Source of the DNA: Gelatoporia subvermispora B
Taxonomy: Eukaryota > Basidiomycota > Agaricomycetes > Polyporales > Gelatoporiaceae
Assembly: GCA_000320605.2 (NCBI GenBank)
Contig: KB445794.1
Coordinates: forward strand, 1,786,475-1,850,474
Length of the DNA stretch: 64,000 nt
Direction: 5' to 3'
The notes beneath the pieces are model-generated. The model ran no database searches. It was not told where the DNA came from and saw only the letters and a program-made list of their open reading frames with translations. Position numbers and translations under genes: made by a program. Below, piece by piece: positions 1 to 64,000 of this stretch. The first letter of the stretch is position 1. Each line of letters starts with the position of its first letter.

Positions 1-295
1 CCGGAGCATCAGGCCCATCGGAGGCGAGCGATGGCTGCGTGAGGATGGGGTCTGGATCATCTACAGGCATCCGTGGGTCCTCGGAAGCAATTGAGCCACT
101 TTCGCCGGCCTCGGAGGGTTCTGCCTGGCTCTCAAGCTCTTCCAAAAGCTTCCGCAGCCTCTGTATCTCGAGGGAACGAGCAGTATCGCGTACTACCGCT
201 TTGTTCACATTGTTAAGGCGCTTCTTCTTGGGACTGTGGAATAGACGGCCTGCGCCAGGCACGAATGGTTGCTGGTCACGTAGAGACGGCGCCAT
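1..295 (-). CDS. N-terminal part of an unrecognised gene, cut by the window edge
   Basis: An ATG on the minus strand at 295 opens a frame that stays open to the first base, about 98 codons. The translation starts MAPSLRDQQPFVPGAGR and has a basic patch (PKKKR). A charged helical stretch (RSLEIQRLRKLLEELE) suggests a short coiled coil, and an acidic Ser/Pro-rich tail follows. I do not recognise the family. Similar basic/coiled N-termini occur in large fungal transposase-linked and nuclear proteins, but nothing here settles that. The plus-strand frame over the same bases looks like a shadow because it lacks any such pattern. Confidence 0.5.
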   Translation of the reverse strand, partial: MAPSLRDQQPFVPGAGRLFHSPKKKRLNNVNKAVVRDTARSLEIQRLRKLLEELESQAEPSEAGESGSIASEDPRMPVDDPDPILTQPSLASDGPDAP

Positions 296-1946
296 GACGT
301 TATGCAGTGAGTATTGATGGCGTTCCGAAGCGTCCGGGCAATCTACAAGGTCTGGTGCGTGTTGCGACGCGCAGAGTATCGACGATATAGTAGCAGTGAT
401 ACGACCGCTCAGCGGTCACGTCGGCGGCGGCAAGCGAGAATCACAGACAGAATCAATCCCAAGATGTTGTAAGAGATGATCACACATGAATCGCCACGAT
501 GCAGTAGAATTGAGGATGTATCTAGCCCAACTGGGGATGTGTAGCTAAGATGGGCGCCGAGGAGGCCTCGGGGGGATGGGACCTCAAAGGGCCTTGGCGC
601 CCGTGCACATTAGCAGCCTAGGAAGTACATTACGTAAGCGGAAGATGTCCGGACTGAGGTGGGGAATTTCGTACTTTTGTCGCTTTTGGGGCGCTTACTG
701 ACCAAAAAAGACGTAAAAGCGACAAAGCGGAAATGAGATTTTGCTGATGCAGATTCGCACGTCGGACGTGTACAGCGATTAATGAGAAATATATGATATG
801 CTCCATCGATATTTGGTGGGACTATGTCCCGCAGACTTTGGATACCCGCTTCTCAAGATTCAATCAGCTCTTCCACTTTCGAGGCTGCGCAGCAAGAATG
901 AGGCCTTGAGGTTCCAAGTAAAGGTGTCGACGTGATAGAGGGAAGACACATTATCCGCCGTCACAGACTTTCCTTTCGCCACTCTGACAAGATCCAGGTA
1001 TTAGACCCAGAAACAATCGAGCCCAAATGAGAACTCATCAAGAATAACCACGTTGACGGAGCTGAGGCCGGCGTCTGACGTTGAGACTACGACGTAAGCG
1101 TCTGTAGCTGAGGCGCTTGACAGCCTCATGATCTTGCTACCACTGGAGGAAACAGCGTGCATATTGGCTTTGTGCCCTGCTTAGGTTCGAGGTCCAAACT
1201 CCGCGGCATCTTCCTACATCTGAGGTGACCATCGTGGTCAAGAGGTCCTGGTGCCTCGGCGGGACATGCACAATGCCTGGATCGAAAGCTTCGCGGATCA
1301 CTGATTGCTCGGATGGGTCAGGTACAGGATAAAATGTCATGCGTGGTCTCACGAAAACGATCTGGAGTTGCGTTTAACGCGCGGAACGCTGGTAGACATG
1401 CAGCATCGACGCGTACTTGGGATCACATCGTACTGACCAGCCGTGGCATCCCCGCATCCATACATAACGATACGTTTATCATACGTTTCATGACGCTCAC
1501 CGCCCGGTAATGTGTTCAAATCATGACATACAATTCAAGAGGTTCTGGCGGGCTCGCCGCCGCCGCACTGTGTGCAACGGCTCGCTTAGGTTTTGCAATG
1601 TGCCAAAGATAGTTTCTCCAGTGGCCGCAAGACCCTCTCGGCGTGGTGTGTATTGCGACCGTCAGTTCCACTGTTCCCTGCATATTGAACGCTTCTCCAA
1701 GTACAGCATAGCGCTCATATTATCGGCTGGGCTCCTGGATGCTACATACGATAGGCCGCACACGCAAACTCTCAAAATAGATTTCGAATCATTGAAAATA
1801 CGAGAAATCTTGTAGTATTCACATTCATATCCGTATCTCTGAGCATTCGCTGAATGCTATATAAGTGAGTCGGCAACGGAAGAAGAGGTCAGGATCCTCG
1901 CCAGGCCTGCTCTTGTGCCCACACAACAACTGTCGTCTTTAACAAG
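296..1946. other. Gene-poor interval
   Basis: About 1.65 kb with no convincing coding region; frames are short and show no splice-compatible continuity. It holds a 12-bp inverted repeat (676-687 with 715-726) and, at its right end, the promoter of the following gene. Confidence 0.5.
1858..1865 (+). promoter_or_regulatory. TATA box of the helical-protein gene
   Basis: TATATAAG lies about 82 bp upstream of the ATG at 1947, the usual spacing for a fungal TATA promoter with a short leader. Confidence 0.55.
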
Positions 1947-4900
1947 ATGTCCTCTGAGCAACAGGCTCTTCAAGCTGTCAATAGTATCTCATCTGGAAAA
2001 CTAGTCAACCAAGACTCATGGATGACGTTCGTCCTACATTTATACTCTGTAACTCAATGTTCAGTCCTCACTGTCATGCCTCAGGATGTGGTGTAATACG
2101 AATTGGGGGGACTTGCTGCAGCCTGCCCCACTGTCGATCGCTCTCCTCGGCAGTATCTTCATCATTGCCTCCAGTACCGATGATTTCTGTAAGTGTTGAC
2201 TTCTGCAACAAACCTATGCTCATGTCGAACTTTCTGGACCAAAGCGCTCCAAACGGAAGATAATCCCGGCAAATGGGATCATGCCAAGTATCCCGACTCG
2301 TTCAAGGCCTGTCTTCAGCAAATGGTTCGGCCGCTCATCGTTGTTTGATGTTACTTACTAACATGTTATCTAACAGGTCGGCGATGGATACAAAGCATTT
2401 GAAGGTAAAAATCTGTGCTAGATCCCGGACAATGGACTCGTGCTCACGGGTTGTTCGAAGGTGCTCACCACAACATGACACGCATCCAGAATGCGGCTTC
2501 TCAAATGCCAGACTTGATCAAGACCGCCGTGGACCTCGCAATTACAGGGACACCCGAAGAAGTCAAGATTTTTCTCCCAGGCCAAATTGACGGGGTGGTT
2601 GAGCTTGCAAAGATCTGCCGCGAGGCGGCCAGGGACTCGGAACTTGCCTTCCGGGACATCATGGGTTTGGCGCAGGTCCTACATCTTCGAATGGTTCCTC
2701 GAGGCTAAATTTCTGATTATGGTATACATTTTCAGGAGATGGTACTCGCCTGCACCCATAAGGTCGGCAACGCAGAGCAGAAGCTGGCAGCGAACCAAAT
2801 TCACCTTCAAGTCTTGCACGAGCAGAAGAATTTGGAAGGCCAGGCGTTGACTGATGCGGAAGTAGCCCGCAAGAGAATGAATGAGGCAAGTTTTGTAGCT
2901 TCGCGTACTTGACTTAATTCTAACCTTTCAAAAAAGGCATTCGAGAAGGCTGAAGCCGAATTTTGGGACTCGGTGAAGTCCATACCCCATGGGTCCGTGC
3001 TCCGTGTGTCCGCTATGGGCTCGGTGAGGCTTACTCCATCTCCACAGATGGCTGTTCATGGGCGCGTTGGCCATTGAGTCGTTCATGCACGCAGCAGCCT
3101 CCGCCGGAAATGCAGGTATGTTTAAGTTTCTGCAATTGTCGTAGCCCACTTTATCAACGGGTACCCTGTAGCGCTTTCGGCCGTTACCCACAGGTGCAAG
3201 ATCATGCATGCTCGTCCGCAAGGTAGAGCACAGACCGTCCCGCATCATAAGTCCGAGGACCCGCAAACTACAGCTGGAGTTTCGACTATACCTAACGAAG
3301 AAGCTTTGAGTGACCCCTCGTTAAATCAGGCGAAGAGAGGTAAGTGTGACTTCTTGTAAACATATCTCAATACGCTCACAATGTATATCAAGTCCTCGAC
3401 TTAGCCAACGGTATGAAGTCTCTGGTTTGCGGTGGACAAGACGGAGAGCCCGACTGGGCAACCATTCGAGGCAGCAATGGCCACGTTAGTCACTGTGGCG
3501 CCATCCTTTCATTACTTGCTCACAGTAATACTGCAGAACACGAGTGGTGCGGCATGGATTGGGGCTTCTCTTCAGACGATCAAGGAACGCCTAGACATCT
3601 CAAAACCTATTTCTCAGGAATTGGAGAAGCTCGTCACTCAAGGCATAACAATCAATGCGAAAATCCTCGAAGTTGCAGGATCAGTACGATCCGTTGACGA
3701 CAGTCTTGACGATGAAGAGCGTCAAATCAATGAACTTATTGCCGGGCTGCAGTCTTTGGTGACGTCCTGCAACTTGATACTACAGCAGACTGGGGTCACT
3801 GCCTTTGGTCCCGGCACTCCGTCACCTTCCGTATCAAGCACGGCTGGTGCTGCTGTAAGCATCCAGTGAAATTGTCTGTACAGGACACTGATCATCAAAA
3901 ATCGTTTGGCAGAGAATAAATGTAGAGAATGCGAAGTTCAAGGTCTGTACTTGTAAACCCTGGTGTCGTCCTTATACCCAAGCTTTCTTAAATTCCAGGT
4001 TGATCAGACCCGAGCACACTTGGAGGCATCGAGGGATGCATTCGAAAAGGCGGCACTACGCATGGTGGAAGGCCAGAAGCAGATCACGATGACTATCGCA
4101 GAGATCAGCAATCTGTCACTACAGTCGGCGACTCTCGAGAGTGAGTAGCTTATGGTAAACGTGCCTATGTCGCGATTGATTGACTACTATCCCAGCTATG
4201 CTTCCGGTGCTCAAGAAGGCTGTCGGGGCGTTTACTACTCTGCGCGCACAGTTCTCTCAAATCAGCCAATTCTTTGAGAATGTCGCTTCGCTCATTATCG
4301 ACGTCATGGGTCCCTCCGTCAACCGCTGGGCGAATACAATGTCTCAGACCACTGCAGTTGGTGGTGTCACGGTCAGCAGTACGTCTGCAAACCCCACGTG
4401 TATTGAAGTGTCATTGACGATAGTTCTTCGCTCATCAGATGTAACAAGGCAGCTCATCTACACGCAGATGATGGTCCCTCTGAAAGTCAGCATGCTCACT
4501 GACAAGGTTCGCTCTGCTTGTGCTTTTCATTGTATGCTATGACATGCGAAAATGGGCTGATAGATAGCCGGGACATACCTCAATGTGTCGAATCTCTACA
4601 TTCTCCCTGCTCAGAGGTATTTTTGATAGTATAGTCTGCCCGTACGGTACTGAACACCAAATGCCTGACCCAGACATGTTGGCAATATGCTCCAATTCCC
4701 TGATAGCAACACAGAAGAGGGCAAGGCTGCCTTCAAAGGTATGTCGATAAGATAACACGTCAAACTAGGTCACTTATATCAATTCTAGAGAAGTTGCAAA
4801 AGGAGCAGACGGAATTGGAGAAGTCGTCCACCGAGGCTAGCGAGCAAATCGCGGCGCTTGTAGCCAGAGATCAGAAGGTACGTCTTCAAGCCCCCTTACT

Positions 4901-5189
4901 TAGCTAAAGCCGCTCCTGAACGAGGTGACACTCTGAATAGGGATTCAGTGCCTTGATAGAAGCGCGTTTGGACAACATTAAGTTTGTGGTCGGGTCTGTC
5001 ATTCCCGCGGTGATCGCTCCAGGTGGGCAAATTCAACGCCCGTCAATGACTCGGTTATTGACCATAATGTTTCTAGTGCCGCCCGCTATATCTCGCATTA
5101 CGGAAGGTCATGTTTCCGCATACGTTGCTGCCAAATCCTCTGCGATGGAGAGTAGCCCAGTATTCAGTGACGTCGAGAGCATGATGTAG
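1947..5189 (+). CDS. Multi-exon predicted all-helical protein, function unknown
   Basis: The ATG at 1947 (MSSEQQALQAVNSISS) follows a TATA box. About ten exons with short GT-AG introns continue to a TAG at 5187-5189. Recognisable coding blocks lie near 2430-2700, 2735-2885, 3430-3857, 4000-4140, 4195-4380, 4440-4505, 4790-4878 and 4940-5189. The protein is rich in long amphipathic or coiled-coil helices (for example EKLQKEQTELEKSSTEASEQ). A moderately hydrophobic helix lies near 4270-4310. No catalytic motif is visible. The long-helix plan with one hydrophobic hairpin recalls alpha-helical membrane-active proteins, but that is only a shape argument and I assign no function. Several splice joins, especially at 2900-3430, are unresolved. 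Confidence 0.6.
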
Positions 5190-5711
5190 GATGGCAAATA
5201 CTTCCGGTGAGGGGTGAAGTGCTCGTGAGTCGTGGCCCATGGATCGCTCTTCTGGATGGTTGTGCTATCGAGTCGTGTTGCGTGTACAATAGTATGCTCT
5301 TGTGAATCTGTGCTCCGATTGTGCTGAGAATCTATGAGTTTCTGCCCAACGCAAGTATGAGCTCGACTGAATCATGTACGGTTGCGAACAGTGTACCTCG
5401 ACAGGCGCTGTATCCAAATATGGGCGCTTTTGACAGATCCGATCGACCAAAATGTGCTGCAAGCCGTACGCGTCTTAGAGCTTCCCCCAAACCGAACCTC
5501 GGGCCCACATTAAGTGCTCGAATGTCATGGACAAGACGGATCCACCTCCCAAATTTGCGCACCCGTTCACAAAATCCAGCGCGGACGTCATAATCCGCTC
5601 ATCCGACGGTGTTGACTTCCGCGTGCACCGAATCGTCCTGGCCGAAGCGTCGCCTGTCTTCGAGGGCATGTTCTCCCTTCCACAAGGCCCTCGATCTGCA
5701 AAAGACGCAAA

Positions 5712-5946
5712 CTGTAGAAACCGGCTAGGGAACTGCCCTCAGCTCGGGATACGAGACTAAATGTATTGAGAATACTATACCTAGGGAACTGCCTAGGTAT
5801 ACTGTAAGTATGTAGATACAATGAATAGACTATGGACTTACCCTCAGCTCGGGATACGAGACTGAGGGAAGTCGAACATACGGCGACTCGTATGGACGCG
5901 TGCGCTAGGCGCCCTGATTATCTAAGCTATGGGACGTGAAAGATTA
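5712..5946 (-). mobile_element. tRNA-derived SINE inserted antisense in BTB gene 1
   Basis: Read on the minus strand from about 5940, the insert starts like a tRNA gene. An A-box-like TAGCTTAGATAATCAGG lies at about 5913-5929, and a B-box-like TGTTCGACTTCC at about 5868-5879, at roughly tRNA spacing. The anticodon-arm region does not fold as a proper tRNA. The 3' body contains two copies of the 23-bp block at 5736-5758 and 5841-5863. Short AAAGA matches at both margins could be a target-site duplication. The insert replaces BTB coding sequence with sequence lacking any BTB match. Element boundaries are accurate to about 10 bp. Confidence 0.6.
5736..5863. repeat. Direct repeat inside the SINE body
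   Basis: A 23-bp block beginning CCCTCAGCTCGGGATACGAG occurs at 5736-5758 and again at 5841-5863, 105 bp apart. A palindromic CCTAGG...CCTAGG lies between them. This suggests an internal duplication in the SINE or two joined monomers. Confidence 0.75.
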
Positions 5947-6895
5947 CCGTATTTGGTGAATTCTACAACACAAACGACCTCCCCGTTGTCGACATGCCCG
6001 AGCCAGCCGAGGTCCTGAATGCGCTACTCCAGTATTGCTACCCCATGACGACGCCTTACCTATCCCCCATCGACCACTTCGCCGCGGTTCTGGAAGCAGC
6101 CCCAAAATATGACATGCAAGGCCCGAGCAAACGCTTGCGGCGCGCACTGACGACAGACTGGAGCACTCGGCATCTTTTGGGAGCCTTCGAGGTTGCACAA
6201 AACTTGTAGCTGCAAGGGGAAGCGAAGGAATTAGCGGAGCTTTCGCTGCGCGAAGACATCTTTGAAGAATATGGCATACCCCCGTCGGGTATCTCTCACG
6301 AAATTCTATGTCGTCTCCTCATATACCGTTCTCAATGTGCCGAAAAAGCTGTCAAGTTCGTACTGTTTGAAGAACCGGACGAGTCCTCGTTTGAGTACTG
6401 GTATATGAACTGGCCGATAATCGGATATCAATGCGAATTTTGCATACCCACACCGATATCACTACGTCATGACGATTTTCGCAAGGCTTTGCTCGTGACA
6501 TTGACGAAATGCCCTTGTGGATTCACCGTCAAGAATACCTCGGCTCGCGTCCATCTTCTAGACAACATCACATGCGCGCAGTGCCGGGCGAATGCTCTGC
6601 ACAAGCTTGATGACTTTGTTCTTCCAGCGCTTGCAAGGGCATTAGACGATTATTTAGATGATGTGAGTACATCGAATGCATGAGCTGTACAAGCAAATAT
6701 TAATGGATTCTGTGCGATGAGTTGGAGCTGCATGTCTAATTCCTCAAGTACTCGACGATGCAATCATGAGTTGGGATAGCCTCAATGCATATATCGGATT
6801 CTCAATTGACTTGACGGTACAACTCATTTGAAAATGGTCGATGCGTCACATACACGCAGCTGGGTATCGAGCTATCTAGGGTATCACGGACGCGC

Positions 6896-7315
6896 TCAAA
6901 CGTTCTTGTTAATCTCTTGCTGCGCTTCACCCTTGTCCTTCCGAACATTTCCTGTATGTTCATAAGTCCCGAGGTCCTGTCGCTATGCTGTCTAGTGTCT
7001 TACCTGAAGTCTCCTGTTGACGGTCGCCTTTCACCGCGCCCACAACGGCATCGACTTTGCCTCCCACCCTGTCCACGGTTCCTTCGGCGTATCCTTTGGC
7101 CTGTGCAGCCTTGTACTCGCCCTCGCCCTGTGCGTGTTCCTCCTTGCCCGACTGCTGCCATGACCCGGCACCAGTCATGTTTCCGATGGCCTCGACCATC
7201 GAACCCTCCATCGAGTGGAACTGGCCGGTGGTCTTGCTGCGTAGTGCGTCAGCTGCATACTCCGGAAGTCGACGCGCTTGGAACAATTGCTTGGCTCGCC
7301 GTTGTTGAACGACAT
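6896..7315 (-). CDS. CsbD-like stress-response protein, copy 1
   Basis: ATG at 7315 (MSFNNGEPS). The main exon carries TTGQFHSMEGSMVEAIGN, then AGSWQQSGKEEHAQGEGEYK and a C-terminal AVVGAVKGDRQQETSG. An intron starting GTAAGA leads to a final exon ending in KDKGEAQQEINKNV and a TGA at 6896-6898. The pattern is that of the CsbD-like family: small, hydrophilic, glycine- and glutamine-rich proteins linked to stress responses, with no known enzymatic role. It diverges from copy 2. The join between the first seven codons and the main exon has no canonical GT donor in the right phase. The first exon may therefore be misplaced or the gene damaged at its 5' end. Confidence 0.75.
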
Positions 7316-7758
7316 GGTTCGTGTGGCGATGAGGAGACGAAACGTTCGAGAATGTGAAAGGTCATGGTTGCGAGGAAGGCTGTCTTGGATCGCACTTGAC
7401 AATGTTCGAGCTCATATAGGCCGCGGACGTGCTTCTGTCGATCGACGGGCAGGAAGCCTTCTGACATTCCATAACAGGAAATGACGTCACGCGCACTATG
7501 GTCAGCGCGAGATCGGATCTAAGACTATGAGCTTTTCGCCACTACGCCGATGCTGTCCCATGACGTCGAGCTATCATGATGTCACGCGCTCGTGGGGCGT
7601 CGACAATTCCGACATGCACAAGACATGGCTGCGGATCCACCGCTTGTGCGACGTCACAGGCTCGGCCTCCACAGCTCACGCCTTCCGCTGCGCTGAGCTT
7701 TCGGATCTAGCCAGCACTTGGAGGTATTCCGGCGTCCGAGACGCCGAACACGACGACA

Positions 7759-7766
7759 TATATAAG
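7759..7766 (+). promoter_or_regulatory. TATA box of CsbD copy 2
   Basis: TATATAAG about 91 bp upstream of the ATG at 7857. On the opposite strand a weaker CCTATATGAG at about 7411-7420 sits about 100 bp upstream of copy 1. The two genes are therefore divergent with separate core promoters in a shared interval of about 540 bp. Confidence 0.6.
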
Positions 7767-7856
7767 GTCTGCATTCATCACCATCTCCAAGTCTGCATTG
7801 AAATCATCATACTCTCACAACATCTCCCTCTACTCGCGTTACAATATCATTCCACT

Positions 7857-8300
7857 ATGTCGTACAACAACAACGGCGAGCCAAAGTACGTTCTTGGTCA
7901 CCTCGCGACCGCGACGAGTGCCGTGCTAATTGGTATCGTTCAACAGCAAGACCTCCGGCCAGTACCACTCCCTCAAGGGTACTGTTGTCGAGACCATCGG
8001 TGACCTGAGTGGTGCGACCTCCTGGCAGCAGTCCGGCAAGGAGGAGCACGCCCAGGGCGAAGCCGAGTATAACGCGGCTCAGGCAAAGCAGTACGCCGAG
8101 GGTGCCGTCGACCGCCTAACGGGAAAGAAGGATGCCGTTGTCGGCGCTCTTACTGGTGACAGACAACAGGAGATGGAGGGTAAGTCATACATAAATACGA
8201 GCATCTCGTATGGAAAGCACAACTAATTAACACGATTACAGGCAACATTCAGCATGACAAGGGTCAAGCGCAACAAGAGATCAACAAGCCGTCCGTATGA
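7857..8300 (+). CDS. CsbD-like stress-response protein, copy 2
   Basis: Three exons, 7857-7885, 7947-8179 and 8242-8300, join in frame across GTACGT...ACAG and GTAAGT...ACAG introns. They encode a protein of about 106 aa beginning MSYNNNGEP. It shares the block WQQSGKEEHAQGE and the C-terminal EVGALTGDRQQ-like and QAQQEINKP segments with its divergent neighbour. It belongs to the CsbD-like family, small hydrophilic proteins tied to stress; the exact role in fungi is unknown. All splice sites are canonical and the frame is clean, so this copy looks functional. The pair arose by duplication and inversion, or by divergent duplication. Confidence 0.85.
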
Positions 8301-8674
8301 TTGCATCTACAGTATTCTCGCTTGATCGTAAGGGGGGTTCGATTTTGGCCTAGTTGGGGATGGGGGGATGTGTACGATACCTGTATCTGATATGTCCATA
8401 ATCCAGCGAAATACGTGCACTAGACTACGTTGCAAACGGACCGCAGGGAGTGGAGTAAATCGATGCCTGTCCTATCCTCCTGGTTCGGATGCTCACTTGC
8501 GAGATTGTACGTACAGCTTACCACGTAATGCCGACTCGCGCTGGATACCGACAGCTCGTGGGCGAACTCGACAAGTGGTTTGCCGAGAGCTCGCACAAAT
8601 ATTATATCATGCTTCTGTTTCGGATTTGAACATGTTTCGAATGATGTACCATGTAGAACGGATCCCCCTCACTC

Positions 8675-10709
8675 TCATTCGAGGCCTAAAATGAGCGTCT
8701 CCGCCGAACTGGACCGCGGCTTGATAGTGCACTCAAATGGTTCCGGATGCCTAAGCAGTGTGACGTACTTGAACATGTTGCATCGTCACCAAGGGACATA
8801 AGGACGTTCTACTCACACAATGACTCCCGAAACCAACTTCGGCTTGCGCCAAATCGGCTGTCCCTGTGAATCGATTGCTGGAGAGATGCGGAAAATGTGG
8901 AGAACAGACGCGATGTTGATGAATAGTGAGAGTTCGCTAAAGTATCGTCCAGGACAAACCCTTCAAAGCGAGCATGCTCAGCGCTTTCTCCGATCACTAT
9001 CTACGGTATCGTTGCATACCTTCGACCAGCGCCAAAAGCAATCACAGCTGGGTCCAGTACATCTGGGTTCATCTTGCCCTCTTTCAGGAATCGTTCAGGC
9101 CTGAACTCTTCTGGCTCAGGGTACCGTTTCGGATCCCGTAAAATCGCCCTGACGCAGTGCATCAGCACTGCTGCTGATAAATCGAAGCCTGAGAGAAATC
9201 ACCACGTGTTCTGGAACAAAATGGTCCCTCCGGGGATCAGGTTGCCATTGTATGCATCATCTTCCAGGCATTGATGCGCGAGGCCTAGCGGTAAAACGGG
9301 CGTCCACCGTAGACACTCTTTGCAGAGCGCGTTGAGATAAGGTAGCGAGGCACGGTCGGAAAATATGGGCAGCCTATTTAGGCCAACAACGCGATCGAGC
9401 TTCTCTTGTGCTCTTTTCTGTACCTCTGGGAAAAGAGACATAGCCAAAATGAAGAACTGGAGGGTTCCGATAGTCTGGTCCATGTCAGCGCCTATCATAG
9501 GAAGCTATCCGAGTGCAAGCCACACGCACAGTATCAGCGCCACCTGTTCGTAGCTTAGTTGAAGTGTAGGATGTGTAATGTGCAGCACCGTACCTCCGTA
9601 TGCCACACCGGCTACATTCTCTGCGATACGTTCTTCCTCTGCATAGGCCTTGTCGTTTAGATGAGAAATGCGCTCCATCAATTTCACAGCAATCGGTATG
9701 TCTGGTCCGTCTCTCTGGTCATGCAGAGATGGATTAGTCAGTATGCTCATGATCAAAGACGTGACACACGCACGACAACGTTTCTCCATGGTACCTGCTT
9801 CATCGCCAAACCATCGGCCTTCCATTGGGCCACTTTCTGCTTGAAGCCAGCGCCCGGGACCCAAGGTAGCACATATTTCAGGAAAGGAAGGTAGTCGACC
9901 CAAACAGCCGGGGGCTTGAATGCCTGGCTAATTCCGGACATTGCCCTTTCCATGACCGCCATGTATTCATCATCGCTCTCTGCCGCTTCGATGCCATAGG
10001 TGACAGACAGAATCTGCGCTCCGGCAACACTGTCATAGATCAAAACTGGGTCAGAGCGCTGTGAAGTGAGGTCTTTCTTGCATTTACTGCCTGATGTGCT
10101 GCATGAACCCTGCCGGCTCTTCGTACAAACGCTTGAGGAGTTGAGGAGCAATCCTGACGAGGTTCTTCTCGAAGTCTTTTACAGCATTCTGATGAAAGAA
10201 TTGGTGGAACGTGCGGCGATGCCTCCGCCACAACTGCCCGTATCGCATGTGCGCGAACGACCAGTCGTGCTCGATTCTGTCGCCTTTAGTCGCAGAGAGA
10301 CAACAGCATGTCACGAGCTCACAGATGAAGCATTTCGCTATGCGGTCTGTCGGAGTAATTCGAAGACCTCTTGTCCCACAGATCAAGGACCGCTTTTTCA
10401 GTGTTGAGCACAACAATTGGTTGTCCTAGTACTTCCAAGTATATGACTTCGCCTGCGAAATTTAAGCGTCAACACTGAGCCAGTACGGGATGTCAAAGCG
10501 TACGTGCCATACTGGTGGGCCCACTGTGCGTACGCCTTCCATTGCTCTTCCGCCGGAATATCAAAAATATTTCCAACAATCGGTAGCCGATTGGGACCCG
10601 GGGGAAGAGGCCGGTTCAAAGCCTGGGTTTTGGCTCTCATGTATATGTATATTGCGATCGCGATAAAGGCGCCTGCAACGGGGAGCACAGAAGCAGAGTT
10701 GAGAGACAT
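8675..10709 (-). CDS. Cytochrome P450 monooxygenase 1
   Basis: ATG at 10709 opens with a signal anchor (MSLNSASVLPVAGAFIAIA) for ER membrane insertion. The proline hinge PPGPNRLPIVGN follows. Splicing yields the I-helix GGGADTTIGTLQ (around 9550-9490, across a short intron), the ExxR motif KECLRW (about 9305) and the haem loop FGAGRRVCPGRY, whose Cys lies just after an intron near 8990. The last exon ends HPEPFECTIKPRSS and stops at 8675-8677. All P450 hallmarks are present and no frame break was found. The gene is a paralogue of the gene at 12.5-14.5 kb. Substrate unknown; such tandem P450s in wood-decay fungi act in xenobiotic or secondary metabolism, which is inference here. Confidence 0.88.
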
Positions 10710-11030
10710 AGTTACAAAGTAGTGCTCTGTATCGCTGGTAATGCTGATAAGACACTCGGAGAATTCACATGCCGCTCAGCAGGTGATGCGTGGGCGGAAG
10801 TTGCGACATTTGCACGATTCGAAGAAGCAGCTGAAAAAAGTAATGCGGTACTAGAGGGGGCGTCGGTGCGAATAGTATCTACTTCAGCAGAGCCGGTGAG
10901 AAAGTTCATTGGAGTGGAATAAGCCCGGCATATCCAGCAAATCTGGCATAGTACATGAAGTCTATTAGCCCTGCACAACATCCGATGTAGCAAAGGCATC
11001 AGATTGCTCAAAAAGCTCGCCTCGCTGCAC
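10710..11030. repeat. Promoter-region duplicate of the P450 cluster, copy 1
   Basis: The stretch upstream of P450 1 (about 10710-11055) aligns by eye with the stretch upstream of the relic (about 11927-12260). Shared blocks include GTGCTGATAAG, a CAGCAGGTG block, a GCATAGTA block and GCTCGCCTCGCTGCAC. The duplication therefore included 5' flanking DNA as well as genes. Confidence 0.65.
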
Positions 11031-11279
11031 TTTGGAACCCATAGTACATGATGCTATAAAATTCCTGGAAATGAAGTTGACAAGATGTCCAGTTGCGAGA
11101 TTTCGTGTACAGGTCACATTACTACGTAATTCATGCCTACTCACGCTGGATACAAACAACTCTTGGGTGGCTTCGGCAGTTGCTCGCATCATAAATAATC
11201 TCGTGCTTCCGCCCTCGAATCTGGACGTGCTCCGAATAAAATCCGAATCGTTACTATGTAGGACGGGTCTCCCTCGCTC

Positions 11280-11926
11280 TCATTCGAGACCCAGGATGAG
11301 CGTCTCCGCTAAGCTGGAACGCGGCTTGATGGTGCACTCAAATGGCTCTGGGTGCCTAAGCAGCATAGTCTATTTGAGCCTTCTCCGTGTCATCGTTAAG
11401 CATAAGGATAATTTACTCGCACAATGAATCCCGAAACCACTTTCGGCTGCCACTGCGAGTCGACCACTTGCGAGGTGCGGAGAGTATGGAGAACAGATGC
11501 TTAGTCGCGGAGGGACGACAGCATTTCACGAACTCACAGATGAATTATTTCGCTGTGCGGTCTGTCGGAAACATTTGCGGATCTTTCGTCCAACAAATCA
11601 ACGGTCGCTTTCTTAGTATTATGCACGACAATCGGATGACCTAGTACTTCCAAGTATATGACTTCGCATGCGAAATTAAAGTGTCAATACTGAACCAGTA
11701 CATGACGATAAAGCCTACGCACCATACTGGTGGGCCCATTGTGCGTATGCCTTCCATTGCTCTTCCGCTGGGATCTCAAAAGTATTTCCGACGATTGGTA
11801 GCCGACTAGGGCCTGGGAGAAGAGGCGGGTTCAAAAAGCGTGAGGTTCGGCTCTTCTGTATACGTATACTGCAACCGCAATGAAGGCGCTCGCAACAGAG
11901 AGCACAGAAGCAGAGTTGAGAGACAT
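11280..11926 (-). pseudogene. P450 relic: frameshifted N-terminus joined to C-terminal end
   Basis: ATG at 11926 opens MSLNSASVLSVASAFIAVA, near-identical to P450 1. A change in a T-run at about 11837-11841 shifts the frame just before the PPGPSRLPIVGN-like hinge. The second exon (EVIYLEVLGHPIVV...) is still readable. Inside the following intron the sequence jumps, near 11502, to the penultimate P450 exon (SVLHTLRTSQ), then to the last one (HPEPFECTIKPRS, stop 11280-11282). The centre, including I-helix, ExxR and haem loop, is gone. A functional product is impossible. Confidence 0.85.
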
Positions 11927-12290
11927 ATTTACCCAGTAGTGCTATGTATCGACGATAGTGCTGATAAGGCACTCCAGGTATTCACGTGTTGTTCAGCAGG
12001 TGGTGTGCGCGCGCGCAAACACTATGACATGCATGACTCGAAGCAGATAACTGATATGGGGAATGAGGCATCGGAGAGGGTAAGCGCGGATATGCTCGAC
12101 TTCAACAATGAGCAGAGCCAGGGAGGAAGCTCTTGGAGTGAAACAAGTCCAATTCATTCACCAAATCCGGCATAGTATATGCAGACAACCAGCCCTGTAC
12201 AACATTTCCTGTACCACAGACATCAGAGGCTCGCCTCGCTGCACCTTGAAATCTCTAGTACATGAAGTTTTGAACTTTTTGTATCAGTAA
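11927..12290. repeat. Promoter-region duplicate of the P450 cluster, copy 2
   Basis: Matches the flank of P450 1 described at 10710-11030, followed by the 3' flank of P450 2. No coding sequence of its own. Confidence 0.6.
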
Positions 12291-12514
12291 CACTTCGAGA
12301 TCCTTGTGTGTACAAAATTACCGAGACCGAGAAACTGCACACAGATGTGCTATAGGCGCTGGAGCGCGCCGGTTCCGTCGAATAAGAGACTGACTGCTGC
12401 CGGGTGCGAAGCGTGGACAAGTAGATTATCGTGGAATCACAATTTCGGATCGAGTCGAAATGGAAATTTCTACAATAATGACCGAATGTGGTTCGGACGA
12501 CCACATTCTTCAAT

Positions 12515-14542
12515 TTACTCTTCATCACGACCCAAGAACAGTGTCTCAACCAGGTCGGACCGAGGCATGATGGTACAGTCAAATGGCTCAGGGTGCCTAG
12601 ACATCATTCAGAGCGTTACGCTTTTCTTGTGCGAGATTGACTCACAATATGAGTCCCGTGATCATTTTCGGCTCGCATCTCAACGGCTGGCCCATCAAAT
12701 CGACAGCCGGCGAGATCTTGAAGGAATGAAGGACAGACGCAATGTTAATGAAGAGGGATATGTCGCTGAGATATCTTCCAGGGCAGATCCTGGAAAAAGC
12801 AGCGTTATGAGGGCTTGCTTAGACTTCAACCATGCGGTTGCACACCTTCGACCGGAGCCAAATGCCACGAGTGCAGGGTCCATCACATCTGGATTCATCT
12901 TGCCGTCCTTTAGATAGCGCTCCGGTTTAAACTGTTCTGGTTCAGGGTACTCTTCCGGATCTTGCAGAATTGCCCTAGTAGATTAGCCAAAGGGAGTTAG
13001 GACGATTACCTGTAAAAGCGTTCGAAAACCAGTCACCAGGTATTTTGGAACAAAATTGTCCCTCCTGGGATCATATAGCCGTTGTACGTATCGTCTTCCA
13101 GGCTTTGATGCGCAAGGCCGAGCGGTACCACTGGTTTCCATCGTAGACACTCTTTGCAGAGCGCGTTCACATATGGCAACGAAGCACGATCAGAGAAGTC
13201 GGGTAACCTGTGTGAACCAACTACTTTGTCGAGCTCAGCCTGGGCTCGTCTCTGTACTTCTGGGAATTGGACCATGGCAAGGAAGAAGAACTGGAGGGTC
13301 GATATTGTCTACATAAAGAAAGTTATCTCGAAACGTTGTATTCGAGCCTATCCGATGCTTACGGTATCCGCGCCAGCTGCAAGGAGTTCAAATACGTATC
13401 CCATACACAGCTGATGACGTCATACCTGCGTAAGCAACTCCAGCTACGTTCTTCGCAATCTGCTCCTCCTCCATATAGGTCTCTTCGTCCAGGTGTGAGA
13501 TGCGTTCCACCAATTTGAGGGCTACTGGTACGTTCGGTCCATCTCGCTAGCGACATGGAATGGACTTCATTGTGCGTTGTTGAAGAGTGGTCAATGCACT
13601 CACTACGACGTTCTCCCATGGAACATGCCTCATCGCCAGGCTATCCACTTTCCACCTTGCTGCTTTTTTCTTGAACTCGGCTCCCGGCGCCCATGCCGGA
13701 AGGTATTTCAAGAAGGGAAGATAATCGACCAGGAAAGATCCCGGGTGAAACGCCTGGTTGATTCCATACATCGCTCTTTCCAAAACACCCACATACTTAT
13801 CGTCGCTCGCGGTCGGCTCGATGCCGTATGTGACTGACAGAATTTGCACTCCGACGACGCTATGGGTATTGTACGTCAATCGAGAGGGACGGTATGGAAA
13901 TGGACTACCTGAGCTTACTGGCTGATGTGCTGCGCAACGCCCTTCGGCTCCTGGTATAGACGCTTGAGCAATTGAGGAGCGATTCTTACTAGATTCGACT
14001 GGTATATCTTCACAGCATTCTGATGGAAAAATTGATGAAACATGCGACGATGGCGTCGCCACGATTGCCCGTATCTCATCGTCCCAAATGACCAATCAAA
14101 ACCAACCCTGGTATCGTGAGCAACACACAATGAGAGTTCAGATCATACCGGAAGCTCACATGGGAAGCATCTCGCTATGAGGTCTGTCGGAGTTGTTGGC
14201 GGATTTTTTTCAAGTAGGTCGAGGACGGCCTTCACGGTGCTGAGCACTACGATTCGTTGGCCTAATACTTCGAGGTAGACGACTTCGCCTGCGTGGCTGA
14301 AGTGTGAACGTCGGATACGCAATAATCATGAGAGCCAACGTACCATATAGTTGGGCCCATCGCGTATATGTCTTCCACTGCTCTTCGGCAGGAATATCGA
14401 GAACATTACCAACAATTGGAAGTCGACTAGGCCCGGGGGGTAGGTGTCGGTTACGATATGATCGAGCTCTCAACTTCATATATGCGCATATTGCAATGAA
14501 AGCGCCAACAAGCGGGAGTACAGCAGTAGCACTGAGAGACAT
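12515..14542 (-). CDS. Cytochrome P450 monooxygenase 2
   Basis: Start chosen at 14542 (MSLSATAVLPLVGAFIAI) by analogy with P450 1; an ATG six codons upstream (14560) is also possible. After the anchor comes PPGPSRLPIVGN. Exons then give the I-helix AGADTTISTLQFFFLAM (across an intron near 13330), ExxR KECLRW (about 13140), FGSGRRICPGRY at the haem loop (the Cys lies just after an intron near 12790) and the C-terminal HPEPFDCTIMPRSD, stop 12515-12517. No breaks seen. It is the most diverged member of the three-copy tandem cluster and likely encodes an active ER monooxygenase of unknown substrate. Confidence 0.88.
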
Positions 14543-14640
14543 GAGGGTCGTGGGGTTCACTGAACAGCAGATGGTACTGATATAGGATTCGGGCTATTCC
14601 TCATGTTTCACCTGACATTGCGGACGTCTTCCGGAAGAGA

Positions 14641-15032
14641 TCAATGACAGCAGACTTCGTCCAAATACGTACAGCGAGGCACAAGAAGCGACAGAAAGCG
14701 CACGATGATTGAGAGGCATTGGCTAAAATCGACTTCCTCGAGATATGAAAAGGAGTCGGCAACATTAGCTGAGGTACATGTGACGGGTGCAACCGAGGCT
14801 CCATAGCTTCCAAGACCTGATTTAGATAGACGTGGTGGTGAGATAGATTTGACCAGGATGGCAATAGAGCAACCACGGCGCACCTAATTCGACTACTTGA
14901 CCAGCGATCTGACGATCTTCGTTCAATTTGCTGGCGACCAGCTATCAGAGACAGAAAGACGACTCCCTTCACTGCGCAGAATCAACCAACCGGGAATACA
15001 TGCTGCTGCACAGACCGCAATGAGCCATTCAT
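14641..15032 (-). CDS. Possible small spliced gene, uncertain
   Basis: A clear TATA box on the minus strand (TATATAAA, 15108-15115) has an ATG about 76 bp downstream at 15032. Removing a GTTGGT...ATAG segment and then a GTCAAA...TCAG segment would give a Cys-containing peptide. It would end SYGASVAPVTCTSANV...LDEVCCH at about 14641. No family is recognised and the introns are short, so this is only a candidate. Otherwise 14561-15450 holds no gene I can support. Confidence 0.22.
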
Positions 15033-15107
15033 GCTGCACAATGCCAAAATCTTTGCTACATTTTCGGCTTGTGCTTGATCGAGGAATCAACAAAAATGAG
15101 AGAAGGT

Positions 15108-15115
15108 TTATATAG
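15108..15115 (-). promoter_or_regulatory. TATA box without an established gene
   Basis: TATATAAA on the minus strand, a strong consensus, about 76 bp before the candidate ATG at 15032. Confidence 0.4.
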
Positions 15116-15450
15116 GAAGAGTCGTATGAGCGATAGTTGAGAGTGTAATCGCCGCAGAGACTCCGACGGCTCTCTAGTATGTCACCGTAGACCGCCCATG
15201 ATCTATAGTACTGCGACATTTACATGTGACATATAATGTCTTCATCTTCCTCTCCATGACCCATATCGGTTCTCATTCTGCGACACCGGGTACAGCTGTA
15301 GTATTCGTACGTAGGCAGAGGGTCCGCCAGGTCATAAGTTCATCAATGCGCACAACATGGTCTCTGTTCAGCTCGGAAAATAAGAGAGTTGATTATGGAA
15401 CTTCGCATTGTGGACCAATTGGTAGGACGAGAGCATAGCGGGCCCTCGAA

Positions 15451-16207
15451 TCATTGAGTCGTCTTTGGAGCGGAGGTTGTTTGATCATCTGTCGTAGCTA
15501 CCCGTAATGTGGTTGTCTCGCTGAACCGTACGCCACCATCGTGATGCATGAGCCTGCGAATTCTCTCTCCCACGCCGATCCCCATCCTGATCTGTAGGCC
15601 TTTGCTTTTCTGGCCTTTACCATAGTAACGCATAGCATAGGTGTCTAATTGGCGCAGAAAGCCACTGTTAGGACACACAATGCTGCGTTTCGATGTAACA
15701 TAGGAGATGGATTCCGACGGTAGCATAGAAGTCGTTGCGACAAGATATGCACAAACGACCGTCGCTGAACGTGACATGCCCATCAGGCAATGCACCTGAA
15801 ACATTCGATAAGGCCTCACTGAAGACGGTCAAAGTAAGATGAGAACAACTCACAAGCACAACATTGGTATCATTCTCCGAAAGGGCATCCTTGATGAACT
15901 GGGTAGTCTGTTCCAAGTATTGCAAGATGTCTGCCTGTGGACTATCCTCGATGGGGATGAGGAGCGTCTTCAGATGCGGCAACGAGGATGGGAACTTCGG
16001 CGCGTGGTTCATCACAGAGATAACATGGGTAGCTCCTAGAGAAGTCAACTGTGCCTCGTCTCTGGCTACCAAGAGATTCGAGAGGTAGAGCCGGGGGATA
16101 ATGAGGGAGGGCATGCGTCCCTGGATGAGACGATCCCTCGGTCGAATGGTTCGAGGAGACTTGACGACGAGAGAAGACTGGACATTTGGCGCAGAGAACG
16201 AGAGCAT
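15451..16207 (-). CDS. Dual-specificity protein phosphatase
   Basis: Two exons. Exon 1 starts at 16207 (MLSFSAPNVQSSLVV; an internal ATG at about 16114, MPSLIIPRLYLSN, is an alternative). It carries the DSP beta-strand pattern IIPRLYLSNLLVARD...LGATHVISVMN. A GTGAGT...TTTCAG intron precedes exon 2, which opens with the catalytic loop VHCLMGMSRSATVVCAYL, fitting HCxxGxxRS/T with Cys nucleophile and Arg. The general-acid Asp is likely in the IEDSPQADIL segment. The C-terminal tail is basic and Thr-rich. The enzyme dephosphorylates phospho-Tyr and phospho-Ser/Thr; the target is unknown. It is divergent from the CLC gene. Confidence 0.85.
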
Positions 16208-16290
16208 ATGGTTCGCGTAGGGTTCAGGATCAGAGCTACAATCAAGGAACGAGACATGGCTCGGACAGGCCGGCGTATCGGGTGGCAGGC

Positions 16291-16296
16291 TATAAA
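16291..16296 (+). promoter_or_regulatory. TATA box of the CLC gene
   Basis: CTATAAACG in the DSP/CLC divergent interval, about 238 bp before the CLC start codon at 16529. Confidence 0.4.
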
Positions 16297-16528
16297 CGCG
16301 CTCGACCAGGGTCGAACTTCAGCCACTCACTGCCACTTTCTGATTGGCGCTCATCTTTTCCCACAGTCCGGTTTGGTTCATCTTCTGGCGAACCGAACTC
16401 ATTATTCCCGCTCGTCCAGAACGCGTCCTTGGACACTCTTGTGGGCGGACTCCCTGCAGACTGGACTAGTCAACACGTATGTTCAACATTTGTTCCTAGT
16501 TCTGGAAATTCTCGCGGAGACAGCGAAG

Positions 16529-19500
16529 ATGTCGTGAGTCTCAAGTATGGCAGCTTTCCTTGCCGTGTATTCAGGGAACTACAGGGACTCTCGTATCCCA
16601 TGGTTCAGACCGGGCAACGGCCACTCATATACCGTTGGGGATGCGGAACAGTTTGAACTCTTGGACGGTGGAGAAGGAAACCAGCGAACAATGCCACATC
16701 GAACTGGTCAACGGCCTGCATACCCAGAAGGCAGCACTATCGACTGGCTACGAGAAGAGGCGGCTGAGCGGGAAAGGCAACGACGTTTGCACGCGCAGCG
16801 TGGTCTCCGTGGTCTCTGGGGAGTCATATTGGATTCTGCCATCATGTGGTTTGTGGCTGTGGCAACTGGAGTAGGTATCGGGCTGGCTGGGGCTTGGCTG
16901 GATATACTTGTCAAGTGGTAAGTCCTGTGCGGTAGACTGTCGCCATGTCCCCTCCGTAACAAGAAGCCGCAGGCTGGGCGACTTGAGAGAAGGGCGGTGC
17001 GCCCATGGCTTCTTCTACAATCAGGTGACATGCTGTAGTGGAGTTGACCGTATGTACTTACACCGTATCCTAAATTCAATTGTATCTGATAATGTACCTT
17101 TGAATGAAGCGGGAGAACTGTGCACGGAATGGCAGACGTGGAGCGAAACCTTGCACGTCCGATCAATCTTTGGCCAGTCCCTGTTACAATCCTTCGTGTA
17201 TATGACCCTTGCGGTAAGCTAGGCGTTGTGTTGCTTGCGGACTGAACTCACGGAACGTCGACATGTTAAAGATTGCTTTCGCTGGGAGTGCTGCATTGCT
17301 TGTGAAGACATACGCACCCTAGTAAGCGAAAACACCATACGAAGCACTCCATATTTGACTCAACGCGTCTTGTCACCAGCGCATTCCACACGGGAAGTAA
17401 GTTCTGCAACGAAGGGGTGTAACTGACGAGCTCATTCATTGCACTTATTTTGTAGTTCCCGAGATCAAGGCCGTGCGTTCTATAACATGACTTACTCGCA
17501 TTCCCTCTGATCGAATTATCATGCTAGGTAGATCTTAAGCGGCTATGTGCTAGACTCCTTCCTCAGCCCATGGACTCTGCTCATCAAGGCCCTGGGCCTC
17601 GCGTTGTCGGTAGCATCTGGACTGTCCCTCGGGAAGGAGGTACGTCTGGGCCGTCATAACTTGACGACTTAAACCCATATGTGAACAACAGGGTCCGCTT
17701 GTCCATGTGTCATGCTGCATGGCGTACCTGTTCTCTAAACCATTTCACCAATTCCGAGCCAACGAGGCGCAAAAGCGCAAACTACTCACAGCAGCAGCAG
17801 TAGCTGGCGTTTCCGTCGCGTTCGGCAGTCCATTAGGGGGCGTACTGTTTGGCCTTGAGGAGCTCGATCTGTTCTCCGACGAAAGCGACGTTATGTGGCG
17901 TGGCTTCGTGACGTCTGTGATTGCCGCCGTCTCGCTGCAGTATGTTGATCCGTTTGGGACGTCAAAGCTGGTCTTGTTCGAGGTGACTGGAGTTGCGGAT
18001 ACCTGGAGAGCCTTCGAGCTGGTCTGTGAAGTGTCAGTTTGATAATGACCAGTGTCATGACGTTGCTGGGTCTGTAGGTTCCCTGGCTTTTCCTCGCTGT
18101 CATTGGGGTGAGTCAGCGCTGCGAATGCGCAAACAGTGGTGTCATGCTCATGCATGCATAGGGTCTCTTAGGCTCCCTTCTCATCAAGCTCAACGCCGCT
18201 GCGGCCGTGTATAGGCACAACAGTGTCATCCGTGATTGGCCTATCCTAGAAGTTGTCGGCTTTACTGCGCTGACTGCTGCCGTCAGCTACCTGGTGAATA
18301 TAATGCAGTCATTCGCTAGATACATGCTAACTCTCTCTTCAGGTTGTGTTCTTGCGTGTGCAATCATCAGAACTAGTTGCCAACTTATTCCAAGAGTGCG
18401 ATCCAACAAAAGGAGATTATCATGGGTTATGCAAGTAAGCATCACGGCTTGTTCTCGGGAACGTCATACTTATCCAGGTCGTGCCCAAGTCCGACCGCTA
18501 TATGGGCCAATGTCTTCCTCCTAATCTTGACTGCAGTGACAAAGGTCGCTCTGACTGCGTGGACGTTCGGCATGATGGTAAGCACGTGCGGAAAGGCCCG
18601 TCACTCGTCTTATAATGGACTGGTAGGTACCCGCTGGTATCTTCTTACCTACGATCGCAATTGGAGCATGTCTCGGTCGTGCGGTTGGTCTTCTCACGTA
18701 CGAACACAGTATCTCTTCCTAGACCCATCCAGCTAATTGCTCTGAACATGCCAGGCAAGGCTTGCATCGCACATACCCCAAATCCTGGATCTTCTCCTCA
18801 TGTCCCCCGGATCCGACGGTGCGCTGCGTGTCTCCAGGTTTCTATGCTGTGATTGGAGCATCTGCCATGCTCGGCGGGGTCACTCGCATGACGAGTGAGT
18901 TCTGGTGATGTGCTCAACTTTGACATCTGACCCCAAACATACCACCTAGTCTCACTGGTGGTCATTCTCTTCGAGGTAAGTTGCATCCTTCCTTACGGTC
19001 TGCAGTCTGGTGACACGCCTGGATCCGGTGCAGCTCACCGGCGCTCTATCGCACGTCCTGCCCATCATGATCTCCGTTATGGTCGCAAAATGGGTCGGCG
19101 ATGCGTTCGGCAAGGACGGCATCTACTCCATCTGGATAGCGATGCGACAATACCCCTGGCTACCGCCCGTGGACTTCCGCGACCGCGGCGAGACCGTGGC
19201 GCGAGTGATGAAACCTGCAGGAGACCTTGTCGTCGTGCGCGATGAGGGCCAGTGCACGCTGCGCGAGCTCGATACGCTCCTCAAGGCGCATGCGTTCCGT
19301 GGGTTCCCTGTGGTGTGTGGCGAGCACCTCGTGGGGTATGCGACGAGGGAGAAGTTAGAAGCGGCCATCGGTGCGTGATTCCTCGGTGGACCCAGGCACA
19401 AGCTGATGAAGACGCAGAGCCTTTGTTGGAGGAGGATGCCGCATCGGGAGCGCAGCGCAGCTGCACTTTCGGCGCGCAGCCAAATGCCGCAGATGCTGGT

Positions 19501-19773
19501 ATAGTGAACCTGGCACTTGTGCTCGAGGAGGCTATCCTCCAGCTGCGCAAGGACGTGCCGCTTGAGCTTGTCGTCAGCATGTTCCAAAAGCTGGTGCGTG
19601 GCAAGACGCGCGATGCGAGGATCCGACTGAACAGGGCATCTTTACAGAATCTGCGGCACATCCTCTTCACGCACGAGGGGAAGCTGACTGGGTTGATAAC
19701 GAAGACAGATATCGTCTGGCTTCTCACTGCACATTTCCCGTATACCGCTGCCTTGTCGGAGAAGCCTCGTTGA
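16529..19773 (+). CDS. CLC-family chloride channel/transporter with two CBS domains
   Basis: The best start is ATG 16529: five coding bases (ATGTC), a 51-bp intron (16534-16584), then an exon reading [16 protein letters not shown]. Later exons give the first membrane helix ([17 protein letters not shown]), [23 protein letters not shown], the filter/gating segment SLGKEGPLVHVS (gating Glu in GKEGP) and [16 protein letters not shown]. More membrane helices follow. CBS 1 ([17 protein letters not shown]...) lies at about 19200-19375 and CBS 2 ([21 protein letters not shown]) at about 19650-19740. The family moves chloride in intracellular organelles (Gef1/ClC-3 type). The GSGIP motif is altered to HTGIP. 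Stop at 19771-19773. Confidence 0.87.
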
Positions 19774-19899
19774 GAGGAATATACTACAGGCTGCTATGTA
19801 CATTTTGCTGTTGTCTAGTCCTGGGCTAACGTGATACATTCCACACTAACTAGACGGCACGTGTGAGACAGAGGCGAGAGAAACCGTATCTGATATGCA

Positions 19900-20952
19900 T
19901 CATGTCCGCAGGATATAGAGATAATAGTGGAATGCCTCGCCCAACTGCTTGATTTCTAGAGTTGTGCCTGGGCGCGTGAGGTACCGACGGCGGAAGTGGG
20001 GTTGCCCGAAGGTGAGGTAAATGAAGACTCCGCCAGGCTTGCGGAGCACCCTGTGTCATGACCTATTAGCTGTATAATGTGACAGGAACTAACTCTGTTA
20101 CTTGCCGGACAACCTCGTCGACTTCGCGATCGCAGTTCTCGATGACCTCTGCCGGAGGGTCCTGTGGGTAGGTCAACGATCTATCCGGTATGTAGTTGAT
20201 GCGGTATATGCGTACCCAGACGTCGCCTTTGGCGGTCATCATCGCGTCCATGGTGCCTGTTCACAGATAATGAGACGTAGCATTCAACTGAAATTGGCCA
20301 GCAGACCTTTGTCGATCGCGACGTCGAAAGACCCAGAGTCGAAGGTCAGTTGCCGGATGTCCATCTCATGCCCTGGTTGACCATGAGATGGGCATGAGAT
20401 CTGGTATTTTGTCTCGACTTACATTCCATCTCGGGTCTGGTTTGTCCGTGACGCTGTTTCATCTTCTCGATCAATATGCCGGAGTACTTGCCAATCAAAT
20501 CAATAGATGGTATCTCTGAATAGGAAGTCGAGTCTCACATCGGTGTTGACAATGTTCTTGTAACCATCGTCGTACATCTATCGTGGCGTGATTGAGTCAA
20601 GCATGCCGAAACAAGCAGCCTAGAATGGACCTCTTCAGATAGCTTCGAGTTACCACATCCCAGCATGAGGATCCGTGCGTTCTTGTTGGGTATGAGATCC
20701 CGGAGAATGTCTGCAACCTCTCCATACGATTTGAACCAGTCAAAGGAGGAATCATCTGACTCTCTGTTCCGGAGGTCGGGGTTGCAGCTCAATCCGACCA
20801 TACTTCATATCCTAGCAAACTTACTGGTTGTATCGCTGATCCCTATATCGTTCATACACTTCATGGGCTTGTACTTCATGCATGTATTCTGAAGCTCACC
20901 AGTACTCCTTTGTCCCGTACTGCTCATTTTTCTCGGGTAGGACGTGAGCCAT
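19900..20952 (-). CDS. SAM-dependent methyltransferase, EEF1A-KMT4/METTL13-like
   Basis: ATG at 20952 begins MAHVLPEKNEQYGTKEYW, ended by a GTGAGC donor. Downstream exons give SFDWFKSYGEVADILRD, the SAM-binding motif I ILMLGCGNSKLSEE, the motif MEWHEMDIRQLTF, DVAIDKGTMDAMM, and the closing VLRKPGGVFIYLTFGQPHF...HYYLYILRT, stop at 19900-19902. This chain is the class I methyltransferase family related to eukaryotic EF1A lysine methyltransferases. The specific substrate is inferred from family only. One intron carries a hairpin near its 3' end (see findings). Confidence 0.85.
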
Positions 20953-21544
20953 TGTGGACGACCCCGAATCCAACTGGCAACTAGAGGAGAGGACGTGCAG
21001 TTACGATCCGGATCTCGAGTAGCTTCCGGCAATCTCCTCAATCTGGCAAAGAAGATCTCCGAGCGCTTGTACTTGGTTCGAGCCGGATTAATTCGTCATC
21101 GCCCAGCAGCGAACTTCGACGACGGGGGGATGAAGGACATGGTGTAGCTATGCGGACATCTTTGGAGGAAATCAGTACGTGTGAGATGAGATAAAGGAAT
21201 ATGTGTGCCTGGGCATTCATCCAAGAGTTTGATCCTCAGTCCTGAAGCCTGTTCAATTGCGTGCAGGGCTTTCATCCGCTCATATGATGGCCTGAGGTTC
21301 GATACAACTGGATACTTGTCATGGTCATCTCAAGATGCGGTCAACTCTCGACCAGGCAGTGATGTTCGAGATGTTCGAGATGTTCGAGGTGGGACTCGGC
21401 GGGTGACCGCAGCCTGAGCGTGGGCCTGCGTGGGCATTCGGCCGATCACGCGTAAGCCATGCCCGGCTCTTATAATGCGGGGTAAGCTCCCGCGTAACCC
21501 TTCCCACTGCTGAGCGACCCATCTTCACAACTCATTCAAACAAG

Positions 21545-22017
21545 ATGGTAATGACCGAATACCACCGTGCATGACCAGTACTGAAAGTGATCGCATAGTC
21601 TGCATATCCGGCGTACATCATGGGCACCCTCTGCATTGTTGGGGGTGTCACCGGCTTCGCGCGTACGCGCAGTATCCCATCCCTCGTCGCTGGTGTCAGG
21701 TGCGTTACCTATTGCAAAGCACAAATGATTGCAATCTTAAAGCCTCGGTGCTTGCAGTGTCGGTCTGCTATACCTCTGGAGCGCGGACAGCATCCGCAGG
21801 GGAGCAGGCAATGGTCTCGAGGGCGCTCTCGGTACGTGGTGTCGTGTTCGTCCAGGACCGCGCTCTCATGACACGTCTGCCATCAGGGGCGTCTGCACTG
21901 CTCCTGCTCTCATCTCTTCCACGCGCGGCAAAGGGCCCCGTGCCAGCAGTCCTCTCAGTTACCTCCGCCGTGTCCGCAGTGTACTACGGCCGGAAGGTGT
22001 ACCTCATTAGACAGTAG
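21545..22017 (+). CDS. TMEM14-family small membrane protein
   Basis: Four exons: 21545-21547 (the ATG alone), 21599-21699, 21758-21831 and 21887-22017. All splice sites are GT-AG and the joined frame is clean. The product is about 102 aa: MSAYPAYIMGTLCIVGGVTG, FARTRSIPSLVAG, then SVGLLYLWSADSIRRG and two more hydrophobic helices. Tandem G-rich helices with the FARTxSxPSLVAG signature mark TMEM14, a four-helix protein of mitochondrial or ER membranes linked in other organisms to haem or fatty-acid handling. The exact role here is unknown. Confidence 0.87.
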
Positions 22018-22158
22018 GTCTCGTGGGTCCTGTAACATGTATCATGGTGTGCTTGGAATAGTGTGCAATTGTATCACCACTTAAATCCCATGTCGTGTGC
22101 GTACGCAATCTGATCCAGTAAGAGTAGATTGCGACCCAACCCAACAGCTACAGAACAC

Positions 22159-23875
22159 TCAAAACAGGAATTTGACGTTTTTGTACATCTCCAGAAGCGG
22201 GTTCTCTCCGCTCTTTAGACGCGTCCTGTTCACGTCCGCATACGTCTCCATGAACTCTGCATGCGTGAATACGCTCGACTTGCGCTCGCCTACGGGTAGA
22301 CCCATCGTCGCCGTGTTTCCGCTTTCCGGCGTCCGCCTGTTCTTCGGGTGGTATGACGAGAAGAAGTTCGGGTCCACCGTGAACGTCGGCGAGCTCGTCG
22401 CAAGCGGCGAACTTCGTGGCGGAAGCGGCGGCGGGCGATCGGGTGGCCCAGCACTCGGTGGCGGGAGCGGCTGTGAGAGCACGTCCTCGTACATGTCGCA
22501 CAGGTGCTCAAAGTTCGTCGGGAACATGATGTCGAAGTACCCCTGCATCACGAGCAGCGTCGAGCATGGCACCATTGTTGGGCTGTCGCGTGAGCTGACG
22601 ACCGTCTGCACGACGGGGGCGTTCGCGCCGGGGATTGCATCTGGCAGCTTCGCGAAATCTGACAGCAGGAGGCGGTGCCGCGGGAAGTGCGCGCGCAGGG
22701 TGGTGAGGAGGCTGAGGAGGCGGGTAGGGATGTACTCGGGTGGGGAGAGGTTAGGTGCAAAGGGGAGGTTGGTGTAGAATGTGCGAAATGTCTTGCTCAT
22801 CCTTAGGAGACGGGTGATCGGTGGCGGGTGCATGAGTCGCCGGCGCAGTGCAAGAAAGGAGGCGATGAGTGGGTCTGTAACGCGCGTGTAGTACGTGCTG
22901 AAGTCGCCGTTCGTGTCGACGGTGACGTATCCCTGATATGGCTCGAGGGTTTGTAGATCATAACGGAGCATATCGTGCGCAAAGTTGTCCTGTAGGTAAA
23001 AGTTTGGACCACTCAATACGGTGGACATAGGCAGACAACTTACGACAACTTCCATGGCAAGCACATAGCATGGCGCAGATTCCCGCATATCCCAGTCAAA
23101 GACGCTCTTGTTGTGGACGGTCACGCACGGATGCTCGTCGCACAGCTTCTCTCGCTGCAGGTTCGCGAGGTTCTCGCTGATCTCAATAATGTTGTACCGC
23201 GTCCGGTCGTACACCTCCGGATATTGCTCACGTATACAGTCAAGGATGTCCTTTGCGAGCGTGCCGTTCCCGGCACCGATCTCGTATACGAGGAAGTCCT
23301 CGTAGGGAAAGTGCTTGAGCAGGTAGTCGGAGACGAGGCATTGAGCTATGGCGCGGCCGTACCACGGCTACTGCAAGAATTCAGCGAGAGGAAGCGTAAG
23401 CTCTCGGGAGACTAACCTTGAATATTTCCGTTGGAGTGTGCCACATCTGCACGCCAGGCCCGCTCCCGTGTCCGTTCTCGATGTATGTCTGCGCAACGAT
23501 GTTGTCGAACTCGCCCATATTGCGTACCCGCCCAAAGTCCAGCGGTCGCTCCATGTTGAAGATCGCCGCGCGCTTCGGGAAGTAGCCATAGTGCGGGTTG
23601 TACAGCGAGTCCTCGATGAAGTCGCGCACGAGCATCTTGGCACGCGTCGGCCGCTCACGCTGGTTGCGCAGCTCGGCGGCGCTGACGCGTCGGTAGTTGA
23701 CGTGCTCGACATCGGGCGTGTCGTCGAACGAGTAGCGGGTGTTCCAGTTGATCCTGTCTGGGGTTTTGCCAGCCGGAGGACGAGAAGAAAAGCCTGCGCG
23801 GCGAGAGAGCAGCTCAATGCGTCGTGAACATCTCTGAGCTACAGTACGGGTTCCGGGGGAGGCCAGAGAGATCAT
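22159..23875 (-). CDS. NDUFAF7/MidA-like arginine methyltransferase, complex I assembly
   Basis: Start taken at 23875 (MISLASPGTRTVAQRC), giving a basic Ser/Arg-rich mitochondrial presequence; an in-frame ATG at 23989 would add 38 residues. Exon 1 contains RAKMLVRDFIEDSLYNPHYG, typical of the family. After an intron near 23395, exon 2 gives PWYGRAIAQCL..., the SAM loop VYEIGAGNGTLAKDIL and IIEISENLANLQREK. A further intron lies near 23030. The last exon ends SGENPLLEMYKNVKFLF. The family dimethylates an arginine of complex I subunit NDUFS2 in mitochondria. A proline-rich insert (about 22400-22450) interrupts the usual C-terminal part. Confidence 0.85.
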
Positions 23876-24218
23876 GTACTGCTTCGAGGGGACAGCTCCC
23901 TCAAGCACTGCAGCGGGTTCGATCCACAAGATGTACGTTCGAACCAAGCTCGAGGCGGCTGAAGCAGCGCCAATATGATATGAAGACACTTCAATAGGGC
24001 CTTCGAGCGATCTCTTATGTCCCTTACCGAGATCTTAAACGCGATCTAAGCCGACCTCTAATCGTTCCGCTATTCCGAGTCATGGCTAACGCTCGCGTCA
24101 TTCTGTGAGTTCGCAGTGCTATTTCTTCTATCAACCTCCCACTCGACTACCTGGACAGTCTGCGTGCATAGGAAACTGTAGCCTCCGTGAACCGCAGTCT
24201 CGTGACGGAGTAACAGAT

Positions 24219-27200
24219 ATGGAAAATGTCGAACGCCTGGTCCGGACATGGGTGGCTACAGAACGGGACGAGGAAGTCGAGGCTGTAGTAGCAGGTGTGT
24301 ACCTCGCATTGCCTGCGGATTGCGCGGGAATGACCTCTCCAAAACAGAGATTAGCATCGGAAATGCTACCTTCGTACATGTCGTCAAGGCTCTAGGAGAA
24401 TACCTCACGGCAGAAGAGGACAGCCTACGGACCAAGGGTATTTCTCCAAGACTTTTGGCCATTTCATGTATTGATCAAACATATGATGTCAGGCGTAGAA
24501 TTTCTTTCCTCGGTGATTGGGAAGTGTCCTCCTGAGAAGCTCAACCGACAGGCCGGTGCGCATATTCCAGGCCCGCATTATGGTGGAATGTGCACGAACT
24601 CACTGCCGTCTTGATCGACAAGTTCGCGTGCTGGTGACATTCTACTGCGGAAAGCTTGAGGATACGGAAACAATTGTTCCTGCACTTAAAGGCCTCGTAT
24701 CCTTAACATCATTGCCCACATTCACCGGCACAGACGCCATTGAAGTCGTCAATGCGTAAGACCATTGCTTGTGGAAGATCCGTTCACTATAACTCACGAA
24801 TGATCCAGCTTGTTCAAGCATGTGAAGATGAACGTACTAGTGCAATCGCAACGATTTTTAGTGTTCAGAATCATCGACACACTTGTGGCGCGCCACCGTG
24901 AAGGTATGCAAGTTGTTGCAGTTGCATGCAAGTAGACTAATGTGATCTAAAGCATTGAAAGGTCTCGGGAAGGAGTTCCTCTCGAGATACGTCGCATTAG
25001 TCGAAGGAGAAAAAGATCCCCGCAACCTTCTTCTCGCATTCGCTATCGACCGGGTCTTGCTGATTGAGTTTGATGCCTCTTCTCATGTAGAGGTGAGACT
25101 TTACACCACCCTTGCGTCACCCTTGTGACTGATTGCATGCAGGATCTGTTCAACATCACCTTCTGCTACTTCCCAATCACCTTCAGACCTCCGCCAGATG
25201 ACCCTTACGGGATCACCTCCGATGACCTCAAGAACACTCTCCTGTGAGTTCAATACCGTTGACAACGACCTCCTTCTGACCGCATCCATAGTGCTTGTTT
25301 AAATTCTACACCAGCATTCGGGCCCCTAGCCATACCGCTGTTCCTGGAAAAGCTCACGGCAGGTTCTCCGGCCACGAAGGTGCGTTTTGACTGTGCAACA
25401 TAGCGCACACTACTGACAAGCGTTGCAGAGGGATACACTTGCCGCCCTCAATGTATGCTTGCCTGTCTACGGGGCCGCAGTCGCTAGAGGCTTCGCACGC
25501 AAGCTCTGGAACTCCTTGAAACTGGAGGTGCGTTATCGAAGTACCACGGAAAATGTTTACGACACCCAACAGAAACACCTTATCTGTAGATCTTCCAACC
25601 GACTGACCCGCAAACGGAAGAGGCAGCTCTGAAGACGACCCAAGTGCTCATACAAACCATTTACTCCATCGATGACAGAGAGAGTCGGTCAGACGAGGAA
25701 GATGTACAGGGTCTGGCGAAAGAGGCTTGCGAAGAATGCATACAGATCCTCCGTGAACCAGAAAAGAGCCAGGCCAAGCCGGCTAACAAAGTCTTGTGCG
25801 CGTTCATGTCAACCACGCGTGAGTAATTATCCCTTGGGTCGTGAAGCTTAACTCACATCACACAGCATCCGTTGCACGCTTCACACTGTCTCGCGTCGTA
25901 CCTCATCTCGTCAAGCTCTTCCACAATCCCGATGAGGCACCGACACGCGCCCCAACGTTGAGACTCCTTGCTGATTTCATCTCAGCTGCAAGAGACTCAA
26001 CTTCTCAGGACCCCGAGGTGCTTCCTGACGAGGGGGACGTACCCCTCGCACCAGTTAAGGACGAGGTTCTCGGGGTCTTGACTGTCGGACTCAAGACGCC
26101 TTCGACTGCACCTCCTGCGCTAGATGGTCTGAAGGCCTTGGTAACGACGAGAGGGTTGCTTAGCGATGAGGAAGTCGGCTTCGTTGTGCATAACGTGAAT
26201 GAACTGTTACAGAAAGAGGGGGAAGATGGATTCGACGATGTCAGGTTTGTGTAAGTCGGATATCGCACATGCCATGACTGACTTAAGCCTTGCAGTGACC
26301 CCGCACTAGACCTGCTCATAGTGATCGCAACATTCGCTCCGCGCCATGTCGCGGCGAACACTCTCCCCCTGCTCTTCAGCTCGCTTCCAGACCGCGCTCC
26401 CCCACGGTCTGCCGAAGCGGAAAGGCTCAGGTATTGGCGGACATTGGACTCACTGTCCAAATTGTGCGAACAACCAGACCTCTTCGAGACGCTCGTCGTT
26501 CGATTATTGACCAAACTTGATTTGGTATGCATTCCGCCGCCCGAAGCTCTGGATACGGAAGAAAACCATGAGCCAAGCGCAGCGTACGCACATTCAATCT
26601 TAAAGACCATAGCCGAAGTACTCTCAGCGAAGGTCAATAAAGGCCACAAGGACGTGGTGAAATACATCGACCGTCTTGTTCCCCGCCTGTACAATCTATT
26701 CATATATTCCGCGTTGATGTCGGATGGCTCCTACATGGCAGCGACTGATCCTCGGCTGGCGTCTGTTGCTGCGCAGATCATCACATTGATTACGCAATCG
26801 CTCGCAGCTCAGTGAGTCTTCGGGTCCGTACGTTAATCTGTTTCCCCCGCTCACTGTGACGCAGGCGCCAGGGAACCTTCATCGAGGCTGTCTTTGCCGC
26901 TTACTTGCATGGTGATGTCAAGCAGCTCGCGGATGGCCAACAGAAGCTACCGGCAGATCGTCCTTTCACACCGCTCGATGTGAGTGTCAGTGTGTTCACC
27001 AATTTGTGAATGTACCTCACACACTGCCAGCCTTCCGCCCCAACTTTGCAGAAGAATCTCCTTGGTCTGTTCTCTGCCGCTGTCGTTGCACTCCGTAAAG
27101 GGGTGCGGGGTTCTTTCATACGTATACAAAACCTGTAATCTGATTTTTCGGTGCTAGGTTCCACTACCTGTTGAAAATGAAGCCTCGTTCTTAGGCATGC

Positions 27201-28545
27201 TACTACAATGGACACGCGAGCATGCAGACAATGTCCTACAGCGAGACGCTGTTTCTCACGTTCTTACATCTGTGGTAAACAGGCACGCAGAAGGTTCGAT
27301 GAGACCACCTAGCTTGAGGTAGCCATGTCTGACAATGCTAACACCAGGACTGGCATCTTTCACTTCGGAACGGTTGGAAGCCTTCTGGAAGGCCGAGATT
27401 GCCGATAATGCTGTCACATACCAGAGCAGACGGCAGAGTATTTCATTGTGGGCCTGGGTACACTTGAACACATTGTGATACCGCAGTAGAATCACTCACA
27501 TCAGCCCAGGTCACCAAAGCTCTGCTCGTGCGCGGTGATCCGCTTGCAATGCAGCACACCGACAAACTATTCGAGCTTTTCAACGATACGGATGTAAATT
27601 GGGACGCGGCACGAGCTTTAGGGTTCATCGTTGCGTCTGATAAAATCCTCACCAAGAGGAATCATGCGGTGATCAAGGCAAGCCTCCAGCTGCCTTGTGT
27701 CAAGTTGCTCCAGATCTCACTGGGGATTTGCAGATGCTCTATTCACAGAGGTTTTGCAACACCTTGCTACCGCGAATCGTAACAGGGGCCAACTCATCCG
27801 AACGTACGTCTCAGACGTGATCAGCTGCAGTTGAGTCTGCTCACGTTCTACTACATGTAGAGCCGCGACAGAATGCCTACTTGGTTGCGCTGACCTCGCT
27901 GATCACTTCGGTGCCGAAGTCAACATATTCCCACCAGATGACTAGTGTACGTGACCGTCATTTCATACACCCGTCAAGGTCTGACACGCCATCACTGTAG
28001 TTGTTACCTCTCCTGCTGCGTGGCCTCGATCTTCCAGATCCTGAGATCCGTGCAAGCGTCATGAGCACACTCCTTGCTGCTGCACAGCCTGGCTCCGAGA
28101 CCAAGGGCGCTGCCAAGGAGCACAATGCGCTTTCTGAACATGCATCTAACCTCGTCACTACAATGCTGAAGAACAGCATGGCGTCACAAATGCCCTCCGT
28201 TGTTAGTGCTCAATCGCGATATTGCTGGTCATGCTGGCTGAATGATGTGGTCCCAGCGCGTCCGCATTGCTGCACTGAAGTTCTTGGCAGTTCTTCCTGG
28301 TGTCGTCCGCTATGACATCTTGCACCCTCAGAAGGCTACCGTCATTCGCGAATTGGCCAAGGTTCTGGACGACCCTAAACGGGCGGTTCGGGTCGAGGCA
28401 GTTGAAGCAAGGTAACTTTCAAAGCACTTCTCGAGTATCTGTTATTCTCACCCTATTGCTTGTCAGAACTAATTGGTGAGTGCCGCGGGCCTGAAGGGGC
28501 GACTATTGATCTAACCTCGCGCACAGGTTCAGGTTCAGCGGGTAG
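24219..28545 (+). CDS. MMS19: MMS19/Met18, cytosolic Fe-S targeting and DNA repair HEAT protein
   Basis: ATG 24219 opens MENVERLVRTWVATERDEEV. More than fifteen exons follow, including KCPPEKLNRQA, RVLVTFYCGKLEDTETIVPA, SYVALVEGEKDPRNLLLAFAIDR-like and FCYFPITFRPPPDDPYGI. Next come DLLIVIATFAPRHVA and the HEAT-repeat C-terminus PLLLRGLDLPDPEIRASVMS. Short introns give a last exon FRFSG and TAG at 28543-28545. The order is that of MMS19, which hands Fe-S clusters to DNA polymerases and helicases such as XPD as part of the cytosolic iron-sulfur targeting complex. No break was noticed, though I did not resolve every junction. Divergent from the NDUFAF7 gene. Confidence 0.88.
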
Positions 28546-28776
28546 ATTGTCGACGAAAGCAAACAGCATAGTGGTATGGATTGCAACGATCTATGGTATG
28601 CGAACAACGCGGAAGGATTGCGTACACTACAACGCACTGACGAAATAAAATATCCCTTGCCGAGGTATAATCAAATGTATTAGATCCTTGAAATGCATAC
28701 GCCAAAGTGTAACCCTAGTGTACACTGCAAACCGGAGGAAATGAGTGATGGGAGGAACTTCATGAAAGATGGGCAC

Positions 28777-30177
28777 CTACGCGACAGCAGCTATGATCGC
28801 CTGCGTCTTGATGTTTGCCTCTGCAAGCGCCTCCTCAAATGCATGCATGTGCTCTTGTACGAGTTGTCTCCCGTCAACCCTCTTTACCGCGGATGTCCGG
28901 GTCGGTGTCGTGTTTCCGCTCGTCCCTTCAGCTTCCAGCCCTGCCTCCCATCGCTCTACACGAACCCGGCTGCGCTCCGCGGTGTCCCATTCGGTGCGCC
29001 AGCCGCCCAGCTTGTTCTTGAGCGCCCTGATCTTCCTCCCTGCTTCTGTAGACGCCGCGGCATTCACTTGCGTATGTTCCGAAAGCGCGGCCAGAGCACG
29101 GACGGCAGCGCTGGTTGATGAACGCAGCTGCCCGAGTTGCGCCGCGGTGTAGGCAGGCGTTGGAGGTCCACGCGGGACAGGAGGAATAACGAACGCTGTC
29201 CGTGTTGCTTGGGGTGTCGGTATGCTGGAGTACATTGACTCGAATTCATCTTCCTCATCGCCTAGCCGCTCCCGCTCCCGCTCGCCCTCTGCATCTCCGT
29301 CCGCATCCGCGTCCCATTCGCTAGCGAGACTCGTGTTTGCCATCGACTCTTCCTGTATCGTGTCTAGCGGTGATTCTGGTTCCTGATCCTCATTTTGAAT
29401 GAGATCGTCGAGCGCGTCTAGATGGCCGAGTGCTTCTGTGCCTCCTACCTCCCCTGCGATGCGCCGGAACTCGCGCTCATAATCTAGGAGTTCTCGGACC
29501 TGGCTCTCGCGCTCCCGGGCTGCATCGTTGATACGTCGAATGATGTCCGAGGCGAGTTGTTCGAGGCGTGGTGGCTGCGCAGCACGATCGTGCTCTGCGT
29601 CCAGACGACGTAAACGCGACAGAAACTGTTCCGTATACTCGAGGTCGTTCGAGAGCACAATCATGGGATCTTGTTCTGGTTGACGGCGGTCTTTGCTTGG
29701 TGACGGGGCGGGGTCGTCAAAGCTGGGGTCGAGGCCTGCATCTGGTGGCACGTCCATGAGATACGGCGATTCGACGTGCTCTTCCGGTAGTTGGAAAGAG
29801 CTCGGAGTAAGATCGTCTGTATGTGATTGACCGTCCTCTGCACTAGCACCATCTTCTCCCGCAGGCGTATGATCAATGCCTTCCGCGCCCTCGTCGTACT
29901 CAATACCCAATTCAGCAGCCAATAGTTTTGACCCAGAGCTTGGCTCCGGCATTAACGCCACAGCCAACTCATGAGCAAGTGAATGCCGGCCGCTTGATGT
30001 CTCATCGTCTAGTGATTGTCCCAGATTTGAACTGCGAGCGGATGGAGAACGACGACCGTTTATGCTGAGACTTTGGCGTGACGGCGACCTACGTGGCCCC
30101 GAACTTGAGCCAGTCGAGAGGAAGCGAGATTTTGTGGGTACGTAGACGTCTTCTGAAGGAGACATGGGATCTCTCAA
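28777..30177 (-). CDS. Intronless coiled-coil/disordered protein, unknown function
   Basis: A single open frame of 466 codons from ATG 30177 (MRDPMSPSEDVYVPTKSR). The first 120 residues are Ser/Pro/Arg-rich and likely disordered. An acidic middle follows. Charged helical parts (EQFLSRLRRLDAEHDR; RESQVRELLDYEREFRRI) and a C-terminal helix (QLVQEHMHAFEEALAEA) suggest coiled coils. No catalytic motif. The length, lack of stops and amino-acid periodicity support a real gene; the opposite-strand frames look like shadows. I do not recognise the family. Confidence 0.65.
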   Translation of the reverse strand: MRDPMSPSEDVYVPTKSRFLSTGSSSGPRRSPSRQSLSINGRRSPSARSSNLGQSLDDETSSGRHSLAHELAVALMPEPSSGSKLLAAELGIEYDEGAEGIDHTPAGEDGASAEDGQSHTDDLTPSSFQLPEEHVESPYLMDVPPDAGLDPSFDDPAPSPSKDRRQPEQDPMIVLSNDLEYTEQFLSRLRRLDAEHDRAAQPPRLEQLASDIIRRINDAARERESQVRELLDYEREFRRIAGEVGGTEALGHLDALDDLIQNEDQEPESPLDTIQEESMANTSLASEWDADADGDAEGERERERLGDEEDEFESMYSSIPTPQATRTAFVIPPVPRGPPTPAYTAAQLGQLRSSTSAAVRALAALSEHTQVNAAASTEAGRKIRALKNKLGGWRTEWDTAERSRVRVERWEAGLEAEGTSGNTTPTRTSAVKRVDGRQLVQEHMHAFEEALAEANIKTQAIIAAVA

Positions 30178-30852
30178 GACGATACAAAAGTTGGAGAGAA
30201 CGAAAGGGGATATGAGGCTGTGGCTCGAGGGACAGCTCTATCACGAGCGCCAATTTTGGTTTCGAGGCGACGCGTTCAACTAGGCGCTCGTCGAATGCGT
30301 CCCCGTCTCTTCTAATGCTATCATACTTATCCAAGAAGCTAGGACGATGAGTGACCCAAACCCTTGAATTGCATTTGATAACTCTTGTTGAAGGCTCTCA
30401 ACCTGTTGCGTTCAACATGACGTCGATTGCTCGATACCTGTACCCTTAACTTCATGTTCATCGAGTAAAGTTCGATCACGCAAAGAGAAACAAGATTCGG
30501 AATATACAGAAGGATTGACACCAATGATGATGAAACCTGGCTATACATGCCAAGGATTCACGACCGCGGCTGAACATACGCCTTGCGATATTGGATACTG
30601 GACATCAAATAAGCGAACTAGCCAATGGGCTCAGCGTCAGGATGGGTTTGCATCGACAGCATCGACATCATATTCATGCTCACTTGAGCGGATTTCTTTA
30701 GCCACTGTAAGATGGTGAACATGATGGGGAAATGATATCAGGGTAAATCCGGTGGACTCACCTTGCGTCTATATCGGCTGCGCAAACCATTTGACATGCG
30801 AATAGACTGCGACACAATCTATCCCCGATGATTGGCGTAAATATACTCCAAG
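30178..30852. other. Intergenic interval
   Basis: About 0.7 kb; presumed promoter of the coiled-coil gene and 3' flank of the small secreted protein gene. No gene seen. Confidence 0.4.
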
Positions 30853-31134
30853 CTAAGCCGACCCCGATGTCGGGCTCATCTCCATATGGACGTGATCGGC
30901 GAATAACCTCCCAATCGCCGTAGTTGCACTCGGTGTTCCAAAGTCTGTATCACATATATGAGCCCCTCGTCAATATGTCTGGTGACGATGGATACTTTGG
31001 CTCGATGCACTGGCAGCACCAGTAGTGCTCATCGGAATGCTCATTCTGGATGCTGAAGTGCCTATGTCCGGGATAAGAGTGCTCATGGCTGCGAGGGCAG
31101 AGGAGACAAGGATGATTGTGAATCTGACACCCAT
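30853..31134 (-). CDS. Small secreted protein A, paralogue of the gene at 32325-32567
   Basis: Exon 1 (30996-31134) starts MGVRFTIILVSSALAAM, a typical signal peptide, and is rich in Ser/Thr/Met. A 51-bp GTATCC...ACAG intron leads to exon 2 (30853-30944), ending TTAIGRLFADHVHMEMSP and TAG. The spliced length is 231 nt, 76 residues, with no stop. The C-terminal motif matches the neighbour's TVITVGALFAAHVHEEIS in sequence and relative position. This shared spliced end supports both gene models. No cysteines and no known family; likely secreted or cell-wall associated. Confidence 0.55.
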
Positions 31135-32324
31135 GGGTGATCTCTGAAATGGAACATCGGTGCGATACATCCCGTCTTGTCATTAAAATAGTCACATAGT
31201 CAATGCAATACCTGATCCGGGCACGATGAGCTTGCACAAGAAGTTCCCACTGTTGCCTCATTGCAGACATGGTCCATCCATGTCGTGTGCTTGCTCCCTC
31301 GCGGGGCTGCCTGGTAGACGGTGCTCTCGCATGTTGAGCCGGAATAGACATAGTCTCCGGAGAATAACGTGGGATCAAGAAGGTCCTGTTTCCCATCTTC
31401 GAGGCCCGGTTATAGACACGTTTCGGATCGGAGAAGCACCGGTTCCGAAACAAGAACAAGACCTCGAATAGACGGAACGAGTCTGTGAGAAGTCGTCGGG
31501 GCCGAGCTCTCTGGTCCCGGACAGACCTAACGGGAACCCCAAGAGAAAGAAATCAGGCCGAGATTCCGTCCAATGGCTCCATGTAGTCGCGGGAATGCTG
31601 TTCTCACAAGTCACAGGTCTCCCGGGGTCAAGCATCAACCCATAGATAGACTCGGTAGCTAAAGCTTGGAGTCTGGGCTGATGAAATCGCAGTGAGGTGT
31701 CTACATGAGACGCATATACCACAGAATATATGCGCACTTCGAGATCATGCAGTGGCCTGTCTCGTTCCAGACGTCGGGAAAAACACCGACCTGGGAGCAG
31801 CCAGGCAGCCTGACCTTCGCACACTGAGCTCCGGGACAGAGAGTACCGAGATGTGGCGCAGTCATCTCCCACAGCTCCCAGTATCCGGCATTGATGAGCG
31901 CAAAAACTATCAGCGCAGAAGCTGATATACCAGATCTACTGTAGTAAATGCAGATGTCGCTGATGTGGCTACAAGTCGACAGGCTGCGGCAGGGATAAAC
32001 GTTTGTTTGGCCCTATTAGGAACGGAAGGCAATAGCTTTGACGCTCGTGTTGCACCTTCAATGACTCCGCCTAATCTCGCGGCTCGCATGATGAGTCACC
32101 ACGGATCCTTTTCTAACGTCCTCTCGGACATAATATGCATCGTGAAAGGTTGTATGATACAAAAACTGTCACGGAGCAGGAAGCCTCAGCCCGCGAGGAC
32201 TGTATCTCACCAAAAGAAAATGAATGGATGCTGACAAACATCATACGGAGAAACTGCAATTACTCACTATGATGCACCTTCGTAGGCAATCCAAGGGTAT
32301 AATTCGTGGTCGTGCACGTTATTT
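31135..32324. other. Intergenic interval with unassigned open frames
   Basis: Between 31375 and about 32030 two overlapping minus-strand frames stay open for 110-165 codons. One reads ...ALINAGYWELWEMTAPH. Neither shows a clear start, splice pattern or family. They may be a decayed gene. Nothing else is seen. Confidence 0.3.
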
Positions 32325-32567
32325 TCAGGCCTTGCTGATCTCTTCGTGAACATGCGCGGCAAATAGCGCGCCGACAGTGATCACTGTGGATTGCGCTGCA
32401 CTGACCGATGTAGAAGACGGCAGAGAAGAACTCTCAAAGTCTATCACAGAATCTCGATAAGTACTCTAGTTTGCGGGGTAGTATAATTCACCTTTTCCCC
32501 GTAATGGAAGTCCAGATATGATGTAGACAGATTGGAGGACGATGAGGACGAGTAGTGACGAATGCAT
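32325..32567 (-). CDS. Small secreted protein B
   Basis: Exon 1 (32492-32567) encodes MHSSLLVLIVLQSVYIISG, a signal peptide, then LPLRGK. A GTGAAT...CACAG-type intron (32441-32491) separates it from exon 2 (32325-32440), ending TVITVGALFAAHVHEEIS plus KA and TGA. The product is 63 aa. TATATAAA at 32611-32618 sits 44 bp upstream of the ATG, suggesting strong inducible expression. It is a paralogue of gene A 1.2-1.4 kb away, same strand, with the same two-exon plan. Unknown family; no cysteines. Confidence 0.6.
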
Positions 32568-33214
32568 TGCAAGATGACACAATGTGCGCAATCACGACAG
32601 CGAGAAGACGTTTATATACTAGCTTCGGCGTGCACTTACGGGACATTTAATATGATCAGATATAGAATATCAAATCGTGTCCGCCCATCCGCTATCCTCG
32701 TGGCAACTACATTCCCTCTATAGCGACTGTCCTAGGAGTGCTACCTACCGCGAGCAGGAGGCGAGACGGATGCTTTCGGCCCTCCCCGAAGAACAAGACG
32801 TAGCGTTCGACGGTCCCACAGTTCTATGACACCCGTTCGGGCAAACATTCCGGTTGTGCGGCTCGAAAGAGGCCTGGGAACATGTGGTCGTCCGGTGAAA
32901 GATGACCATGCGAACCGGCGGGTGGATTTGGAGATGTCATCGCAATGAGAACAATGTCGCGGAAGCCCTTCCAGTTACGTCCACAACACATGGCTGGCTC
33001 TGTCTCGGTTAATTTATCCCCCGACACCGCGAGTTAAAACTTTGCGAACAGTGAGAACCCTCACGACCGTACATAGTATGCTCGCAGCAATTTTGAGCGC
33101 CATAGGGAGAACCATCGGGCCCGGAAGCCATGTGTACATTTGTCGATGAGATTCATGTAAGAAGATTTTCGAATATGTCAAGAACACGGATGATGCGCGA
33201 TGCAGGCATCCGAG
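32568..33214. other. Intergenic interval
   Basis: Holds the TATA box of small secreted protein B (32611-32618, minus strand). The remaining 0.6 kb shows no coding region I can support. Confidence 0.45.
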
Positions 33215-34240
33215 TTACTCATCCAAGTGAAGCTCAAGTTCGACCTGAGGGAGGAGGCAGGCAGTCAGCGGCGAAAGACTTGTGAACTTTCGGAATCTAC
33301 GAGAACTGACCAGCGACACAATGTTCTTAATTTCTCGTGCAAGTGCATCTACGAAATCCCCCACAACTTCCACTGCTTTCACGCGACACTGAAGACAATT
33401 TAGTTCAAGTTTCTCCGGTTTGGCTTCCAGTAATAGCACTTTTTTGAGCTGAGTGCGATCGTCCTCCGTCGATACGCTATACGACAGGGGGCGCAATATC
33501 TCCATGGAAAGGCGACGATAGTCATTCCAACTAAGACCGCAAGGGCCGCACATGTCATCCAGAATACCGATCTTGTTCGCTATCGGATAGCAAGCCTGGC
33601 AGAAGAATGTTGTGTATCGCTCTGTGTGCATGGGGAAGTCCCAAAATTCCCTCTCTTCCAGCGCGCTCCATATCGCCTCTTTGTATCTCCGTCCATAAGC
33701 CAGCAGGTTCCACACGTTTTGGCCGCCAGCGGACCAAAGCGCTACAGGAGCATAGCTAGGAGGGTGACACATCTGCGTGTGCCGGGCCGCTTTGCGGGCT
33801 TCTTCTTTGAGGTTGAAATGACAGGCGATGCTGAAGACGCTGAACGGGTCTAGTTCGAGAAAGTCCGAGCTCATGAGGACTCTGTACGCGACCTGCTCTG
33901 CGTGTTCCATCATGTACTTCTTGGAAGCCTTCGTCACATTGAATACATCTTCTGCGTACTCGAGTTCAGGGTCGGCCAGTGGATAGTAAGCGCAGAATAG
34001 AGCGTCCAGGGTGCGCTTGTCCTCTTCCAAGGTTATGGGTTCCTCATTGTCATTTGTCTTATCTGCGCTGTATAACATGGCCGCAAATGTCTGAGACGCC
34101 ACGCTCAATATTGACTTGTGTACATGAAATTTCACGCCGTCCCTGGACCGTATACCAAGATCAGCAGGGGGCCGCACGTTGTCGACCGCAGGGATATTAC
34201 TAGCTTTGTCGAACGGAGGTGCGGCTTCGGTAAACGACAT
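33215..34240 (-). CDS. BTB/POZ-domain protein, gene 4 (intact)
   Basis: Start at 34240 (MSFTEAAPPFDKASNIP), matching the other paralogues; an in-frame ATG 13 codons upstream exists. The BTB core is ADLGIRSRDGVKFHVHKSIL, AAMLYSA, RTLDALFCAYYPLADPE. The second half holds helical blocks and CXXC-like pairs (CGPCGL; NCLQCRV). A 63-bp GTCAGT...CCTCAG segment near the end is a likely intron whose length keeps the frame, so retention would also be tolerated. The last exon ends VELELHLDE. Fungal BTB proteins of this type are uncharacterised; Cullin-3 adaptor function is only a family-level possibility. Confidence 0.8.
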   Translation of the reverse strand: MSFTEAAPPFDKASNIPAVDNVRPPADLGIRSRDGVKFHVHKSILSVASQTFAAMLYSADKTNDNEEPITLEEDKRTLDALFCAYYPLADPELEYAEDVFNVTKASKKYMMEHAEQVAYRVLMSSDFLELDPFSVFSIACHFNLKEEARKAARHTQMCHPPSYAPVALWSAGGQNVWNLLAYGRRYKEAIWSALEEREFWDFPMHTERYTTFFCQACYPIANKIGILDDMCGPCGLSWNDYRRLSMEILRPLSYSVSTEDDRTQLKKVLLLEAKPEKLELNCLQCRVKAVEVVGDFVDALAREIKNIVSLVSSRRFRKFTSLSPLTACLLPQVELELHLDE

Positions 34241-35146
34241 GATTGAGAAGAAGAATTGTAGGGACGATAGAAGATACAAGAATATGGCTGGGTAACAAGA
34301 TGGGTTAAAAGCATGAAGAGCTAGGCAGCGGTCAACAGTTCAACCAGATGACGTAGTGGTACAGTACAATCCGCTGTTCCGCCTCTTAGTGAATGAGCGC
34401 TATCGCCCGCTTCACGCAACCTGCCACCCACATAACATTCTTAATCTAAGTACAGGCTATGGATTACACGCATATTGCTATCAGTCTGTCAGATACAGCG
34501 ATAATCTCTTCCATCATAGTAAAAATGATTTGCACGGAGTTTGAGATATGCGTCGAAATTCAGCTGCAGCTTCACCTTGTTGTATGTGAAGGTACGACCG
34601 CGATAAAGGTGAAATTAGATACGGTTTCGCCGACTGCAGTGCTTTACTCACATCTGATACTGTGCGATTAATCCTTTCCATCACCACGTCTCGGTGAAAT
34701 TTGTGCAATGTGGTGAGAACCTCCTTGCGGCAGGAGTGACATGTCCATTGCTCTACCAGCTCAAATGCCACCATGCTGGTTAGCATCCACGCTGTGTGCT
34801 CTCCCGGTACTCAGCATGGGGTGTCCCCTAGCAATTGCGGGACAAGACAACAGTACATGGGCGCCTGGACCACGATAGTCCTGGCTCGTCCAGACGACCA
34901 TTCTCCCGCATCGCAGATCTTGCACTCGAACTTCAAAAGGTCTTCCGTCTCATCCTCAATCATGAGGTCGAACCAGAATTCATCCTCGTTAGCATCATCA
35001 CGAACGGCCTCTTCGCAGTCCTCTCGGTATTGCAATAAGGAGTAGAGTGTTGGGCCGCTGAGCCATTCGAGGCCTACAGGCGGTGCCGGAGGTGGGAAAT
35101 TGATTTGTAAGCTCTGTTTTGCTGCCTTGCGCGCCATATCCGCCAG

Positions 35147-35155
35147 CTCGTAGTG
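35147..35155. repeat. Target-site duplication, left copy
   Basis: CTCGTAGTG (a tenth base, G, is also shared). Identical to 43010-43018. On the gene strand it is CACTACGAG, encoding HYE of the interrupted BTB protein. Nine bases is typical for MULE-class elements. Confidence 0.88.
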
Positions 35156-35290
35156 GAGGCCGCGCAAAGTTGCTTTTTTGGCTCGCTTTGCTCACTTTTG
35201 CTCACTTTTTCCCACCGTAAATCGGTGGCTCACTTCGCGCTCACTTCGCGACAACTTCACTTTTTGCTTGCAGTCGCTTGCTTGCTTCCG
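35156..35290. repeat. Outer-left terminal array
   Basis: Repeated TCACTT/TCGCTT/TTGCTT words (for example GCTCGCTTTGCTCACTTTTG) on the plus strand, inverted with respect to 42900-43009. Probable terminal inverted region and transposase-binding sites. Confidence 0.65.
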
Positions 35291-35656
35291 CTGACGTCCC
35301 CTCCGGCGCATCTCATACGACCTCGGTGTATATATACTATACGCTCAATCTGCACGGGCTGCTCGGGTGCTCCGTAGATAAGGATGACCTCGTTTACACC
35401 CCACTACATCTCGACCACCTTTCATATGTTCGGACCGCCCTTCGGATGCTCAAACGGTGTAACATGCTCAGCGCAATACATTATATTGCGGAAAATGTGT
35501 TAAGTACCTCCGTTCGATGGCTTCTGTGCGACGTTGCCCGTCAGATCTGAGCGTCCCACCGACTAACAATTCCGTGCTCGAAGATGGTCCTAAAAGTGCT
35601 CTCTAGTACCAGTGCTGGTCTGTACATGTCAAATTCGAATGAAGAAGTGAGAATTG
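35291..35656. other. Spacer between left terminal arrays
   Basis: About 365 bp without array words or a gene I can support; contains TATA-like GTATATATACTATAC at about 35328-35342. Confidence 0.4.
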
Positions 35657-35870
35657 TAAAGTGCATGCATGCGCCCAAGTGAGGCACTTCGCTTACAAGT
35701 GAACGCGAAGTGAGGTGCAAGTGAGCGGTAAGCAAGCGCTTGTCATCACCTGCGAGAAAGCGAGAACAAGCGAGGAAAAGTGACTGTGAAAAGCGAGAGA
35801 AAGTGAACGAAAGTGAAATTGTCCACGCACAAGCACGCTACCAAGCGACCAAAGTGAGCTATGACAGTGA
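35657..35870. repeat. Inner-left subterminal array
   Basis: At least a dozen AAGTGA/AAGCGA/AAGCAAG words on the plus strand, opposite in orientation to the outer-left array and inverted relative to 42550-42710. The boundary AGTGAGGCACT at 35657 resembles the reversed right boundary AGTGAGGAACT. Confidence 0.65.
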
Positions 35871-35974
35871 GCGCTTATACTCCCACTGTACAGACGCCAG
35901 CCTGTTCTGACCTCCGCGACTACGTGTAACCAGATTTCTTGTGCTATGTGCTACTATATCACGTCTATTGTGTC

Positions 35975-38900
35975 TCAGTACTTCTTTCTACGTTTCCTCT
36001 GTTGCCTTCCAGGGCCCTTGTGAACCTGTGACACCTCCACAGGTTGCTGTCTCGGAGATTCTTCTACCCGCTCTTCTGTTGCTGCTGCCTCCTCCTTCGG
36101 CTCTGGTTCATTGTGTAAGGCAACAACGTTCTGCAAATTTGATCCACGAGTTCGTTTCAAGGGGCGAGGTCGGGGTCGCTTGCGCTGCTGTGGATCACCA
36201 GATGCCCGAGCAGTCGAGCGCAGGTCTCTGGTATGCCGTGGAGTGCGTTCAAACTTCGGCCCCCCTGTCAATTTATAATCTGCTGACGTCGCCTGGTCTT
36301 GCCTTGTCCCCCAGGTGTACGGCTGGGGACCACGCAGGACTGTAGCTATGGGCCCGTCAAAGCGAGCATCCAACTTCGCGGTCGGCCTGAGTTGGTCAGA
36401 ATGCATGAGTGCTAGATGGATATGACCAGGGTCTGTCGTATCCTCCTGCCCATCAAGCGCTGCCAATGCTTGCTCCGGTACTGATAGATTTCGCACAATA
36501 GACAGCTTGCAGTCTTCCTCTGGATCATCGAGTTGTACTTGCAGTTGTTTGCTAGCGAGCACCTCTACGACAATGCTGGTGTGTTCTTGTTCCTTTCTGG
36601 AGTCCGCAATTTCCACCACAATGCGATAGATCTCTTCATCGTTCTCCGGCTTGCAGTCAAGATAGGTTCGCAATACCACCAAGCTCAGAAGCAGATGAGC
36701 CGGTCCAAAGACCAGAGTCGTAGAATCCAATTTGTGTGACGAACCATCCTTCCGTAAGCGGGCTTCCAACTCCATGAGATATGGCTGAAGCAGGTCTTGA
36801 TCGCCTGGCAGGATGGGAATATCATGTGCTGTATACCAAAGACTGGTCTCCGATAATTTATTCCCTCCGGCCACGGACATGTCGAGAAAGCGTCTGATCA
36901 CAGGATGATCTCGGTCACCGGAAACGATCTGATAGATGGAGTGGAAAGCGTCATCAAGGATGTCGGTGAGGGCGGGGTTCCTATACCCATCACTGTCGGC
37001 ATCCTCTTCACCGAGTCGTGCTGGCCACCTGATCTTTCCGAGCTGTGATCATGTAAGCAGTGTATTCCTACTTGATTGCACATTAACATACTTTCCGTTC
37101 CAGGTAAGCATAACCACTCTGGTCATCCAGTGCCTGCGCAATCTGATAGATAGGAAGGACCGAGAATTTCGGTTTCTCGCTGGCTGGTGAGTAGATGTTT
37201 CCATAGTACCAGTCGAGCTGAACATTGAGCCCTTCGCGCTTTACTAGCTTCGCGGGGTACAATGCACCACCATTTACTGTCTCTAGTAAGACATGTTGAC
37301 CAAGACTAAGTATGATAACGTTAGTATCAATTAGACGCGGTATACCCAATATACCTACTAATCATCTTTCCATAGAGGTTTGAGAACATCATCGGCACAG
37401 CGAGGACATGCCCAATGCGAAACCGAGGATGGAAGCCCATACTGTGCTTCGATACACGGTATGTGATGCCAATACGAACACTCGTCGCATTCAATGGTGT
37501 CTGCCTCACAGTCATCGAGTGCAGAAACGGTTGACTCTAGCCCACATCCTGCACAACGGATCATATGCATCTCAGATGAGCGAATTTGTCGGCGGCCTTT
37601 TGTCGGAGGCTTTACTGGTAGGCGCTTTGTAGTCGGTCCTGTGACTTTGCGAGCCTGCTTTTTCGTGGCAACCGCTGGCTGTGGTGTAGGAGTCCGGACA
37701 ACAGATCCTGGTAATGCTCCAGATGAAGAGAATTTTGCTGAGTCCGTGTACGAGTCGCTGATGCTGATGACGGGCGAAGGTGGATGCGACTTGCGCCATC
37801 TCTCGTAGAGATCATGAATGTCAGATACACAGTGCTCTGTCACCTGATATGCAATGAATACAGCTTCCATGCTGCGAAAGATAGTAGATTATACATACAT
37901 ATGCACCCAAAACACGATGATAGAGAGCGAGGGAGACTTCGCTTGTTGGTTGCTGTAACATCGCATCGTCTCCAATACTGGTAAGCCTTCCTCCGTTCTT
38001 AACCGAGTCGTAAAGAAAAGCAGAATTGCTAAGGCGCATCTGTGCCGTGAAATGTCGATTCCTGTATAGTACCCGTCCAACGAGAAGGTATGTGACATCA
38101 GTTGACTGATCGCCCAAAGAACGCAGTCCCTTAATGGACCAACTGAGAGGAAACTTGACAGGATCCCGGTGTGCATATGTCTCGGGCGTATCAGCATGAG
38201 TTTCTGGTAGAATGCGCAGTGTCTGCGGCCAAGCTGTACGGATAATTTTGAGCACCATACTAGACCCGGAATGGCCTTCTTCGAGACACTGGCCACATTG
38301 ACGTTCATGAGATGTATGTAGCATAGTGGTGCCATGAGCATGTTTGCCTATAGGACGGCGAGGGATTGCGTGAGAGAAATAGTCTGCCAGGTCAATGTTA
38401 TCTTGTTCAAGTTGCATGCGGGTGAGCATAATGTCATAGGGGAGCAATGAGATTGCATCGGCAAGAGGCTGGCAAGCTGCTTCAACTGACTCGTGACCAA
38501 TAGAGCAGCGGAAGATAAGGAAGTGCTGAGGTCCAAAAAAGAGGCGGATGTTCGTATCATCAATTGTCTTGAGATAGGCACATAATGTCAGACCGTATAC
38601 AGTTCACACAAACAGCACCAAGAAACATACACGAACGAGGCGATTGAACCATGTCACCGTACATCCCATAGCATCCGGCTTCTCGTATAACTTCCACACA
38701 TTGTTGATGACATCACAAATGATACTCCGACCTGACTCGAGAATTGACACCCCTTCACCATTGTCATCTGAACCCGCACATATCCACTCTAAACGTGTCT
38801 GGTAGTGTTGGTACAGCAGAGTGAGTGGAGAGTCCGGGTTTGTGGCCTCCAGAGCACTGAGATGCTGCCGGCGTGCCTCCTGAGGCAACAGACCGTATGA

Positions 38901-41585
38901 GCGGAAGAACATGTCCAGAAGATTGTCAATGTAGCAGGAGTTGTCTTCCCATGGGTATGACATTAGTTCGCGTTCAGTGAAGGCTTGTGTAGGACCAGGT
39001 GACGGCACCACCGATGCTCCAGGGACTATTTGCGTTGTGGGCTTGGTCTTCGTTTTGGTGGTGTTGCGTGACTGCTTGTAACGAGTTCCCTTTGCAGCCT
39101 GGGCAGCGTGCAAGATGGCAGCTGTATCAGGAGCACGTCCATCATTATCCGCAAATGTCACCCGTGTAGATGGGCGCGCGGATGCAAGGCGTGTCTCGGC
39201 CTTAACCTCGCCAGCTATGAAATCATTCAAGACGTCAGCACCACGGTAAGGCTGCAAGGCATTTATGGAGAGAAATATACCTAGAATTGAGCTGTAATGT
39301 TGCTCCATCTCTTCGACATGAAGTACCAAACACTCAATACCGACAACCAAGTCTTGACCCGTCCCAGTAGCATGATGCAGAAGTGAGTGTTGCGTCTCAA
39401 CAGCATTGGATGTCAACGGGATTTCGGCAGCATGCTCGGGGCTGATTTTGCTCTTTGCAGGAAATATCATAGATGCGACCGCGGGACGAATCCACCAGTC
39501 AATCCAAGCTTTGATATTTGCAAATGTAGCACGTAATTCCGTGACCGCAGCATCAAATTCTTCAGATGAGGATTGACTCGAGAGCAACTGCTGCACGAGA
39601 CCAACAAATAGGTCTGACTGCTGGCTGGGAACCAAGCTCCCGTCCTTGTGAATACAAAGTGCGGATCTATGGAAATGAACCTCGCAACCTTTCTGAAACT
39701 CACGTGCTTCTTCAAATAACCTCGTGCGTTGAAGCACCTTTGCACCCTCTGTGAGCGAGTTCCAGCCTTCAATACGTGTGATCATAGTCTCGACATATTC
39801 TTCTTGATGAGCTTTGATCTGTGCTGCCGAAAAGTCCATGATCTAACGAGGATGAGCATCATGGAGGAATATACAATTTGGCAAAGCCTACGCACTGCAA
39901 ACAGCAACTTGCGTTCAAAGTTTGCTCCTGCAGCTTCACAAATGATACGGTTGAGGTGCCGGAAGTGAGGCCGATGGTGGGCGGCATCGATGCGGTTGAC
40001 CCATGTGTACAGAACGGGAACCCATGCATTGAGTACTCCACTGAATGCGCAAGTCGTAAGAAGGGTGCCGGTCCGAAAGAATGAGTGATCGCCATCTGTG
40101 ATGAAGCCGTGTCGTCCAGAACTTGGACCGCCCATTGAAGATTGAGTGAGCCAGTCATGTACGGCCTCCTTGGTAACGAGCTTCATGAATGGCGTACATA
40201 TGATACAATAGGTTGGCCCGCTAAAACTGGACTCGACAATAGCATTGAGCTTGTTGTTGAGCTCAGTCAACGCGCAAAGCGCAGCAAACGCGCCCTTTGC
40301 CGAGATTGAATGAACACCCAGTCGAGATTTACTTTGCTCTACCCTGTAGCGTGCGCGTCGTGGACTGGCTAGAGAGGGGACCAATTTGGACAACGGTACT
40401 GAGCCAGGCATTGTGTCACCAGTCCGTAACTCGTGAGCAGATGCATGTGGCTGCCGAGATACGATCTGATCAATTGCCTTCTCTTCCGCCTGCGTAAGGT
40501 GACCACCTGGTGGACGTGCATGCTTGTGTTCACCAGAATGCTCCCACACGTGGAAGGACTGCCCCTCGTGTTCTCGGGCCTCGTGGTAGTGGTAAATACG
40601 TGCCTTGCAATCGATCCAGTGCATCTTTCGATTATGACACTTCGGGCTCTGGCAGCCTTCTCGCTTTTGCCCTCGGCGTGCATTTGCATCCGTTTTGGGG
40701 CGTATAAGAAAGCCACAATCTGAGCATTGGAGAACACCAAGGCACCTGCTAACGCGTGCCAAGTATCCATCGTGGGTCTGATTGCCGATAGATCTCCAGG
40801 CCCACTTGCTGTCCCGCCACCTTCCGTCGTCTTCCGCATCTGCTGAGTGCTCGCGAACTTGGTTGCCTGAGGGCCAATCACGTTCTATGCGCACAATGAC
40901 AGTTTATAAAAAACAAAACAAAAGCGATGGGCAGTAAGCGCACCTTCTTGACTCAAATGCTCGCCAGCAAATTGATCTTGAATATGGCCTGCTCTGCCAT
41001 GGTTCTTCATCTCCAATGTCGCGCCATCGCCGTCTTTTACCAGTGTTTGTTTGCCTTCTGTTGATGCTACTGTCCGAGTCCGAGGGTAGGGGAGAGCCTC
41101 TGCATCAACAGATTGGTGTACAGGTGCCTTCAAATTGTCCAGACTCGAGTTACGTCTCTGCTGGATAGATTCATCGCTCGGCGACGATGTGCAGGGAAAT
41201 GGATAGCAGGGTTGTACCAGGGCGGTTGAATCGGAGGAGGTGCATAGCCGTAGGGGTACGAGGTATACAGCGGTGGGTATATAGGCGAGTACATGGGATG
41301 TGGAATAGGTGAATATGGCGAGAAATGGGGATGAAACGGGGGTATAGATAGTGCTCCATGATTCTGAGAGGCAACTAGTAGAGACATTGCATTGGTCAGT
41401 GCATAACATTGATATATACACTGGGGCATACCATTAGAATCGTGCGGGTCAAATCCACGTAGCAACAGCTGTTGGTGCGGGCGACTGAAACTGTTCAAGT
41501 GAGCGGGAGGAACGACTTGAGCATCAGAAGTAGCAGCATAATCTCCAGTCGAGCGTTCTAGCTTGGGAACAAATGATGGATGCAT
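35975..41585 (-). CDS. Transposase: GCM-type zinc finger, MULE DDE core, USP-like protease, PHD finger
   Basis: The downstream six of its seven introns join in frame, giving roughly 1,700 residues from ATG 41585. N-terminus is Pro/Tyr-rich. A WRKY-GCM1-like finger is seen at about 40770-40560 (CLGVLQCSDCG, CQSPKCH, HVWEHSGEHKH). The DDE core has HGFITDGDHSFFRTG (first Asp, about 40110) and VNRIDAAHHRPHFRHLN; SNAVETQHSLLHHA (about 39400) suits the late acidic residue. A USP-like domain follows: Cys box WEDNSCYIDNLLDMFF (about 38930) and His box NRHFTAQMRL...FLYDS (about 38060). A C4HC3 PHD finger (CAGCG...CDECSYWHHIPC...CPRC) lies at 37560-37390. A compact domain (LGQHVLLETVNGG) and a basic tail (QQRKRRKKY) end the protein. 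No stop or frameshift seen. The exact N-terminal splicing is uncertain. Confidence 0.8.
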
Positions 41586-42549
41586 CCCCTCATCCCCTGG
41601 GTTTGCGGATAGCGGCCCCGGATTCAGATTGAGTGTTAGACGCTGAAGCGCTGCCCGCCGCCCTCCGACGCACGTCCGAGACAGCGACCGGAAGTAACTT
41701 GCCCGAGACTTTCCGTAATTGGACTTGGTGGCGGTCGTCGATCACTCTGCCACATGGGCAATTTGCGGAGACAAATCACATTTATTACCACTAAGTGTAC
41801 TAGTGACAGTGCGTGAGGCAATACTACTGGTTTGCATAATTAGTTGATGTCCGATTTAGTGATACAGGAGACGAGGAGGCTCACCTATAGATATATCATG
41901 CTGCAAGTAGTCACAATAGTACTGCAGTGGACCGGCAGCCGCCCTTGGATCCCCATGAGTTAAAATGTCCAGTGAAGATCGACCAGGCCTTCGGGAGTAA
42001 ATCTGCCTGCTGGGGTGAAGAGGTTGGCGGGTTGCGAAGTGTTCCGTACCATAATTAGAGCCGCTGCTATGAGACACTGGCAGCCGACACCCAACACCTC
42101 CAAGCCAGTGTGGAGTCAGTCATTTGGGTCTTTACACTCCACACAGCAGGCAATGGCCAAGAAAACAGCTGTGAAAATACCGCTATTTAAACGAGTGATT
42201 GCTAGGGATTTCAAGGCCCGGGACATTTTCAGTGTGATGTTCAAGTTCCGCAGGTAGCCAGAGCCATCTCGGACAGGTTCAGAGAGGGGAATGGGACACG
42301 AGAACAAGTGTTGGACAGGTAGCCTGCTCGAGTTCTGCACAAAAGACCAGGGGAGGAACGGACTTGTCGTCGATGAAGGTTGTAGACGTGGGCAGCCGCA
42401 GAGCACAGCGAGCGCCGTGGTACCACAGACGTCAATGTGCCGCCCTGCGGTTGCCTGAATTCCTATTCATGGCACTGTGTCGGGAAACTCCAAGGACTCA
42501 ACATACTAACAACTAGACTATATCCGACCAGTTCTCGTGTTCTAGTGGC

Positions 42550-42710
42550 CAATCTCACCATTCACTTCGCCTCACACTCGCTCGCTTCGGATCGCTTGCA
42601 CTCGCTTCACGCTTGCTTGCGTTCACTTTTGTTCACTTCCTCCTTGCTTTCGGGCGCTTCTCTCTTGCTTACGCCTCGCTTCGGTTCATTTTGACCTCAG
42701 TTCCTCACTA
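42550..42710. repeat. Inner-right subterminal array
   Basis: Dense TCACTT/TCGCTT/GCTTGC words on the plus strand, ending CCTCAGTTCCTCACT. Inverted counterpart of 35657-35870. Confidence 0.65.
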
Positions 42711-42899
42711 GCCCAATATAAATTGTACTGTACCAGTCGTAAATGAAGACACGGGCGCATTGTACGGATAGACACTGATAATTTCAGTCGTGAGCGCAAG
42801 AGAATTCCATGAGGAGGTGAAAGTGAGAGATTCATTGCCGAGATGCCGAGATGTTCCGCCTTAACTCCGCAGCGTCGGAGACGATCTGACGCCAAAGCC

Positions 42900-43009
42900 A
42901 CTGCCCAAGATGGTAAGTTGCTTGGCAAAGTTGCTTGAAGCAAGCTTACTTGCTTTTGGTGGGAAAAAAGCGAGCAAAGTGCGCACTTCAAGCAAAAATG
43001 TGAACCGTC
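42900..43009. repeat. Outer-right terminal array
   Basis: GTTGCTTGGCAAAG, GAAGCAAGCTTACTTGC and GGTGGGAAAAAAGCGAGC lead to the right target-site copy. Counterpart of the outer-left array. Confidence 0.65.
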
Positions 43010-43018
43010 CTCGTAGTG
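43010..43018. repeat. Target-site duplication, right copy
   Basis: CTCGTAGTG, identical to 35147-35155; joining the two BTB halves through a single copy restores the continuous ACHYELADM reading seen as xCRYELAKE in BTB gene 3. Confidence 0.88.
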
Positions 43019-43231
43019 GCATGCAATGGCGAAGACGCTGGTGAATCTGGCGCTGTTGCCACTCAACATAGCCGCGACGGCATGCGAAGCTTGGCTAAGA
43101 ATTGCCTTGTGCACGTGAAACCGCATGTTATCGCAAGAGCGCATGATGAGGTCGGCCACTAGTAGCAAGTTATCGGCGCTGGAGACATTGCTGGCTGCGT
43201 CGAACGGAGGTGATGCTTCTGGGAATGACAT

Positions 43232-43670
43232 ATAAGAGATAAGTATTGCCTAGCCGCAGTCGATATCAACAGTCACAGAAAAGCTCGACGAGGTGTTAGG
43301 GCGTGCAGGGTCAGTCAAGTTTGCTCGATCGACCGACGACTGCAAAACTGCAAAACCAAACTCGTGGAGTCGGGCCATTGAATGACTGCCCAATGGGGCC
43401 CAGCTTGGACCACATAAGGTTAGGGCTTGTAACTTTTGCAGTTACGCTGTCTAGCGACGTGATGTTTGAATAGCGTCATCACAGCTGGCGTACTAGTGTT
43501 TTCGGAGGCAGCTGATATTCTCATGTACGTAGTGCCGTTCTGCATCATAACTACATGATCGTACGAGCTATTTCCCGCCTCTGTACGGTACGAAGGATAC
43601 AAGGGGGTTGATCAGCCTCCGGGGTCCGAATGGAATTTTTAGATGGAGTCGGAGACATCTACAGTATGCA
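43232..43670. other. Interval between two BTB genes
   Basis: About 440 bp; 5' flank of BTB gene 2 and 3' flank of BTB gene 3. No gene seen. Confidence 0.4.
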
Positions 43671-44682
43671 TCAGAAAGGTAGTTTAAGATCGACCTGAAT
43701 GTCACAACTTCGATGTCAGGCTCGCCCAAGAACAAGGACAATCTGCACTTACCCGAGAAATGGCATCCTCTAGGTCACTAAGAACTACTTCCGCATTGAA
43801 CTGGCGCACCTCATGAGTTGCCCTCTCGCGGCAAGAAAAGCAAGGAAACTGCTTGAGCAGATCTAGCTCGGTAATGATGAGCTCCGTCAAGGTTCGCATG
43901 ATTTTGTCATCAGGGATCCAACAAGAAGGCCGTTCGAATATGGCGAGTGCAGCCTTGTAGTACATGTCTGGGTCCAGCTTAAATTCTCCGGTTGTGCCGC
44001 CCATGGCGAGAGGTTCGCATGTCCCACAAGATATCGTAAGACTCTTCTGTGCCAGGACAGTGTTTGCCCAATATTCCCAGTTGCATACACGATACTGCAC
44101 CTCATCTGTGCATGCTTGTCGGTACTTGAGATATGCGAAGAGTGTTCGACCACTGATCCAGTCCAATCCGGCGGGGTCCTCGAGTGGCGGGAAATCTTTG
44201 CGCAGGCTAAGTTTAGCTGCTGAGCGAGCTTCTTTGGCCAGTTCGTAACGGCAGGTGATGGTAAATACGTTAAAGGGCTCCTTGTCTAAGATGGCAGGTG
44301 ACATGAGAGCGTCCAAGCAAAACTTCCACGCGTGGTCGACCATGTATTTCCTGGAAGCCTCCATCACGTTGAAGAGGTCTGAAGCGGTGGTCAGGGACGG
44401 GTCGGCGATTGGGTAGCATAGACGGAACAGGGCGTCCAGTGTGCGTGAATGCTCTGTGAAGGGAATAGCCTCCTCGCTATCCCCCATAACCTCAGAGACA
44501 GATCCCTCTCCGCTCAGCATCGCGGCAAGTGCATGCGAGGCTCTGCTGAGAATCCCTTTGTGGACGTAAAAATTGACCCCGTCGCAAGATCTAGCAATTA
44601 CGTCTGACACAGGGAAATAGTTGTCAAGGGTGGGAGTGTTGCTGGCCTTGTCGAAAGGGGGCAGGGCCTCGGAGGTGGGCAT
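43671..44682 (-). CDS. BTB/POZ-domain protein, gene 3 (intact)
   Basis: Exon 1 (43753-44682) begins MPTSEALPPFDKASNTP. It carries the BTB core VIARSCDGVNFYVHKGILSR, AAMLSGEGS, RTLDALFRLCYPIADPS. The C-terminal half includes CGTCEPLA, ELDLLKQFPCFSCRERATHE and a helix SDLEDAISR. A GTAAGT...TTCAG intron (43695-43752) gives a 24-bp last exon VDLKLPF with TGA at 43671-43673. With gene 4 it is the reference for judging damage in genes 1 and 2. The tiny last exon would be missed by simple ORF calling. Function unknown; protein-protein adaptor role is family inference. Confidence 0.83.
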
Positions 44683-45025
44683 TTTAGATCAACACAGATA
44701 CGGGATAGCCTATCGGGTTGGTGACAAGAGGAACACATATACAACTGCGCGACGAGTGCCGCACAACTTGTCTTGAGACTCCTCTGTTTGGCTTTGTTAG
44801 GATCCAAGGTTATTGGCTTCGACGCCCATGCGCTCAGTTCATAACGGTTACTAAAGCTTGCATACAGTCACCTTCAAAAGTGAGCCTAGCCCACTCGAGC
44901 GACGACTGTGATCCGCTCGACATTCACATTAAATCAGTCACACTGAAGATATTCTCTGACAACTACATGTACAGCTCTTCTGTAGCACTATTTGCTAAGA
45001 TTGTTGCCCGTCCGTCAACCAGAAT

Positions 45026-45876
45026 ATGTTTGCAACTCCGTTCGCTGTCCCAAGCCATAGCATGTACGACGGCGCGACCGCGTCCATGACCGACATCCTA
45101 CTTCGTCCACTCGATCAGCTACAGGATCTGTCCCAGACTCTTTTTCGTTCTCTCGGGCCACCGCAATCCAAGCCCCCGCCATCACCACCCATAGGCTCAT
45201 TCCTCGCTGTTGATGCAGATCTGGCCACTGCTGTCCAGCTTACTCGTGAGCATCAGGTAAAACAGCGGCGGATAGAACAATTGAAGGACGAAGTTCTTGA
45301 TCTTGATCGCCACTGGCGTGAGATTATTCGAGGCCTAGAAGAAGGTCGACGAGAACTCGAGGAGACGATGCGGGAGGGTGAGGACCGTATAAAGGCTATA
45401 CACGAGGCAAAAGCAGGTGTGTTTGACGAATAGTCTGCAACATTTTTACTTACTCTCATTGCTCATTTGAACCATCAGCTGCGATACCGTATCCCGAACT
45501 ACTAGCATACGCGCAAAGTCTATCCGCGTTCACATCGGCACCACCCAATATGCCAGACCTTGCACTTCCCGGGCAACCACCACCACCATTGTTCTTCCCA
45601 CCATTCCCGAACGAAGAGAAGATGCGGCGTGGCCATCTGAATGACGAGGCGCCGCTTGGAATGCTAGGAGAAACGCACTCCGTGGGCAAAGGTACGCGTG
45701 CACCCGGAATTACACGTCCGATGCTGATGGTCTGACAAGCAGCTCCTACAGTGTCTCCGAAATCGGTCGAGATAGCACACCACATGGCGGGCCCTGGTGC
45801 AAATCCATACCGTACCGATCATCGACCTCAGCAGCAATTCTTCGATCTCGACCTAGACCTCAATCCAGATCTCTAA
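45026..45876 (+). CDS. MED4: Mediator complex subunit 4
   Basis: Three exons, 45026-45416, 45479-45691 and 45743-45876, join cleanly. The N-terminal half has TDILLRPLDQLQDLSQ and a long coiled coil (HQVKQRRIEQLKDEVLDLDR). Exon 2 opens with the family signature IPYPELLAYAQSLSAFTSA PPNMPD. The tail is Pro-rich then acidic (QQFFDLDLDLNPDL). MED4 is a middle-module subunit of Mediator, bridging transcription factors and RNA polymerase II in the nucleus. Length (about 245 aa) suits the family. Confidence 0.88.
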
Positions 45877-46214
45877 CATATTCCTCATGTACCGCAAACG
45901 CAGAATCGTGATCATTGTACTTATACTTATATGGGGACTCCTGTACTTATAGATGGTGAAAAGTGACAACTGATATCTGCACCAAGCTGCACTGGGCACC
46001 TCGATCAGGACTCGACTCAACGAGTTTGTACCGGGTACTGGATTCCATGCCTCCCCCGTTAACTGCTCCGCGCGAAAGAGGCGTCTGTTAACCGGAATGA
46101 GTGGGCCTGGTGAAAGGAAGTGATGATACTGGCTCACGCTCGCTATCAACTCAGTGGGAATAGACAGGGTATGGAACGAGGGCTGGCGCATATGATTGGT
46201 TGAGGTTAAATTGC

Positions 46215-49200
46215 CTAAAGCACGCATATCATTCCAGTGACCGCTGAAAATTGTTCTCTTAATTGTGCAACGTACAGAATAAACTGCGAGGTAACCTGTG
46301 AAGGTGAAGAGTAAGTCGCCATGAAGAGTGAATTTATTGATCCACATGCCTCTGATTTGAACACAAGGAAAACGTGGGCTTCGTTGTGTTTATCCAGAGG
46401 TTCGCATTCCGCGCACAGGTCTCGGGGGCAATACCCACAGCGGAACCAGATGCCGCAAATTCGCTGCATGCAAACATCGCAGACAGTAGAGGGATGATAG
46501 ACATCTCGCAAGTATTCTTTAACCAGCATACTGTTATGCGACCGTTTTAAGGAGGAATAGTTGATTCATACGCACCTGATGGCTGTTCCGGGTCAAATGC
46601 GCCTTTGGGACCAACAGGATACCGATAGCTTCAATTCTATCAGTGAGACGTAATGGAAAAACCATGAGATGCTCACACCACTGGCAATATAGCCCTTTTC
46701 AACTGCAGAGGGTTCTCAACCGGCCGGTGGAACTTCAAGAAGGCGTGCATTCGATCATGCACGACATAGGAGCGCTCCTCACACTGCGCGCACTGAAGAA
46801 AAGAATGTCAATTTGAGAAAATTCGATCCGTCGATTTCAGATCAGCTTCTCATAATCTCTACAGCATGCTCTCACCAGATTGAATGCGTCCGGTTGCGAT
46901 GGGCAGCATGCACATTGATATCTGACCCCTGTAATCAACTACGTGTACAGTTATCAATAACTTGCACCTTATGATCGCAGTATCCTTCTACCTCATGGCA
47001 AGCGCTGCATGCGACCCCGTGGTCTCCGCCGCTGGAAGCTACTGCGGGAGATATTCTTCGATTATCGCCAGTCCGTGTATTTCTCGCCGATCGGTTCAGA
47101 CTGCCAAGATTTGTTGTCTGGGCTGGAGACGTCGTTCCGTGGCCGCCAGTCCATAGACTTCTCGCCGATCTGCTAAGGTTTTGCAACTGGACAGATCCGA
47201 GCGGGCGGGGAATCTGTGGAGTTCATTATCTCAGCGGCCTACCATCAGCTCGAGAGCTACACCACCACCTTAATGAGCGGATGGGAGGCGTTGTGGTCTC
47301 CATCCTCTGAATCGATATTGCCGGGTAGTCCGGCGAGTTCGCAATTCGAGCATATGTCCACGGACTCGCAGATTGCGCAATGAAAGCGGGCACCAACGAT
47401 GGCTTGATAGCAGCTATAAATGACGGGTCAAGTGGTTGTTAATAGTCTCTACGATAAAACAGGAACTTACTGTGCACACCGAACTCCAGGATGCGTCATA
47501 TCTAAGAATTACAAGATGCAGCTTGTCACGGAACCCTTCGGGGTATATATCAATTATAGTAACGTACCTTCTTCGTCGTAAGGCGTAGTGAGTTCAGATG
47601 ATCCTGGCATGAGTTGCTCCGGCAAGGCTTCTATCAGTTTGTCAGGTATAGCCAGAAAAGCATGTAACGGGTGTATTTCGTGAGCTTGGCTACATATAAA
47701 TGTTTCCACGGATTACTAAGCGACAGCATCATTGTATCCTTTCGCTCACCTATAGCACGCTAAACATAGATTAAAACTGTCGCATGAGACACATCGGTAA
47801 CAACGTCGGTAGATAGCAGCACTGCAGGTGGTGCACGTGATTGCTCCCAGCTCGCCTTGCTCTGGACGAAGCATCGCATAGTACATTTGTAAGCACTGAG
47901 TCGTCGAATATGATGTTCTCATCACTCACCGACATCCTGCCACCCATCAGGGCCGTAAGTTTGCTCGAAGTACGCATGTCTGAGTTGTCCTTTCTGCTTA
48001 GGAGCGGAGCGACCATAGACTGAGATGAATTGCCGTGAATCCATGTTCAGGTGTTCTGGGAAAGTACCAGGTGCTAGGATCATCTCAATCGCATGGAACA
48101 CACCGACAGAGGATTGAACACAGTTGTAACACAATTCGAAGCCCTTCTCTCCATGTCCACCTGATAGAGACACGGGTTGAAGAAGTGGGTCCGAGCTGAG
48201 TATTGCTCTCCTCGACGAGACTAAGCGACTGTTGCTGCCAGTTCTAATCTTTGGACCACTCTCGACATCAGAGTCGGGTATGATCGACCAAGACGACATA
48301 GCAGGTGACGAGCGGTCCTGTGTGTCGCCCGACGGTGTGCAGCAGTCATGTTCATCAGCATTGTCTATAGCCTTGCCCTTCTCCTCTGGTCCGCCGACAT
48401 CAGAGGTGATAATCCCGGAAGAGCTCAGGTCTGTCCTCTCCCCACACGTGGAGCAGACGTATCTGATGACGTCCAGGACTACGCGACACTGTGAACAAAG
48501 GCTAGGTAAACTGGGAGGGGGGCTTGGAGGAAGGGCGATGACCACGGGTAGGCCCTCGAATCCATCATCGAGGTCATCGTATTCAGAGATATCTGGCACC
48601 GATTGTGAGGGCTGGCTGTATACGATCAATGTGGAACCACTCTGGTGTCGTCGTTGGGCGTCATGAAGACGCTCCATAACATTGGCAATCGCGGGCCGCT
48701 CGCGCCAGTCTGATTGCCAGCAATCCTCCATGATATCCCAAACGTATTCATTCAAGCCATCGATTGTTTGTTGTGGGTACTGGGGGCGTGTCCCCCTGAT
48801 AACTCGAAGAATGACTGTAGCATCGCGTGGACAATCTTCAAAGGGGATGGCACCTGTGAAAATCTTGGGATGGCATCAGTAATGCATCCATAGTTCCAGT
48901 GATGCGATATACCTCCCACATCGTCAAAGCGAACGAGTATACGTCGCTCTCTCGCCGGGCTCGCCCTCCTTCGTTCTCGAAGAGTTCGGGGTCTAGAATT
49001 TCAGGAGCCATCCATCGGAAAGAGCCCTGCGTCCCTACAGACGAGGTTGAGCGACTGTTCTCCTGGTAAAGCGATGATAGCCCAAAGTCGGTGATGGATG
49101 CTATGCCTTGATCGTTGACCAGGATGTTTGCCTGAGCAATTGAGTCAAAAAGGCGAGACACTGGGATGTGAAGAAGTACGGACGCCTTTTAGATCACCGT

Positions 49201-50284
49201 GTATGACGTCCACGTCGTGCAGGTACTTAAGACCTTCAGCGACATCTAGGATCTAGGGGTAAACAAATAGATCATACATCGACAAGGGGCCCTCGGTTCA
49301 TTGGAATAAGCACAGACCAGTGTCAGCCTATCAAATGAAGGATGATGTTCCAGGAAACTCGAGATGGTCCCGTTGATCATCCATTGGACGACGAGTGAGA
49401 ACTGGGTTTGTGCAATGGAGATTCCATAGAAACGCGTGATGTTCCGGTGTCGAAGATGTTTCCAGATAACTGCTTCTTTCAAGCAGTTCTGCGTAACACG
49501 AGCTGCAGGCAGGGTCGATCGTACACAATGTTCCTAGGCTCACCTTCAAGGTGTTGGATGTCACATCGCCGTGTTCATAAACGCGAACAACCTTGAGAGC
49601 AACCTCCGAGCCATCATAATCTGCCTTCCAGACGTCAGCATTCCCTCCCGATCCTGTGGGCTGCTCGCTTGTCCTCTTTACTCTATGCATGGGTATAGTG
49701 CATGACCTTGGAAATGACCCATGCTTCTCGCATAATCTCCTCAGAAGATCTAAACACCGTTGTCTGACATCGTCATGGCTCGAAGTGGCATCCAAGACCT
49801 AGAAGACGGTCAATACAGTACTTTAGACGAGATATGAGAGACCCACGTTGTCGAGTAGTTCAATGACCCTTGAAGCTTCGGCTCTCCGCAACTCGAGTAG
49901 CCGTTTAGTGATCTCGTGGGAGTGTACGATCGACTTGAGCAAATCTAGCGTTTCGCACAGATCCACTCGGGCAAAGCGAAAAACCGTGGGCTCTTGCGTT
50001 TGGCGCTTGATAAGCAAACGCGATGTTCAGGATGATATATGATTATGTGCCAATTTGTAGCATACCTCGAGTGCTCTTAGTTCAGAAGGACAATCCACGT
50101 AAATTTGCTCGAGCCCCGCTTTCAGGTCTTCGGCGGATAGCAAAACGACGAGACAGTCGTCGTTTGTATTATCAACTATCCACGAGTGCAGGTCTTGACA
50201 CCATCTTGAGACATGTTCATATGTTCCTGGCCCCTGCACAATTCCTGTGATGACGAGAACAGGGTTATCGCTCTCGCGGGTCAT
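46215..50284 (-). CDS. TKL-type protein kinase with four ZZ zinc fingers
   Basis: N-terminal helical region from ATG 50284 (MTRESDNPVLVITGIVQG) then a kinase domain: glycine loop GSGGNADVWKA, VALKVV lysine, HRNITRFYG, catalytic loop HGDLKGANILVND (HGD replaces HRD), DFG in ITDFGLSS, GSFRWMAPEI and DVYSFALTMWEV. After an acidic linker come four ZZ-like fingers: CTTCSAAIYRRCYRC (about 47800), FHCAICESVDICSNCE (about 47370), HGVACSACHE with VRYQCACC (about 47020-46900) and TVCDVCMQRICGIWFRCGYC (about 46470). Some 15 short introns. The extreme C-terminus is unresolved (46.1-46.35 kb) and the true start may lie upstream of 50284. Confidence 0.78.
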
Positions 50285-50866
50285 TCAATAATCCAGCGAG
50301 GCAGCAGCGCGTACGGTCAGTCTCTGAGTTTGAGAGCGAAGCAGCCTGCCGCAACTCGAATGCCTCACAGAGCGAAGCAAGGTATGTCAGAGATGGCTTT
50401 GGGAGGGTTACACGTCTGAGATGCCTTCATTGAGATTGGGGTGCGAACCTTGAAAATGAGAAAGGACTGTAGGGCATCGTAGATCCTAGTATGATATGTC
50501 AGGTCTGGTACGTCCATGCTAGCCATGAACACGCAGATCGCATGCGTGCTGCTCGAAGTTACACAGACAGATGCTACATCGCCTCACCCGCCAGGGAATT
50601 TCCGGATCCCAGGCAAATCAGCGACAGGTATGGCAGACGCCGAACTATCGACTTGTGGCCTACAGATGGGATATAATGCGCTATAGTAGTCTGCAGGTCA
50701 TCTTAGACATCAGACAATTCCCAAGGAGGCGCAAGAGGCATAGAGGGCATATATTACTGGTTGTTGCATATGCATAAAGCTATGGAAGATGGGTCCTGGA
50801 TCTATAGAACATACTAACAGCACAAAAACTAACGGATACAAGGTTGCGTGATGCAAGACAGCAGTA
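50285..50866. other. Interval between the kinase and HECT genes
   Basis: About 580 bp. It may include a 5' exon of the kinase gene (a minus-strand IYDALQSFLIFK segment near 50455-50490); nothing certain. Confidence 0.3.
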
Positions 50867-53800
50867 CTATGACAAGTGGAAACTACCAACACCCTCGCAC
50901 ATTGCGATCTGCAATTTCTCCTTCATGACAGATTTCGATGAATACTCCGGCAACTTGAGATAATTGACGCAGGTCATCACGCTTGGCAAGTAATCGTCTG
51001 CCGTCAGTGGCGCTTCGTGTGGTTTTCGTACCACGGTGAGTGGGGGGTTGAGCCCACGGAAACCTGGAGACACATCATGAAGACAATGCGGGACACGAAT
51101 GCAGACAATACGTACCACCGATAGGTAGCTTGGGGCTGCCGGTGATGAATTGAAGATAACTCCGACGAGTTGATACGTCATATCCCGACATGACTTCGAT
51201 AAGGTCACGAATCGCACGGCTCTCGACATTGAAGCCATGATCAGCCTTCAAAGCTTCACTCAACGCTGTCGAAGTCATTGAGCATGCGAACTCGAATTGG
51301 TGATAGGAATCGTAACTCACTCTCTACGCTCCAATCCTCGTCAGAGTTGCCAAAGAGCATTACCAGCTCATCTGCAGTGAATGCCTGCAGATCGCTTATT
51401 GGGAACACCTTTGAGAATCCCTCTCGGAATGCTTTCGCTTGAGGTTGTGCTCCTTTACCAATGATAGCATCGATGACCCGGCGAACATAGTCGTCGACGT
51501 TGTCGGCAGTGACTGGGATGTCTCGGCCACCGGGCTATGGTACATTGGATGAGGATGATACAAAGCTTATGACCACAGTCTGCTTACCAAGAGCTCGATA
51601 TCGTACCCAGGGATGGTGAAGTCCAATGCAAGGTCCTCAAGATCGACATCTTCCACCATTGCAAGCTTGCGGCGCAGCTGAAAGGAAGATGAGGACTCGT
51701 GCCGGAATGCCGGAGAACAACGAGATGACGCACCTTCTCGTTCTGTCCCTTAGCAGCGGCGTAGCCTTGGATCTTTGAAAGCGAAGCCGCAAGTTCCGGA
51801 TCAACACGCTGCAAGACGAATTAGAATGCTGCTGCTTCTGCTTGAATAGTATGTCACATACATTCAGTGCCTCGATTGTCAAGGGAACCTCCTCGCCGAG
51901 AATCATTTTCAGGAACACTTTGTTCAACGATAGGTCGATGATTCGCGAGTCCAGCATTGCTTTCGCAACGAATTGACCAATGACACGGAAGATATGCGTC
52001 TTCTTCCTGTAACGATAATCGCGTGAGACTATGTCAGAGGCATCATAAAAGGGCACTTACTGCCCGCCGTCGTTGGCCATATCGTCAGGGCTGATAGGGG
52101 CAGGGAAAAGACCAAGCGGATGGTGAACGAAAGATCCTGTGACGGTCGGATCGGCATCCCTCCAAATCTTCAAGTCTCTCCTCGCAAATTCCTTAGAGAC
52201 TAGCGAGTAGAATTCAAGAGTAGGACCGAGACCGGTACCAACTTCCTCAAAGTATTCCACTTCAAGAATCGATGATGATGAACCGTACAGCTCGAAGACC
52301 TTGACGGCAGACTCGAGAATGTGCTTGCGCGATATGCGGACCTTCTGTCTCTGCAGGCGACCCAAGAATCCGACGCCGTCGTCTCGTCGTGAGCTGTCCT
52401 GGCCACGGCTCTGCTGGCTCTGCCACTTCATGATAAGACGGGCATATCCGAAGGACGTCGACTGCAAGAAGTTGTACCGCGTGGCGAATGGGAAAAGGAA
52501 TGGGAAATGCAGGGGGAGATCGAGCGCCCAATCAGGGAGACAAGAACTCGCCACAATCATCGGCTCCTCCAGCTGTCGGGTCAGTTTCGCGGTCAACTTG
52601 TTGTTAACGAAGGCCGATTCGCCCAAGACACGCTTCGAGACTTGGGGCGTAGCATGATCACTCTCCTGTGAATTGACTCTGTGCAGCACACGAAGTAGCC
52701 GCAGAATCTTCGCATGGGGGGCGTCTTCTGGAAGCGACGAGAGTGCTGGGCCTGGGGACCTGCTACGAGCTCCGGTCTCATCCCCTCGGGCTATTACACT
52801 GGGATCAGTTTTGCGAAGCCGAGGAGTATGCAAGGCTCACCTTCAGGAGCAGGCGCTGGCCCTGGTACCTTCTTGAATTTAACAGTATATATGCCCTGCC
52901 AAATCATGCTAGGGGGCAACCCGGTCCCTGTCTTCTTGCGTGCTTCATGCTGGTGAATTGCGCCGTAGATAGTCAAGTCTAATGGAAGCTTATGATCGTC
53001 CATGAGAAATTCTAGATGCCAATCGCTCGGTTTGGTCTTTAATGCGGCCGCATACGATGCTCTGGGAGCTGAGGAACGGGTGGCTGGTGGCGAATTCAGA
53101 GCTCGGGCAGGGTTTGGCGTCGTCACGCGTGTCCCATCCGGCGTCTGCGCCTCTACTTTGGAGCCATCTGTGTCTCATATATGAGTGGAAGGATTCATCG
53201 CAAAGTACACAAACTCACCGTCTCCCACGGACACTGTAACCGTCTTGTCGGAGATAGACTGATCTGGATCAGATTCCTCGTCAAAGACCTAGATTATTGT
53301 CAACAACAAAGTCCAACGTATTGCCGCCATTAGACTGACCTCAGCGTCAACGTCTAATTCATCGTCCGTGAAATCAGCGGCGAACTCGTCATTGACCATG
53401 GTCTCACTCGGAGCCCCATCTGCATCAGATACGGAATCACCAGACCCCTGAGGATGACTAGAGGATTCTGATACAGGAGCAGCCTGGTTCTCAGCTTGTT
53501 CCTCCGCAGTACCAGCAGCAGCAGCGTCAGTATTGCCAGACTTCTTGGCGCTAAGACGGAGGCTTCGCCTGCGGTTCACAGCAGCAGCCGAGGCGGAAGA
53601 TGATGAAGCGGGTCCACCTGCAGTAGACGCAGACATGTTCCCGACGTCAGTGGCCGTGTCACGTAGCGCGGAAGGGGGTGCGAATCCAGAAGCCGCGAGT
53701 GCCGCAAGCATACCGGAAAGGCGTGAACTGCTCGACAAGAGTCCCGCAACTCTTGGGCGGAGATAATCGTGCAGGGCCTGGAAAGTCGCAATGGCATGGA

Positions 53801-56800
53801 TAGATACCACAATATTGCTGAGATTCTTCGGGACGTCGGAATCATCGGCAGCCATGAGACGGAGACGGAGCTGGCGAGCAAGTAGGGAAGGAGAACTGCG
53901 CTTCGAATCTAAGAAGAATTATCAGAATAGTATATAAATGGTTGTTGAATGCAGACATACCATCCGCACTTTGCGCGATTGTCACAACCTCGAACGACTC
54001 CATACGCGTCAAGCTTTCCTGGAGCTTTTTGACGAACGTAGCAAACGGGGTAGGGCCGCTCATAATGCCTCTGGTCTTCCTGGTCGTTAGGGCTGAGAAC
54101 AGTAACTCACGGCGGCAGCTGAGAGTCACTGGAGATTCGGATTATGAGACATCGCATACTCGTGAATAAGGAATTTCCTCACCGGCCCCCTCTTCTTCCG
54201 TCATGTATAGGAGTAGCGTATCGACCAAACCACTTTGCAGTAACTCAAAACTGGAGATGGAGCTATTAGGCGAACCAAATAGTCCAGCTAAATCGTCCAA
54301 GGTCGTAAGCAGATCTTCCTCTGCTGCGTTCCTGTCTGAAAGACGTTGCACAAGACGGCGCATTACCACTACGAGATCACCTGAATCGCCCTGTTCGTCG
54401 CTTGTGAGATATTTGAACCGGATGACACGAGCACGGAGGGTGATAGCATCATCGGGATCCAAGGATAGGGACGACAATCTCTTGATACCAGGGATGGGAA
54501 CGATGGGCGGAGGTGTTGGAACAGGATCCGGCATGGGAGACGCGTCGGCATCTTTCTCTTTGTCCTTGTCCTTGTCCTTTGACTTGGATGAGGTGATGGA
54601 ACGAGCAGCCAAAGTCTCAATCTCATGCAGGACCCCTTCTCGTCGAAACACGGGTTTGTACTCCGTAGGGAGCTTACTCAGCAAAAGTTCAACCAGCTGC
54701 AACGCGCCGATAACCAGCGTTGGGTGGTCTTTGGACGATAGGATCGAAGACGCGAAACCGGCCACAGGAACGCACTGAGAGAATTATGAGAGCCCGTATA
54801 TGCATAATCAAGTACGCATGGCACATACCGTGAAAACTTGCTTAAGACCTTCGCCATCCAAGAAACTGACTGCTTTCAACAACCCCGTAAGAGTCTTGAT
54901 CCTAACCGGTGTCACCACACTTGCAGCATAGACATCAACGAGGATTGGGACCATGAGACGCATAAATCGTCCGACTACTGCTGGCTTTGACCGAAGCATA
55001 TCGGTGCGATCAGGTGCCACCTCCTTAGCTGATGCTGCAGGAATATTGTCCTCTGCTTCCTGCGCAGACTGCGAGTCGGCAGCACCGTCAGGACTGACGT
55101 TCTCGTCTGGGACTGCGGGGGAACCGCCTGCTGTTGAGGCGGCACCGGAATGCAGGTAAGGCAGACCGAGCGCGGCCTGACGAGCAGCCACACGTTCAGC
55201 TTTGGCCTTATTCTTCACCATTCTTGTCAAAGCTTTCTCCGTGTACGATTTATGCTCGAAGACACCATCTAGCTTCAGGTCAGTAGGGGCTCTTACCACA
55301 ATGCTATCACAAACCTTTGGGCAACGGGGGCATTAATTCCGATACCAGGCTCAGGGCTTCTTCAACTTGATCTTTGGGACGGTGAGCAAGATTCTCCATG
55401 ACCGTCATATCCGCCAATCCTCCCCCTAGTCCCTGACCTCCCGCTGCACCCCCTTGCTCCTCGCCTCCATCGGAAGAGGGAGGAAGTACACCAGTCAAGA
55501 TTTGGTACAAAGTCTCAACGATACCAGCTTCGAGTAAGACAACAGTGATCTTCGGGCTAGCACGGGCGGCTGTGGCCAATGCTCTGAGTAACAAGGTAAA
55601 GGTACTCGGGGCAATCAGAGGAGAGCCACCAGCAGGAAGCAGGAGTAAGTTGACAGCTTGGATGAGGTCATTGTCGATAAGAGCTTCGAGGTTATCCGCA
55701 GACGAGCGGTAGTATGCGTCGATGACACGTATGACGCACATACACGCAAACTCGACCAGACGCTGGTCGGAATAGCCAAGACAATTGCGTATGATTGGCC
55801 ACACGCCCTTGATCATGGGGAAATGCTCGGGAGAGATGTTGCGACAGCAATTGGCGGCAGCTTGAAGGGCAGTTCGCTGTACTGCTATCGAGAAGAAATC
55901 AAGATAATTCAGCAGAGCAGCCAAACCACCTTCCCGCACGATTGAGCTTGGAAATTCTTCCGATATTTTCTCCAGGGTCTGTGAATGACGGTGAATAACT
56001 GCTGATTCGTCGGTAACGAAATTTCACTCACGCTCAGCGTCTGTTCCGCTAAGTCAATGTAAGAGATCTCAATCAACTTGCTGCAAAGCACAGGTATTGC
56101 TCCATGGTAGACGACGGTATGCGCAACGCCGGGTAGAGCCTCCATTAAATTGGCAAGGCACCTGCAGGCCAAGACCTGCGCTTCTAGATTCTCGTCGCCT
56201 TGATAGGACCCACCCCCTGCGCTGAGAGCTAGAGCTGCCGCAAGGGCGGCATCTTCATCTACTTCTTGCTGGTCGTCGTCGTCACCGTCCTCGGGGTCGC
56301 CACCGGTGCCGCCCAGGATACGCACAAGCTCACGAATGAATGCTTCCACCTGGAACGAACCTGCAAGCGTGTCTTCCGTACTGATGCTCAGCAATTCACT
56401 CAACTCCTGTAGCGTAAGGAGTCGTGTGGTCGGATCCGCAGTCGGTTTGATGTTGTTCAACATGGTCTTAAGGCGAGAAGATAGACCCATCATGTACGAG
56501 CCCAGCTGGCGGAAGTCACCAAAGATTGCCATCGGAGACGTGTCGCCAATGCCTCCACTAGATGGTCTGTCTGGTTCTTGGTGCTCCTCGTGGTCGTCGT
56601 CCATGTCGTCGTCATCATCACCATCGTCATGACCACTTTCGTGTCCGTCATGTTCATCAGCATCTTGATGAATCTCAGCGGGATGATCGAGGTCTTCGTG
56701 AATGCACTCGGCATCCATCATCTCAACGTCCTCGTCCTCCAGGTGCGATGAACTAGCAGTTGTGACTATAGACTTGGTCTTCATTGTGGTCTTGCCCTTG

Positions 56801-57415
56801 CCCGAAGTGGATCTGTCACATGTGAGGCGGTGGAGGGGTGAAGTGCAGCATAGCACATACCTCGTCTTCCTTGTCATCTCTGGTGCGGAATGATTCTCGT
56901 TTCGCGGACGAAGCGAATATGCGCCGGAAGTCCTCGTACGTTTGCTGGGTGCAGATGTTGTGGCAAGCGTCTCTTCCTCGGAGTGAGTCTCTGGAACTGC
57001 GCGCTTCTTGCCCTTGCCGTCCTTGGACGGGTCTTGGATTGCTACTGAGGCAGGGACGGGATACGTCGTACGACGGGCTCTGCAGGAGAATCAGTGCCGG
57101 CCATGTGTAATGCCGTCGGAACACATACCTCTTACTCGCGCGTGACTGTTCGTCGGAGACTTCCTTCCCCTTTCCCTTCGATGCGACGGTGTCGCGGGAG
57201 CGCTTGGATGCGGACGATGAGGACGATGATTGCTGCTCCGCAGATGGGCGTTCCTTCTCCTTTCCCTTTTGCTTCGCTGCTTTGACTCGGGCACTGGAAC
57301 GGAGAGCCTTTGGCTCGGGTGGGAATGCACTGGCTGCGGCGGTCGATGGCTCTTCTTGAGGCGATGCGATGACGGGATTGCTACTTGTCGCGTCTGGCTG
57401 ATGGGTAGAGTCCAT
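50867..57415 (-). CDS. UFD4: HECT-type E3 ubiquitin ligase, Ufd4/TRIP12 family
   Basis: ATG 57415 ([18 protein letters not shown]). A basic/Ser-rich disordered N-terminus and an Asp/Glu/His-rich block (56.6 kb) precede ARM-like repeats ([56 protein letters not shown]). A WWE-less middle follows, then the HECT domain from about 52500 ([40 protein letters not shown]). The C-lobe gives [16 protein letters not shown] and the catalytic region [19 protein letters not shown], where the Cys in MTCVNYL is the thioester nucleophile. Final residues are EGVGSFHLS. The family builds ubiquitin chains on N-terminal ubiquitin fusions and damaged-protein targets. About 14 introns; no break seen. Confidence 0.88.
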
Positions 57416-57700
57416 TTAGTGTGTGCAGCCTGCCATCGATTCGCTCAACGTAGGCTATCGAATGGTACGGTGGTCGAAAGGTAAGAGATGTAGCGGCAAT
57501 AGTAGGTTGGGCTTACTTGTGCCGCCACTGCGCCGCTACCGCGCCGAGCTTATTCTAACTCCGAACGAATCTAGTCTCGGGCTAAGCATGAGCCTAACAA
57601 CTGGTAACAAGAGCCTAGTACTTAGGCAAATATCTTCTATCAGATTTCATTCACTGGCTTGCACACACACTAGTCTACAATTGCGTACGAATTCTGCTGT

Positions 57701-59470
57701 CTACGCTGCATACTCCTTCAAAACCTCCTCGATGCTTCCCACGAATATATCCACAATGTGTTCGACCTGCTCCTTCGTGACATTGTAAGCCGGCGAGAGC
57801 ATCAAATGATCCCCAACAGTGCCCTCCAAGTTCGAGCCTCCGGTCATGCCCATGGCGATCAGGTTCTTCTCGAGGCAGCGTGCCTGCACAAGCATGGCAA
57901 ACGCCTGGCCTCCGAAGTCCAGCCTGGCCGCCTCGGGAGAAGTAAAGTCGAACTCGATGCCCCACCATGCCCCACCCCCGCGGACGTCGAACACGAAGGG
58001 CGCTGCGGGTGCATTGGGCGACTGCAGTCGCTCGCGCAAGAGCGACTCGAGATACGGGCCCTGCACGGCCACATTTTCGAGCAGCTTCTCCTCGACGATA
58101 ACCTTTTGCACGGCGAGCGCCGCAGCACACGCCAGGGGATGCGCCTGCCAGCGCGATATTAGCGAACGGATGCGTCGATCGTCCCGTGCCCAACTAACCT
58201 GGTAGGTGTGACCGTGTTTCCAGATACCACCCGTACTCCGGATCCCTTCAGCTACCTTCTTTGACATAAGCACGGCCCCAATGGAGGCATATCTGGACGA
58301 TCTATGAGCTGGGCGTGCACGGCGACCGGACCGATCACGTACCCTCCTCCAAGACCCTTTGCAACTGCTTGGATATCCGGAGCAACTCCGTCGCCGAAGC
58401 TCTCCCAAGCGTGGAGAGTGCCCATCCCTGTTATGTTCATAAGTGCTGGAGCCACGGGGCAAAAATGATGGACGCACGGCCCATGCCACTCATGACTTCA
58501 TCGAGGATGAACAGAGCGCCGTATTTGTCGCACACCGATTTCATGGCCCTGAAGTAGCCCTTCGGCGCAGCAACCACACCCGTCGTTGCGCCCACAACGG
58601 TTTCGGCGACGACTAGAGTCCGTTGCCTCGTCAGCATGGCGATTTGCATTGAGCGAGCGCTGCTCACATCCAACAACAGTGTCCGGGCCCAGTTCGATGA
58701 ATTTGTCCTCCAGCTCCTGTCTTAGACGTTCTACATATTGCTCCTCCGTCTCGTCGGGTTTCTGGAATCGCTTCGCGTATGCGGGAGAGACGTGATGGAA
58801 GTTCTCGTGGTTGAGCACTGCTTCGTACGGTGCGCGACGAGCCGGGTGGCAAGCAAGGGACAGAGTAGACAGGGTGTTTCCATGAAACGACAGTTGTCTG
58901 GCAATGAAATTCGTTCGTTGCGGCTGCTTGGTCTCGTAGAAGTACTGGCGAGCCAGCTTGATCACGCCCTCCATCGCCTCAGATCCTGTCCGTCATACCG
59001 GACCCGTAAAGACGCATCATTGCCGGGGACCACTTTGTAGACCTACCTCCGGAAACAAAACCGCATAGTTCAAAGGCACCTCCGCTGGTCTTTACCATGA
59101 GGTCTGCAAGCTCCTCCGCAGGCTCGTTAGAGAGCTGCATGTTGTACACATCTGGTGATGACACCCTTTTCTTCAGCTTTTGCTACCCCTGCACCTACCG
59201 TGAAATGGACTCACACGCAACCTTGTCGATCTGCTCCTTCAAGGCCGCCTTGACCACCGGATGACCATTCCCAATGCACGCGACTGCCGCCCCTCCTACG
59301 GCATCGAGGACTTTGCGGCCATCTTCCAAGTAGACATACATTCCCTCCGCGGCAGTGGCTACGGGGGGCCGCCATGGTGTCCTGTGCAAGATCGACGTCG
59401 TCCTGGCGGCGGTCTTCGCGCTAACCTGCGCACGCTGCTCGGCGTCAGTGGTGGTCGGAGCGGGAGTCAT
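57701..59470 (-). CDS. Class-III PLP-dependent aminotransferase
   Basis: Start at 59470 (MTPAPTTTDAEQRAQVSA), 57 bp after a TATA box. Exons give VLDAVGGAAVACIGNGHP, GSEAMEGVIKLARQYF, SFHGNTLSTLSLACHP and the PLP acceptor region ALFILDEVMSGMGR. The lysine segment QAVAKGLGGGYV follows, then GIWKHGHTYQ and AHPLACAAALAVQK. The C-terminus is AWWGIEFDFTSP...SPAYNVTKEQVEHI and EYAA. Aspartate in LDEV binds the pyridine N and the Lys in AKGLGG forms the Schiff base. The family covers omega-amino-acid and ornithine aminotransferases; the substrate is not decidable here. Confidence 0.87.
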
Positions 59471-59526
59471 ATCTTTGGAGCTCGAGTCGCTGGAGACCTG
59501 GGGTAACGACCGCCTGACTCTGGATT

Positions 59527-59534
59527 CTTATATA
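59527..59534 (-). promoter_or_regulatory. TATA box of the aminotransferase gene
   Basis: TATATAAG on the minus strand, 57 bp upstream of the ATG at 59470. Confidence 0.55.
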
Positions 59535-60336
59535 CCCCACTTCGTGGCGTCGGACTGCATGGGTTATCGGCCAAATTCAGGGCCAGGATATGGGCGAGCG
59601 GGCTTCCGTGGTCTGCATATCTGCGAGATCGAACGTAAGCGAGTCATCCCTGACTTCGACCCGGAGAAGAGATAGCCTGGGCGCCAGACGTTCTAGCACC
59701 CTACAGACTCTGTCGACAACGTTAATTGCTCTCCCTTGGCTGTTCCACACCCTTGTTGAAAGCGCTCCTACGTCTGGATAATAATATGGTGGAAGTTGCC
59801 CACAATCTGACCAATTTCCGTGTCTACGCTTACTCGAACTAGCGGGAATGCGGCTGCAGCGAGGCTTGCGAAGCCTTCTTTGTAGTCACCGGACTGTAAA
59901 GCGGATAGGGGCAGTGTCGAATTCCAGTATTCAATCCACATTCTCCGACTACGCGTCTCGCAGGCTGGACAACCGATTGCGCGATACTTGGATGGTCAAA
60001 TGATATCTGATTTAAGGCGCACGAGTAGATTCATGTAGGACCCTGAGTTTGAGGTGAAATCCGGGAGCATTCCGAGAGTACGATGGACCACGGGGTTTTG
60101 ATTCCAGTAGGAAAAGAAGTAGATCAAGTACACCGGTTGCTCCGACCTCATGGGGAGCAACGAAGAGACGCAAACTTGCAAGAACACAATCCAGGAATTG
60201 CGGTAAGCGCCTATTTTTACGTCAGCAGAACGCGTCTCCAGCAGCTGCAACGGCGGCGTGAGGTCATGACCCTAACTTAACTGTAGAACTCGATGTACTC
60301 GACCGCTTGCTAGCCACCACGCCCAACGATCCGCAC
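59535..60336. other. Intergenic interval
   Basis: About 0.8 kb between the divergent aminotransferase and NTR1 genes. Short frames only; nothing I can support. Confidence 0.4.
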
Positions 60337-63300
60337 ATGGCCCGACGAAAACGTCAGTTCCTTGAAGACGACTCCGATTCCTCCCCCGTTTCCGACGCCG
60401 ACGACTATAACGACCCTACTATCGACGAGAACGATCCCGACGCGCGTGCAGAGCGAGAGCTCTTCGAGAATCCATACAAGCGCAAGAGGAGAAGAAAGGA
60501 CGGCAAGGAGGACGCGATATACGGCGTCTTTGCTGACGACGACGACGAAGACGAGGGTTTCGGAGGCAAGAAGGGCGGGCGAGGTCAGAAGAGGAGCGAT
60601 TGGACTAAGGCTCCTGCGTTCGTCTCGGGCGAGAAAGTCAACCTTGACAATAACATCGAGATAGATGAAGATGAAGAGATGAAGGATGGTGAAGAGGATA
60701 TCGACAAAGCGGAGGACGCTACTCATGACTCTTCGGCAGAGGAAGATGAGGAGATGGACGAGGACTCCGAACCTTCTAAGCCGGCCTCACCGCGTGTGCG
60801 CGAAGAAGAGGAAGAGGAAGAGGAACGTCCTAAGTTCGGCGGCTTGGGACTTGGTGCGTCCAAGGCGGCTGCCGGATTCTCGAGAGGCGGTATAGGCTCC
60901 TCTGCACAAGCCGAATTGTCTGGGTTCTCCAAAGGGGGCATTGGCTCTTCTACACAAGCTGGCAGCTCCGCATTTTCCAAGGGAGGCATCGGCTCTTCTG
61001 CTCAAGGTGGTCTGTCGGGCTTCTCAAGGGGAGGCATCGGCACCTCCAAGCCTACACCTTCCACGTCCACGTCCCCATCTCCCGCCCCAACATCAGCCGT
61101 CGAAGGCGACCTACCCTCCGCGTTCGGCAGTGCACGCGCGCAGCGCTCCTTTGTCCGTGATGGCATCGGTGGCTCTGCCTCCCCAAAACCCGCGACGCCT
61201 CTCTCCGCGGCAGAGCGGGTACACTTTAGCAAGCTCTCGGGTACATATGGTGCGCGTCTTCTGGAGAAGATGGGTTGGCAAGCCGGCACGGGTCTGGGCA
61301 CAACCGGTGAAGGTATCGTCACCCCCGTCGAAAGCAGACTCCGGCCCAAGGGCATGGGTCTTGCCTTCAAGGGTTTCAAGGAGAAGACAGAGCAGTCGAA
61401 GGCAGAAGCGCGTCGGCGGGGCGAAATCGTCAGCGACGACGAGGACGAGCGGCCGGCCGCACGCAAAGGCCGGAAGGCAGCTGCAAAGGCGCACGAGGAG
61501 AGGGCGGAGGCCTGGAAGAAGCCGAAGAAAGCAAAGACCAGGGTCGAGCACAAGACTTACGAGCAAATCATCGCAGAGGCAGGCGAGGAAGCGCCGCAAG
61601 CTGGGATCGGGCAGATTATCGATGCGACTGGTGCTACGGTATGCCTCTGTATGCATATTCTGAGTAGGGATCCTGACGTGCTATGTAGCCCCGGGAGGTC
61701 ACGTCCCTCGCTGATGTATCCATGGCGTCGTGGACCCCGTCCACAGACCCCACTCGGTTGCCTGAGGTTCGGCATAACCTGCGCCTGATTTCCGAAGCAT
61801 GTAAGGGTGATCTGGATGGCCTAGCACGCGAGGCGCGAGCCCTTGAAGAGCGCAAGAATTGGATACGCCAAGAGGATGCTCGTCTGCGCAAGAGAGTTGA
61901 GGAAGAGGCAGAACGTGCGTCTCTACTCCCAGTCGACATGTGTAGTATTGACCCGCCAAAATATGCAGTTATTGCTAGATTACAACAAGTGCATCTCGTG
62001 GTGGACGACATCAACTCACAAGCGCAAGAAATGGCAACCATGTATGAAGCGTCCCTTGAGCCATTCTCCGCAAACTTCGAGAAGCTCTTAGGACTGTATC
62101 CGAAAGAGTTCGACAAGTATCGCCTAGATGAGATAGTTGTCGCAGCAATCGCTCCAGTGGTAAGTGACAAACTGTGTCCCTTGTCTCATCGGTGCCATCT
62201 GACCATATTCGCAGGTTCGCCGCATGCTTGCTCAGTGGCAGCCATTGGAAGACCCGACAGCATTCACGACTACGTTCCGATTGTGGCGGCGTGCCCTCAA
62301 GATGGCATCTCAAGAAGAGCAGCCGCGGGATCAAGTGCAAGTATACGGCTCTAGCACCGTCATATCCACGGCGATCCAACAGTCAGTGATATCTTGCTTT
62401 ATTCCAATTTCCCGTACTAATGTTTGTAACAGGGAGAAGCTCATGACACCATATGAGAGCCTCCTCTGGAATGCATGGCTTCCAAGAGTCCGCTCCTCCA
62501 TCAACAACGATTGGTCGCCCGAGGATCCCCATCCCGCCGTACGCCTGTATGAAGCATGGTCCAGCTTCCTTCCTCCATTTATCCGTGACAACTTCTTCGA
62601 CCAACTGGTCTTGCCAAAAGTACATAAGGCGGTTGACGATTGGAATCCCCGCAAGAGCAAGGTTTCCTTGCAGACACTAGTATTCCCATGGCTGCCCTAC
62701 GTTGGCCTACGGCTCGAGGAGGTCCTCAGTGACGCACGCAGGAAGGTCAAGCACCTACTGCGGACATGGGTGGCCGCAGAGGGTGTCCCGAAGGACCTTG
62801 GCGTCTGGAAAGATGTAGGTCACCTGGAAAAGCGACTGTTGTGCTTTAGCTGATCTCTTTCCACTTAGGTCTTCGATGTAGGCGACTGGGATACCATGCT
62901 GCTCAAGTATGTTGTACCGAAGCTGGGCACGCGACTTCGCGAAGACTTCCGCGTCAACCCACGTAGCCAGGACATGCAGCCGCTACAAGATGTCATGTCA
63001 TGGGAGCATCTACTGCGTCCCTCCATCCTCTCTCAGCTACTCGAGACAGAGTTCTTCCCGAAGTGGCTGGATGTCCTGCACATCTGGCTTATCCAACCGA
63101 ACCCCAGTTTCGAAGAAGTCGCGCAGTGGTACGCTTTCTGGAAGAGCACGTTCTCAGAGGACGTCCGCGCCATGCCAAGTGTTGCGCAGGGCTTCACTCG
63201 CGGCTTACAACTCATGAACAAGGCGATCGAGCTTGGTCCCGATGCGCCTACGCGTCTGCCACGCCCAGAACATCGACCACCTCCCTCAACACCCCCGGCG

Positions 63301-63588
63301 CTAGACGCGAAGAAGGCGCCAGCAAAGCCGCGTCCGGCGCGGACGCAGGAGATCACGTTCCGATCCCTTGTGGAGGAGTATGCCTCGTCGCACAACCTGT
63401 TGTTCATACCTGCCGGACGAGCGCACGAGAAGTCGAGGATGCCGCTGTTCCGTGTCTCGCAGAGCGCAGACGGCAAAGGTGGGCTACTGGTGTATATCTT
63501 GGACGATGCGGTGTGGGCGCCGGACGGCGACGAGTATCGCGCTATCACACTGGAGAATATGGTCTTGAGAGCAAACAAGGCGAGCTGA
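60337..63588 (+). CDS. Spliceosome disassembly factor NTR1/TFIP11, G-patch protein
   Basis: Start taken at 60337 (MARRKRQFLEDDSDSS), the family's usual N-terminus; an upstream ATG at 60307 is in frame. An acidic N-terminus is followed by four GFS(K/R)GGIGSS-type tandem repeats plus a related unit (60870-61060). The G-patch LEKMGWQAGTGLGTTGEGIVTP lies at about 61260-61320. A GTATGC...GTAG intron near 61640 is followed by the GCFC domain: EVRHNLRLISEACKGDLD, VIARLQQVHLVVDDI, LLWNAWLPRVRSSINNDWSP, SWEHLLRPSILSQLLE. The end is ITLENMVLRANKAS. NTR1/TFIP11 recruits and activates the DEAH helicase Prp43 to dismantle the intron-lariat spliceosome in the nucleus. Confidence 0.88.
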
Positions 63589-64000
63589 AGGGTGGACTGT
63601 AGCGAGTATTGTATTATCTGTTATGCTCGTTGGCGTATGTATGTGCATGCTGTCACTGTAAAGTGCGATTCCCCGCGGACGAAGGGGACTTGGTAGCTTG
63701 ACTTAGCTGTATTAATGTGCCAGAGACGCGAAGCGCGCAACGCGCCTTGGGCAAAAGAGACGCGTCTTGGTCACGTGCGACGGAAGTGGCTTGCCCTGAA
63801 GTGTGAGACGCGCGTCAAACCAAATTTGTACTGTAGAGGCAGAAGAGCCCAAGGCCGTCGCCGTCGCCAACGTCAAGCCCTCAAGAAACTCAACATGGTC
63901 AGTGAAATGCTGCTAGACGACCCTACGGATCCCTATCTACCTCTGGTTGCGGTCGAAACGGCATTCTGAAGCGTTTCGAGGGGTGGATGCTGTCGCTCGT
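63589..64000. other. Right-edge interval, possible start of the next gene
   Basis: Contains a CACGTG box (63770-63775) and an ATG near 63894 followed at once by GTCAGT, which could be an ATG-plus-intron start like that of TMEM14. The gene body would lie beyond the window; low confidence. Confidence 0.2.

Follow-up and report, generated by a model that had tools for sequence, protein, structure and literature searches.

Gene Structure and Genomic Context

The window, a stretch of DNA of 64,000 nucleotides, contains a transposase gene on the minus strand (35975..41585), the strand on which all features described below also lie. The gene comprises nine exons (41585-41432, 41363-40944, 40884-39896, 39842-39281, 39214-38631, 38567-37899, 37843-37359, 37305-37092, and 37042-35975) that encode 1714 aa. 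Its eight introns, where the sequence-only reading had counted seven, are all of the GT-AG type and 49-68 nt long, and the spliced frame has no internal stop, as that reading had stated. A database match identifies the gene as CERSUDRAFT_122698 of Gelatoporia subvermispora B. Aligned across 1714 columns, of which 48 are gaps, the window protein and the public model agree at 97.1%, which leaves one mismatch. The public model starts 31 residues farther upstream and lacks 48 conserved aa near 39.6 kb, a stretch at which it seems to be in error.

The gene lies within a whole MULE-like element of 7.85 kb (35156..43009) that is flanked by a perfect 9-bp target-site duplication, CACTACGAG, with identical copies at both outer ends (43010..43018 and 35147..35155). 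A 10-bp word, CCACTACGAG, is shared at this site; the longest direct word common to the 100-bp windows at the two ends is 10 bp, a length that arose in 12 of 2000 trials in which the letters of one window were shuffled. A BTB-type gene is split around the element, exactly at the target-site duplication.

The 5′ terminal inverted repeat region, at the end upstream of the transposase gene, spans 42895..43009 (aligned part 42998-42895), and the 3′ region spans 35156..35279 (aligned part 35176-35279; relic matches 35161-35263), the inner border of each being approximate. Long terminal inverted repeats characterise MULEs; those here are degenerate (68% over 108 columns, 8 gaps), and their inner border is hard to place amid recurring words that resemble AAGTGAGC. 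Elsewhere in the genome a copy of the low end survives as a solo relic, whose match to the element begins at 35161, 5 bp in from the inferred terminus; no match was found between this relic and the flank of the element.

Zinc Finger and DDE Core

The WRKY-GCM1-type zinc finger (GCM; 40508..40822, residues 213-317) has a predicted fold that matches the GCM/WRKY fold, with Cys/His zinc ligands in place, and thereby bears out the finger that had been proposed from the sequence. It is followed by the DDE transposase core (39204..40498, residues 321-712), which carries D455/D457, D524, C574-x2-H577, and E670. Among proteins with letters at these sites, D455 and D457 are each kept in 76 of 77, the second D of the triad (D524) in 62 of 65, and the E in 62 of 62; the Cys and His of the C-x2-H between the second D and the E are each present in 59 of 59. 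A C(2)H motif in this position marks MULEs. The 9-bp duplication falls within the 8-11 bp that define the MULE superfamily (PMC6446971, excerpts). Fold comparison of the core, which in a MULE should have an RNase H fold near the IS256 type, returned ISCth4, HIV integrase, Hermes, Mos1, Tn5, and RAG, with a match below the safe Z, and no Pfam MULE domain was found for the window protein or among the 25 families listed, out of 32, for its homologs. The conserved catalytic residues accord with the MULE-type core described earlier; the missing Pfam domain and the fold match are its weaker points.

USP-Fold Protease Domain

The domain at 37899..38978 (residues 788-1126) is a USP-fold cysteine protease by its predicted model, and is placed in no named subfamily. 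The fold was found by structure comparison of this model (pLDDT about 88 in the USP part), which gave a match to USP folds for the 38.0-38.95 kb segment, in which the sequence-only reading had seen a USP-like domain with Cys and His boxes. The catalytic Cys802 lies in the motif NSCYID (38934..38936) and is Cys in all 48 rows that have a letter there, the other 20 of the 68 being gapped; His1075 (38052..38054) is His in 39 of 39 (29 of 68 gapped); and the third catalytic residue, Asp1090 (38007..38009), is Asp in 28 and Asn in 12 of 40 (28 of 68 gapped). In all 34 proteins that show the three sites together, Cys, His, and Asp/Asn are kept. A putative zinc site of the fingers consists of a C-x3-H half (C924, H928; 38493..38507; C in 43 and H in 42 of the 44 rows filled there) and a second half (C994, C997; 38286..38297) that is C-x2-C here and C-x4-C in most relatives. 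The C997 column is Cys in 36 of 38 rows; few rows have a letter in the C994 column, since the spacing varies among relatives.

The protease domain is strongly diverged in sequence. The UCH_1 profile matched one of 12 family members (E 0.011), and a profile search with the protease domain for solved USP structures matched none; USP membership is assigned because of fold and motifs, not sequence profiles.

PHD Finger and C-Terminal Region

The PHD finger (37397..37561, residues 1221-1275), a C4-H-C3 zinc finger, has a profile that matches solved PHD fingers with a best E of 5.8e-9, consistent with its earlier identification. The Pfam match in the window protein itself (E 0.0024) is below Pfam's cut-off; Pfam finds the finger in 20 of 32 homologs at E up to 0.5, with a best value of 7.5e-8. 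After the finger comes a small β-rich domain, a possible reader (37161..37304, residues 1289-1336), with predicted strands at 505-509, 516-525, and 528-533 in model numbering (pLDDT about 83-86) and with W, N, and Y invariant in 16 sequences. The compact reader domain suggested from the sequence is here a predicted small β-structure placed in no fold class; for a reader of BAH, Tudor, or PWWP type, the listed matches show one weak hit, to Tudor_3 (E 0.14), in one of 32 homologs. The chain ends in a partly conserved region with a basic tail (35978..37042; G-x-I-x-W-P-x-R-L ... L-R-x-Y-L), for which a family search gave no significant match.

Recurrence of the Fusion

The modules lie in the order and place that had been claimed: GCM finger, DDE core, USP-fold domain, PHD finger, and small β-domain. 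All 32 homologs found in the first search have the transposase followed by the USP-fold domain; 22 have the PHD finger and 23 the small β-domain, and of the ten homologs that lack the PHD finger, six extend no more than about 60 aa past the USP domain. Relatives include one from Grifola, and Mycena albidolilacea, Pholiota molesta, and Somion occarium are among the species that have several database members in a cluster. When domain order was compared in other Agaricomycetes, as the sequence-only reading had proposed, a USP-fold domain followed the transposase in 52 of 52 relatives long enough to judge. Because the order recurs in homologs, the module chain is more than chance. These gene models support the notion that one gene encodes transposase, USP-fold protease, and PHD finger, and that the fusion recurs in many species. 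Within the transposase chain the protease recurs with its catalytic residues conserved and is almost undetectable by sequence profiles; it goes unmentioned in the public names listed for the homologs (hypothetical, uncharacterised, PHD-type or GCM domain-containing).

What the data show is the two ends with their 9-bp duplication, the split gene, one open frame across the fused modules, a domain order that recurs, and catalytic sets that are conserved; the USP and GCM folds are shown as predictions. The element looks intact and is probably a cut-and-paste DNA transposon of MULE-like type from Agaricomycetes, with a single protein that carries a USP-fold isopeptidase for ubiquitin or a ubiquitin-like modifier.

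Possible Substrate and Alternative Explanations

The sequence-only reading had called the protease a deubiquitinase. It may be one, but the top two Foldseek rows for the domain are USPL1, a human isopeptidase for SUMO that has the USP fold (PMC8983731, excerpts), and the features by which ubiquitin-specific USPs hold ubiquitin are absent or relaxed here when set against the excerpts of that study. At Cys+3, Asp is found in 46 of 48 relatives, as in USPL1, whereas the host USPs have Asn in six of the six Cys boxes found; the Cys box reads C-W-L-D in USPL1 and C-[FY]-x-D here (PMC8983731, excerpts). At the likely position of the Glu that binds Arg72 of ubiquitin, placed by eye, 25 of the rows listed have Thr and just 3 have Glu. 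The β8-β9 hairpin is short in 34 of 38 rows (judged from the Tyr-to-His spacing alone, which is 14 or less), whereas this spacing is 16-17 in nine of nine host USPs; judged in the same way, the domain has no β8-β9 blocking loop, as in USPL1. The residue after the catalytic His is Phe in the window protein, as in USPL1, though in just 17 of 39 family rows; the short hairpin is a further likeness to USPL1, which differs in being a host enzyme with a four-Cys zinc site where the transposon-borne domain has C-H-C-C (PMC8983731, excerpts). USPL1 contacts SUMO through Arg324, Phe335, and Asn398 and acts on SUMO but not on ubiquitin (PMC8983731, excerpts).

SUMO is slightly favoured over ubiquitin as the substrate, and what probability remains falls to another modifier or to none. 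A bolder reading, somewhat less likely than not, is that a transposon lineage converted a USP-fold enzyme to SUMO cleavage on its own, as happened in parallel with animal USPL1 and with the Ulp1 proteases of plant MULEs, and joined this enzyme permanently to its transposase and a PHD finger, such that one chain would clip SUMO at the chromatin being cut. On that reading, MULE transposition would have come to need local deSUMOylation more than once in evolution. If the protease does cut SUMO, USPL1 would no longer be the single example of a USP fold specific for SUMO but one of two.

The main competitor, somewhat doubtful in view of the USPL1 matches, the Thr at the likely Arg72-binding site, the short hairpin, and the Asp at Cys+3, is that an ordinary USP has evolved fast and is a canonical deubiquitinase, acting for example on histone H2A/H2B at the target or on the transposase against degradation. 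This explanation overlaps the preferred one, with the substrate fixed as ubiquitin.

It is unlikely that the gene is immobile and was domesticated by the host from an old transposon. The coding part is single copy in the 37.7-Mb assembly, the long frame is intact, and the terminal repeats are just 68% alike, as domestication would allow; against it stand the perfect duplication with the BTB-type gene split exactly there, the solo relic that shows this terminus at another place in the genome, and the near-universal retention of the DDE residues among relatives. Quite improbable is a non-enzymatic module that binds ubiquitin or a ubiquitin-like protein for recruitment only: catalytic residues are no proof of activity and the domain is strongly diverged, but retention of the full catalytic set in 34 of 34 proteins would be superfluous for mere binding. 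A gene-model artefact that joins neighbouring but separate transposase and USP/PHD genes is scarcely credible, since, although the gene structure is read from DNA and the public model already seems wrong in omitting 48 conserved aa, the fusion is found in 52 of 52 qualifying proteins and the open frame 38604-39842 runs stop-free from the second catalytic D of the transposase core across a 66-nt intron to the USP Cys box.

Proposed Mechanism

The module chain suggests that the element edits protein tags while it moves. The GCM finger would bind the terminal repeats, and the DDE core would excise and insert the element with a 9-bp stagger, while the PHD finger and the following β-domain may hold the complex on chromatin. 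The protease could act on the transposase itself, or on chromatin and repair proteins at the break, by removing SUMO or ubiquitin, and such removal might protect the transpososome and ease repair. Histone editing and a choice of chromatin by the element, which the sequence-only reading had suggested, may be further roles.

Relation to Known Transposon-Borne Proteases

Unrelated transposons repeatedly acquire ubiquitin or SUMO proteases (Ulp1, OTU, VTD). Mutator (MULE) elements of plants, hydra, and lancelet carry an Ulp1 SUMO protease and so, like the window element, combine a MULE-type transposon with a cysteine protease for a ubiquitin-like modifier; their protease has the Ulp1 fold rather than the USP fold, and the excerpts of that report do not describe a GCM-DDE-USP-PHD chain for them (PMC2836005). 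Ginger1 transposons carry OTU or Ulp1 proteases, and Ginger1-9_HM has Ulp1 together with a PHD finger (PMC2836005, excerpts). They resemble the window protein in having protease and PHD finger C-terminal to the DDE transposase, but differ in their integrase-like transposase and their CCGG/CCGT-specific target duplications, and the excerpted text tabulates no USP for them (PMC2836005). A USP-family domain (Peptidase C19) does occur in the Trichomonas transposase_11 protein XP_001314237.1, in which the transposase family differs by description (PMC2836005, excerpts).

Helitrons carry VTD deubiquitinases, proposed to protect transposition proteins, and thus also bear a ubiquitin-system protease, but are rolling-circle elements, unlike the MULE-like element here (PMC9741609, excerpts). 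VTD membership of the present protease was considered and rejected: VTDs have an Asp-x-His motif in the excerpts of that study (PMC9741609), whereas Asp1090 comes 15 residues after His1075, as in USPs.

Rehavkus, a MULE outgroup, shares with the window element a 9-bp target-site duplication and a PHD finger in a MULE-related transposase (PMC6446971, excerpts). The words ubiquitin, OTU, Ulp1, and protease are absent from the main text on Rehavkus (PMC6446971). Its hosts are arthropods and annelids, whereas the element described here belongs to Agaricomycetes (PMC6446971, excerpts).

Gene structure and the public model

The sequence-only reading of one minus-strand gene with exons joining without stops is borne out: nine exons spliced from 41585..35975 encode 1714 residues with no internal stop, and the eight introns are all GT-AG, 49–68 nt long. 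The database entry for this gene in Gelatoporia subvermispora B, CERSUDRAFT_122698 (P0001), aligns with our protein over 1714 columns at 97.1%; given the 48 gaps, a single mismatch is implied. Its start is placed 31 residues upstream of ours, and 48 in-frame codons near 39.6 kb (window about 39540–39690) are missing from it. The omitted codons include the DDE core's C-x2-H motif, and every relative that has letters at this place keeps it (59/59); the public model is therefore probably in error here.

Conservation of the domain order

The domain order read from the window gene recurs in other Agaricomycetes. A search with residues 215–1480 retrieved 32 proteins, in all of which (32/32) the transposase is followed by the USP domain, with a PHD finger in 22/32 and the small beta domain in 23/32. 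Six of the ten PHD-less proteins end no more than about 60 aa past the USP domain, two (P0030 and P0032) show the beta domain alone after it, and the 213 and 128 aa of further sequence in P0019 and P0026 gave no PHD or beta-domain match. A length-limited search with the USP profile alone yielded one protein, and the transposase profile alone, with only proteins of about 294–936 aa within reach, yielded 46. When both search sets were pooled, all proteins in which the transposase match reaches profile position 480 with at least 60 aa beyond it continue into the USP domain (52/52, 20 of them from the transposase-only search), a count made with profiles built partly from the same proteins. Every named host is an agaricomycete (32/32 records of the first search and the 28 named among the 46), belonging to the Polyporales, Agaricales, Boletales, Russulales, Gloeophyllales, and Atheliales. 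Transposase and USP distances among 33 proteins are correlated (r 0.90; 0/2000 permutations as high). On account of the recurring order and these correlated distances, the fusion looks old and stable.

A transposon with a Ub/Ubl protease is a kind already known, since Ulp1, OTU, Peptidase C19, and VTD cases have been reported. One paper describes MULEs carrying Ulp1 and Ginger1 elements carrying OTU or Ulp1 (Ginger1-9_HM has Ulp1 and a PHD finger), and briefly mentions a Trichomonas transposase_11 protein that bears Peptidase C19 (PMC2836005); two others describe Helitrons encoding VTD deubiquitinases (PMC9741609) and Rehavkus, with a 9-bp duplication as well as a PHD finger (PMC6446971). Literature searches covering openly licensed papers gave no description of a USP-fold protease recurring in a GCM-MULE-like transposase.

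Ubiquitin or SUMO as the substrate

The protease had been proposed to be a deubiquitinase. The USP domain recurs after the transposase, and the case for ubiquitin as its substrate is loosened by residues resembling those of USPL1, the human SUMO isopeptidase of USP fold. As described in PMC8983731, USPL1 cuts SUMO and not ubiquitin: both blocking loops are absent, Phe replaces the Tyr after the catalytic His, Tyr451 replaces a conserved His in the hairpin ahead of that His, and Phe335 replaces the Glu that binds ubiquitin Arg72.

In the transposon family, the residue after the catalytic His is F in 17, W in 14, and Y in 8 of 39 rows, and the window protein has Phe, as USPL1 does; all 9 host His boxes identified in this genome have Y. 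The spacing between the conserved Tyr and the His is at most 14 in 34/38 family rows, a short hairpin, and 16–17 in 9/9 host boxes. The hairpin residue (Tyr+8, counted by hand) is F in 16, H in 14, Y in 7, and W in 1 of 38 family rows and H in 9/9 host boxes; the hairpin Tyr lies 4 residues before the His in the window protein versus 5 in USPL1. At the likely equivalent of the Arg72-binding Glu, placed by eye, the commonest residues shown include T (25), S (6), and E (3). Cys+3 is Asp in 46/48 family rows, as in the USPL1 Cys box C-W-L-D, and Asn in the 6/6 host Cys boxes found. Taken together, the His-box, hairpin, Glu-site, and Cys+3 features weaken the case for ubiquitin and lean to SUMO, short of proof; Tyr after the His is kept in 8/39 rows and the hairpin His in 14/38.

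C-terminal domains and proposed mechanism

For the family as a whole the PHD finger is secure; its match in the window protein alone is weak (E 0.0024). The predicted small beta domain that follows (model strands 505–533), a possible reader, is conserved. Between about half and two thirds of the aligned rows include the remaining C-terminus, which gave no significant family match in the window protein. The anatomy is what the sequence shows. By inference from what the named families do, the most likely course is that the GCM finger would bind the TIRs, the DDE core would cut and insert the element, and the PHD and beta domains would keep the machinery bound to chromatin. The protease would strip SUMO or ubiquitin, either from the transposase itself or from other proteins at the break.

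Element ends and insertion site

The gene sits in a complete element. The word CACTACGAG at 43018–43010 is repeated at 35155–35147, and 10/10 letters agree when one flanking base is included. This shared word alone is not overwhelming evidence, since a shared word of 10 between the two 100-bp end windows also arose in 12/2000 letter shuffles of one window. The two copies do, however, bound imperfect inverted repeats that are 68% alike across 108 columns, and the outer flanks are two parts of one BTB-type gene that, fused with one duplication copy, read in frame (...FAIACHYE / LADMARKAAK...). Paralogs of this gene continue through the insertion point in 5/5 aligned host loci. The split gene may already have been decaying, as about 70 residues found in paralogs are absent between its two matched parts (a 210 bp gap in the paralog at C4:955.7 kb). 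BTB-type paralogs on the same strand surround the element (33215–34339 and 43702–44688, Pfam BTB in both), and more lie at C4:955–958 kb. Inside both ends, at 42560–42700 and 35680–35810, short AAGTGAGCG/AAGCGAG-like words are repeated, possibly as several putative transposase binding sites.

Searching the 37.7-Mb assembly turned up no further copy of the coding part. A solo terminal-repeat copy of the low-end terminus lies at C4:1366060–1366162 (L015, another locus of this genome, 1501–1603; 85% over 103 bp); the match begins 5 bp inside the inferred low end and does not enter the flank. This relic may be the remnant of an older or non-autonomous relative.

Elsewhere in the window, 55909–57090 (-) holds part of a gene for a TRIP12-like E3 ubiquitin ligase (Pfam TPR_TRIP12_N, E 4.4e-14), with no evident link to the element. 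The frame at 52057–52836 looks HECT-like and gave no Pfam match. A gene at 60262–61788 (+) with Pfam TIP_N and G-patch resembles tuftelin-interacting splicing factors.
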